The notes beneath the pieces were generated by a model, which had not been told where the DNA came from, made no database searches, and was given only the letters and a program-made list of their open reading frames with translations. The position numbers and the translations under genes are program-made. A stretch of DNA of 64,000 nucleotides from Antedon mediterranea. Taxonomy: Eukaryota; Echinodermata; Crinoidea; Comatulida; Antedonidae. Within the stretch, counting starts at the first letter, position 1. Each line of letters opens with the position of its first letter. The DNA lies in the NCBI RefSeq assembly GCF_964355755.1, contig NC_092671.1:9001001-9065000 (forward strand). Direction: 5' to 3'. Of the stretch, positions 1-64,000 are shown in pieces.

Positions 1-86
1 AAGTCAAGCTTTTGGCATCGCCGAATGCATTGCCTGTTGGTGGAAAATTAATAAAAGCCATGAATATTTAAAACATATTTAAAAGA

Positions 87-3000
87 ATGTCACAAATATT
101 AGCAACAGTTCCACCAATGTCAGTGAGGATGTGTAGTTGTTTTCGACGCAAGTCTGCATTAGCTACATCTAGTCATGTCAGGAATTATATATGTAAGCCT
201 CTACTTGGTTTTCAAGCTGTTAAGGAAAAAACTGTGTTAATTCAGCCAAAATCTCGAGGTTTTATTTTACACTGGCTACGATGGAAAAGTGACTATTTAC
301 AAACACTGCCCCACCTGAGTCAGGGAAAGTATACTTCAAATGTAAACCACGATCTAAGACGTTTTTTAGAAGAGGTATGTACTGTGTGAAATTTGTTGCC
401 TTTATAAATTTAATACTGATTATTACTGAACTTGTTAATACAAATAACAAATTTATTTTTTAAACCCTGACATTGACCATTTGTATATATTAATAATTAA
501 TAAGCATTCCATTATTTACAGTTGTCTTCATGAACAGCTTTCACATTACATTGAACTTTATTAACAGAATTAGTTTACAAAAAGGGATACACTTCTGTCA
601 CTCAGGCCGATCTGATTTCTTTTATTTTTATGACCTTTTTTTTTTATTGTTTTCTTATTTGCTCCCTGTCTTTTTTTTAAAGGTACCCTTTTAAGTACTG
701 TAAAATTGGTGAATGGCAATGTAAGTGTTTTTGTTTCTTTAGATTGGGACAGATCCTAAAGAGGCAAGATATTGGCTCAAACAATTTCAAAACATCGATC
801 AAATGCGTGCTAAAATATTCGCCGTTGTACACGTTCATCAAGATATATTTCAACAACCTAAGATGGCAAGATATTTCCTTTTTTTAAAATTTAAGAATCA
901 CTCTTTTCAATTGTTTTCCTTCTCTCTCTTTTTATAATCACATTTAAAGCAGCTGATGGAGTTACTATATATTGATATGAGTAATATACTTTCTATTTGA
1001 TCCTTAATCATAGTAGCTTATAGTAGGCTATACATTCAAGTAAGGTTAAGGTCAAATAAAAAAATTGTTTCACCTTTGTTATCAAATTTTAGAGCCTCAT
1101 ACCTTTTTGTTATTAATACTATTTTTATTATTTTCTTGAAGTTTCTTTACAAGTTTGGTGAATGATATTTAAAGATGTATTGTCCCCCAAAAACATGAAA
1201 AATGAAGATTAAATAAATCAGACTTTGAATATGTTATTTTATAGTTTTAATAAAGTTAATCACTTCCATAGAAAAAGAAACGGAAACAAAATAATGTTTT
1301 CACTTATAAAATGACAAAATAAATGGTTAAATTCAACCAAAAATACATTGACTGGCAGCCAATTTGACCATTTTTTGCTTTAAATTACATTTTTTTTTCA
1401 GGTACTGTAAATACATTTTTTTTTTATCCAATTTTTGGTCAAAGTGGATAACTATTATGTTACATTAAAATAGAATATTTAAAAAAAAATGTTTTAAGAA
1501 TTATTTTTTCAGGGGGACAATACATCTTTAAATAATATACCAAAACATGAATATCAAAGTTCCTCATAAAAAAAAAATCTTTTTTATTCGGACTAAAGTT
1601 ATAGGATACAGTAGAGTCCCTGAATATTTAATAGGAATATAAATCCTCATTGTATTATTGATAATACTAATTTTTATAATGAGATTACTAGAATGACCTT
1701 ACTGAATATAAAGTTTATTTTTCTGTTTTTATTTCAGCTAGAAGCGTTAAGTTCCAATCTTTCTTTTCTTTTTCGAAATGACATGATTTCATTAATTGTT
1801 CATGGTGCCACGTTTCCAGCAAAAAATCAACCCACTTCAGATGAACTTCAGGTGATTAAAAAAACAATTCACGCATAATTGAAATTTATGTTTTTTTATG
1901 GAAAATTTTAGATTTGACCTAAGGGACCATATCAACATTATTCTACTGTAAAAAACTGCATTTTTTTTATGCATAACCTGCTTTATGTCAATTATAGCAA
2001 GCTTTTTATTAGATAAACATACATCACTGTATTGCAGTGACTGCGGCTCATAAAATTCCATATTAAAACAAACCAAAATCATCTCATAGAGAAATTAACC
2101 TCTATGAGTTACTGCAGTAACTGCAGTAGAATAATTTTGACATGATCCCTAAAAATAATTATTAATTTGTTTAATTTATCAATTTGGAGACACGAAAACC
2201 TTTTTTAGCTTCTTTTTTTCTTTGGTCATCAGATACAATTACCCTGCTGTATGACCGATTGTAATGCCACCCACAATTTAAAGGTATTCAAACACAATGC
2301 TTTGCTAAATCCACTGTTAAAATGCAGTGAAGTCCAAAATCCTTTTTTTGCAAACTTTCATAACCAGGACTTTGAGAATATCGTGCATTATATAAGATTT
2401 ATTCAGATGCCTGACTTGGTATGGTAATAGGACTAGGTAAGAGTGAAATTACAATTTGTGATTTCACTCTTCCCTGGTTAAACCATACAAGTCCGGCAGC
2501 CATAGTATACAATAATGTACTTAATAAAAATAATTGGATATTTTTTTTTAGTTTACAAAACATTAATGTTTATAGCACATCATAAATGTATTTATATCGA
2601 CAGGTATAACCTTCACTGCAGGTTTTGGACTTGGGCAAGGGGTGGGTGTTATACCCACTCCGGTATAAGCCCACCAAAGAGAGATGCTGCATGATCTGAG
2701 GGTTAGAAAGTAGTGGATTACTGTATACTACAACAGTAGCCTATATCAACATACCTGTAGATGAAAATAATAATTACTCTAAATTTCATAGGATAGTTTA
2801 TGCTCTATGATATATAAACAGTTCCTTAAACAGTTAATGTTTAGATGGATGTAGTACAGCATTAGAAAATATTTGCCATGTTATGTGAGACACAAATACA
2901 TCCACTGACATTTCAAACCATCAGTTTATTCCACTCAATAAACATAATACCATAAGGTGTCTACAATTAATTTGCATTAGAATTCGTTACACAGTACTTG

Positions 3001-6000
3001 CATAATAGTACAGGCAAGTTCAAGTGGCAATTTATACATCAAATTATTAATATAATATTTCAAGAGTAGATGATGATTTTTCTGATGAAATAATGCTTTT
3101 ATATAGATCAAGTTGTTTAACATGAATATTCATGAGGACAGAGAGTAAATCAGTAAAGACAGCAAGTGTTGGACTCTGAATGTTAATGACACTAACAACA
3201 GTAAATTAAACTGAAATTAGATTTGATTTCAGGTGACAGCCATTGCATCAATATTAGCATGTCTTTCTCTTTACTTTCAGTTTCAGTATCTTAAATTATA
3301 TTTTGTTTTAATATTTTCATTTGATATTATATAGGACTGCCTATCAAACGCCATAATACATAGGCAAACATGTTGGAACTGATTTTAGTTTGATTTTCTT
3401 TCTGTATTATTATTTCTAATATATATAAATTACGGTATAAATAACTATAAAAAACAAAATATGTATTTTAATTTTTTTTTTTGTATTATTTATTTCAACT
3501 TTATTTATTTCAACTTTATAGAGGATAATCATTTCAGCTGGACAAAATAATGCCAGTTGATATTTAGGTGGGGGAGGGAGGAATTCTTTAGGGGCCCTTT
3601 ATTTTCCAATAAAATACACATTAAAAATAAAATGCTTACCAACCCCCAATTCAATAAATGTTAGGTTAAAAAGATTAATACCCAAACCACAACTTATGTT
3701 TTTTTTTGTGGAAAATCTGTTTTTCTAGGCAAGTCGACGTCGGGTTAATCAGGAGACAATGACTATGGTGAATTTTCTGCAGGCAAGCGGAACGCCAGCT
3801 CACCCGTTATTTCCAGGGAGCAATGTCCTTAAAGCCGAAGCAACGCCTGGAAGTAGCAAGATGGGAAAGGTCATAAATGTCAACACAGATCCATTACAAT
3901 GGTGCTTAGGGTGAGAAAGTATTCATTAATTTAATAAAAATTTGATTTAACAATGAACTTCGCCTGTATCATCCATTAAAGCTTGGTCGAATCTAACCTC
4001 TAGCCATCAGCACAAACTCGGTGTTCTGTAGACATGAATGGTAGGCTAGTGATCTAGAGGTTTTGGGTTCAAGAATTACTTGTGTGTTCTCAAAGTACAA
4101 AATTACATCAGAGTAAATATCTGACTAAATAACAATTAACAACTAATGTGTAACACATTTAATTTAACTTTACAATCAATTGTGTTAATAATTGATGTAT
4201 TTTACGTTAAAGGTCAAAACTTGAATAGCGAAAGCTGATTTATTTGGGTCTTTTTTGTAATTGTTGTTTTTATATTATGTTATTATGTTATGAGAGTGAC
4301 AAATAAAGTATTTACATACACAAATAAAGTATCTACACACATTGAATGTATGTTTCTCATTCATAGGTGGATTCAAGAGGGCTTCCCCTAAATTTTGCAG
4401 ATTGTAATGCAAAAGATAAATTTTTAGACCCTGGCCCCTACCCCCTTTTTAAAAAATCCTAGAACCGCCACTGTCAATGCTAGTTTTTATTTTTGCTTTA
4501 GCAATAATATAGTAGTTGATTGGTATGTTAGTGGGTGATAGAGTCAATTATAAGTTAATTACAGATACACATATAATAGCTTCTTGCAGTATTGCAGCTG
4601 TATCTCAATAGGTTGAACCCACTCAATCCAAAAAGGTCAAGATTCTTACACAATTGCTGTACTTTGTTTATTTAACAATTTTGTTATTTATTTAACTATT
4701 AAGTGAAAGTTGTTTAACTGCTCTGTGTATAGACTATTTTATAATAGATAGATTTAAATACTAATCCATGCTTTCTATAAGCCTCACCAAGTGTAAGCAA
4801 TATTGTGAAGGTTAACTATACTGTAATTCTAATAATGAAATCCAAGGGTCAAAATAAAATAAATTGAAATGGAAATGAAAGGATGAAATTTATAAAATAT
4901 AAAACTGTAATAAATAGTCATAACATTTCTTCGAATATACAGCAATCATAAATATTGTAAATATTGTTGACCTTTATTGTGCCCCTTATTTTTATAATAA
5001 TTCTGTAAAACTATTACCAAAATATAAGAGTGTACAAATTCCACTCCGAAAAAGCTCTTTTCTGCCTTATATAAGTAACTCTCATTAGCTCTTATAATGG
5101 AATATAGTTTTTGCAAGCTTGACATTTCTTTTTAACTTTATAGTTAAATGATTTAGCTATTTGCTCTCCATTGAGATCCAGCTACTAATGATACCCACAG
5201 CAATGTCATTTTTTTCAGTCCTTATTATTTCTGTATCTATCTCTTGAGATCCAGCTACTAATGATACCCACAGCAATGTCATTTTTTCAGTCCTTATTAT
5301 TTCTGTATCTATCTCTTGAGATCCAGCTACTAATGATACCCACAGCAATGTCATTTTTTTCAGTCCTTATTATTTCTGTATCTATCTCTTGAGATCCAGC
5401 TACTAATGATACCCACAGCAATGTCATTTTTTCAGTCCTTATTATTTCTGTATCTATCTCTTGAGATCCAGCTACTAATGATACCCACAGCAATGTCATT
5501 TTTTCAGTCCTTATTATTTCTGTATCTATCTCTTGAGATCCAGCTACTAATGATACCCACAGCAATGTCATTTTTTCAGTCCTTATTATTTCTGTATCTA
5601 TCTCTTGAGATCCAGCTACTAATGATACCCACAGCAATGTCATTTTTTTCAGTCCTTATTATTTCTGTATCTATCTCTTGAGATCCAGCTACTAATGATA
5701 CCCACAGCATTGCCATTTTTATATGATAATTTGCCTTTGGATATAAAAGAAATAAATAGAATATATCAAAAAAACAAAATTGATATGCGTTAATATTATT
5801 ATACGGCTTTACCACGTTGAAACACCGGTTCTCGTCAGATCACCGAAGTTAAGCGACGTTGGGCCTGGTTAGAGCTTGGACGGGAGACCATCTGGGAAAA
5901 ACGGGTGCTGTATACGGAGCTGGGGTCCCGTTAGGCATTTGAAATCAGCACTGCTGACTCTTATGGCAGCCCCTGCATCTAGTATCTGCCTCAAACCTCT

Positions 6001-9000
6001 GGTCAAGGTGGGCACTGGACGAGAGAAGCCCTTGATCAATGTTAGGACCAATCAAGGTCCTGGCTTTGTTTGTATCAAAAACCTGTTAGTGGCGGTAATT
6101 ATCGCTGTTGGTTTCGATTGAATAAAATAAAAAAATAAATAAAATAAAAATTAGCTAAAATTAGGTATGCTTTAAAAAAGCTTAGCAGCAGTTAAAATTA
6201 AAAAAAATGACATCTAAACAATAATTAATATAATATATTGTAGTGTATTAATTGTTAAATTATTAATTATGTTCAGTGTTAATAATAAATGTAAACATAT
6301 CTGTACCATCAAGAGAGGCAGGAGGTCTTTAACGCTGGACCAAATTGTTGTTTATTCTGGGAAGAGTAATTAAAAACGATATTTTTTAATAATGGTCCTA
6401 AATTTTGAAAATCTTCTTAGAATTTAACACTTTATATTTAGCTGCATATCTTCATCCAAAGATTTCTAGTTTTGAACTTGACCAAATATTTATGTCACCT
6501 AATCATTACCATATAAAGTTGAATGCTCTGTCTAGACTAATCAAACTTTATGAGACAAAACAATGTCCATATATGGAAATGATGATGTCATAGTACTACT
6601 ATACTTGGGCATATCACTGCCATATTTAGGCACATCATACTTTTTTGTCAATCTAGTTTGATAGTGTAAACAGAGCTTAATACATTTTACATACTCTTTT
6701 GGTTAAAATATTGTCAATTCATTATGTTATGTTATGTATTGTTTAGGTGTGGTCATATGCCAGTAATAAGTTCAATTGGTGAAACGTCCAGCTCGCAACT
6801 GGTCAGTGTTGATGTCCATCAAGCTACTGCTGAGTTGGCCAAGGCATTACAGCCGATGAAAGTTTTATTTCTAAATGATCACGGTGGCATTACAAATGAG
6901 AAAGGAGAGGTAGGTACAATCATCAACTACAAACTGAGATATGAAATGTGTTTGTTTGGTTTTTGAGTTGAATTACCGCAGAAGAAATAACCCATGCTTT
7001 CTAAACTAAGTATAAGGCTTTGGTAAATGTACTGAGGGTTACTTATCCAGTTAACCATGTACTCATAGACAAGGTGGTGGATCTAAGGCCCAACTAAATT
7101 TCAGGAAAAAAAAACAATAAAATATATACAGTTGAAGCTCAAATACCAAAACACTTCTAGACATTTCTAGGTCCAAAAGTTCCCATAATTCTTTTTACGC
7201 ATCCAGAAGGTATCTATATTGGGATATTGGACTGTATAACATTATGTTTTTTACTTACTACTGTTTAGAATTTGGAAAGTAAATTGCATGTTAAACATAG
7301 GATAGTGAGATTAAATTAAATACATAATTATATTGTTATATATATTTGATTCTCCCCAGGTGATTGGTGAGATCTTAATCCCTGGTGATCTTGAGAAAAT
7401 TTCAAATGAAATATGGTACACTGATGCAACTGAACGTAAAGTAGAATATATGAAAGATTTGTTGGAACACTTACCGAGCACCTCAAGCGTGGTCATCACC
7501 TCTGCCACCACACTTCTGACTGAGTTGTTTACTAGACATGGTAATTATTACTATTTTTAGATGTGAAAACGAATACATTTGTTTGTATTACAGACTATTG
7601 TCCTTAGACACCATGGGAAAGGTCCAAAATGTCTGTTTCTTAGAAATTCTACTTTTCAGGACCTCTGGGACTTTTAATCTTTTCACAGCTTTGAAACGAT
7701 GTAGAAAAGTTTGATTTTGAGAGTGTTTACTTGGTGATTTTTTAGGTAATTAATAAAAAGAAAAATTACTTGATTGTTAATTAATTATTGTCAAAATTGT
7801 TGTTTCCTCTAGGCTCTGGTACACTGTTTAAAAATATGGAGCCGATACATGAATTAACGAGCCTAAACGATGTTAACATTAATCGATTAATTGATTTAAT
7901 GTCAAGGTATTAATTTGTACTACTACTATGTGTTCCTATCCACACTGGTTCAGCCGTTCTCATTCATCTAGCTCAGTTTAGATTTTTGAACATGGAATCA
8001 GTTTTTTTATTATTTCATACGCATCCAACAGCGAGTAATTCGCCAATTACAGGATGGATAAAATATTTTATGATTTATCATGCTTATAAACTATGTCTCA
8101 TTTGAGGCTTAGGAGTGCAGTTGAAGGAGGTGTTAGTTACAACCTGGCACTAGGTCAGGATTGAACCCTGAACATTGGGACTGGAAGGCAATCATGTTAA
8201 CCACCAAGCTACAGCTCCACTTTTGTATTATAAATTCATTATTTAATACTTCATAGATAAATAAAATGTTGATCATAGTGAACAATCTTTTTATTTGGTG
8301 ATATTTGCATTGTTAGAGCTTTTGGGCGACCTTTGAAAGAAGAGTACTTCCGAGAGATATCGGACCGACTTGACACAATTTACATTTCGGAAAGTTACAG
8401 CGCAGCAGCTATAATAACAAACGAGGCCGGCACCAGTGTTCCATACTTGGATAAGTTTGTCATTAGTACACAATCACAGGTATGGCTATTTTGTATCATT
8501 CAGCAATTTCACACCCACCCTCTGAATTTAAATCATTGGCAATTTATGTACTGAAGTATGTGCTGAAACAAAAAAAACAACAATATTATTTCTGTAGGTT
8601 ATTGTATGAAATTTATTTTTAATATTCTAAAAAGCTGTTTTTTTTATTACTGTACTAGGGAGAGGGCACTAGTGATATGCTGTGGGATGTAATACGAGGC
8701 AAATTTAAGAACCTGTTTTGGCGGTCACAACATTCCAACAAGATCAATCCATGGTAAGAATAATTGCTAACAATTTTATTTGCAGTGGTCAAATATTCCA
8801 AAGCAAAATAAAGTCTTAAAAACTTTATTTTAACATCAACGATTTTTGTCTTAACTTAACTAAGCAAATATGAAACAATGTAGTTTGTTCAGTAAAATAA
8901 AAAGAACAGACCTTTTGATAAATAAGGCCTTCACTTAAGGACTTAAGGAGCCAATGTCCTTAAGCACTACAAGGCGTGTGTTAAAATAGCCACAAATATA

Positions 9001-9500
9001 ATATTAATATTTCTGTGTTTTTATCTCACAACTTTTTTGTAGAACAGAACCGTTTAATTTTTGTTTGTTTTTCCTGACCTGTTTTAATTGGGTTTTTTTT
9101 GGTCAAATAAATAAATAAAATTAAATTTACTTTGTATCAAATACTTAAAAATAAGGTCTCTAATTTAAAACATAATTTAGCATCATTGACGTTTATCGTA
9201 AGTGATCACAGGAGCTGAATATAGAATCTATAATTACTGTACTTCATACTTGAAGCAACACCATTGGTCAGTATTAGGGAGCTTATCATCATCACACCAT
9301 TTTGTTTCAGGTATTTTAAACGTTCTGAAGGTAGTTGGAGTAATAGTAAATGGACTGTGTTCTGGTACGGAATAAACGACCCTAAGCTTTCATATAGGCT
9401 TGTTGACTATGCAGTGAGACTGAAGACTTCCTTTATTGAAAAAAACCAAACATCATCTTTGCGTCTACCATCTAAGATGGAATCGACTTCAAAAGTGTAA
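87..9500 (+). CDS. NAGS: N-acetylglutamate synthase, mitochondrial
   Basis: Ten exons: 87-374, 743-865, 1738-1851, 3729-3910, 6747-6909, 7360-7540, 7813-7906, 8317-8479, 8659-8753, 9311-9500. All junctions agree in phase and give 530 aa (human NAGS is 534). The enzyme makes N-acetylglutamate from acetyl-CoA and glutamate in the mitochondrial matrix, the first step of arginine synthesis and the obligate activator of carbamoyl phosphate synthetase. Residues 1-40 are rich in Arg, Ser and Cys and poor in acidic residues, as expected of a presequence. The amino-acid-kinase-like domain follows, with PKEARYWLKQFQ near residue 100 and LSFLFRNDM near 147. The C-terminal GNAT-type domain carries SESYSAAAIITNE, FKNLFWRS and WYFKRSEGSWS near the end, all matching the vertebrate enzyme. 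Intron 2 has a GC donor (866-867); every other intron is GT-AG. The first ATG was chosen because it gives the presequence. Confidence 0.95.
375..3728. other. NAGS introns 1-3, mostly plain AT-rich sequence
   Basis: Apart from exons 743-865 and 1738-1851 this stretch is AT-rich intron sequence. The only clear structure I see is the stem-loop around 2409-2497 and a short inverted repeat at 2083-2108. Confidence 0.7.
2409..2497. repeat. MITE-like stem-loop in NAGS intron 3
   Basis: Left arm GCCTGACTTGGTATGGT is the imperfect reverse complement of the right arm ending at 2497. The inner arms AAGAGTGAAAT (2439-2449) and ATTTCACTCTT (2461-2471) pair perfectly. The whole segment can fold into one hairpin of about 90 nt. 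No other copy was seen in the window, so a mobile origin is only inferred. Confidence 0.45.
3987..4105 (+). repeat. possible tRNA-headed SINE remnant
   Basis: The segment contains TGGTAGGCTAGTGATCTAGA followed shortly by GGGTTCAAG. These resemble the A box and B box of a tRNA-type internal promoter. No clear tail is present and no second copy of this subfamily was identified, so this is a weak call. Confidence 0.3.
4362..4473. mobile_element. short hAT-like MITE, diverged
   Basis: The right end CCGCCACTG and the left end CATAGGTGGATT resemble the CAGNGGCGGAT ends of the complete copies at 49245 and 50016. The flanks TCATT (4357-4361) and TCAAT (4474-4478) fit a decayed 5-bp target duplication. 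An internal stretch near 4400-4420 (AATGCAAAAGATA) recurs near 47210 and 47325, linking the copies. Confidence 0.55.
5171..5722. repeat. 72/73-bp tandem satellite, about 7.6 copies
   Basis: Units begin with GAGATCCAGC at 5173, 5246, 5318, 5391, 5463, 5535, 5607 and 5680, so the period is 72 or 73 bp. The one-base difference is a T-run of six or seven. Copies are nearly identical, implying recent expansion or homogenisation. Seventy-two is a multiple of three, and the array is open on both strands (a 24-residue repeat on the minus strand and a hydrophobic one on the plus strand). It lies inside NAGS intron 4 and I do not regard it as coding. Confidence 0.95.
5802..6151 (+). mobile_element. 5S rRNA-derived SINE (SINE3-like)
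   Basis: Positions 5802-5917 align along their whole length with animal 5S rRNA: TACGGC start, GAAGTTAAGC (A box), GGGCCTGGTTAG (intermediate element), CTTGGACGGGAGACC (C box) and CGGGTGCTGTA end. The match is imperfect, for example GTTAGAGCTTGG where 5S has GTTAGTACTTGG. Unlike a 5S gene, the sequence runs on for about 200 bp of unrelated body and ends in an A-rich AATAAAATAAA-type tail at 6121-6150. That is the structure of a SINE with a 5S-type RNA polymerase III promoter. It sits in NAGS intron 4 in the sense orientation, 80 bp after the 72-bp satellite. Confidence 0.85.
6522..6680. mobile_element. MITE family A, copy 1
   Basis: Terminal inverted repeats resemble AAGCTCTGTCTACACTATCA. 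The left end is mutated (GCTCTGTCTAGACTAATCAAA). The interior shares the family words ATATATGG, GATGATGTCATA, GGGCATATCACTGCCATATTT and GGCACATCA with the other six copies. Confidence 0.8.
8003..8222 (-). mobile_element. tRNA-headed SINE family B, copy 1
   Basis: Read on the minus strand, it starts with a tRNA-like head (GGTGGTTAACATGATTGCC, then a B-box-like GGGTTCAATCC) and ends in a T/A-rich tail at the left. The motif CATCCAACAGCGAGTAA, then CGCCAATTACAGGATGGATAAA, is shared almost exactly with the copy at 21742 and partly at 19886. It lies in NAGS intron 7. Confidence 0.7.
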
Positions 9501-9910
9501 TAATTAAATTGGCAATAATCTATGGTTTAATAACCAACACTAACCAGAATTTTTGTTTTTATTTATTTCTTCAATATCAAAATATTGCTGTTCAGTCTCC
9601 TTAAATTTTTATTTTTTATTTCTTGTATATAAATTTGGCTAAGAAATGTTCACCATCTATCGTTTTTGTCCTGATGATTGAGAAATTAAACGTAATGCAC
9701 CCCAAATTATTTCAGCGAGCTTTCCATTGATGTTGAAATGAGATAATCATAATATTCCATCTAGTAAGTTTGCTTGCTATCAACAAAGGAGCATAAGTTT
9801 AATTTTCAATATAGGAGGAAGAAAGTATAATTATCAACTTAAAACGAAGAAAGTTTAATTTGGAAGCAGATGAGAAGTACAGTAGGTGGTCAGTGACCAA
9901 TTTTAAGTTC

Positions 9911-10050
9911 AAAAGCTCTGTTTACACTATCAAACTTTATGTGATAAAAAAAAAATGTGATGTGCCCAATGGACAGGATGATGTCATATCACTACCATAT
10001 TAGGGCACATCACTACATAGTATGAGTTTGATAGTGTAGACAGAGCTTTA
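9911..10050. mobile_element. MITE family A, copy 2
   Basis: Left end AAAGCTCTGTTTACACTATC and right end GATAGTGTAGACAGAGCTTT are inverted repeats. The interior has TGTGATGTGCCC and GATGATGTCATATCACTACC, as in the other copies. Confidence 0.9.
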
Positions 10051-12235
10051 GTTGGCTTTAATCTTCATCAAATTCTTCAACTTTTACTGTATTACAACTT
10101 TTAAATCTTATCTGATTATTTGGATTCCAATATGTTCTGAGTTTCTGTTGCTTGTAATCTATACCTTCTGATAACTATTCATTATTTCTGTGCAATTTTT
10201 ATATCCTGTGTGAATCGTTACAGACACAGGGTAGGTTAACACAGACCTTTCAAACTAATATTTATTATTCTTCTAAATTGTTTATATCTCATTTATTCTG
10301 GAAGTGTGTGTATAAATTGGTATATCTTTAAACAGGCACCATTTTCAAATTATTTAACAGGAAGGTAAACAAAAATAAAATATATTATATATTATTTGTC
10401 TGAATGACATCAAACACTGTCCAAAACATTATGTTTATTTAGAACCATTTAATTTAAGCATATAAAAAAAAACAAAAAACTGTGCTAGAGTTAACTTCGT
10501 TCTATGCATGATTAAGCAAATCAACAAACATTGCTTGTGTGATCAGTTAACTCTGTTATGTCTCCATGTTTTTTCACACCGATATAACTCAAATGTAACT
10601 CTGACAAATATCAGTACATTTGCAAAAAAAAGTTAAAGCTTCAAAGATAGAGAAGGCAATGAACAAAACAAAAAAACACAGCTAATTTCAACTAGCATTG
10701 AAACAAAATGTCTTTTTCTCCAATCTACTAGTACTACAGTATTAATACAGTAATATTTGTTTTAAAACTATGGCCAACAACTGTTCAGAGGACATCCTAT
10801 AAGTAGACACTGTTGTATCCATCAATAAATTGGTTCTATTTTGTTGTCTTTATTATTTATCATGCTTGTTATGCATGCTAACATAATCAGCTCTAACAAA
10901 ACAACTGCCTGTTTACAGTTAATACAGGTAATTATTGCATCATTCAAGTAATATGAAAGAAAGTTAGACAAAGAATGGGCTACTGGTACAATCATAGAGA
11001 TATTATAGTGAACTGTATAATCTCTTAATGGTACAATTTACTCTAAAAATATACAAAGTATTCTAGTGCAGTAAATATTTGTTGGATCATTGTACATTGT
11101 ATTACTAAATTAATACACGTTACATTCAATATATAAAACAAAAGCCTTGGTTAGAATAAAAAGTCTTTGGTGCTGATTATTTAAATATGTATAATCTAAC
11201 ATTAAATAATAAATTAATGTTTGTGTCTTCCTTAATGTGTGTATACAGTATATCCCAAAAAGGTGTAGGGAAATATATTAATGTATTTTGGTACAAAGTA
11301 TAACATATACAAAATAAGGGGTTAAAATAGCGTGTGTTTTGGGTGGGCTTGTTTAAAAAAATATTTTTGACATTACTGAAAATGTTTAAAAAGAGAACTT
11401 CCAAAATCACTTTTTATTGTATGTTCTCGCAGATGAGTAAATCCTATAATACTACTTTATTATTGTTTTCATTGGGTTTTAGAATGAGAACACCATTTTA
11501 ATAATTAGGTAGCTTCTGATTTGGGATGACCAAGAAACAAGTGATGTCATGTTTAGTTAATTGATCCCTAATCAATTCCTCAGTTTAGGTGGATTCTAGG
11601 ACGAGAGGATGATCATCGACACAATGTACATGCAGGTTGTAAGTTCTAGGTCGTTAAAAATCAAAAGTGCCATATTTTTATCTACATGTACTAAAAGTAA
11701 AGAGATATTTAGTAACAGTGTTTGGTCTGTATAGACTCCTGGTTCATTTAGACAAGGAAACATGTAAAGGTCTTCAGTTGGTGGCATTGGTACAATGTGT
11801 ACAGCATTTAAAAATGTCTCCTACATGTGTTCATGGTAGATACAATATATAAAGTGTTATAAAAAGAGGTTAACAGGGTTTATATGCAATAAAGTATGTG
11901 TTTTACTTCACCTTAATTTTGTAGTATCCATGCATACGAGGTTCGGTATACTTAGTTACATTGGCATCGGAATGTTTTACTGGTAATTCAATTTCTGAGC
12001 ATGCTCAGAATGACTTTACATATTCGAGTAGTCAATCGTGAAAGGTCGCTGTTAGATATACAGCCTTTCATTATAAATGTTTATAATCGATATAAAATTG
12101 TTTAAGCATGCTACTATGTCACTCGGAAGCTCACAGAGGCAGTGTAGTACGTGTTGCTACAGTATATTCATCATAATATACAGTAGTCACAAAATAAGTC
12201 ATAAACGGCGAAAATATGGTAATAGTACTGCTGTA

Positions 12236-12241
12236 TTTATT
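12236..12241 (-). terminator. polyadenylation signal AATAAA of the coiled-coil gene
   Basis: Minus-strand AATAAA lies 52 bases beyond the stop codon at 12293 and is the first canonical signal after it. Cleavage site not seen. Confidence 0.5.
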
Positions 12242-12292
12242 CTCTTATACTGAAACAAATGCGATATCATAATGTATTAATGTTAAACAAGT

Positions 12293-15200
12293 TCACTTTT
12301 TAAAATTTGTTATTGGAGGAAAAAGACTTGCTAATGGCGGTACGGACGGAATTTGAGACATCCGTGATTGCTGCCGTGACTGGGCATTTGTGTCTTTGGA
12401 AAAGTCTCCCATTCCCAGTCGTTTCAGCACCCTGCAAAACAAAACAATTATTTTAAAATATTTTTACAAACAAAAACTAAAAATATTTTATAAAAAATAA
12501 TTTTGTAACTACGGTAATAAAAATGAAGCAATTTATTGTCTAAAAATAAACTTACTCTCTAGCTTGCTGTCTCCTTGAGTTCACGTCCAGGTCAAGGGTT
12601 CGTGGCGTTGTGATGTATGCTGGGAATTGATCAAGGTTTCCAATTGGCTGAAAGTTAAACATTGTTTATTGAATAAATATCCAAAGTTGACAGCAATGTT
12701 TGTGAAATTCATATAGACATACTATCCTACCTTCCAAACAGGTCCTCTTGTACCTATTAAAGTAACACTTGTTCCAATGACATCTTTTGGTTTATCTGGT
12801 ACCCTCATATGTACCCCGTGTGGTCCCATTGTGCGCACATGTTCACGTCTTTGTTGTGGTTTTATGTAGATCAGCGTTTTTGTAACTGGCTTAATCATAC
12901 TCATACCAGTTTCTTCTTTAACAGCATCAAAGCTAAAGAAAAAACATAATTTATTAATATTGATATGGCTTGTGGTTTAACATTTGCAATTTTTGTCACA
13001 TTCTTCATTTATTCTAACTGTGATTCTATGCTTGTTTATATCTAGTACTGAGCTTTGACAGAATGACTCAACAGCTTCATAGTTGAGTGGCATGTCAACT
13101 ATCCAACATTAACTTCTTTTTTTTTAGAAATGCCACCAGATATGTCAATGATGGTCACAGATATATTTTATTCAGTTAGTTAATATGTTGTAATTTTTGT
13201 TTGAATGTTAGACTATTAATATGATATGATTCCTGCTTATGAAATTATAAACTTCTTACATAGAAAACATTTGTTCATAAAGCTTTGTTCTTTGTTTTTT
13301 TAGTTGTTCCTTCTTGTCTTGCCATTTCTTGATTGACTAGTTAAAAGAAAAAGATCATTATTTTGTTTAGTATAGAGTATTTACATTAAATGTGCTATCC
13401 ATCTAAACACTGTGTTTAGTTGATCCATTTAAAAACAATGTTTTGTAGGGGTACATAACAGTGGATATAAAACAGTGGATTCTCTTTACCTCTTGCATGC
13501 GTTTCTCCATCCTGCTGAGAAAGCCTTGCAGATATTTCTCTTGATCACCAGTTGTCATCGAAAGCTTCTTCATCAATTGTTCTAAAAAAAATTAACATTC
13601 TTACTTTTACTTATAATACACATTCCATCAACTATTTGGGATAATGTGATGGAAGGAGGTGGGTTTTTTCCTGTATACTTGAGGATTTGTACCTTTCTGG
13701 TCCTGTAGTTTCCTAAATGTAATGTAGCGTTCAAACAGCTGTCTTAGTCTCATTTCTGGAACTTCCATTGCCTGTGTTATAACATCTACTGTAATCTGAA
13801 AATAGTGCAAAGTTATAAACAAGTAAATATTACTGAGTATTTTGGGAACACATATCTAAGGCCTGTTTTCCTGTCGACGTTATTAAACGCTATCGTTAAC
13901 AATAATCGGCGATCTCCTATGTAAACATTGAAATGGTAACGATTTACAGGAAAAGGTACTCACTATCGTTATCATTTCAACTTGATCGTTTTCAAACGAT
14001 CGTCGTTGAACTTTTAACGCTCAACAACAATAGCGTCGAATAACGTCGACAGGTAAACAGGCTTAACAAAAGCCATGATTAAGATCTATGAGTCCATCTG
14101 AGAGACCATGTTAATAGCTGCATACTTACTGTATGAAGTTCCAGTGATATCTTGTTTTCCTTTAACGCTTCCTCCAATGTTTGTAGATTTTTAAACTGAT
14201 CAGCTACTTTCAATTTCAGAGTATTTATATCATCTTTCCTGACCTACAATAAAAATGAATAACATAGTAATTATGCGGTTGAGCAGTTAAACTCTGCCAT
14301 CAAATTGGCACAGGTTCAAGACATGAACTCTTCGACCACAGTTCTAGTGGAGGCAAAGTTATTGGATATGGATTCCAGTGTACACATCTTGATTGTGTGC
14401 ACAAAACCAGGTACATTTTTCAGAAGGATAGGGGGTTAGCCTGGTGTAGAGCATTGCAGACAGACAAACAAATACTGTTGGTAACCATTTTACTGAGTTC
14501 AGTTGTATTACCTGAGTGGCACCAGATGACATCTTGTTGTTTGCCATTTGCATCACCAGCATTTGTTTGTTTTTCTCCTGTTCTGCTAGATTTCCTCTCA
14601 TTGACCGTAACTTTGAATCACGCTCTTTTAACTCTTGTCGGAAAGCAGTTTGTCTAAAGTGACAAACATAATGTTTTGGTTAAATTACAATGTGAACGGC
14701 AGAGCAGTTTGTGTAGGCCCAATATATTGTATGTCATTTCTATATGCCCCAACCATAATAACAGGATTTCTTTGCTCAATCTAACTAATTACATTGACTT
14801 TTTTATCTTTACACTCAAGGCAAGAAGCTTTCATTTTTTGCTTCATTCTTCAGGTCAGGTGGAACATTAGGCTACATAAAATTTAGGCCTGCATGTGTAA
14901 GATAAATAACTATAAATAGTTTCTAAAAGTCTTCTGGATTGTAGGAGCTTTTTGTGTGCTCTATGCCTCTAGAAATATTGGTTCATATTAAATCTTCAAA
15001 ATTATTAATAATATTCAAGAACAGAAATTAATAATATTTACACTTCTTTCATCTCCCTTTGAAGACTACTATTGTGAAGGATGAGCTGCTTGTGTCTGTC
15101 CAATACAGCCTTGTATTTCTCTTCCTATTGAATAACAGTAAACAGTTGAGTCAGGGAAAAATTTCATTTAAAAATTTTGTTTAGCAAAATTACTAATCAA

Positions 15201-18200
15201 ACTGATTGTTGAGTCAAGAAACATAGTTTTGTATTGCATTTTTTGCTACACAATTTGCGAAATGTGTAGCAATAGGTTGTTTTGTATAGCTTTTTGCTAT
15301 GCTACACTGGCAAAATTATTCCCTGTGAGTGTGTTAAGCATAATTCTCCACAGAAGGAGCAGAAAGAATTAGTTAATTGTAAAGAAAGAATGTACTGATG
15401 AAATAAAATCTGCATTTAAGAATTATGATATACAATCAAAGTTAATTAACAATTGTTACTGAATTACTTTTTTTACATTTTTTAATATACCTGTATTCTT
15501 TTTGTTTCTAATATCAAGTATTCCAAACCATTAATCTCCTCATGCATCTGAAATATTAAGTAAAATTTCATGTAAATAAGAAATTTTAATATTCTATTTT
15601 TTTTAAATATCCAGTAGGCGTACAGTAATTCTTTTACCTTGTTTATTTTGTCATTTGCTTGATTGTTTTCTTTTCTCAATCTTTCTTTATCATCATCAAC
15701 CATCCCATCATGCAATGGTGATCCATGTTTTGGTGCCATTGCTTCTTTAAGTTCAATCCGCTACAAAGAAACAACATTAGAGGTTGATACACACTAAAAT
15801 CTTGTGCTGCATCTAAATCTTTGCATTTCAGTAGTGAAAACCATATCTATATATAAATTTACGTAAGGGCAAAATTCGGTAAATCTCGGTTTATTTCTAG
15901 AATTTTTACTCGATGGTATATAAAGTTGGTTCATACTTTCGGTACTGATTTTAACCATCTGATGTAACCCTGTTTACTAATTAAATTGAGTTAGGTAATT
16001 AGTTATTGACGATTAAAACGAATTTAGGTTCAACGATTTGCCCCAAATAGGGGTGTTTTCCGATCGTGGTATACACTGTCTAATGGATGTCCATCTTGAA
16101 AAATACTCGCCACAAAAATACGAGGAGGCTTCGCATTTTCCTATTTCCTCCTACGATAATTGTTTTTAATAGCTGAAAACTGGTTGAACAGCTAGAGTAC
16201 AGCATCATAATGTTGAAGATAGATAGATTTAATATACGATTATACAAATGTATTGATTTGGGATGAATGGAACATTCCAATCTCTGTTTCACAAGTGTCT
16301 ATTCCCTCAGGCGTCGTAAAGGCAAGTACAGTACTGTATACTCGAAATTCGATCCATTTTTGTTTTCAATCTGTGCTGCACAGGTTGGATATAATTTTGT
16401 TTTAAACGGATAATGAGCTAGCGTTTTCACTCGCCGTATATTATGTACAAATCTTTATTATTGCAGTTAAACCACCCACATCATCACCTTTCCCTCACTG
16501 GCATGAGTAGCGTTGTAAAACCAGTAGAGAGTCGGCCTACGGTACATCACATGCCCTAAACGCAGAACAACTTTGGTGGGTAGGGTAGGAACCAACTTAA
16601 GTATGAATTGGCTCTAAGAAACAATTGAAAACCATTAGGCCTACTAATTAAGTTGAGTTAGATAATTTAATATTTATTGACGATTAAATCGAATTTATGA
16701 TTTTCCCCGAATAGAGGTGGTTTTCACAAATTGTTTTACATTATATTATAAACATATACACGTCGTAGTGATGTATCGTTACATGTGCTGTACTATTTCA
16801 ATCGACTAGGACGGTGATAGTTTCAACAAAGTATTACATCGCAATGTTTTACTGTGTTTAGTGGTATATTATTTGTAAAACATGAAAGCAATTAATATTT
16901 CGTTACTAAATGGATAAAGAATATATTTTAACATTGTTCCTCTTTGCACCCATCCTCTTCCCCATCCCTCAACCCTAATGTTACATACAAAACACAAATT
17001 AAGTTTGTTTAAATTTGACTTAAACAATTGGTCTTATTTTGTGACAAGTTTCTCTTTCGGAAGTAATAGGGTGCTGATTTTAGTTTAGTACATAAATCAC
17101 AGTGTCTATTTATTCGTTCCTGTAAACGACATGTATTATTGTCCTGCAGTACGTACATTTGAAATCGCCAGTTTTTTAACGCTGAAATTATTATGTATTC
17201 GAGAACCATCTGTGGGCATGCACGGCCTAGATGGTACGCGAGCGAAGCGAGCGTACCATCTAGATTAATTAATAATGATTAGAATTCACTTACTTTATTC
17301 ATCAAAGCCTGTGCAATCTTTATTTCTAATGAAACCAACACTGAAATAAATGCAATAAACTAAATATATTTTCAATTATTCTCAAAAGTGTTTACACAAA
17401 ATAGAAGAAAAAATTTTCATAAAGCTTATTTCAAGATACTTATGTTTTATATATTAAATTAAATCCAAAGACAAATTACTGAAAAACCAACAAAGCTGTG
17501 GGTAACAGTGACTGGTTTATATTAAACATTTCAGTACTTACATTCTAAAGCATTTCCAGACATCATGTTAAGCTTAGTTTTTATGTCGGTTGGTTTCTGA
17601 AATTACCGGTAATAACAAGTTGTTGAGAAATCATGAATATTCCACCAAACTTACGAGTTAAAATAAATATAGTGAGGCATTTAATGAATAGTTCCTCGAA
17701 ACATGTCACATTTTAGGGCAGTTTGCCTATTCATTAAATGCCTCAATATAGTTATTTTAACTTGTTGAGAAATCATGATTACTTTTCCTATAATGCAAAA
17801 ACAATGTTGCAAGAACAACAGAAAAACAACTCACGTCATCAACTTGTAAATTATTGGTAAGTTTCACCTCATGTGCTAAGTCAAGCAGACCTATTGTAAA
17901 GAAAGTAGAAGTCATAGTTAAAAATTTACTGCCTCAATCTTCTACATAATGTTTGTATTTCAATATTGTGTGTTGTTATGAATTTCATATTTTGTTCATG
18001 AGAAAACTCCCTACACCGTTGTGTAATTTATCAATTGTTTGACTTGTTCAGTAACAGTCTGAAGCTCTGTCTACACTATCAAATTAGTTTGACAAAAAAG
18101 TGTGATGTGCCCAAATATGGTATGGTTTTTTGTAACATAACATTTGATAGTGTAAACAGAGCTTAAGCTCTAAATCATTTTCAGAATTTACCTTCTTTTT

Positions 18201-21200
18201 CAAAGATGTTCTCCAGACTATCTTTGAAATGATTGATAGCTCGCAGAAGATGTAGACTGACTCGATGTATGCCTGCCAGTTGAACCTTCATATCTTGTTC
18301 CTGTTTCCTCAGTGTAGCATCACATCTTAATTATAAACTTTACATTTTAGTTGGCTAGGACAACCATTTGAATACAATAAAAATCTCTCCTAATAAAGAA
18401 TGCCATTGTCATAGTCAACACATTATTGTCCAACATCATGGTCAAATTCAAAGTTATCATTTATTATGATCTTTGTGTGTGAATCAGGCTTGAAATGCTA
18501 CCTGGTATAAATTGTTCATTTTAGTAATGCAATTTGTGTATTTTAAACACATTTACCTTTGTTTTTCTTTATGTAAATGATCTTGTAGTTTGTGTATTTC
18601 TAACTCGTAATCGGCCTTAATACGTGATGCCATGTGGCGATAATCAGTTGGTGAATTTGGCACAGCAATCATTTCTACTGGTGAAGGCAACGTAGAAGCA
18701 GCGGTGGCTGTACGCTTCTTTATGTCTGCAATCAGTTCGGCAATTTTTAATTCCTAAATAAAAGTTTAGAAAAATATTTTGTGGAAGAGTGAGTGAAAAA
18801 ATGAAGATTTCATTAAAGTGATCAAACTGAATTTGATGTTAATTTCAAAATAGTGTACTAACATGAACACTTATTAGATCAACCTTGACTTGAAGTTCAT
18901 TTTTCAGTCGACGAACTTCCTGCTCTAACTTGTCAACCTTAAAAATAAAAACAATTTTCACTTATATTTTGGAAATAATCAATGTAATAATCCATTTTTA
19001 ATAAATTATCGCTTGTAATTCTAAAGTTAGCAACTTGGTTGGAAGGCATCTTGTTTTTACCTCAGATTTATAATCATTCATGCGTTGCATGTACTGTTCC
19101 CGTATTGATTCCTGTCGGCTATTTTTTGCCTCTGTATCTTGCACAGTTATGTTCAAGCGTTTTTCATATTCATGCTGTTTGTCTAAAATTTACATAAAAC
19201 AATAACTAACTCATCAACATAAGAACAATCATGGGCATACTAAACATAATAATAAACAAAATGGATTTTATTCATTTAAAAATGAAGTTATTATTGAAAA
19301 TAAATAAAAATAGTTGAACTAACATAATGCATCGTCTAACTGTGCTTCTAAGTTTTCTATTACTATGTTTAGCTTTTCTATAGTGTCCTAGAACAAAAAC
19401 ATAGTTTCATAGGTTAATATCAAGTTCAAAAAACATTTAATTGTTCAACAATGGCATTATACAGTATAATATATACAGTAGGTGTGTACATAAATGAAAA
19501 CATAGTAAGCCATCATTTGGGGTCTTCTCTAGAAGAAATCAAGTTTCTTGTCTCGAGAAAGACCCCAGAAACAATACACATACATTTAAACTAATACAAT
19601 TTACTACATAAAATAATAAATAAAAACAAAAAGGATTAAATAAAAATAGATACTTTCAGTGTACTACAATCATAATAATATTAAAATTAGTATAAAGAAA
19701 TAAGATATTTTTAAAAAATTTTTACGAAAAGTATAAAGAGATTTAAAATGCTTTAGTTTGGCATCAAGATCATTCCAGATTCGCGGTCCTGAAACAGAAA
19801 TAAAATATTCGGAAGCAATTTTTAAGTTGCTTATTCACCCTTGAGGTGAATTTACTACTTCAGTGTCATGCCAACAGTTATTTTTCATCTTCATTTTATT
19901 TCAACCACATCCGACAGCAAAAAATCGCCAATTATTAGATTGTTAAATATGTATACATACAAAAAATGGTAAAATTAATAGCTTTAAGAATTTTAGATAT
20001 AATAATTTACAAATGGTCTTATCTTTAATGGAAATTCAATTTGTAAAAATTCAATTGTAAAGCTTACTTCATGTTCTTTGATAGTAGCTTGTAATGCCTC
20101 AATTTCATTTCCCAGTTTTGCTTGAATTTCGGTCATTTTTATCTCCCAAAGTTTGAGTTCTTCTGCTGCTTTTTTATCTACAGTTTAACAAAATCATTGA
20201 CTTATTGTTAGATTTATATTGTATGAGTGTTTTAGGCAATTATTTTCTTTATAGGTTTCATCAACCTAGGTTATATTATATTTCAAAAGATTGGATCAAA
20301 ATGATATCCTCTAGAAAATGTTGAAGAACTGCTATCTTCCTTTCCTTTTTCATTCTTGCTTGTTATTCATTATTGCTTTATTTACCTTTTTGATTTTTAG
20401 CTTTCTCTCCTTCATTCAAAAGTTGTTGTTCTTTATCGTTGGCCTTCTTCAAAGCAGCGAGTACCTTTTCATAATTCTCCTTCATTTCTTTCAATTTTTG
20501 CTTAAGCTCTGTCTGTTAAAACCCAAAAATGTTGGTTAGTTTAAAATTATAGAGTCACCATACTCCACGTTGCCCTCAAATTTCATTTTAAAAGCAGATC
20601 TCATTTAATAAAGCACACTAAATGTCTTAATACAACAAATAATTAGATCCAAAACACCAAAATAGCACACTATTACCTCATTCGTCATACCACTCTTATT
20701 TTTTGGTCTACTGCCTCAGTTTATAAAAATAATACCTTCTAATTTCTACGAAATCTTGTTCATCAAAACAAGGTAAATTGGAGGTAAAGTAATTATTTCA
20801 GAATTTAATAAAATAAAAACAAAATGAGTACCATTTTCTGGTTTTGTTTTTCTGTGAATTTCTCCAGGGACTCAATGTGCTGATCTTTCTTTTTTAGCTC
20901 TTCATCAATACGCTCGTTTGCCTTGTTGATATGGTTAACATTTACCTGTAAATAAACAAGTAATAAGTATCGGTTCTAAAGAATTTAAGTTAGGCATATT
21001 GTTTTAGGTTTTTTCTTATTTTTTAAAAATCTATATCATTATTACAGATATTATTACATTTATTTTATATTAATAATTTATTAATTTCAATTATTTCTAC
21101 CTCAAGTTGCAAAATATTTTGACTAAGATGGCCATTTTCTTGGTTACGCCTCTCCATGGCAACACACATAAAGTTAAATTGTTTCAAAGCATTACGACAC

Positions 21201-24200
21201 ACTGAAAAAAAGTATGTATTTAAAAAACGAAAAAGATTTGTACAACTTATAGACATGCTCTCCAAAATGTAAACTGATTTGCACTCACTGTTTCTATCAT
21301 TGTTTGTCTTAGCTGCTTTGGTTGCCTCTTCCAAGGCTTTCTTTACCTCAAGTGATGCAGCCTTCCAGTTTGCAGCATCTGCCATCAGAGCTTTCTCTAA
21401 AAAAAGAAGTTTTTGCTAAAGTTGTTTTTACTTTGTTACTTTAAGGCAAGTTAAAAATGATTAGTGACACGTTTCTTCATAAAAAAAATCTGTAGAAGTG
21501 GAAGTTTTTTTTACGAAAGACACTGAAATTGGTATTTGTAATTGATGTAATACAATCATAACATTGAGATACCTATATACCTAAACCTCGCTTACCATTC
21601 ATTGGGTCTCTATTTTCCTTTGCTCTTGATGTAACCATCATTTTTTTGCGAGTTGTGACACTAACTGCTTCTTGTAGCTCAACAGTTTCCTGCAATACAA
21701 TCCTACAAAAAAAAAGTCATTTTCTATAATATGCACAGATTATAATTATTATTTTTATTTTATTTTATTTTATTTTATTTTATTTCTTCATACTCATCCA
21801 ACAGCGAGTAACCCGCCAATTACAGGATGGATAAACTATTTAATAATTTCACAAGACAAACATATACACAAGATGCTCTACATAAACAAAGACTTATTAT
21901 TAAGTCTTTGGGAGTGGAGTTGTAAATTGTCATGAGAAAAAAACCCTGACATATGACAGGACTTGAACCCAGGACCCTTAGACTAAGACTAAGAGTGAAA
22001 AATCATCAACTTAATCAAGTTAGATATAAATGAACTTAACTAAACAAATTCTTTTCAATCTTCAATAAGATTATGAAAATCAGGCATTTTTGTCACTGTG
22101 TAAAAGAGTTGTAATGTTTAGTTGTGCTTACTCTTCTGTTTCTCTGGTGGAAAGGTCATTCATTGTTTCAAATACTTTTTTACTAAGAACTTTAAACCTT
22201 TCAACAACCTTCTTCACATGTTTCTTATGATCATTCACTGCATTCCTGCAAAAACAAAACAGAATCAGGACAGGAGGTTCTCCTTAATTGTCCAAATGGG
22301 CCAATGATTATTATGAATTAAAAATACTTTAAAAATACTATGCCTCTTTAATGTATATACTTATGGTATTATTATTACATATATTTACATTGTTTTGTGT
22401 TTTAATGTATGCTTTGGTGTGGCACGCCTTATGGCGACAGTGGTCCTTTGAGCTCTTTTGCCACTCCTTGGCACACTCAAAGTTTATGTATTGTTTTAAT
22501 GTTGCTAAAATTAATAAAATAAAATAAAATAATGAATGATGAAGAATATAATGGTAAAAGAGGAAGTGTTATAAGGCAATTAAAAAGAATTCTAGGTATA
22601 TGAAATGCAGTCCAGGATTTGTGAGAGAGGTTTGCTCTGTGTGTTGGGGATGGGTACTGTGGTAAAGGGGTTTATATAGTTTGTTTACAAAACCATCTTA
22701 CATAATACTTACATAATGTTTTGTTCTATCGTCGTCGTTTCATTGTTCTTCTCCAGTAGTTCCTCATGACTAACAATTATTTTCTCCTAATTAAATTATT
22801 AAAATATGTATCCGTGTTTAAATATATATGTGATAAGTAAATCAAAGATGAGGCCAACTTTAGCAAATAAATGGAAAGTTTTGATGATATTTATTTAACG
22901 GTTTTAATGGTTAGTGCAGAACTGTGGTGGTAAGATCTTTGACTCATGTAAGTGGTGGGTTTCAGCAGGGTTGTTATATGCGGCCCTCAGATACAATTTA
23001 AAAAATACTTTTTTAGATTAATTAGATTGTGTTTTTAAAGTTGTCTGTTGTATATGGAATGCCATATGTGCCGAAATGTTTATTTTTTACAAATCACTAA
23101 TATTTAAATTAATTGCACTTTGATAGTGTATTTTAATTTGGAGGGTAGGTCAGTCATCTACCCAGACTATTCACTGGAAATGCAGGTGTATTTTATACAT
23201 ACCACAGTTGTCTGTACATCAAATAGCCAATCGCTGAATTCATCTACTAATATCTCCCGACATAGGCAAGTTTGTCCATACTCGTGAATAATATCCAGGA
23301 TTGTTCTTTTATGTAACATCTAAAATATAAAGAAAGTTAAATGTTATATTCATAAGCATAATCCAGCAGCAACTGAACTTAACACTATCCAAAATACACA
23401 TGATATTAGTCCTGGTTATAGAATTGTGGATGACAATAAACGATGATTATAAGAATGAACGACAACATACTTCCTCCCTTTTCTGTTTAGTGTTGAAACC
23501 AGGAGGTCGTCTTCGTCGAACTTCTTCCAAAGAAATCTGCAAAAGATGAAATAAGACAAATACATGCAGTAACTACATTCTGCTTCTTAATGAAAGTCAT
23601 ATGAAGAAGTATAATTATATGTTTAAAGGACAAAGGTTAGTTCACATGGATTTATGTAAACAAAATAACAAACTTACCTCAGATGGAGTGGCAAGAAGGT
23701 TTGTGCTAATTCCATAATGAGCAAGTGCCTGGAAAAAAAAGAAAAAACATTTACATACACATAGATTGAGTATTCATCATATTGAATTGAATAAAAATAA
23801 CTGAAGAGAAAAACAACTGAAATAATTCTTCCACAGGGTCACCAACATCTTCACACGGTCACCATCACCTTCACAAGACCGTCATCATCTTCACACGGTC
23901 ACCATCGTCCTCACATGGTTACCATCACCTTCACAATATGGTCATCATGTTCACACGGTCACCATCATCTTCACACGGTCACCATCACCTTTACAATGGT
24001 CATCATGTTCACATGGTCACCATCATGTTCACATGGTCACCATCACCTTTACAATATGGTCATCATGTTCACACGGTCACCATCATCTTCACACGGTCAC
24101 CATCGTCTTCACAAGGTCACAATATTGTTTACCTTTTTTACTCGATCGTGAATGATTGCAAGTTGACTCTGTGCATCCTCCTGAATCCTGCGTCTTTGTT

Positions 24201-24279
24201 CAAGGTCAAGGTTGAGGAAGATCTCTCTGACATCCTTTTCCACCTCAATGTGGTAACTTCCTACCTTCTGTAAACTCAT
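12293..24279 (-). CDS. 1069-aa coiled-coil protein, unassigned family
   Basis: Thirty-one exons (minus, 5' to 3'): 24133-24279, 23678-23728, 23471-23536, 23203-23319, 22713-22786, 22132-22245, 21596-21702, 21289-21396, 21101-21201, 20832-20945, 20386-20512, 20068-20177, 19324-19387, 19061-19182, 18863-18937, 18557-18753, 18192-18325, 17835-17890, 17542-17596, 17294-17340, 15638-15760, 15491-15547, 15042-15124, 14512-14653, 14130-14243, 13693-13795, 13490-13581, 13260-13336, 12731-12932, 12556-12647, 12293-12431. Every junction is phase-consistent and the total is 3210 nt. Residues 1-127 form an N-terminal module with EVRRRRPPGF and DEFSDWLFD. About 130-925 is Lys/Glu/Gln-rich heptad sequence with a short Pro-rich break (LPSPVEMIAVPNSP). 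The last 145 residues are non-coil and basic/Pro-rich (MGPHGVHMRVPDKP). No signal peptide or membrane segment. I do not recognise the family. Its architecture suits a ciliary or centrosomal CCDC-type protein, an inference only. Confidence 0.85.
13859..14064. mobile_element. foldback MITE with long inverted repeats
   Basis: The left end AAGGCCTGTTTTCCTGTCGA is mirrored by the right end TCGACAGGTAAACAGGCTT, and pairing continues inward through ACGTTATT and GCTATCGTT. TA on each side fits a TA target duplication. It lies in intron 25 of the coiled-coil gene. Confidence 0.8.
14275..14365 (+). repeat. possible tRNA-like SINE head
   Basis: GCGGTTGAGCAGTTAAACTC followed by CAGGTTCAAGACA resembles the A and B boxes of a tRNA-type promoter. 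No tail or sister copy was seen, so the call is weak. Confidence 0.25.
15846..17263 (+). mobile_element. non-autonomous Helitron-like element
   Basis: The left end is A followed by TCTATATATAAATTTACG, a typical Helitron 5' start. The right end is a GC-rich hairpin (GGTACGC and GCGTACC arms at 17233-17257 around GAGCGAAGCGAGC) followed by CTAG at 17260-17263. The base after CTAG is A, not the usual T, a small departure. No helicase or Rep frame is present. Inside, a segment at about 15930-16050 is repeated in direct orientation at 16600-16715 (shared words TTATTGACGATTAAA and TAGGGGTG/TAGAGGTGGTTTTC). It occupies intron 20 of the coiled-coil gene. Confidence 0.6.
17620..17778. mobile_element. 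small foldback insertion between 17-bp direct repeats
   Basis: TTGTTGAGAAATCATGA occurs at 17620-17636 and exactly again at 17762-17778. Between them lie inverted arms, TGAGGCATTTAATGAATAG (ending about 17691) and CTATTCATTAAATGCCTCA (about 17727-17745). An insertion with a long target duplication, or a local duplication, would explain this. Confidence 0.6.
18060..18166. mobile_element. MITE family A, copy 3 (internally deleted)
   Basis: Ends AAGCTCTGTCTACACTATCA and TTTGATAGTGTAAACAGAGCTT are intact. The interior is shortened to about 107 bp in total but keeps TGTGATGTGCCCAAATATGG. It lies in intron 17 of the coiled-coil gene. Confidence 0.9.
19490..19880 (-). mobile_element. LINE 3' fragment with reverse-transcriptase C-terminal peptide
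   Basis: On the minus strand, 19670-19813 reads SGPRIWNDL and then KSLYTFRKNFLK before a stop. This is the conserved C-terminal tail seen in many LINE ORF2 proteins (GPRIWN, then FKK-type motifs). About 180 bp of AT-rich 3' region follows. The catalytic part is missing, so it is a 5'-truncated, inactive copy in intron 12 of the coiled-coil gene. Confidence 0.65.
19886..19960 (-). mobile_element. tRNA-headed SINE family B, tail fragment
   Basis: The words CCACATCCGACAGC and TCGCCAATTATTAGATTG match the tail-proximal part of the copies at 8003 and 21742. Only this end remains. Confidence 0.5.
21742..21995 (-). mobile_element. tRNA-headed SINE family B, most complete copy
   Basis: Read on the minus strand it has a tRNA-like head with a B box (GGTCCTGGGTTCAAGTCC, near 21960-21980), a body, and a TAAAATAAAATAAAA tail at the left (about 21755-21785). 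The body words ACAAGATGCTCTACATAAAC and AAGTCTTTG recur at 35985. It lies in intron 6 of the coiled-coil gene. Confidence 0.8.
22390..22535 (+). mobile_element. retroelement 3' end with AATAAAAT tail
   Basis: A GC-richer block (GGCACGCCTTATGGCGACAG) is followed by TTAATAAAATAAAATAAAAT. This is the usual look of a LINE or SINE 3' terminus inserted in sense orientation. The family is unknown. Confidence 0.4.
23836..24120. repeat. 20-bp minisatellite
   Basis: Degenerate units of about 20 bp (GGTCACCATCATCTTCACAC and variants with TGTTCACAT or CCTTTACAA) are repeated some 14 times in intron 1 of the coiled-coil gene, ending 12 bp from its first exon. Open frames across it are by-products of the repeat. 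Confidence 0.9.
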
Positions 24280-25190
24280 CTTCTCCCAGGTGGTGGTCGA
24301 CGTGGCATGTTAGTACATTAAATACTTCACTAAAGTATAGGCCTACACATTGAAAATCTCTTATTTAATAAAACAAACAAACAAAAGGTTAAATTTTTTT
24401 TGCATGGGAAGCACTTGATTTATGTAAGTAAGAGATTTACTAATAAAAATAGGTATTAATAAAAAATATGTCCAAAAACATTGTATTATTGCATGGAGAG
24501 TAACATTTATTCAGTAAAAGCACCTAACCTGGTGGGGTTGATCTTCAATAATGTTACCATGGAGTTCGATGATAATATTATATACTAAACTTCAAAAAGT
24601 CGCGCGCGATAAGTTATTTACATGGTTACGGGACGCCCATGGTTACACCATGTAACCATTGGTTTCGGATGTTATTATCAAAAAGTCGCGCGCGTTGTTG
24701 TTGGCAGCACCCAAGAAAATTATTTTGTTTCATCAGAGCACGTGCACATTCCCTTTGTGTTTATTGAAGCGGATCGACAACAAGTTTAAAATACACAAAT
24801 ATCACGCTTCATGCAGCGCACACGCATCAATGCTCTTATTCATTTGATTATCATATAAATATTGGGGTGTTTTCAGTGTCGTTTATTACAAATAGATAAA
24901 ATTTGCTTTAAAAATTCGGTGCAATTTTTAGAAATGTTGTATCAAATTCTATAATAATATTTTGTGAGTATTTTAAAACTGTAAATAATTATACAGGGTA
25001 ATATTAAAATAATATATAAGTTATATATCCCTACATTTAAATAGAATATTCCATACGTCATAAATAATTGGAATAATTCATCTCAGCCATGCGCACAGAT
25101 TACATGATTGTGCTTCCGGTTCGAAGTCTGATGCTGCTGCTGTGTAGGTTGAAAAGATAAAGCTGGATAAAGCAATCTTGGTAGACAATG
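24280..25190. promoter_or_regulatory. bidirectional promoter region, coiled-coil gene (-) and CSRNP (+)
   Basis: This lies between the first coding exon of the coiled-coil gene and a probable non-coding first exon of the CSRNP gene, whose donor GGTAAGATT is at about 25190. It has a small CpG-rich patch, with CAAAAAGTCGCGCGCG exactly repeated at 24593-24608 and 24679-24694. Between the copies is the inverted repeat GGTTACA-CCA-TGTAACC (24641-24657), which loosely resembles an RFX X-box, plus a second CATGGTTAC. Promoter function is inferred from position. Confidence 0.5.
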
Positions 25191-28100
25191 GTAAGATTCT
25201 AAAATACAGTTTTGAGCTTACTCTGTAAACACAGCGTGTGTAGTGTGGTGCTATGTTATTCCGTAGATATTTAGGTCAAGTGTAAAAGGTATTGTAGCAA
25301 TGATATATCTGTGTGGACTTGATTTCTGAATGATTGTAATAATTGAATTTTTCAAGCGAATGGAATGGCGATGGTGTATTGACTGTAAATATGTGACAGC
25401 AGTCAGCGTGTGCGTAGGCCTAGCTAGTTTTCCATTGAAACGTTGTTCTAGGCTAATATTAATAATAAAAAAAGAGTTCCAAAAGCATGTACATTTCTTG
25501 TAAATAGTTAATGATTTCTTTTGTTTCTTTTACAGCCTAGACTCTCACGTGGTTTCCCTCTCACGTTAGGCCAATCAATCCAATATTGAATGAATGAAGG
25601 AATTAATTTTGTAACATATTGTAGGCCCTAATATTTCGGTATGGAGCACCATAACAGAAATACTTACTACAAAAAACTACCTATGTAAGTAATGTTGACT
25701 AAAAAGTGATAGCGAGGCGAGTATAGCAGGCCGTCTAACCTGTCCTTTACTAGCTGGTAGTAGAACTCAATATATAGTCCAATATATACAATATTTTAAG
25801 ATTATTTACTGTGTTATCCAGTATTATATCTGTATTGCACTCATGAAGGGCTCATGTTGCCCGAAAGCTCTGCTAATTTATATGGTAGCCATGAATATAG
25901 TCTACAAATCAATTGCCTTTTTAAAAATGATAGCTGGAATATTTAGATTTGTTACAGTTTGTTCACATTTTGTAATATACAACAATCACAACATTCACTT
26001 TGTGTGCCAAACCAAACATTTATAAGAATAATATTTTATACAATATAATATTGGGATACATTTTAGTCCTACAGTACCTGTCAATTTTCATGGTTTTTCT
26101 GTAAGTTGTAAAGTAAAGTGTAGAAACTCTTTGTTTTATACCATTGTTTGGGTGATAAACAAATCCAACAAACAAGTAATATTAATAATAACCAATAAAC
26201 ATTTTTATTGACCTTACACACAGGTAGTTCTGTTGTTGTTTAGTGGCTTGTTTTAGCCCAGATGTGAAATTGAGGCTACAGCAATTAATTAATACAGTAA
26301 TAGGAGCACTGGCCTCTCCTAACCTACAACATAGGCCTAATGTTCATAGAGTTATAGGTCTACTGATTTATATAACTTAATAAAATGAAACCTTAAGACT
26401 GGGAAAGCAATATAACCACCCAGGACCAAAGAAAAATCCAGAACTAGGCTGGACTATACTTTTATCCCTACAAATTGTATTTATTTAAAATATTCATATC
26501 GGCACAGGCTAATAATCACATTTTACCTGATAATTTTAAATACCCCCATTTGTTATTTTAAATATTACATTGCATTTCATTTTCCATCTTATAAGACCCC
26601 TAAGCTTTGTGTACTACTGTACCTTCCTTCCGTTTAATTCTGTGTTGTCATGGTGAGGTACAACAATTAAAAATATACATTTCCTGATATCATTTTTGCT
26701 GCAAATTAATTATCAGTATTACTAAGTAGTATAAGACATACAAGTATATTTTAGATGAATTTAGTTTTTAAATGATTTCGATACATGTAATCTTATATAG
26801 TGTTTTATTTTTACCATACTGTACAGTATATTTTAAGCTCTGTCTACACTATGAAACTAGTTTGACAAAAACAAGTGTGATGTGCCCAAATTAAATATGG
26901 TAGTGATATGACATCATCGTGTCCTTATATGGGCACATAACATATTTTTGTTACATAAAGTTTGATAGTGTAGACAGAGCTTTAGATCTATTTTATATTT
27001 TTCAATTGAGTATTAATTTAATTAAGTTTTCTGGTCTAGAGCAATATACAGTGAATGTTTATACACATAAATACTATAGTATTAATATCATCAGCATTTT
27101 TGTATTTCACATCAAAACAATAAATCATATGTTTTCTACCTCAGGATCTTTGAAAATGACAATTTATTAATGTATACAGTTGTTATTTGACGGTACACTA
27201 CTACTACTTAAGAGAAAATTACAAAATAGCTTTTTAGTGTGTGTGATAAATCATTGTACAGAGCAAGCTTTGAAGGTTTAGGGTCAGACATACATACATG
27301 CGATTCAGAGTCATTATAATGTATATAAAGAAGAATTACTGTACATTTGATCATTATTGTCAGTTACCGAAACTAAATATTTTTATGTTACATATCAATT
27401 TAACTACATATTGTTGATACAATAGGACAAAAACATATTGCACAAATATTATATAAACACTGCATTATGATTCAAGGCATATTGTTTATCTTTAGGTTTA
27501 GCTTTCTCTCCACTAAGGTGCAGGATTGGAATTCTAAGGCATGGAAATATCATTTTATGAATACTCAATGTTTTAAAAATTAACAATTAATCACTTGGTT
27601 TATTATTTTGTAAATTGTTGTACAGTAGTACTGTTTGTTCTTTCTTAAATTGTATTTTGGTGAAACAGTATTTATTTTAATATTGAAATCATTGTTGTAA
27701 TGCAATTACAGTACATAGCCTTCATTTTGGACAGTATTATTACAACTGAATAAAAAAAAATTTACTGTACAACCATCTTTTTTTTTTCAAAAACTAAATT
27801 AAGCATCAAATTTAATATATTAAAAAATAATGGTTGTTCCTTTAACAACAACAACATATGCGCTACTTTTCTGTTAGTCTTTGTGGATAAAAAGAATGTG
27901 TCACATGATCAATCAGTGTGTACTAGTGAAGGGTAATTAGCATAGAGGATATTAAGTCCCCCTTGCTAATACAAATGGGCTGTTTTACTTAGTGCTATCC
28001 AAATATCTAGCTGTCACACTTTTCCTGTTTTCTAATTTTTTTAATTTTTTTTATTCAATTCATGCTAAATTCAAGAATTATCAGAGGAGAAAATTAAAAT

Positions 28101-28866
28101 AGCGATTTAACTAAATATAAATAAATATTGTATTTTTAATCTGTTTTTAGTGAAAAATAGTAGTGTACTGTAGATTGTTAGTTTCCTGTGGTCTAAATTC
28201 TGTACATAACTAAAGGTTTTTATTGATTATAATTATGCCACATTTACATTATCATGTTCATTTGTGAACATTTTTGTACTTACTCTAAGGCAACAAGAAA
28301 TGAGGCATGTCCGAGATGTCACTGAATGTGTAACATCCAAGGCGTGTCCCTACTCATAATGTGTATCATACCATCCAGGGTATTTCCTCACAATTTGCGA
28401 TTAAATTTGGCCTGAAATTAACAACACACTACAGACTTACTGTACCTGTACTGTACCTCTATTTTAAAAAATTGTGTGTGCATTCATTTCAAGAGAAAAA
28501 TATGTTGTTTCTTCAATCTACTGTAGTCTTGGAATAATAGGAAAACAATATCTTATTATAGAAAAAGAATTATACTGTAGTACTGTAGAATGTCAAGTAC
28601 TATAATGTGCTGTACTCTATGCTGTCAAGTTTTTCAGCCACTGTAGCCTTGAGGAATGCTATTTTTTTTTTTTGAAGAATGTTGAGTTGACCCCTTGACT
28701 CGACCTTGCATTCCTTTAAACTGAGAAACTGCCAAATAAATTCAACTGTCATATCATGTCAGTATTTTGTAATAAAATTAACTTACCATTTCTGTAATTA
28801 ATGAAATTTAAAGAATTATGATGTATTGTACTTTACTTGTAACAAAAATTTATGTTATTTTTTTAG
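25191..28866 (+). other. long 5' intron of the CSRNP gene
   Basis: AT-rich sequence with no coding exon that I can support. It carries MITE family A copy 4. The small frames at 25843-26025 and 26919-27170 show no domain. The acceptor of the first coding exon is at 28865-28866. Confidence 0.6.
26833..26984. mobile_element. MITE family A, copy 4
   Basis: The left end AAGCTCTGTCTACACTATGA and the right end TTTGATAGTGTAGACAGAGC are inverted repeats about 150 bp apart. The interior has TGTGATGTGCCC and ATGGGCACATAACA. Confidence 0.95.
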
Positions 28867-28914
28867 ATGTGATTAAGAAACATTTAATTAGTTCAAACAA
28901 CTCACCGATAACTC

Positions 28915-31900
28915 ATGGAGGCTACGTGCGAGAATATGGTGCTAAAACGTAAACACTCCCCCACCCCTGTAGGCAATTGGGACAACTTGGAACATAATGG
29001 AAGACCCAATTCCCCATCATCAAGTGCTGATGAAGCGTCTTGTAAGTACTGTAACACTATCAAATTAATTTTCAAGCATGTTAAGTTAGACCTGTTGCTT
29101 AAAGCACAAAGCTTAATTCACACTAGAATGCAGTGCAATGACATACACTTACAAGTTATTTGACTGTCGTATGCAATAGCTCATCATCTGAATGGATGTG
29201 AATTGTACTCTACTAATAATATTGTTGTCTTTTATAGGCGAGTCTGCACAACCAAAGAGAAAGAGAAAAAAGCAAGTAAAGTTTAATGGTGTTACTGTTT
29301 ACTATTTTCAAAGATCTCAGGGTTTCACTTGTGTTCCAAGCCAAGGAGGTTCTACTCTTGGTAAGGATTTGTTCTGATCATTTGACATTGTAGGCCCTGT
29401 TTTTATACATACTGTACTGTAATTAGAGTGAGTGGATTGTTGCTACTGACAATTGTAACATTCTTGTGTTATCTTGTGCCATGTTTTCTAATTTGTCTTC
29501 ATGTATATGATATAACACAGTATAACTTTGTATGGAATTGTCTAATTGCCTGACACCTTGAAAGTCAATCATCACAGACCTGTACTGTACATGAAACTAA
29601 AATAGGCACAGTGGCAGTGAAGTTGTGTAGGTTCTCTCTCATACATAGTCATACTGTATGTAATACCTTCAGCTAAAGGGTAGTGCTAGGTAGAAATAAA
29701 GAAAGTGATCACCTACTCACTGTAATCTACCTCTTGCTAACATAACTACTGTATGTCCATGTGTTTCATATCATGAAATGGGACCTGTCACATGCTATAA
29801 CAAAATTATTTTGAATTTCACAGGAATGGAACATATTCATGAATTTAAAGAGAATTACAGTTTGAATGCCTTTGCTCTGGAACAAGATCGACAACATCGG
29901 GAACTTTTAAAAGAACAACTCTTACAAAGAAAACAACGACAAATGCTTGACCAAACTGAATCGGAACTGTTGGATAAAAGCATACAAGAAATTGCCGACA
30001 ATGAACTAGCAACAATAAATGTAGAAGAATACTACTTTCTACAGCCTGTGAACACAAAAAGACGAAGAATTATGCTTCGATCAGCAGGCGTGACCAAAAT
30101 CGAAAGCTGGGAAAAATCTGAATTGAAGAAAATCCGATTGTCTCGTGAAAAGTGTGGCTGCGATTGCAAAGTAGTTTGTAATCCGTCAACGTGTGCTTGT
30201 AGTTTAGCTGGAATCAAATGCCAGGTTGACAGATTATCTTTTCCATGTGGATGTAGTAAGGAAAGCTGTGGAAATGTAACTGGAAGGGTTGAATTCAACC
30301 CCATTAAAGTAAGGACTCACTTTCTACACACTCTAATGCGTTTAGAGGTTGAAAATGGAAAAGTGTCCGAAGATATTACTGATAATGACACTGATTATAC
30401 TAAACTGGAAAATTCAGTTTATTTAGATGAAAGTACTGACCGAGTTCTTGATCACGGTCAATGTAAAGAATGTGATTCAATACCTTACTCAGACTATAGT
30501 GATCAGTATACATGTGATCAATACTTAAATGGACAGAAACCTGGTGAACAAGGTCAATTTATTCAACAACTAGACTCCAATAGTACTCCTATGAACTTTT
30601 CTTGTACAAATACAAATATTCCACTTGATCTTCAATCTCATAACAATTCAAACAACCAGTGTGATGGTAACTATGATGGCGAATCTAATCACAACACCTT
30701 GAACATGTCTATCAACAATTTGTGCAATGTTTCCCAGTCGGATATCGGCGATTATGCCAGTACCACATCGGATGAAAGCGTGACCTCTGAATCGGATTCA
30801 GAACCTCCGTATGTTCATCCGACAATCTCTGTGGAAAATACAGACTTTGGTTCTACTTCTTCAAACAACATAGAGAAAAGTATTTTTCAAACACCTGATT
30901 CTTCACCAGAACAGCAATACACTAAGTTGATGCCCCTTGACCTTTCACATGCACTAGGTGATTTTGACACTTGTGGTGCCTCCCCAACCTACACACAATT
31001 GAGCACAACCTCGCGGTCGTGTCCCGATGCATATTATTCCCAGGTTTCTCACGACTCATACACAAACTATTTAACAGACTGCCACCATTTCGCCAGCAAT
31101 GCATCCAAGGCTGAAAAAACACGCTTCCAAAAATTGAACACAATCACTTCTTCTTGTACACTTGGAAGTCATTCTGATTTTGGTTGTGGTGGTTACAACT
31201 TAAACGATTCCAGACCGTCTACAGAACATACAGCAGACTCTAATATGCAATCTATTGACCAATCTGACTTTGCATTATGTGAGGATGAATCCACCGTTGA
31301 CTACTTCAATGAGAATGCAAGTGGACAAGAATACAAAAAGGGTACGAGTGCAGGTGTACATTTAAAACATTTTGAAACCAATATTATAAGTAAGGTGTCT
31401 TCTACTGTCAAAGATGGATGTTTTAAGCAGGATGTCTGTTTGCCATCAAATGAACACTGTCAGAATTTAACAGGTGATTGCCAAGCAACTTCTCAGTTGC
31501 AGTTATCTGATAGAGAAGAAAATAGTAAGTTTATTGTAGATAAGCGTGACATATCACCTGCCAGTTCTTCTAACATACCATTTGTTGGGTCACTGCAGGA
31601 TCAAGTGTGTGTGGCAAAAGGGCAAATATCTGAATCATACGCGACATCTGCAGACAACCGGTTTATTGTTAAAAGGGTTGATGTGTCTTCATCATCTGGT
31701 GATTCTTCCAACCTACCATTTGTTGGGTCATTGCAAGAGCAAGTGTGTCTGGAAAATGGACAAATATCTGAATCGTACCTGATATCCGATTCACGTTTAA
31801 CACCTGAACCAGATGTAAGTGAATCTCTCTTATTTGATGTTCATTCATTTGAAGAATCTCGAAAAACAGAATATCAAGGTAGTGTGCTTGTAGAGCAATC

Positions 31901-32750
31901 AACATCACAAAACTGTTTATCAGAAAAGCAATTATCATCTGATAATGCATCAGAATATTGTCTTAGTAGCAGAGATAACAAAACTGAGGAGTTCTTGGAA
32001 TTAACTAAAGCACAAGGTGATATTAACAAGGTTGACATTCCATTGAAAGAACCAGTTGACAGAGAAGCCAATCTAGATTTACCTTTTGACTGCCAACTTC
32101 CTCAAGATAAACCAACAGCTGATGTCCGTTTGCAGCCCCTACCAGCAGCTGATAACAGTTTGCAGCCCACACCAGCAGCTGATAGCAGTTTGCAGCCCGC
32201 ACCAGCAGATGATAGTAGTTTGCAGCCCCTATCAGCAGCTGATAACAATTTGCAGCCCGTACCAGCAGACGAAAGCAGTTTGCAGCCTCTATCAGCACCT
32301 GATAAAAGTTTGCAGCCCACACCAGTAGCTGATAGCAGTTTGCAGCCTACGCCAGCAGCATGTAACAATGTGCCTGCACCAGCACCTGATATAAGTTTGA
32401 ATCCTATACCAGAAGCTGCCAATAATCTCTTGCAGCTCACATCATATGATAAAAGTCTACAACCAATACACGCTGAAGTCAAATTGCTGCAGCCCACATC
32501 AGAAGCAGCTAATAATTGCTTGCAGCCAACACCAGAAGTGGCTAATAATTGCTTACAGCCCATATCAGTAGCAGATAATTGCTTGCAGCCGACCTCAGTT
32601 TCAGCTGATAGATTTTTGCAGCCCACACCAGCAATGACTGATGATGATTTACAACTCACACCAGCAGTAACTAGCTGCTGTATATTCAGCAAAGACACAG
32701 TCCAAACTCTACCTGACAACAGCATTGGAACAACTCAAGAAACTGAATGA
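28915..32750 (+). CDS. CSRNP: cysteine/serine-rich nuclear protein (CSRNP/AXUD1 family)
   Basis: Coding exons are 28915-29041, 29238-29360 and 29824-32750, giving 1058 aa. A 5' leader is likely spliced from about 25190 to 28867. CSRNPs are nuclear DNA-binding transcription activators. Family landmarks in order: [20 protein letters not shown] and GGSTLGM near residues 60-85, [19 protein letters not shown] near 95, [19 protein letters not shown] near 155, then the Cys-rich block ([39 protein letters not shown], about 193-245) and [11 protein letters not shown]. Vertebrate paralogues are about 540-600 aa, so this protein is nearly twice as long. The extra length is Ser/Asp/Asn-rich, with a tandem duplication near 31530-31800 and about 15 degenerate LQP repeats before the C-terminus. 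One gene is present here, so it cannot be assigned to CSRNP1, 2 or 3. Confidence 0.93.
31529..31800 (+). repeat. tandem duplication in the CSRNP coding region
   Basis: Two adjacent units of about 43 codons share [30 protein letters not shown] and GQISESY. DNA identity is also high (ACCATTTGTTGGGTCA in both), so the duplication is fairly young. Confidence 0.9.
32125..32690 (+). repeat. degenerate 33-39-bp coding repeat (LQP repeat)
   Basis: Units of 11-13 codons with consensus LQP-x-PAAD-x-S run to the end of the CSRNP protein (about residues 850-1040). The first eight units are almost identical at DNA level (GCAGCTGATA, AGTTTGCAGCCC); later ones decay and gain a residue ([12 protein letters not shown]). 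The opposite strand is also open for 207 codons across this block, a side effect of repetition. Confidence 0.93.
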
Positions 32751-33446
32751 AAAGTTGTCTAGAGACTTGCCATAAAAATCATTCAAAGAAAAATTAGTTT
32801 TATTCATATTTTTAATTGAGATTTAAAAAAAAAAGTATTTTTAATCTATAATGAGAGGAATGAATATCTTTTAAAAATTTAAACTTTACTACTCAATAAA
32901 ATGGAAAAAAAGGTACTGTACCAACTATTAATCATGCTGAAATTTCAATATTATTTATATTTTATACTATTTGTCGTTAAAAGCATATTTTCTCATGTCT
33001 TGCATTCAATTGATTGTTTATTTACGTCTATTTTAAGATTACTTTATGAAAGTAAATTTGGATAAATCGCAGTTTATTTCCCTAAATAATGATGAAGATT
33101 TAGCATGACAAAACCCACAATCATAAAAATAACCTGAACATTATAATAACAATGATGCCGAGTTCCATTTCTGCCTCCTCTAACATTTATTAATATGTGT
33201 AACTGGCAATCAAATGAAATATTCATGCCGAGGGAAATTGAAATTTCCTGTTTTTTACCTATTATTAGGTTTTGACTATTTTGATGTGTTTTTTCAAGAT
33301 ACAGCTTACCGCAAGACATATTCAACCTGGTTTTATTTTTTGTTAAACCCAAACTTAAAAATAACGATTTGTTTAGCTCTTAGAGCAGTCTGTTTCAATA
33401 GGGTAACACAGTTTGGTGTAGTTATCAGTATGTTTATGAGTAAAAA

Positions 33447-33541
33447 GTATATATATATATATATATAAGTATATATATAAGTATATATATATAAGTATAT
33501 ATATAAGTATATATATATATAAGTATATATATAAGTATATA
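33447..33541. repeat. TA-rich microsatellite with AAGTATA interruptions
   Basis: A run of TATATATATA blocks is broken at regular intervals by AAGTA. Several interruptions are spaced 10-16 bp apart, so a compound repeat unit such as TATATATAAG has been copied. Confidence 0.95.
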
Positions 33542-35254
33542 AAATGTGCACATCAACTCAAATTTAACAGTAGAATTTCAAAACCCCTTAATAAGGTTTG
33601 TCCAATAGTCTTAAAAAATGTATTTGCCCTTATTCGTTTCATAAGGATGAGTTCCTCTGTAATTGGTATGTTGCCCTATGGATCCAAATGTACAGTACTT
33701 TTAAACAAAACTTATGTTCAGAAAAGTTACAATTAAGTTTGTTTGTTTTCTTGGTTGTTTCAATGACCAATGTACCCACCTAAGTTGCTAGATTTTATGA
33801 ATATTTATTATTTAATCTGTTCAGTTATTGAGGTACCACCTTTTATAACCACCTAAATTGTTTTTAATAAGATTACTCACATTTGTAAGTATCAATGTAT
33901 GATAGGCATGTGAAAGCAAAAAAAGATATAAACTGTTATGTCATTTAGGTTAAGAAAACAGTGTTGTAAAAATGCGTTATTGTTAATCAAAATATTTATT
34001 AAAGTGCTTTGCTGTATGGATAAATGTATGCTTAGTTTAATGAAACCTTGAATGATATTTAAAAAGTTGTACCGCAGCGCATGAGAGGTGCCAATTATCA
34101 GTTTCTAATGAAGGTGCTTAGTTATTATATCCTATCAGGTCCAAAATCTTATATAATAATAACACACTTTTTAAAGACATATTTAACCAGCACAATTGTG
34201 AACAGTACTTTTGGAGAGCTGATGTCTATTTTTTTGTTGGTTAGAAATTATAATGTATTACAAGAGGCTTTTAAAATTTATTTATTTAATATAATTAATA
34301 CTGTGCTTAGGATATGTCAAATTGCAGATAGGAAAATCTACACTTCACACTGCATAGAAAGAAAATGTGAACAAGTATGACAATAACATTTTATAATTTG
34401 AAATGTGATTATGGTTTTATGAATTTTAATGTAATTTATGTTTATAAAAAGGACCAAGACACAGGGACCCCATTAAGTACATAATAACATAAAAATTCCA
34501 AAATCTAAAACAAAACTTTATGAAAGTTATGCGACCTGATTTTCATAAAGTTTACTGTATAAATTACAGCTATACACTTACTTGTATTAAAATTAGGTTT
34601 TAATTTATTGGAAAAATTGTTGTAAAAATGAACCTTAAATAGAAAATGAAATGCAGTATAATGCAAGCAGCTCAATGTTCCTGTTGAAACTGGAAACAAA
34701 GGTAAAATGTACTTCCTAGCTTTGTACAAAAAAAAAGCAAATGTGTGTTTACTGCTCGTATTTTTGTAGCATCATCATTATAGCTATTAAACTAAGCACC
34801 ATTCAAATTGTGTATACTGTACCTGCCAATTCTCTAAAATATAGTGAAAATGTATATCTTCCTAAATGTTTTTTAAACGTAGTAGTTTCTGAATTTCATT
34901 TTACTTTATTTTTTTTGCCACAGAAACTTCTTTAAAACTATTTTTTGTTGGTGCTTTACATTAGAAAAAGTGTATTTTTCTTGAGACAGTAAATATGTGC
35001 TTGTCATTTATAAACTAAAGTTTAATTTTAGTCGGAACTATTGATATGCTTTGTGCAATTGATGTAATTATATTATGGTTGTTTCAATGTTTAAATCTTG
35101 TCTTTTGGTTTTTGTTGTAACAAATGTTTTCCTATACACTACAATCTGGTATTGAGAAAGTAAGCTGAACTGTTAAGAGAAACTAAGGTTCAAGTATAGT
35201 CAGAATTGTGATCAAGAGATTAATAAATAATAAAAATGTTATTCGAATGGAACA

Positions 35255-35345
35255 AGGAGACCACAGTAGGTGCACAGCCCCAGGGAAGAACACCCATGTG
35301 TTGATCTGGCCCTGCATGGTTAAATAAAGTTGAATTGATGTTCCA
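35255..35345 (+). mobile_element. possible LINE 3' end fragment
   Basis: A GC-richer stretch (ACAGCCCCAGGGAAGAACAC, CTGGCCCTGCATGG) runs into TTAAATAAAGTTGAATTGA, which resembles LINE 3' termini. The minus-strand frame across it (35183-35437) has no known domain. Weak call. Confidence 0.3.
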
Positions 35346-35742
35346 ATTCCATATTCCTTTGCAATCGCGTCCAGCAGCCATTTAACAAGCGCCCTCTCAT
35401 CAGTCAACGACAGGGCATGTATAAACCAGGAAAACATGCAAACGTGAAAATCCTCAGATTTCAGTTAAATAACATAAACATAATATCAGACCAAACTCAA
35501 GCATTGTTAAATACAACTTTTAATGCATTCAATCAGTCGGCCAAACTAATGAAATTGTTTACCGTAAACATTATTATCCTTTTTTATAAAACGTATTTCT
35601 ATATTATACGAATGTAATTTATGGCAAATAACTTACAATTCTATTTATATTCCAGGTAGTCTATATGTAATGTTCAAAATACGATTAGTTACATATCGGT
35701 CTTTTTCATAACTACAATAGTGCCAGTAGCTGGGTACATATT

Positions 35743-38700
35743 TTATTTCTTCTTCATAGCAAAACTGTTTCCATTAGCTGGATGGTTGATCACTAACAAG
35801 AATGCAGCATATCCAGATAGTGTCATCTTATTTTCTAAAACCAAACATACATGAAAATAGTATTAATTTGTATATAAATTATGATAGTTTTGTTTTTTGG
35901 TTTTATATATTTAGGAAAATTTCCAAGGATAACCATAAGCGAATCCATTCAGCATCTTTCTAAAGGTGGCAATCCCGTTCAAGCAAGATATACACAAGAT
36001 GCTCTACATAAACGTCTTATTACAAGTCTTTGAGGGTGGAGTTGTAAATTTTCATTAGAAAAAAATCTTGAAACTGACATGACTTGAACCCAGGACCCTT
36101 GGATTAGTAACCAGGCATCATAACCACCAAGCTTTACTTGTAAATACTAAAATTGACTTGGTAAGTTACTATATAGGACTATTAATTATCAGGTTTTCCA
36201 AATAGCTTCCATGGTTGTACTTACCAGACACGTTTGTTGATAATTCTATCCAATTCTGCAGCCAATTTCTAAAAACTTGGTCAGTTAAACCATCCATTGA
36301 ATAGAAGCCACGGTCAAAGCAAATCTGTGAAAATAATATATGAATATAATGTTTGGTTTGTGATCCAATTATTTTACATAATTTAGAAATTAAATGATTT
36401 ATTTAAAACAAACAATAAAATAAAAATCACTTGTAATAGACGCCATGATAAAAAAAATCTGTGAAAATAATATATGTTTAGTTCGTGATTCAATTATAAC
36501 GCACAATGTTGTCCATTAGTAATGATCATTTAAAAGTGCTGTACAAGGAAACCATTAGCAACGATATAAAGCTCTGTCTTCACTATCAAAGTTTATGTGA
36601 CAACAAAATATGATGTGCCCATATATGACAATGTCTTATCACTACCATATTTGGGCATATCACCACTATATTTGGGTACATCACACTTTTTTTGTCAAAC
36701 TAGTTTGATAGTGTAGACAGAGCTTAACAAAATTCTATATAATATAGATGTCTAAAGACTATTTTTATTTAGGAAGGTGTATTGCCAATCGCTCCATTTC
36801 CAAGATGCTCCACATAAGTGAGTAGAGAAGTTGAACTTGAGACTATGAGATTGAAAGGCAAGCACAAGTTGTATATCTAAGTTATTTCTTTGTACAGTAC
36901 CCTCTGGAGCTGCACAAGATCAAGTTTGTGAAGGTCGTTGTCCCTTTTGATTCCTTTATCTATCGTTTGAAGTTCGGTCAAGCTGAACACAAGTCTACGG
37001 CGTAAGAAGAATGATGGTTGGAGGTATGGATTTATGGATAACAGCTTACATATATCTACCTGTGTAAAGATAAAATTAAATTGTACTATAATTCCGGTTT
37101 CCTAACACTTTGTGACCTAAAGGCTTTTAAACTCTACAAAGGGTTGAAATACTATAAATATTCCTATGTACCCTTTCCCAATTGGTTTAAATTTAGAATT
37201 TATTTTACTTTGCACCTCCCCATACTCATAGCCCCATCATAATTGTTATATTTATGCAGGGAGTTGTTAATAACCCTAATAACAACTCCCTGATTTATGT
37301 ATGTGCAAAAATGATGTTTTGGTTAACCAAGCATTGACAGTTGTATAGTAGTAGTAGAATCTTCAAGACATTGGAGATATATAGAATATGTATGGATATT
37401 CATTGAATGCAATGGATGTGTATGTAAAAGCTGGTTGTGTAAAAACTTAGATGCTTTTCCATCATTGGAACAACCGTGCTAAATCAATTAAATGTAAAAC
37501 ATACTAATTGTTTCTTTTGTAAATTAGCAACGTCCAATGATTCTTCAAACAAATTTCTTGAGTTGATTAAATCGTGTGCGACAGTCGCTTTCCCCTGTTC
37601 AATCTGAAAAATGACAGAGTATCATATCATTTTGAATATAATCACACAAACTTGGTTATCAGACTAGAATTGCAGCTCACAAAGATTATTTTATTCCTAC
37701 AGGTACTCATGAAGAAGAATTAGTCTATCTGACTGTAAAATGACTTAGATTTAGTCTGACAGAAAGATTGACAGCAATGATGTACTGTAAAACTAATCCT
37801 TAAATGGTGATTATTGTGGATTATGATGGGTATGTATTTTATTATGAGCTGGACAGTTTAGTTAATAAATTTATTTATATTTATTAAATATCATCGAGGA
37901 AGGTTATTATTGGACATGGATGGTAGTCATCGTAGCGGGTAATTATGCTCGGGTAACCATCCTAGGTGATAATTGGTGCTATAGTGATTATTTCAGTCTG
38001 AAAAGTGACATAACCTACCCTTGTGATTATTATATCGAGCATTTCCTTCTCGGCCTTTGTCCTGCACTGTGAATTTTTTAGATGTTTTACAACTTGTGGG
38101 TATGATTTAACTCGACGTTTCTGATCATTTACCCTGTATTTGTTCTGTTGTTCAGCTGTAAAGAACTGCTGACTTAGCAGTAGGCGCGGTCTTAGTGCTC
38201 TGTTTATAGATAGAATATTTCATTAGCTAACTCTAAAATCTCAACCGTAAAATTGATTAGGATTTTTATTTTTTTTTTGCATTTTGAATTAAATGAAATT
38301 TAATTAGTGTATTGTTATGCTAAAATAAATAGGAATATTATATCTTCTACTACTTACACAATAACCAGAACAGCATAAAACACAACTGGAAAGAGGCAAA
38401 GTACCAGTGTTGGTGTCACCTTATAAAGATCTCTACGATACTACAAGAAAATATAATTCTTGAATTGAAAGAAAAATAAGTACTTATATGGATTGCCCCT
38501 TGACCAATGATGTTAACCTTTGACACACTCAAAATGAAGGTAGTAAAACTGAGGTCATTAAAGCACGGGCAGACATCCATTAGCAACAACTAATTCACCA
38601 GAAGACATTATTTTTCTGGCATCATTTGATGATGACTATTTGTGTTTTCCCCCTTACCTGTCTAATAAAAACAATATCTTTCCAAGGCAAATCCAGGTAA

Positions 38701-39651
38701 GATATCTTATTTTCTTTCATCTTTTTGCGTAAATGTAATCTATATTTAGTATCATGCCATGTAGTTTTTGCTCCTGAAAAAAAAACCAATTTAATTTATA
38801 GTGTTCTTAAATATTAAAATGGTTATGACAGAAATGGAACAATATACATTGTTATTGGTCTTTTATTATTTGATTGGTTTGTTAGTGACTTGCAGGGCAA
38901 TACTAAGTTGATACAGTATTGTACTAAAGAATTGATCATTGAAGGGAATTGTACTTGAAACCCATCTCCCCTCAAATTCAAATTTGAATATGTACTAACC
39001 TCCTATGACCTGCATGTTCACCTTGTAATACCTTGGGAAACGTTCCCTGATATAGTCAAAATATTTCTGTTCATATTTTTTGTACACTCTTAGCAAACCA
39101 GTACTGTCATGTTTCTCATTTTCACGTGCATTATATTGTGATGTAGTACAGAATCCAAGTGTGTTGAGCTTATTTTTTAGACTAAAAAAAGAAATGTTAA
39201 GAAAAGATGATCCAATACAATAACACAAGGAGTTATCCGCAAATTGTAGTAGTAGGCCCTATATTATATATAAATAACCTTAACGAACTGTACAATACGC
39301 CACCTCGTAACAGCTGTATGTAGGGGGTTTGTAGGTGTAGTAGATAGGGGAAGGCCTCTCTAGGTAGGCCCTGGTTTAGACTCCATGCACAAACTGTATA
39401 GAGACATAATTAGGCCCAGGGCCACCACCTAGCCTAGGCGCGCCTAATACAGAGTTCAGTTATGTAGTAAGCAGGCCTAGCTAGATGGCCCCGACTACAG
39501 AATATTATTAATCTAAAATTCTATTAGAATACATTTTTTACCAAATTAAGTTTAAGTTCACATTTTTTGATTCTAAAAAACCGTATTGTAAACTTAAATA
39601 TGCACTTTTATTCGCTCTCAAAAGAGAGGTGGTTGTACAAAAACAACTCAT
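35743..39651 (-). CDS. LETMD1: LETM1 domain-containing protein LETMD1
   Basis: Nine exons (minus, 5' to 3'): 39542-39651, 39000-39181, 38658-38773, 38358-38440, 38019-38199, 37505-37603, 36901-37059, 36225-36324, 35743-35834. Phases agree throughout and give 373 aa (human protein 360). Exon 1 was inferred: it supplies an ATG, a basic/hydroxylated presequence-like N-terminus and the required two-base overhang before a GT donor. LETMD1 is a mitochondrial inner-membrane protein related to LETM1, and in mammals affects respiration and thermogenesis. Seen here: YFDYIRERFPRYYKVNMQVI near residues 75-95, ISYLDLPWKDIVFIRQYRRD, one strong hydrophobic segment LVLCLFPVVFYAVLVIV near 146-163, then the LETM1-like ribosome-binding region (ATVAHDLINSRNLFEE; LLSINPYLQPSFFLRRRL) and a C-terminus resembling human LETMD1. 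Confidence 0.9.
35980..36135 (-). mobile_element. tRNA-headed SINE family B, 3'-truncated copy
   Basis: It shares ACACAAGATGCTCTACATAAAC, AAGTCTTTG and CTTGAACCCAGGACCCTT with the copy at 21742, and on the minus strand starts with a tRNA-like head containing GGTTCAAGTC. The tail half present in the other copies is missing. It lies in the last intron of LETMD1. Confidence 0.75.
36568..36727. mobile_element. MITE family A, copy 5
   Basis: Ends AAGCTCTGTCTTCACTATCA and TTTGATAGTGTAGACAGAGC are inverted repeats. The interior has ATGATGTGCCCATATATG, CACTACCATATTTGGG and GTACATCACAC. It lies in LETMD1 intron 7. Confidence 0.95.
37257..37292. repeat. 36-nt perfect stem-loop
   Basis: CAGGGAGTTGTTA pairs with TAACAACTCCCTG across a 10-nt loop in LETMD1 intron 6. 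It is isolated, and function is unknown. Confidence 0.8.
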
Positions 39652-39962
39652 TTTATTTTACGCGATTGTTTTGATTTTAATGCTACTATAGAGGGCGTCT
39701 CAAAGTTTTGACCAATACCCGTCTCTTTATTATTCGTGGTTTTCTCACGCTGCTGCTGAGCGGCTGAACGAGAGTAATCAATAAAATTAAAATAAATCCA
39801 ACAATTATTTATTTTCTGCACCACCACAACTACAGGTAGGCTATCCATGAAATGAAAGTGGGTTATAGTTTTTTTTGTAAAACTGGTCAGAGAAATGCCA
39901 TTTCAATTCAACATTGTATCTTAAGATAAAATGCACCAACTCGGATCCAAACTTGACTGGTG
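39652..39962. promoter_or_regulatory. divergent promoter, LETMD1 (-) and TMEM163 (+)
   Basis: Between the LETMD1 start codon at 39651 and a probable TMEM163 leader donor (GGTAAGTAT; exon end 39962) there are only about 310 bp. No TATA box was identified with confidence. The short shared interval and opposed first exons imply a bidirectional promoter; this is inferred. Confidence 0.45.
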
Positions 39963-40065
39963 GTAAGTATATCAGCTAACTTGTTTTGTGTGTGTGGTGT
40001 CGCAAAACGAAGTAAGATTGGTGGATAGGACTACTACTAATGCGTACTACTATAGCCTACTATAC

Positions 40066-40099
40066 CAAGACTGAGTAGTATATATACTACTCAGTCTTG
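40066..40099. repeat. 34-bp perfect palindrome
   Basis: Two 17-bp arms, CAAGACTGAGTAGTATA and its exact reverse complement, abut with no spacer about 100 bp inside the TMEM163 leader intron. DNA like this can extrude a cruciform. Confidence 0.95.
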
Positions 40100-41142
40100 T
40101 CTATGATTTGTAAGTTTAAGATTACTGTTTTCACATTTCATTTCATATACCGTGTAAATACAGTGCATACAGGTTTTGTAACATATATTTTTTTGGCATT
40201 AGAAACGCTACTCATAAAAATGTACCATATTTCACTATCAATGGTTTGTCCAGGTGCCTGTTAATTTGCCAGACTAAAAATATACCCTATTTTCTACCTT
40301 TTGCCTAAATTTTATAAAAGCCCATCCTAAATTGTTTTGTTGCTGATAGGAAAAGGAGAAGTTGTAACATTTCTTTAGTCAACTTTTAATTAAGATCTGA
40401 AATTATGAAAGACTTTAATTAAATGTAACCATGTTTTTATTTTATATTGAAAGGAGTAAAATATATGAAATGGTTGTGTTAATGCTGGTCAAATAAAAAA
40501 TGCAACAATCAATCAAGTTTGACCGTAATACATTTTGGGTAATGATTATCAAGACACACCCTACTGTAGCTGTTCCACAACCGGTTATATTAAGACACTT
40601 CTTATTCTGTTATTACTCACAATTTTAATGTTATGTAAGAAGTATAGATAGATTGATAGATAGAAAGATAAAATTGTATTCGTCATAAAATAAATAAAAT
40701 TACATTATGAAAATTGTCTTCCTTGGCAAAAATATAAATAAAAAAAGACCATATATAACGTATTTAAAATACTTATAAAACAAATTACACAAAAATATTT
40801 ATAATATACTGCACAGGTATGTAAAGGCATCAAAATTAGGGTTATGGTTTAAAAAGGCCATTAAATTTTAAAATATAATGTATTATTACTATTGTACTAT
40901 ACCTTGTACTGAAAATTGAACAAAAATGAGCAATGCCATAAAACAAAGGTTTTATTTTTGTATTCTTCTAATAAAGTTTTTTTTTTAATTAACAAAAATA
41001 AGCATGTCGTTGTTGAGTCCATGTTTGTATTTGCAGATTTTTTCCTGGTATTTTTTTTAGGTTTATTAGGCACATTATTTGGTAAAAAGTTATCCATTTA
41101 TTTTTAGAATGTTGTTTAATTTTTTAAATTTTTAAATCACAG

Positions 41143-41191
41143 CCATGTGAAGTGATGCTCTTGAAAATAAGTGGTTGAGATATTTCCAGCA
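41143..41191 (+). promoter_or_regulatory. TMEM163 5' leader with two upstream ATGs
   Basis: After the acceptor at 41141-41142, the leader has ATGTGA, a start-stop minimal upstream frame. Next comes an ATG opening a 7-codon frame that ends at TGA at 41175-41177, before the main ATG at 41192. Such frames usually lower translation; that is inferred here. Confidence 0.5.
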
Positions 41192-44100
41192 ATGTCAGAG
41201 AAATCACCTCTGCGAGAAAATGCTTCACCTATACATGCAGTAACCGCCAACGGACATCCTCAAGAACACACACAAAAATATGAAGAGTTGACGCAAACAG
41301 CAAATGGTAACACAGGTAATTTAAGTTTCTAACCTCAGCGTCACGGCAAGGGACATATCTCTATCCAATGCGCAAAGTTGACTTCAATTGTGTCGCGCAT
41401 TGAATGCGGAACAGTGCATACCAACATTTGTGTGTCAAGTGTCAAATAAAATACTGTAATGTTTACTTCTTTAGATTACATTGATGAAAACCATCAACTA
41501 ACAATAAAACAAGCTGCAAGATGGCGGCTGGCTGCACTTGTAATATCCTGGATTTCTATCATACTAATATGCATTTTAGGAAGTCTTAGTTTTGGTATGT
41601 TTTACAATTTATCATTCATTTATCAACTACAGAATCTCAAATACATTTCATGTCCACCAAAATGATTTGTAAAATGAACAATCTGTGAATTTATTTTAAA
41701 AATATGTTTTGATACTAATTTAAATATAGCTATTCATCACTTATTATTTATAATTAATTTATAATTAATTTATACATTTTCAGTTGCTTATAATTTTTTG
41801 TCAATCTGAGTTTACTTAGCTATTCATTATGTTTACATTTTTTTCATATTTGTTTATTTAAAACTAGATTATGTATTTTCATTTAATTAATTATTATTTG
41901 TTAATTATTTGTGTTTTCATAATTATAGTATCAATTGTTTTTTTTACAGCTGTTTCAGTAATTACGAAAAGTGCAGCAGCATTTGGTTTTGGGGTGAGTT
42001 CTTTGTACTGAGCTTTTATTTGGTGACAGGGCAGTAAATGAAAGGTGACAGTAATTTATACAAATATTATTTGTACACTCTGTATTGTTCTGTCTGAGAA
42101 CAAGATGGTGCAAAGTTTATAACATCATTTTAAAACAATAAAAAATAGCCACTAAATATGAAGCAAACACATACGGGGTGGGCCTACGTTTTTCATTTTT
42201 AGTTATTTAGCCTAAAATAAAATACCATATTATAGTATGCATAAATGTGAATTCATTTTGCATTTATTTTAAGAAGAGAAGCATCATCCTAAGCCTTCTT
42301 TAGGACTTTGATTAGGTGTTTTTAGTCCAGTCTTTAGAACTTTGCTAATTTAAGACCTAGCCTTCTGGCTAACAGTGAACCTACTCAAACACGGCCACAC
42401 ATGTAGGCCTACAAGGTCTGCGACTTAGGATGAGGATTACAATCGTCACTTGTGCGAAACACATTTAATAACAAACCTTCACACTCTGGCAATTTACCAT
42501 CCTCTTTTGTCTACCATCCAAATGCAAAAGTATAGTAATATCAATTTTTTTTTTAAACAATGCCAATGCCAACCAAGGTTAAATAATGTCAAAGTACATT
42601 CTAATAGTAGTCCGATTATACATTTAAAATATACATTCAAAATTGAATGCATTAGTAATGAAATATATTGTGTATAATGCAGTAGAAGTATAATGAATAT
42701 AAGAATCTATAGAGTGGAATGACAATTGATGAAAAAATGCTTTTGATTGATATGTACTTTTTCCACTTGATTAATGAAGTATGAATGGCACAAAGTAAGT
42801 TGCCAAAAAGGATGCTAGGCAAACACATATCATCAAGCTAAAATTGTCAAAAAAGTTGTATTACTTTTTTGTAATATGCTAAATCTACTCAAAATACAGC
42901 TCAATGTTCACACCAGGGTCACATCAGGTTATTTTAAACTAGCCTGGGTGCAGTACAAATTTTGCGGGAAAAAAGTATAGGAAAATTTTTTTCTTTTTTT
43001 TCTGATAGAGTATACCATATAGAATGTCAGAAAAAAAATCCCCATCCCAGGGTCTTGGGGAAAATTTTTTACGGCACTTTTAAATTTTGGCCTATATAAC
43101 ACACACAAATGCCTATTAACACACACAAATACCTATATATAGGGGATAGGGAAAACCAATTCACGTTTTTTTTTACTTGGAGTTGTGTTATGATGATTAA
43201 AATTTGCTGAGGCTTACTTTAATAACTACTTCTCATAGTAGTTGATAAATCGAGTCGATAACAATGACATCATCATGCCAGAATCCATTATGGCGTCCAA
43301 TTTGGCGGAAAAAACAGGGTATTGCTAAACCCCGCAAACCCTTGCAAACCTCCAAAAAAACATAGCAAACCCCACCGAACCAACATAAAAGTGATTGAAT
43401 CATGTAGTGTACGACCCACTGGGTATATCCATGTAAAAAAAAAAATTTAATTTCTACTGTTAACTACTTATTTTTGGGGTAAAACATCATTTTTTTGGTC
43501 AAAAATGATTGTTAAACCCTGCAAACCTCCAAAAAAACATAGCAAACCCCACCGAACCAACATAAAAGTGATTGAATCATGTAGTGTACGACTCACTGGG
43601 TATATCCATGTTTAAAAAAATATAATTTCTACTGTTAACTACTTATTTTTGGGGTAAATTTTTAACCAAAAAATGACGTTTAATCCCAAAAAAATAAGTA
43701 GTTAACAGTAGAAATTTTTATTTTTTTTTACATGGACATACCCAGTGGGGCGTACACTCCATGATTCAATCACTTTTATGTCGGTTCGGTGGGGTTTTCT
43801 ATGTTTTTATTTGGAGGTTCCAGGGGTTTGCGGGGGTTTAGCAATACCCTGTTTTTCCCGCCATATTGGATTCTGGCATGATGATGTCATCGTATCGACT
43901 TGATTCATCAACTACTATGAGAAGTAGTTATTAAAGTAAGCCTCTACTAATTTTAATCATTGAAACACAACTGCAAGTAACAAAAACTGTTAATTGATTT
44001 TCTCTATCCCCTATATATAGGTATTTGTGTAAGTTAATAGGAATTTGTGTGTGTTATATAGGCCAAAATTTAAAAGTGCCATAAAAAAATTTCCCCAAGA

Positions 44101-47100
44101 CCCTGGGATGGGGATTTTTTTTCTGACATTCCATATGGTATACTCTGTTAGAAAAACCAAAAAAAAAATTTCCTATACTTTTTTCCCGCAAATGTGTATA
44201 ATAATTGTTCTGCACCCAGGTAAACGGTAGCCTATTTCTAGCAATTGGGATCAAATACGTAGTGCTAACAGTTTAAAGCCCTGTCTACACTATAAAACTT
44301 TATGCGATGTGCCAATATATGGACATGATGATGTCATATAACTACCATATTTGAGCATATCACTACCATATTTGGGCAAATCCCATTTTTTTGTGTCTAA
44401 AACTAGTTTGAGAGTGCAGAAAGAGCTTTACATCTGGCTTTTTTGTGTTTAATAATAGATTATCCAGTGATATAAATATTGTGTTTTTTGATAGATGTGT
44501 TCAGCGAGGTCAATGTTCAGGATACAACACTTTGTGATTTTTAGTAGTGTGACATTTATTGCTAATTCCAAGGTTCCATTTTGTTTCTACCTGTTCTTGC
44601 TTAATCAGGTGAAATGTATTCATTTATGAAATTACAGTATGATCAATACAAGTGATACCATATATGGATTTCAATATCTGAACCAACAGAAACTATTGTA
44701 TCAATAGATCACAGAGAAAAATAAAATAAAAGGGCTCAATGAACCGAGGTATTTTTCAGTAAGGCTTAGCCTCTAAATGTTTATTTATTTTATTTATTTT
44801 ATTATTCTTTATTTCATATAAAACATCAAAACATTAGACACCACCATGCTACAAGTTACCACTAGTGGCCAAAGGCCAGATTGTGGGTAACTTTTACATG
44901 CATGTACCTAGACCAATAAAAATATACAAAATTGAAACATACAAAATAATAAATTATACAAAAATGAGTGAAGAGCAGGCGTTAAGCAGGCGGATAAAAT
45001 AAGGGATTGGACTGTTACTGAAACGGGCGGTTCTGGATGGTAATTGTGAAATGTTATTACTATTACGGAGCGTACCTCCCGTGACTTTCAAACCGTGTCA
45101 CCGGTAAAAGATCAGCAGAATGAACAGTCTCAGATATTCCCTTGGCAAATTTGAGACTGTGAGCTATTCTCCTATCAGTGAGGGATGAGATGTTACAGAC
45201 CTTTAGAGCTTTGTCATACAAACTAAAATCCCTTCCCAATATGGTACGGCATGCTCTGCGTTGGACAGATTCTATAGAGTTGCTAAGCGATTTGGTTAAG
45301 CCGGGGTGCCATACAACATCGGCATATTCAAGGAGGGGTCTAATATACCCACAGTAGACAGAGCATAGTTCATCAGGGTTGAAGCCAAATTTCTTTAGAC
45401 TCCTTAAAATAAAAAGCTTCCTATTAGCCTTGAGGACAATATCCCCAATATGCTTATCCCATTTTAAGTTATTTTGTAACGTGACTCCAAGTATTTTAGC
45501 ATGAGTGACAAATGCTAGTTCGTTACCCCCGATATAAATTTTTTTTTCAGGAATATTCCTTTTACTAAAACATATTTGTAGTGCCTGGCATTTAGCAGGG
45601 TTCAGGTCCATAACATTCCTTTTACACCAATCATGAAACTCATTAAGATCATGCTGCAAGTGACCTGGTTGTGTTATCTTACGATTTTCATAAACAGATA
45701 GGTCATCAACGTATTTTAAAGCATTCGTTTTAGCACCCTTAACAGCATCATTGATCATGATTTGAAATGCAATGGGACCAAGTTTAGTCCCCTGGGGGAC
45801 ACCAGCTTTTAACGTGATAGCACTTGATAGGGAGTTGTTATATTTTACACATTGTTCTCTGCAGCTGAGGAAGCTGCAAATCCAAGGGACGATAGACCCA
45901 CGGACTCCAATGTCGATGATTTTATTGATTAAGGTGTTGTGTTCAATTCGATCAAAGGCCTTAGTGAAGTCCGTAAGGACAACCGTCCCTATGTTATGAG
46001 CCTCTTCAGCTGCAGCACACATATCATGAACTAGACGTACTAAGTAGTGGCTAGTTGATGCCCCCTTGACATTGCCATACTGTCTTACATCTAATTTATT
46101 CTGGATATCAGATACCACCCACTCACAAACAAATTGCTCTGCCACTTTTGCAAAGGCAGGTGTTAACGAGATAGGTCTTAACTTATCAATTTTTGGTGGA
46201 TGTACCTTGGGGATAGGAACAGTCACAGCTGATTTCCATTGGGTGGGGAGACTTCCTTCCCTAAATGAGCAATTTAAAATATTAGTGAGGGGTTCACTTA
46301 AAGGGCAAACTCTTTAAGAATTAAGGGTGGTATTTTATCAGGTCCTACTGATTTATAAACCTCCCATTCCTCCCAAATGTAGCTTATTTCCCTTTCTGTC
46401 TTCTTCCTCATCTTCCGTCTGACAAATCGTTGCTTTCTGTTCCATTGTCTCCTATTTTTTTGGGCCAAATTTTCACCTACCATTCTTTTTTAATTAATAT
46501 ATAGCAAATTAATTTATTCAGTAATGTGATTTAATCATTTATTCAATCATTTGATGGATAAAATCAAATTTGAATATAGGCAGTTATTCACTTTTGCCAA
46601 AACAATTTAACAATTAATGACAAAATAAACAGAATTAAATATAACCAAAATCCCAGATTTCAGACCATGAGTTTCAGTTTTTTCCCATTTAAATTTGCAT
46701 TTTATCAGTAATAACTTTTAATTTTGATACATATTTTGGTAATAATAACTAATAAAACAACTGTTATTAAATGTCATTAAAATGGGCTAGTAAACAACAT
46801 TATTTTGTTTAAGGGGAAAATACCTGTAAAAAATGTGTGTTTGGGTGTACATATTTTTTACCTTTCTAATTAAAAAAAAATCCAACTTTCAAAAGAATCA
46901 TACTGTTAATGAACAGATGTGCCTTTTTCATTAGAGGTATCATTGAATTCTGTGTTAAATGGTCACCATCCACAAAAGACATTCACCTCATCAAGGCCCT
47001 TCTCTGTCCATTGATTTTCTGCACTGTGACTTTCACACATTACTAGATTTTTATATACAATTGATTGAAAGAAAGCTTTATGACAGGTTATTAACAACTT

Positions 47101-50100
47101 TGTATTCACACGTTTAACATTTTTACAGTGAATCGTTCAATATTTGCGGATGGCACGCTTGAATCATGTAGCACCATGGATCACATAGACGGATCCAAAA
47201 TCTAAATTTCAGAAATTACAATGCAAAAGATAGATCACTTATTTCACAATTTTTAGGCCCTGATCCATCCCTACCCCTCTGTACATAAACAAAACTATAC
47301 CCTACTCAATGTGCCCGAAATCACAATGCAAAAGATAGATCATTAGTTTAAGTTCAGCACTTATTTTACCTTAGGCCCTTAGCCTCTTATCTGCCACTGA
47401 AACATTAAGCAAAATAACGAATGAAAAATCTAAAAGCTTTCATGAGCATCTTTACATAACTAAATTACATAACAGATGAAAAAGAATTCCTCATGTGTGA
47501 CAATTGTTATTTCTTTTTCTTTTAGTTTGATTGTATTTTAGATATTTTTACTTCAGCAATAGTAATATGGCGTTTTTATGGATCAGTAGGAACACTTTAC
47601 TCTGCAGAACGAGAAAGAATGTAAGTGTATGGGTCATGTTTTTAATCTATTGAACGAATAAAATATGGTTATGAAAAAGGAATAGGTCCATTTTTCAAAT
47701 ACGGTTTAAAAAAAAAACAATTAGCTGTCAAAAAATTCAATAATGGTTTCCATGGAGCAATTTTTTAAGCCATTTTTTTTTTAAATGCTAAATTTGTGCA
47801 TTCAAACATTTAATAAGGTAAATTATACTAATTATTTGTAGAAATCAAATTAGAAGTAATAAACATAAACAAAAATCATATAAATCAAAAGCAACATCAA
47901 TAATTAAATTTGTTTTTCTTTTCATTCATTCATTCATTCATTCACTTTCTATTTATCTGGTTTTATTTATTTTAGGTCCTTGATATTTCTTGGTATTATA
48001 TTCACCTTGGCTAGTATCTCTATAGGAGCAAGAGCAGTTGTAAACTTAGCATCTGAAACGCACACTATTCCTGTAAGTAGTGATTAGAAATCAGATACAA
48101 AGCTATATCAAAGAATAGAGTGAGGACACACTTCATAACTTTTCTGTTCGCACAATGAATTAACATTAGTGGCGTAACGCAGAGGCCTGGCCCCTGGGGT
48201 AGCCTTGTGTGTTTTTAGCATTTTTTGACATATTTTAATGCCTTTTTTTCCCTCTGGGCATTGCTCAGGGAAAATCAACAGTTCCTTAATAATTAACTCC
48301 ATCCCTACCCCTCATAAACAAAACACAATACCCTACTCAGAGTGCCCGGTAACCAATGAATATTCAGTAAACCTTAAGAACAGCATTCTTTTCTATTTGA
48401 TTGCGATAATTAACCTACCAAATAACAAAATCAGTTTGTTCTACTTTAGATATACAAATTTACCAAAAATATCACTGATTGCAGAAAAAAATAACCATTT
48501 TATTCAAATCAGACATTGACTTACTTATAATCCTTTAAAAATGCAACCAAAACCTACTAAATTTTAGGAACAATAAGTCTACAATCAGTAGTTTCAGTTG
48601 AATGATTGTCCATTTTCAATCAAAGATATTAAAAAGAAAGTTAGTTCATTTAATGGGTCATGGCCTTTTACATTGTATAGGCCTAAAGTACAGTAAATAA
48701 TACTCCATTTTGTATAGTACTATGCCTACAGTATATTAATATACAGAGGGCGATCACATAAAGCAGACAATAACTTTGTGCGATTGACGTAAAATGCTAT
48801 ACTTAATATTAATAATGGGTAGATAAGTGCCGAATACAACTGACAAATTTGAATGAAGGCAGTCTACCATTAGACCACATGTGGAATTCGCTATATCAAT
48901 AGGCCTATATTAACATTGATATGAAACAGCTAATTTTGCATTTAAAGGACAAATTGACCGAGGACCATATTTTTACAACGTATTAGGGATGTACATATGA
49001 TTTCAGAAATATCGCAAGATTATAAGGATATCGCCGTAATTGCTGTGATGTCACAGGTGCATGTCAAATTCTACTTAATAAAGTCCAGATAAGCAAAAGA
49101 AACAATAAAAAAATAACCATTTATATTTTTTACGATTTATTGTGTGCGTGTTTACTAGAAATTTTCACGATTTGCCAAACTTTGCCAGAAAACTCATGAC
49201 GTAAATATGGTCCTCGGTCAAGTTGTCCTTTAACAATTAGTAACCAGGGGCGGATTTAGGGGGGAGGGCGGGCCTTTTGTAATATTATGCACCCATTTAC
49301 ATACAATTTTACAAGAAAAGGGGGTACAAATCAACATTAAAAAGTTCAACTTCAATGTTACGATCGGTAAAACTGACTGACCAATCAAATAGTTCATAAA
49401 TTACGTCATCATTGTTTGTGAAAAAATACGTACGCGCTGACAATTCTTGTTTTTTTACAACGCGACGATGTTTTTTGCAACGTTGAAAGAACCAAGAAAC
49501 CATTAACGATCGCGTAAAAAATGTGTAAAAATTCGCGACTGGAAAACAGGCTTTAGGCGCAAAAAAAAACCAGTTCCGTATATTTTAATATATTTAAAAA
49601 TATGGTCTATAAAACCCACTATATTCAGATAATTATATGACAAGAATCGACTGGCCAAAACGCCTCAGATGCTATCTCCGGGCGTCTATAAAAAAATATT
49701 TTCGGACCCCCTAGACTATTATTTTTTCCAATATCGGCCCCCCTCTTTATCAAAATCCTAGATCCGCCCCTGGTAACCCTGTATTTTGTTTTGTTGTATT
49801 TGTAGCACTTCTCATTATATGTGTTAGCAGCAACAAGTGGTGTAATATGTTTAGTGTTTGCACTGATTAAATTTGTTATTGCAAGTAAACTAGAAAGTCG
49901 CAGTTTAAGGACAGATGGTAAGTGATTATTTTGTTTTATTTATTATTTTTACATGAAATAGAGCCTGAGATATTTGAAGTGACTAATATTTTAGGATAGA
50001 ACTTATTAACCAGAACAGTGGCGGATCTAGGATCTGACAAGGGGGGATGGCCAAGAAAGTGGCAAACGAGGTGCTTAGCACCGAGCGGGGAGGTTTGGGA

Positions 50101-51317
50101 GAGGGTGTTCCCCTCCCTAGGCTCAGAAAATGTTTGAAAAAATAGATGCTTACACACTGTTTAATAGGCTAGAGAAACTGTTTCCATCACACTTAATAAC
50201 AATTACATACTGTAAATTTAAATAAATCCTTCCTAAATACTGTACTGATCTTTTTTGACGAACTAATAATAAACTTTGATCGAAAAACCTTCAAACAAAA
50301 TGAACATTTGGTAATGCGGTACTCTGGTAGTTTTAGGAGTGCATGTGTTTTGAAAATAACTCAGTTGTGGGTATTTTCCGAAGATTTTAAATCGCGTTTT
50401 CTTTTTAAACTCTTGAATTCATAATAGTAATTGAACTCTTAGCTCTTTCACTGTGTAGGCCTAGGCCTATTTACACAACTATCATGCTAACCCTAGCTCT
50501 AGTTAGTAGGGCCTAGGCCTAGCTAAGCATACTCTTCTTAATTAAAAGATTAATCCACGACGGTCAATCGCGGGTAGGTTGCATCTTTTTTTTCTTTTTT
50601 TTTGAGAATTAAGGGGGGTGGCCAGCCACCCTATTCACCCCCAACCCCTAGATCCGCCACTGCAGAAGCTGTTTGTTCATAAACCCTAAACCTTTAAATC
50701 AGTTTTTTTGTTCTTCTTCTTTAAGAAATGCCGAAAATTGGAAAAAATGTAAATGCTAACAGAAAGAAACAGTTACCCCAGTCTTATAAAAATCCACAGT
50801 ACAGAATGTTTATATTTCAGCTCTGAGTTCATTAGCTGGTAGTATACTTGGATTTAGCATTCTACTAAGCACAGAAGTGATAAAACGTAACGAGGAAATC
50901 TGGTACTTAGATGAGGTTGTAGCCATTGCAGTGGGGCTATTTCTTGGTGTATATGGTACACGGTAAATTGTTCAAAAATTTTGTTTAAAAATTATTATAT
51001 TTCTATTTATTTTTATTTTATCATTTATTTACACTTTTGCAAAAAAAAATCTATAAGACAAATGAATGTTTAATAATTGTATTTCAATTAAACATAGGTA
51101 TTTAATTTCTTTTTTAAAAAAGAGATTCGTCTTTTTGATGATTCACTGTAAGTTTGTATGACTATGAGAAAGAATGTGGCACAGCTTGAGAAAGAGTTAT
51201 AATAACTATTTTTTTTAATCTTATAGATTATTAGTGGACATTTTTATGGAATCATCATTTCCAATCAAAATTTGCTGCTGTTGGGAAAAGCAAAGTGATT
51301 CCAGCAATGTAATATGA
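41192..51317 (+). CDS. TMEM163: transmembrane protein 163 (zinc transporter, CDF-related)
   Basis: Coding exons are 41192-41315, 41475-41594, 41950-41993, 47526-47620, 47976-48072, 49806-49917, 50821-50962 and 51227-51317, giving 274 aa (human 289), all in phase. TMEM163 is a zinc efflux protein of vesicle and plasma membranes. A hydrophilic N-terminus (1-50) is followed by about six membrane segments: LAALVISWISIILICILG; the VITKSAAAFGFGFDCILDIF and TSAIVIWRF stretch; SLIFLGIIFTLASISIG; LYVLAATSGVICLVFALIKF; SLAGSILGFSILLS; and VVAIAVGLFLGVYG. Asp98 and Asp102 in FDCILD match the zinc-site DxxxD of the human protein. The C-terminus has a Cys cluster (ICCCW) not seen in human. Intron 3 (5.5 kb) carries a foldback element and a LINE. 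A leader exon ending at 39962 probably splices to 41143. Confidence 0.93.
42943..44220. mobile_element. 1.28-kb foldback element
   Basis: The left half is the imperfect reverse complement of the right half from CCTGGGTGCAG (42943) to CTGCACCCAGG (ends 44220), with the centre near 43665. Matching blocks include AAAAAGTATAGGAAA, CCCATCCCAGGGTCTTGGGG, ATAGGGGATAG and GTTAACTACTTATTTTTGGG. Within the left arm a block of about 170 bp (CAAACCTCCAAAAAAACATA to GGGTATATCCATGT) is duplicated, at about 43350-43440 and 43520-43610. TAAAC occurs next to both ends, but offset by three bases on the left, so the target duplication is uncertain. No transposase frame. It lies in TMEM163 intron 3. Confidence 0.8.
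44273..44430. mobile_element. MITE family A, copy 6
   Basis: Left AAAGCCCTGTCTACACTATA and right AGAGTGCAGAAAGAGCTTTA are decayed family ends. The interior has GGACATGATGATGTCATATA and ACTACCATATTT. It starts 52 bp after the foldback element. Confidence 0.85.
44777..46488 (-). mobile_element. 5'-truncated LINE with reverse transcriptase domain
   Basis: Minus-strand frame 45063-46226 (extending upstream to about 46320) reads as a LINE reverse transcriptase: KLRPISLTPAFAKVAEQFV, GVPQGTKLGPIAFQIMINDA, the catalytic KYVDDLSVYE, then LGVTLQNNLKW and a C-terminal RRACRTILGRDF block. The finger motif SVGPDKIPPLILKE is in another frame at 46298-46390, so there is at least one frameshift. Endonuclease and ORF1 are absent. 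The 3' region (44777-45062) ends in AATAAAATAAATAAAATAAA on the minus strand. The organisation resembles CR1/Jockey-group elements; the exact clade is not decided. It is an inactive copy in TMEM163 intron 3, opposite to the gene. Confidence 0.88.
47197..47399. mobile_element. decayed hAT-like MITE
   Basis: Left AGACGGATCCAAAATC and right ATCTGCCACTG resemble the CAGNGGCGGAT ends. The interior repeats AATCACAATGCAAAAGATAG-type words seen near 4400, and CCATCCCTACCCCTC seen again near 48300. No clean target duplication. Confidence 0.4.
48172..48352. mobile_element. decayed hAT-like fragment
   Basis: It starts TAGTGGCGTAACGCAGAG, similar to hAT termini, and shares CCATCCCTACCCCTC, ATAAACAAAAC and ATACCCTACTCA with the element ending at 47399. 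The right end is lost. Confidence 0.4.
48942..49233. mobile_element. MITE with TTAA ends
   Basis: TTAA at 48942-48945 and 49230-49233 bracket inverted ends AGGACAAATTGACCGAGGAC and GTCCTCGGTCAAGTTGTCCT. Pairing continues inward through CATATTTTTAC/GTAAATATG. TTAA flanks are typical of piggyBac-type insertion; the assignment is inferred. It lies in TMEM163 intron 5. Confidence 0.75.
49245..49772. mobile_element. hAT-type MITE, complete, 5-bp target duplication
   Basis: Ends CAGGGGCGGATTTAGG and CTAGATCCGCCCCTG are inverted repeats. GTAAC flanks both sides exactly (49240-49244 and 49773-49777). No transposase. It lies in TMEM163 intron 5, 11 bp after the TTAA element. Confidence 0.85.
50016..50662. 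mobile_element. hAT-type MITE, complete, 5-bp target duplication
   Basis: Ends CAGTGGCGGATCTAGG and CCTAGATCCGCCACTG are a perfect 16-bp inverted repeat. CAGAA flanks both sides (50011-50015 and 50663-50667). The subterminal GGGGGGATGGCCAAG is mirrored by GGGGGGTGGCCAGCC near the right end. It lies in TMEM163 intron 6. Confidence 0.88.
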
Positions 51318-53678
51318 AGACGTATCAACTGTCTTTTTATTTGATAATATATAGGACAAGTAAACAATAATTGTAAGAAAGATTAATCCAGGGAGATATC
51401 TCCCAGATTAGACTTACATTTGACTAAGCCTTGTTGTGAACAATATGAATGGTGCAATTTAAGTCTTCTGGTCTTCGAAGTGCAACTATATGTGCGTAGG
51501 CTGATTTAGGACTGTTTGATCTTGCAATCATTAAAATTACAGATACCATTTTCCATTTTGTTGAGAGTTAGGCGGACTTTTATGGAAACAGTTCACTATT
51601 TATCTCACTGGAACCTTAAAAAAAAATACAATAACAATTATTTTTTAGCCAGTTTGATATATTCCTACAAAAAGTTCATGGTCGACTGGTATGTTCAGTC
51701 ACAGGCTTGTCCTACAAACAGGCTTAAACCTACCAATGCCAAAGCACTTGTGTGGAGCCTGGTGCTTCCCTTCTACTCACCCATTCATGCCTTCCATATG
51801 TTATTGCCTGGACTTGCCAAGTTTCTAGTTATATCAGTGAAGCGTCACTTTTTCCTGGTTATATTGTCTTTAAAGTTGTTATTTTGTGATTTCAATTATT
51901 TTTTTCTTACAAATACGTTGAATATTTTAAAATGAATACATTTTGACAATCAAGATTTAAAATGGTGACGTATCTATTTTAATATTCATCCCCATAAAAT
52001 AATATAGTTATTTATACATTTATTTCTCCATTCACTTGGTTCATCCATGGAGGTATAAATTGTATACCTCCATGGTTCATCCATGCACAGTATATTTATC
52101 ATTTTGTTCATTTAATATTATATTATATTTACTTTCATTTATATATTTAATTCAACCAATCTATACATTCATCCCTTTTCATTAACAGAGTACCTATTCA
52201 TCAATTGGTTCTTTTATTCATCTACATTTCACATAGTATAATTAAGGTCATGCATAATGTTATCTAATATTTTTATGCATTTTTTATTCATTGGAATACA
52301 GTAGAATATTTTTATATACATTTAAGAAACATATATTTTATTATGAAATTTACAATAATTATTATTACAGTTATGAAATATTTAAATTATGATCTGATTT
52401 ATATAAATTTTTATAAAAATTATGTTTTCCCTTTTACGGTGGAACTGCAATGCACTCACAATTGAGATCGTGTGGTGTGTTTTTAGCATGAGTATTATTT
52501 TGTTGTATGAAAAAATATCTTGTGTGCAAGAAAGTAATTGAAATGCAAAATCTATTCCTTTTTTGTTGTCACTTATAATCAATTTAAAGAATCTAACGGT
52601 AGAACGCCACTTCTTTGGGACAATCCTATTAAGGGGACATTTTCCTGTAAAGCAAACAAGAGGAAGTAATGTTACAGTATGTTTTAACACTACTGCTAAC
52701 CCATATTCAAGGGACATCTCTATTAAAGGACATCGGGTCTCGAAGGTGTCCTTGGGATTCAACTGTATTGTAACTATTGCAAAATATTAAATCCAAAAAC
52801 AAGAAAAAGGCTCTAGAATAAATCAATATGTTTTATTACAGAATAAATTTATATTGCACAAACCCATATAATTTTGTAATAAAACAAAGGTGACCATGTA
52901 CTTAGGCAATATGTTATTTTCAGTGTGACTATTATTTATTAATTTTTATTAGCCTCTCTACTCGAACACAAATAAGAACACAAATAAGATACTAGTTTAA
53001 CAAGAATTAATCATGTATTTTACCGCCATTTTTCATTTCTACATTTTAATTAACATCGTATCTAAAATTTTAAATGAGAAAATATATGGTTAATACTGAA
53101 TTCTGGCATCTTATTATGTAAATATACCTGTATTTTAACTACTTTAAACACTTACTTTTAATTGTCACAAATGTACTTATATGTATATAATATATTCATC
53201 AATGAGAATTTAAGTAAACGTGAGAAGAACTCACACAAGACAAAAAATTTTTATTTTGACTTATTAATTGTTTTTCTACAAATAAAAGAAAGTGTTTTGG
53301 ATATATTTAATTATTGATATATATGACATTATGTTGTCATAAAATTAAATATTATAAGTACAATAATATTTAATAGGTAAATAAGTGATGTACATCTATC
53401 TCCAGGGTGAATAATATTAGCATATTGAATTTAAAAGCATAATTATTGTACTTTCTATATCTGTCATGTAATTGTTTCATATCAATAGCAATATCATTTC
53501 AGAGGATGGGGATTAAAAAATGTAAAGTAAACGATACATAAAACAACAAAAATGCACTAGTTGCGCGCCATACACAGACTTAGTAGCGCTCCCTCTCTCT
53601 GCTGGACGGCTGCTGTCATAAAAAACAATTTTGATAATTTTGGTAATATAATTCGTTTATATTATCGAAAATTATAAA
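51318..53678. other. TMEM163 3' region and LTO1 upstream region
   Basis: Probably a long TMEM163 3' untranslated region followed by spacer. The frames at 51516-51935 (+) and 52382-52762 (-) show no domain. A GC-richer block at 52596-52770 looks like an old repeat but no sister copy is in the window. The last 100 bp before LTO1 (53565-53678, with GCGCCATACACAG) are the likely LTO1 promoter. Confidence 0.55.
52045..52075. repeat. 31-nt stem-loop in the TMEM163 3' region
   Basis: CCATGGAGGTATA pairs perfectly with TATACCTCCATGG over a 5-nt loop, about 730 bp after the stop codon. It could be an RNA hairpin if the 3' UTR extends that far. Confidence 0.85.
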
Positions 53679-56600
53679 ATGACTGAATCTGAAGATAGGA
53701 TAACCGATGATATAGACAGAGCTGATCTATTTGATTCAATTATTTGCGCTGAGGAAAGGTAAAATGATTCATGATTTAGTGTAGGCTTGCTAGCTAGGGA
53801 TTAGGGCCAGGCCTATCCTAAAATTTAGGCTAAATTAAGAAGGCTGGAGATTCCTCCTCCATTGTAATCTTGCTTGGTCTGGTCACTTCGTACTTATATC
53901 AGTAAGCCCTCTAGCGGTTTACCGGATTTATATGTCATCTTTACCACTTCTCGTGAACACTTTTTTGCGCCGCAGCTCTAGCCAGCTATGTCCCAGGAGG
54001 ACATATTCATTAATAAGCTGTTTCATAGCGGTAGCTTTAGTATCTAAGGCTGACAGTTTTGTGAATTTGGAAACTCGACTATAATTTATAGGTAGCTGCT
54101 GGACCCAAAAAACGTCTGGGAGAAGAGAGTCTATATGAAAGCCTTTGCTGATAATACAGTATTATTGAGATGTAGACGGAAATCTGTAAAATCTTGTTCA
54201 ATAAATAATAACTTCGTTTTTGCTGTCAACCAGGCTGGTGTTATAATAAGTCACTGTCAAATAATCATTCGATAATGGTCAAAACTTTATTTTGGCTCTG
54301 TCAACATAAAGGGAGGTATTTACAATGACTTTCTTTTGACTGTCAATCTAGGCCAATGTTATAATAATACGCCGTCAGATATTAAATCATTGAAACAGTC
54401 CTGGTAAATTTTTTTTTGGTTATCAGATGCCGTGGGAGGTGGGGGGGGGGGGGGGGGTCTAATCAATTATCGTCAGAAGGTGAACAATCAGTCTAGGTAG
54501 CAGCAGCAGATTATTATTAACGCCTGCTCCATTAATTAATCCAGAAAAAGGTTTGTACATTATCTATTTGTTTATTAGCCTTCTCCTAATACAATTATAT
54601 TTTCTTTAAAAAAAGGTTTTATAAGTGGTTTCAACATTTATGATAGTAATGTCACAGTTCTGTGTCTGGACGCAAGTTCATAGACCTACTAGTTATATTA
54701 TTCATATTAACTGATACTTACTCTTCATTTACCGTAAAGTTCAGATTTAATGAAATATATAATATAAATTGGCTTCGTAACAATTAGTTAGTGTTAGTTT
54801 TTTGGTGATAGGTGAAAATGACATGTAACTTCGTAATCAATTTATTTTTTTTGTATAAAGGCCCAATTACACTATGACGATAACGACGGACGATAAATAT
54901 ATAGCATGCATTTTTTTTACATAAACCAAAAGAAATTAGAAAGGTTTTCGTTCTAGACCTATAGGATAATCATTTATGCTGTCTTTGATAAAAATAATGT
55001 TTTTCAAATTCCAATCAAATGACGTCATGATAAATAAAAACAATAAAGTCGCTGTATTGTCACGATATTAATGGTCTTACTAATCATGACGTCATTTGAT
55101 TGGACGTGTGAAAATATAATTTTCATCAAAGGAATTGTTTATATTTCTTTTGGTTTATGTATTAAAAATGCATATTTGTCTATATCGTCGATCGTTATCG
55201 TCCTAGTGTATGGGCCTTATGCTGTAAATGTTTAATTAATTGATCATTCCGATTTTATTAGTTGGACTCTTGCACAGTTGCTGTCTAATCGTTGTTGTGT
55301 AATATCATTTCGAACCATATTAAAATCATAAAGAGATTCATATTCCTTAACATGTGGCTGTGCATGGAAGTCCGGTCTACAAAAACTCGGGCCCGGGATC
55401 ATTGTTATTGGGCCTGAAAGTGTTGGTGAATTCATAGTTATACTTAATATTATATATATAATTATATTATTATACAATTGAAAGCAAAACCCGTTGAATC
55501 TCAAATCATTAGGACTAGAAATTTGGCTTATCAATCAAATAAATACTTTCGTTCAAAATGAAACTCCAACCTCTCTAATCAAAAGATTGAACTCGAAAAC
55601 GGACCGTTTTTTGAATTGGGTATGTTGAAACATTTCAATTTTCATTAAAAAAAGTACATTAATTATGGTATTGATCAGTGGCTATAGAGGCGTAAAAACC
55701 CTCGGTCAATATCATGTAAAATGCACTGTGGAAGGGTCATTATTAAGACTGCAAAATTGGGCTTATCAACAACAAAATATTTTATTATTAGACGCGATAA
55801 CATCAAGGATAATCAGTATAATTATTAATATAGCCACTGTTACTAGTTTTATTCTACATGCTAAAGTAAATAAAAATCCACTAGAAAACAAACCAGTCTG
55901 AATGCTATGCTTATTAGCCATGTTATGTTTGTTACTGTAGGCCTATGATTGTTTGCAATGTCCACATATTATTTTCGTGGGCATATCCATAGTGTATCAC
56001 TCACAAAAAAGACGTGTGAGGTTCTTTCTTTAGATTTTGAAGAATGATTTGTGTTACAGGTTGACATGAGTCAAATGCTCAAGATATCGGCTAACGCCAT
56101 GGGACCCTTGGCTTATCAATGAATAATACAGTACTACTGTACTTTCGTTCAATTGAAATCAGAATCTGACCGTTTCATTAAATTGGGTGTGATTTGGCCT
56201 AAACATATAATAATTTATTAAAAAGGTACAATAAAAACAAATGCATCAGAGGCGTAAAGAACCCACGGCCAATATCATGTAAAATGTATATGGTATAAGC
56301 ACTGTGGAAGGGGTCATTATTATTAAACTGGAAATTCGGCTTATCAACAAATAAATACTTTCGTTTAAAATGTAAAATAAGACTGCAAAATTGGGCTTAT
56401 CAACAAATAAATACTTTCGTTCAAAATGTAAAATAAGACTGCACAATTGGGCTTATCAATAAATAAAATACTTTTTTTTCAAAATGTAAAATTAAGACTG
56501 GAAAATTGGGCTTATAAACAAATAAATACTTTTTTTTTCAAAATGTAAGAAAACATTTTTTAAATATAATCCTTAAGCTCTGTCTATACTATCAAACTAA

Positions 56601-58515
56601 ATATGATGTGCCCATATTATATAGACATGACGATGTCATATCACTACGATATTCGGGCATATCACTACCATATTTGGGCACATCACACTTTTTTTGTTAA
56701 ACTAGTTGGGACAGTGTAGACACAGAACTATGTGATCGAAACATAAGTCGGAATTGGACTGACGCGATTGATTTAATTGGGTATTTTTAGTAATGTAATG
56801 ATTCATTAAAAACTATAATACAGATACGCGTTTGGTATTGATCAATGGTGCAAAAAACCCTGAGAAATAATGTTATAACGCGATTTGGTGATAGCTTAGC
56901 AATAATACAACCCATATACTATTATTATAAATACCTATATTACAAATCCATTCATATAACTTTTCATCGCGAACCGAAAATGTATAAATGTTATTCTACA
57001 GACAGTAATTATATATTCAAAAGCCATATTATTATTATTATCAATACCTAAATGCGATAGTAATAACCACATAAACATACATTATTCCCAATACAAGTTT
57101 GTGCGTTTAATTCTAGAAAGAAACGACTGTGCTGACAGGCCAATGACATAAATCACAAGTAAAGTCCCAATTGTTCACTTGCGTTTTGATTGGCCGACCT
57201 ATTATATTAGATTAATGAAGGCTGTTCTTACAACTGTCCAGTCAAAAAGTTACGCGGCGTTTTTTGTAAGAAATATTTCTTGTTAATAGTAAATCGACTC
57301 AGAACATTTTAAACATTAAAAATTATAACATTGTTGGTAAATTTGGTTTATTTTGTTATGAATAGTGACATTTTTTAATGAAATACATGTCACATAGAAA
57401 GAAATTTAAAAAAAACCAGTCAGTAGGCTATTTAGTATTAATATAATAAATAATTAATTATACTATTATTACTAATACTTAATAGGGAAGGGTTTCTTGA
57501 TTCTTTTGAAGATGTGAAAAAAATGGCTTCTTAGTTGGCAAGAAAGAAGGGAAAGACAGAGGATTAAAAAATGGTTTTCAAAAGGGAATAGGTTTTGGAA
57601 AACAGGTCGGAGAAGAGATTGGCTTCTATCATGGGTTTGTCTTGACGTGGAAGAACATATTGGAAAAGAAAGATGAAAGGAACACAAGGTTTAATCACTA
57701 TTTGTCTGAAATAAATTAATAAATAAAGTAAAACTCTTGTTACAAAGAAATAGTTCATGGATTTAAATACTGTATATATTTTTACCAGAATCACAAGGCC
57801 CAACATATGATATTGTCTGTCAGATATAATAAAGCAAATTTGTACAAGATTATTTATAGTATAAAAATGATTGGATTGGATATTTGGATTTCCTTCTAAA
57901 CTTTTTCTTGATAAGATGTAACTGTTATCACAGGAGCCAAATATAGTTTGATAAATGCAGTGCTGATTTTGCATACTAGTCTACATTTTAGTTTATTCTT
58001 TTATCACAATTTTTTATCTGATTTTTTAAAATTCTATTTTGTTGCCAGGAAAATGAAGGCATTTGCCTCCTTACTTGGTATGTTAGAAGATTTTGACCTT
58101 TCGAACCCTTCAGTTGATGATTACATGGTAAAACTGACACAAATCAGATCAAAGTTCAAACAGGTTAGTACATAATGTGTTCAGGTTAAAGGTTAATTCT
58201 CCTAGGTATGCCATCCACACATTGACATAGAATCCTCGATTTGAATTGTTTTGAAGCAATTGCTACCAACATTACATTAACAATAAGAATAATTGACTGG
58301 TCATTCACACACTTTCAGTGATCTGTTCCCACATGTAAACAGCGAAGAGATCGGCTGATGATTATCTGCTTAAAACAACCCAGTTGCAAATAATGAGAAC
58401 TGTCAGGCTACTATATCTCTTGTTTTTTCAGGTTTCCTCTCTTCTTGGAGTTCAGTTACAACATGATGATGAAGATACAGAAAGAAGCAACCCACAACCT
58501 TTATTTTCATTTTGA
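53679..58515 (+). CDS. LTO1: LTO1 (ORAOV1) with an apparent frameshift in exon 2
   Basis: Exons are 53679-53758, 57486-57688, 58049-58163 and 58432-58515. LTO1 works with YAE1 as an adaptor that delivers Fe-S clusters to ABCE1, needed for ribosome biogenesis and recycling. Matches to human LTO1: DLFDSIICAEER, EGFLDSFED, the glycine-spaced repeat (NGF, GKKEG, RGLKNGF, QKG, IGFGKQVGEEIGFYHGF), RKMKAFASLLGMLEDF and IRSKFKQVSSLLGVQ. The expected size is about 160 aa (human 137). Exon 2 is 203 nt, one short of keeping frame. EGFLDSFED is in one frame and NGFLVGKKEG onward in another; the break lies at a run of seven A at about 57517-57523. A possible internal acceptor (AG at 57510-57511) would restore frame but drop EGFLDSFED. 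The donor after exon 2 (GTTTAA) is weak. Confidence 0.85.
54441..54457 (+). repeat. run of 17 G
   Basis: An unbroken homopolymer of 17 G follows GTGGGAGGT in LTO1 intron 1. It is able to form a G-quadruplex and is prone to length change and sequencing error. Confidence 0.95.
54858..55217. mobile_element. foldback MITE with TA flanks
   Basis: Left AAGGCCCAATTACACTATGA and right TAGTGTATGGGCCTT pair, and the match continues through CGATAACGA and CATAAACCAAAAGAAAT/ATTTCTTTTGGTTTATG. TA on each side fits the target duplication. The ends are reminiscent of the MITE at 13859. Confidence 0.8.
55508..56870. repeat. three-copy direct repeat block in LTO1 intron 1
   Basis: A unit starting with GGCTTATCAA(T)...AAATACTTTCGTTCAA, then GACCGTTT...AATTGGGT, CATTAAAAA, TGGTATTGATCA and AGGCGTAAA...AATATCATGTAAAATG occurs at about 55515-55775 and 56110-56345, and in part at 56745-56870. 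In addition, a 50-60-bp subunit (AAATTGGGCTTATCAACAAA to AAAATGTAAAATAAGACTG) is repeated about four times at 56335-56545. Confidence 0.75.
56573..56728. mobile_element. MITE family A, copy 7
   Basis: Left AAGCTCTGTCTATACTATCA and right GGACAGTGTAGACACAGAAC are family ends, the right one decayed. The interior has ATGATGTGCCCATATTAT, CACTACCATATTTGGG and CACATCACAC. It lies within the three-copy repeat block. Confidence 0.88.
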
Positions 58516-59994
58516 TAGTGTAGTTGAGGTACTCTGAAGACATTTTAAACATCAGGCCGATATTTGAAACTTTGGAAGAAATGTAAACCTTATATTGTCA
58601 TTTTTTTTTTTGCTATCTTTTAAATCAATTATAACATTGAGTTAAAATAGTAAGTAAGTATAGTTTTAATTTTGCTAAATTGTGTTATTGTTCTTCCGTT
58701 TCAGTGTTCTAAATGGTGGAATATAATTAATAACCAGATATTTCAAAAACGAAAGAAATGGTTTTGCTGGAAGCTGAATTATGACAACACGTCTTTCTTC
58801 TAGAAATGCTTTTTTCTAATTTTTACTTTCTAACAATTCCAAAAGTAAGTAACTTTTGTCAGTCCTCTGATACTCATTATTGGAAATTGTCTAAGCATGA
58901 CTGTGATCACGATAGCTTGATAACTTATGTAGTTATGAACAAATACAGTTATGAGGTGTTTTCCCGAATGATGAACATGAAATCAAAACGGTACTGGGTA
59001 AGATCAACTGGTGTTTTAGCCACCAATTCATAGAAGTACTGATGTGGTAGTATAACGGCGACCCTAGACATGACTAACCCTTGACTTATAGCTAATAGAA
59101 GATTGAAATATTATGGGTATAAATATGTTTTATAATCATGTCAAGAGTGTTTATATAGGCCTATATTTTAAAATAACAACAATATTTGTATAAAAAAAAT
59201 TGGGAGTTAATTTATTGATTAGAAATAAAAGCAATAAGATTATGGAGCAGCTATTCCTGAATATACAATACCAAGTACTGTAGTTTAAAATTAAAAGTTT
59301 TAGGCGATCTCGTCAAAGGTAAAGGTCCATAGCCTGCCACATTTCGATATTCAATATTAAAGTTTTAAAACTGAGGCAAAAATAATTTATATTATATATT
59401 TTATTATATATTTATTTTATATTGGTTTTATTTTAAATGAATGTAGTAGATTACTTGAAAGTTTCTCTAGGCCTCAAATTTGATATCAGACTTGATTATT
59501 GAAGAGATATTTTATCTACTTCATCTGAATTTAATAGTCATTTCATAATTGTATAAATATTAAGACGTATATAAGGACATCGAAATCTAATGCATGCTGA
59601 CAACGAGTGCCGATGAGAGTTTGTTGTGTAGAAGTTAAAACGGACAAATTCAATAAAATACAATAAAGAAGTTGCTAAAGTAAAATATTTGAAATATAAA
59701 GCTCTGTATTTATTTGTCTTTTTTCATGCTTTTATATAAAGTACTGTACACAGATACTGTGTAGTATAACATGCCAGTTCATTCTCAAGGCAATAATTAC
59801 CTGTATTTATAAATTGTTTACACACGTTCACTTGATAATACACCTTTGAAAATTTATTGCTCAAAAGTACCAGTACTGTACTAATATTTTATGAACGTCT
59901 TTTTGGTGTTAAAATGTAACTCTATACTGTATCAAATGATTGCTTTCTTTGCTAAGAAAAAGAAAGAAAACAAACTTTGATAATTTGTATGATG
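58516..59994. other. convergent intergenic region LTO1 / TIGAR
   Basis: Probably the LTO1 3' untranslated region, with candidate polyadenylation signals AATAAA at 59652-59657 and shortly after. A 75-codon frame at 58806-59033 has no recognisable features. No other structure seen. Confidence 0.55.
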
Positions 59995-62900
59995 TCATTT
60001 GCTGTTTGTTTCTATCTGTACAGAAGAAAACTTGTGTGCCCCCGGTAGATGTTGAATACTATGTACCATAAGACACTCCAACTGTAATACCTGCCCATCC
60101 TCCCCTATATGAACCATAAATTGTGAAACACCTGTATTAGGACTTGTCCGTAATGCTTTTCCTTTTCCGCCAGGAATGATACAGCTCAAATCTTCCACAA
60201 AATGCCGAATCAGTTCTTTCAACAAAACCCCATGACTAACAATTAGTATATTTTCTCCATTAGGACTTGTTGCTGCACTTTTAGTTAAATTAAAAGGGCT
60301 ATAATGCTCTCCGTTTTTACCCGGGCTTTCAGGTGAGTCACTGCCATTTTTAGTTCTTTGGTTTGATTCCATCTGTATTTTGGCATCTTGTTTGCTTTGA
60401 ACGTCTTTTTCTCGTTTACCCCAGCATCCTAGACAAGTGCTTGCATCCAATCTGCCGCCTAATCCAAGGTATTTTTCTTTTGGACTACCAGGACTTTTGC
60501 TGGCAGTTTTTCCTTTATCAAAATGAGTCCATTTATAGAAACGGCTCTTAGCTCCGTTTCCATTACTACCATTAGTCTCTTCAGTTGTCTGTTTTTCAAT
60601 TTTTAATAACTGGTGAGTGCTTTGACACAAATTATGGAAGAACTCTGACGCCCTGCTTCGTACCTTAAAAAAGAAAAAGAATTATTAACACTACATTTGT
60701 CTTTTTTACTGTTTTATATGTTGTGTGTAATTGCATAAATTTTAAAGGGCATCATTATGGACAAATATGCACCCTACCTCTGGTAATGACTCTCCTCCTT
60801 CTGCTGTATAGTCTCTCAACTTTTTTCCTGCTTTCTCAGATGCATCTTTTAACAGACTAAATGATTTTCCTTCCATTTGTCCATAACTCTTTAAGTACAA
60901 CAAAACATACATAATTATTTTTTTAAATAAAATATTGTATATCCCAAGTGATCTGCTAAAATAAAAGTATTGGCGACACATTTTCCACCATGCACAAAGA
61001 AGTAGGCATATATGCCACACCCATTGTTTACTATACAGTAGATTCTCCTGATTTCTGTAGGCCTACAGTAATTAAAAATACTGTATCTCTATCGGGTTAA
61101 AGAGAGACAGACCTAGGCTTGTCATTTGGTCATGGGCAAATACAAGCATATAATTTAAAAGATAAAAATGGTATTTTACCCTTTCTCTGAGACGTAAATC
61201 TTGTAGAATTTTAAAAGGTTTTACACGGCTGTTTGCCTTGATGATTTCAGCTGTCTACAAAGTAAAAATATTTTAATATTAAATTTATTTTGAATGTCTG
61301 TTTCTACCATTCAGGTATTGTGATAGGTTGAACTATAACATCATTAGGTCTATTTCAATCCACTGTTTGAAAGCTCAACGATAACTACAGTACAGTAACT
61401 TATATATTGTAATATTGTAATTGTAATTGTAATTGTATATTGTAATATTGTAATCGTTTGAATTTACTGCTACACGTCACTTTTTCCTTATTCCTACTCC
61501 ATCTCTCCACTTAAATTATTTTACCCTCTGAACTAAATTTAAATTTCACAGTACCTGCATAGCACGTTTGAGGTCACTAACAAAAGCCTTTTTGAAGAGA
61601 ACATCTCTGAGGTAAATTCCTGCATGGATTGCTTGGCATTCTCCATCTTCTGACAAAGGTACATCTAATTGGCCTGTAAAATTAAATAATTAGTAATTTA
61701 CAAAAAAACGTGTTTGATACTGGTGCTTATACTGTACTATCAGAGCCCATTTATGTACAGTATACAGTAGTAGTATTTTGTGTGCTCTTGAGGATATTAG
61801 GGCTGTGTAATTGAATATTGGCAATTTGCCTAAGAAAATGATTCATAGAAAATAATTTGTCTATATTGTATAGCATAGGAATCTATGTACTGTACACAAT
61901 ATCCACACAGAGTTATCATTTACCTTTTCAAAGGCAACTACCAATTTTATTTAGTATTTCAGCAGAATTGTACAGTATAATTAAGATGGAAACTATAGAC
62001 TTCATTACTGTACAGGCTCTGTATAATATGTGGGCTAATTAAGGCCTTATTATTATTTGTAGGTTGAGAAAATATGACATTATCACATATTCTGATTTAG
62101 GAAATTAATTTTGAGGTCCTATCCTCCCAAAGGACTAGCATTGCCCTACTAAAGTACAGTAGTATCTTCGCACACATTTTAGGCTTTGAGCATTTTTAGT
62201 CATGTCATTGCACTCTATCTTCTCAGTAAAAGTATCCATGTCAAAGACTTTTTCATTTTTTGAAATCTGCGAATTAATGCAAATTTCTTGTTAATGTAAA
62301 GTTAATTTTAAAACTTCAGCATCCACTGCATGAACTTCCATCTTGTTGCAACCTGCCAGAAAATCTGTTATCTGTTACAAAACAGATTTAGGGATCGTTT
62401 TGTTAGTAGCAAGCAAGCCTTGTTTACGCACCTTTCATTCAAGAAGTGTGCCACTGTTTTGAAAGTGTAGCGTCCAAATAAATGATTATTAACGGTATAT
62501 TATCTTTAGACTACACAACATGTAGCACTATTCATACAAAAATGTGTGTGGCTGTAATGTACAGTCATTTTTAAATAATGAACAATATTTGGCCTAGATA
62601 TTGTGTTAATTCTTAGGTTTAATGACTACAGTAGTCACTAGTTAACTGAGTAATACTGTATTTTTATTATAAAATCGGTAGGGAAATTTCGGTGTGTTGT
62701 ATGATGTGTTGTGTAAAATGCAGTACTCGGTACAATGTTCACCAAAAACCATACTTTAACAATTTATTATATATAGTATACGGACATATAGAGGAGTAGA
62801 GCAAAATCATAGTAAAATATTTTTGAATGAAGATCAAAAAAGGGACAGTCATCATCACTCAGCAATTTTCACATTTCCTGCTCTGAACACTTAAGTTTCT

Positions 62901-63641
62901 TAAATCAACGAATCAGATCATTTTCACTTCGTTGCAGCAGCTCGGCCTTAACACGTTTCGTCATGCTCTGGATATCTATCTTCATGTCTAGTCACACTGG
63001 CTAGAGGTTTACAACGAGTTATTCAGCAGTGAGCTATACTACGTCTAGTCAACTTGGCTAGGCCGTGTTATTATTCAACAAGGAGCCAGTTGACTTTGCT
63101 GTACTTATGTTATAATTAACTTGGCATTCCAATAACAAAAAGCAAACCAGTCTTCCCAGCATGCACAGTGGTTATGTTGACATTTTTTTGGTGCAACAAC
63201 AATTTGTATCAGTGTTTTAGATGTAAACATTGTTTCATGTTTGACGTGCAAGTTCTCGAAATAAAATCTGTCAGACGACGTGCTATACATGTTGAATACA
63301 ATTTTTGAAACATTATTAACATAGGAAATTAATCAATTAGAAAAAGGAAATAAATTAATCTTTGTAATTTCTTTTTTCCACACACTATTTTAAAATATAA
63401 TGTTAATTCAAATCATTGAAGGTTAATAGCACTTCAGTGTAAATATTAGAAACTTGAATTTTATTTTATTTTCAAATTATTTGAACCTGCAAGTTTTGGG
63501 CAAGGGTCTCAACCAACAAACAAGTGAAGATGTGATATTATCAGTATGCTTACTTCATAGTTGAAAATAAAACAAAACTTGTTTAATCAATTATAAAACT
63601 TACCCTGTATTATCTTGTCTCTGTTTGACTGTGTCTCTCCA
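59995..63641 (-). CDS. TIGAR: TIGAR, fructose-2,6-bisphosphatase-like phosphatase (5' end outside window)
   Basis: Exons seen (minus, 5' to 3'): 63604-63641, 61555-61673, 61180-61254, 60778-60888, 59995-60663; 1012 nt, phases agree. The upstream exon with the start and most of the RHG motif lies beyond 64000, since the first exon here opens on the last base of His followed by GETQSNRDKIIQG. TIGAR is a histidine-phosphatase-fold enzyme that lowers fructose-2,6-bisphosphate and other phosphoglycerates, diverting sugar into the pentose phosphate pathway. Family landmarks: PLSEDGECQAIHAGIYLRDV, AFVSDLKRAMQTA, LRLRERSYGQMEGKS with the catalytic Glu, GGESLPEV, and ILIVSHGVLLKEL with the second catalytic His, then TSPNTGVSQF. 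A region of about 100 residues, Ser/Lys/Asn-rich, between LKIEKQ and the VSHG motif is about twice as long as in human and explains the larger size. Confidence 0.92.
61674..63603 (-). other. TIGAR intron 2 (relative to window)
   Basis: AT-rich intron with many GTACTGTA-type words and no exon or mobile element that I can define. The frame at 63105-63290 has no domain. Confidence 0.6.
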
Positions 63642-64000
63642 CTGTAAAACAAAATAATGTTATTTTGTAATACACTATACTGTATAATACTGCACAATGT
63701 GAAAACATTCTTTATATCAGTGAGTGGTTTTAATTCCTTTTATCATTTCTTCTTACCACATGATAATTGCCCAAAACTAAAATACAATTGGTTAAAATGT
63801 TTGAATGCAGTATTTTTTGCAATGAGAAAGATATTTTTGGTCCACTTTTTGATGTGTCCGCAAGCAAGTCTATACAGAGCATACAGTAATTAAACTGAAT
63901 AAAGTAATAACATGTAAAGGTGTTCTTTTGTTTCAGTAGAAATGCACCTGTGTCTACCCTTAACTGATTAATTCTGGTCACAAACTTTTAATAGTGTACA
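63642..64000 (-). other. start of the next TIGAR intron
   Basis: No exon ending in CA before a GT donor, as the missing RHG exon requires, was found here, so the first coding exon should lie to the right of the window. Confidence 0.5.

Follow-up and report, generated by a model that had tools for sequence, protein, structure and literature searches.

A 5S rRNA-headed SINE family in the genome of the crinoid Antedon mediterranea

Introduction

In a stretch of 64,000 nucleotides of the crinoid Antedon mediterranea (contig NC_092671.1, positions 9,001,001 to 9,065,000 of the forward strand; called the window below, in whose numbering positions are given), a sequence resembling 5S rRNA passes into an unrelated body and an A-rich tail. 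This locus raises the question of whether it is a short interspersed element (SINE) with a 5S-derived head or some other kind of 5S-bearing sequence. SINEs headed by 5S rRNA are much rarer than those headed by tRNA and are thought to have several origins, and the type 1 promoter of RNA polymerase III (Pol III) depends on upstream signals. Each independent and recently active 5S-headed family helps to test whether such a promoter can sustain a SINE and which LINEs adopt 5S-headed RNAs, and the family described here supplies hundreds of retroposition markers for its host.

Results

The sequence at 5802-6151 is, with high confidence, a copy of a SINE3-class (5S-headed) SINE, a non-autonomous retrotransposon, and its parts are as follows.

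5802..6151 (+): SINE copy (head, body, A-rich tail); 40 scored near-full-length relatives, boundaries from the family alignment
5802..5916 (+): 5S rRNA-derived head, 115 bp; Rfam RF00001, 82.2 bits at 5799-5916
5847..5861 (+): equivalent of box A in the type 1 promoter of 5S genes; +50 to +64 in human/Xenopus 5S numbering
5864..5869 (+): intermediate element (IE) equivalent, CCTGGT, unchanged; +67 to +72 in 5S numbering
5877..5894 (+): box C equivalent, with substitutions; +80 to +97 in 5S numbering
5917..6120 (+): body with the 3' end, about 200 bp, without relation to 5S; multi-copy when searched alone
6058..6059 (+): junction of a 12-bp deletion in the window copy relative to the family consensus; alignment
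6092..6105 (+): near-palindrome GCGGTAATTATCGC in the conserved 3' end; invariant in nearly all aligned copies
6121..6151 (+): AATAAA-rich tail, variable in length between copies; sequence reading and copy alignment

The whole 5S_rRNA model (1-120) was matched at 5799-5916 on the plus strand (E 5.9e-16; cmscan of Infernal), and nothing else in the 64-kb window scored above the Rfam gathering threshold, the body (5917..6120) being without any match above it. The common 5' end of the family, TACGGC, lies exactly at 5802 in the alignment, and the A-rich tail of the window copy ends near 6151. The family consensus is about 338 bp long and is followed by a tail, variable between copies, of A interrupted here and there by T; the alignment shows that the 12 bp missing from the window copy are GCTTTAAACAGT. 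The near-palindrome in the 3' end may form a hairpin that a reverse transcriptase recognises.

The order of box A, IE and box C, whose positions were set by hand, bears out the sequence-only reading that the first ~116 bp keep all three 5S promoter elements in order, irrespective of the substitutions in box C. In this box AT replaces GC in the family consensus, and the window copy has in addition a private T-to-C change at 5881. The consensus is free of TTTT and so has no internal Pol III stop, though by our own estimate a consensus of this T content would lack TTTT by chance with a probability of ~0.16, so that the finding is only compatible with reading by Pol III. Because the boxes are retained, TFIIIA-dependent transcription of the element is plausible.

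With regard to the source of the head, two kinds of 5S genes were found in the host genome: tandem genes on contig C6, at about 8.63-8.80 Mb (hundreds of pattern matches) and near 9.00 Mb, and a single dispersed gene at C3:4487846-4487964. The consensus head matches the C3 gene at 86% identity and the tandem genes at 83%, and within box A it has GAAGTTAAGC in common with the former, where the array genes have GCAGTTAAAC. Judged from these identities and the shared box A, the head probably derives from a 5S sequence of more usual form and not from the present array genes. Box A and the terminal helix set the array genes apart from the C3 gene, which is closer to the usual animal sequence. As a mere lead, the 5S genes of the host may be similar to lophotrochozoan ones. 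The assembly gave no match to COX1.

We searched the host genome (354,431,138 bases, 18 contigs) with the whole element, the body alone and the 3' end alone. The whole element gave at least 40 scored near-full-length matches across many contigs, 92-94% identical to the window copy, and the body-only and 3'-end-only queries were as repetitive as the whole element; these are lower bounds, since the similarity searches score the best 40 or so matches. Pattern counts are complete. With up to 3 mismatches, the 3' 25-mer GGTAATTATCGCTGTTGGTTTCGAT occurred 334 and 328 times on the two strands of the whole genome (662 in total) and the head 25-mer GGCTTTACCACGTTGAAACACCGGT 150 and 147 times (297), while the reversed control patterns for both occurred 0 times. 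Aligned copies have head, body and tail in common, and their flanks are unrelated. The family is of low copy number and consists of genuine SINEs of the SINE3 class.

The earlier reading had held that a unique body would make the locus a 5S pseudogene; searched alone across the genome, the body is multi-copy. A retroposed 5S rRNA pseudogene beside unique DNA would agree with the identity between the consensus head and a 5S gene now present in this genome (86%, above), but it leaves no place for a multi-copy body joined in the same order to the same head, and it is hardly conceivable as the explanation of this locus.

The best full-length copies are 99.7% identical to the SINE consensus, and older ones are about 77-90% identical, an age distribution that is biased because the first 20 copies were picked by similarity to the window copy. 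Since the best copies are so close to the consensus, the family appears to have been active recently. A second family sharing the same head was considered, as many exact heads had no exact 3' end nearby, and was rejected: 20 loci of this kind turned out to be copies that had diverged, lost internal sequence, been truncated or been interrupted, or else to belong to a single local segmental duplication.

A 3' tail and 5' truncation are marks of retroposition, and the family shows both. On contig C1, 22 of the 35 copies with the exact 3' 25-mer reach the 5' end, some of them with internal changes, and the other 13 are 5'-truncated at scattered points (truncated and full copies were counted by hand). 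The points of truncation range from about position 17 to about position 303 of the consensus. Because the DNA upstream of them is unrelated, these copies are SINEs cut short rather than the 3' portions of a single longer element. Tail-only loci were likewise considered as LINE 3' ends, and this was rejected: 20 such loci, together with earlier ones, were for the most part SINEs truncated at the 5' end, with unrelated DNA before them, or full-length SINEs that had diverged.

Three insertions (L058, L096 and L049) could be aligned to empty paralogous sites. The host repeat of L058 is a MITE-like repeat that is also present in the window, and L096 and L049 lie in two other repeats. In all these alignments there was no large deletion, and at most a few bases were duplicated. 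These alignments bear on whether duplication at the DNA level (segmental or satellite-like), and not retroposition, was the main way in which the copies spread. On C1, between 6.6 and 7.1 Mb, four fragments of the head (L089-L092) do lie inside one duplicated segment, about 91-99% identical between its copies, as such a spread would have it. However, this is one local case; the other copies are on many contigs with unrelated flanks, and the empty-site alignments come from three independent loci. We consider DNA-level duplication very improbable as the main route of spread of what we read as a retroposed SINE.

Among 42 full-length copies, no target-site duplication that included at least one G/C reached 8 bp, and the distribution of duplications was that of mismatched flank pairs, with no excess over chance. 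Target-site duplications are usual in SINEs and not obligatory, and CR1-type elements make short ones or none. This lack of a signal departs from the textbook SINE, yet it is known for some LINE clades, and HaSE3.1 was likewise reported to be without target-site duplications.

The same data concern the possibility of a TRIM-like LTR element with a 5S promoter, like Cassandra in plants or Ajax in nemerteans, or of its solo LTR, which deserves attention as LTR elements bearing 5S do exist (PMC10886601). But scattered 5' truncation with an intact 3' end and a variable A-rich tail are unlike LTRs, a 4-5 bp target-site duplication signal was not found, and the aligned copies showed no direct repeats in pairs, which leaves the LTR interpretation with a very slim chance. 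The SINE interpretation agrees with what was observed: a multi-copy chimera with a uniform head-body-tail order, dispersed, 5'-truncated in part, and inserted cleanly into other repeats. The earlier proposal of a SINE with a 5S head at 5802-6151 was right almost to the base, given the multi-copy body, the uniformity of the chimera between copies, the 5' truncation and the insertion into occupied repeats.

The 5' ends of some copies are unusual. At six loci (L054, L055, L071, L099, L106 and G000:C1:29133423-29133476), the element is directly preceded by one or several additional copies of its first 20-30 nt, with a few filler bases. The iterated part starts at the 5' end of the element and stops at differing points, and exact patterns found eight such junctions genome-wide and 0 in the control. 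This suggests template jumping at the 5' end, in which the reverse transcriptase would reach the 5' end of the RNA, jump back into the interior of that RNA or of another one and then finish. Alternatively, the iterations may have arisen by slippage after insertion.

Similarity to a LINE, which had been looked for in the 3' 60 bp following the sequence-only reading, was not found: none of 41 LINE 3' regions (40 reverse-transcriptase loci and the LINE of the window), which represent part of the LINE families of the genome, shares the 3' end of the element. Their matches to it were confined to the A-rich tail, and the best local scores equalled those of shuffled queries. Some of the sampled LINEs (L140 and L141) end in similar AAATAAAATAAA tails after a possible hairpin. 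Because of these similar tails, and because the family combines an AATAAA-type tail with no long target-site duplications, there is a weak lead towards a CR1-like partner, with LINE clades assigned by eye without a tree. CR1 LINEs are the reported partners of vertebrate SINE3 (PMC7245038). The LINE of the window lies at 45063-46313 (-), encodes a reverse transcriptase (Pfam RVT_1, E 2.8e-28) and has an AATAAA-rich 3' tail.

Discussion

As to how the family multiplied, we infer that Pol III would transcribe the element from its internal 5S-type promoter (box A, IE and box C), with TFIIIA acting in this transcription, and that a host LINE would supply the reverse transcriptase, which would act on the 3' end and copy the RNA into new sites by target-primed reverse transcription.

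The 5S-headed SINE family described here is new, and its kind is already known from vertebrates, insects and a fungus. SINE3 of zebrafish was reportedly described by Kapitonov and Jurka in 2003. The framing in the first reading of the sequence, in which 5S-headed SINEs are known from fish and a few other deuterostomes, is outdated, as SINE3 elements have been published from Tribolium, many moths and Aspergillus. The vertebrate elements (zebrafish SINE3 and AmnSINE1) resemble the present family in their short length, their unrelated body and a 5' head derived from 5S that contains box A, IE and box C; as for the 3' side, CR1 LINEs are reported for them, and the tail of our family is AATAAA-rich.

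Insect 5S-headed SINEs include SINE3-1_TC of the beetle Tribolium and, among moths, HaSE3 (Helicoverpa), PxSE4 and PxSE5 (Plutella), LaSE2 and CsSE2. The four tabulated moth families have lengths of 294-389 bp and copy numbers in the hundreds to thousands (PMC8010984). The insect elements have the 5S head in common with the present family and differ from it at the 3' end: the tails of PxSE4 and CsSE2 are (TGA)n and that of PxSE5 is (ATGT)n, in contrast to the AATAAA-rich tail here, and a matching LINE 3' end was reported for HaSE3 and PxSE5, whereas none was detected among our 41 LINE 3' regions. Nor were target-site duplications detected in the present family. The 5S-related SINEs of Aspergillus fumigatus (PMC5063351) are also similar, as 5S-related SINEs outside deuterostomes. 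The TRIMs Cassandra and Ajax share the feature of a 5S-derived promoter in a mobile element, but they are LTR retrotransposons with the 5S sequence inside the LTR, whereas the present element has no LTRs. For molluscs and annelids, a narrow word-based literature search yielded no publication describing a 5S-headed SINE.

We put forward tentatively, as a possible rather than a probable history, that this SINE3 family had an origin of its own in an invertebrate lineage distinct from those of the insect and vertebrate families, and that its reverse transcription produces hardly any target-site duplications and on occasion copies the first 20-30 nt of the RNA once more at the 5' end.

Other features of the window

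Immediately upstream of the SINE, at 5170-5720, there is a tandem repeat with a 72/73-bp unit in about 7 copies, and this unit resembles part of a dispersed repeat found at L042, L049 and L160. Copies of the MITE-like repeat, one copy of which elsewhere (L058) carries the SINE, are located at 9904-10014, 26838-26986, 36594-36722, 44274-44425 and 56572-56725, and its inverted ends are CTCTGTCTACACTATCAAACT and AGTTTGATAGTGTAGACAGAG. Finally, an open frame of 1013 aa at 29709-32747 (+) contains a CSRNP N-terminal domain (E 2.2e-67) and has a C-terminal run of degenerate repeats resembling a 10-residue sequence.
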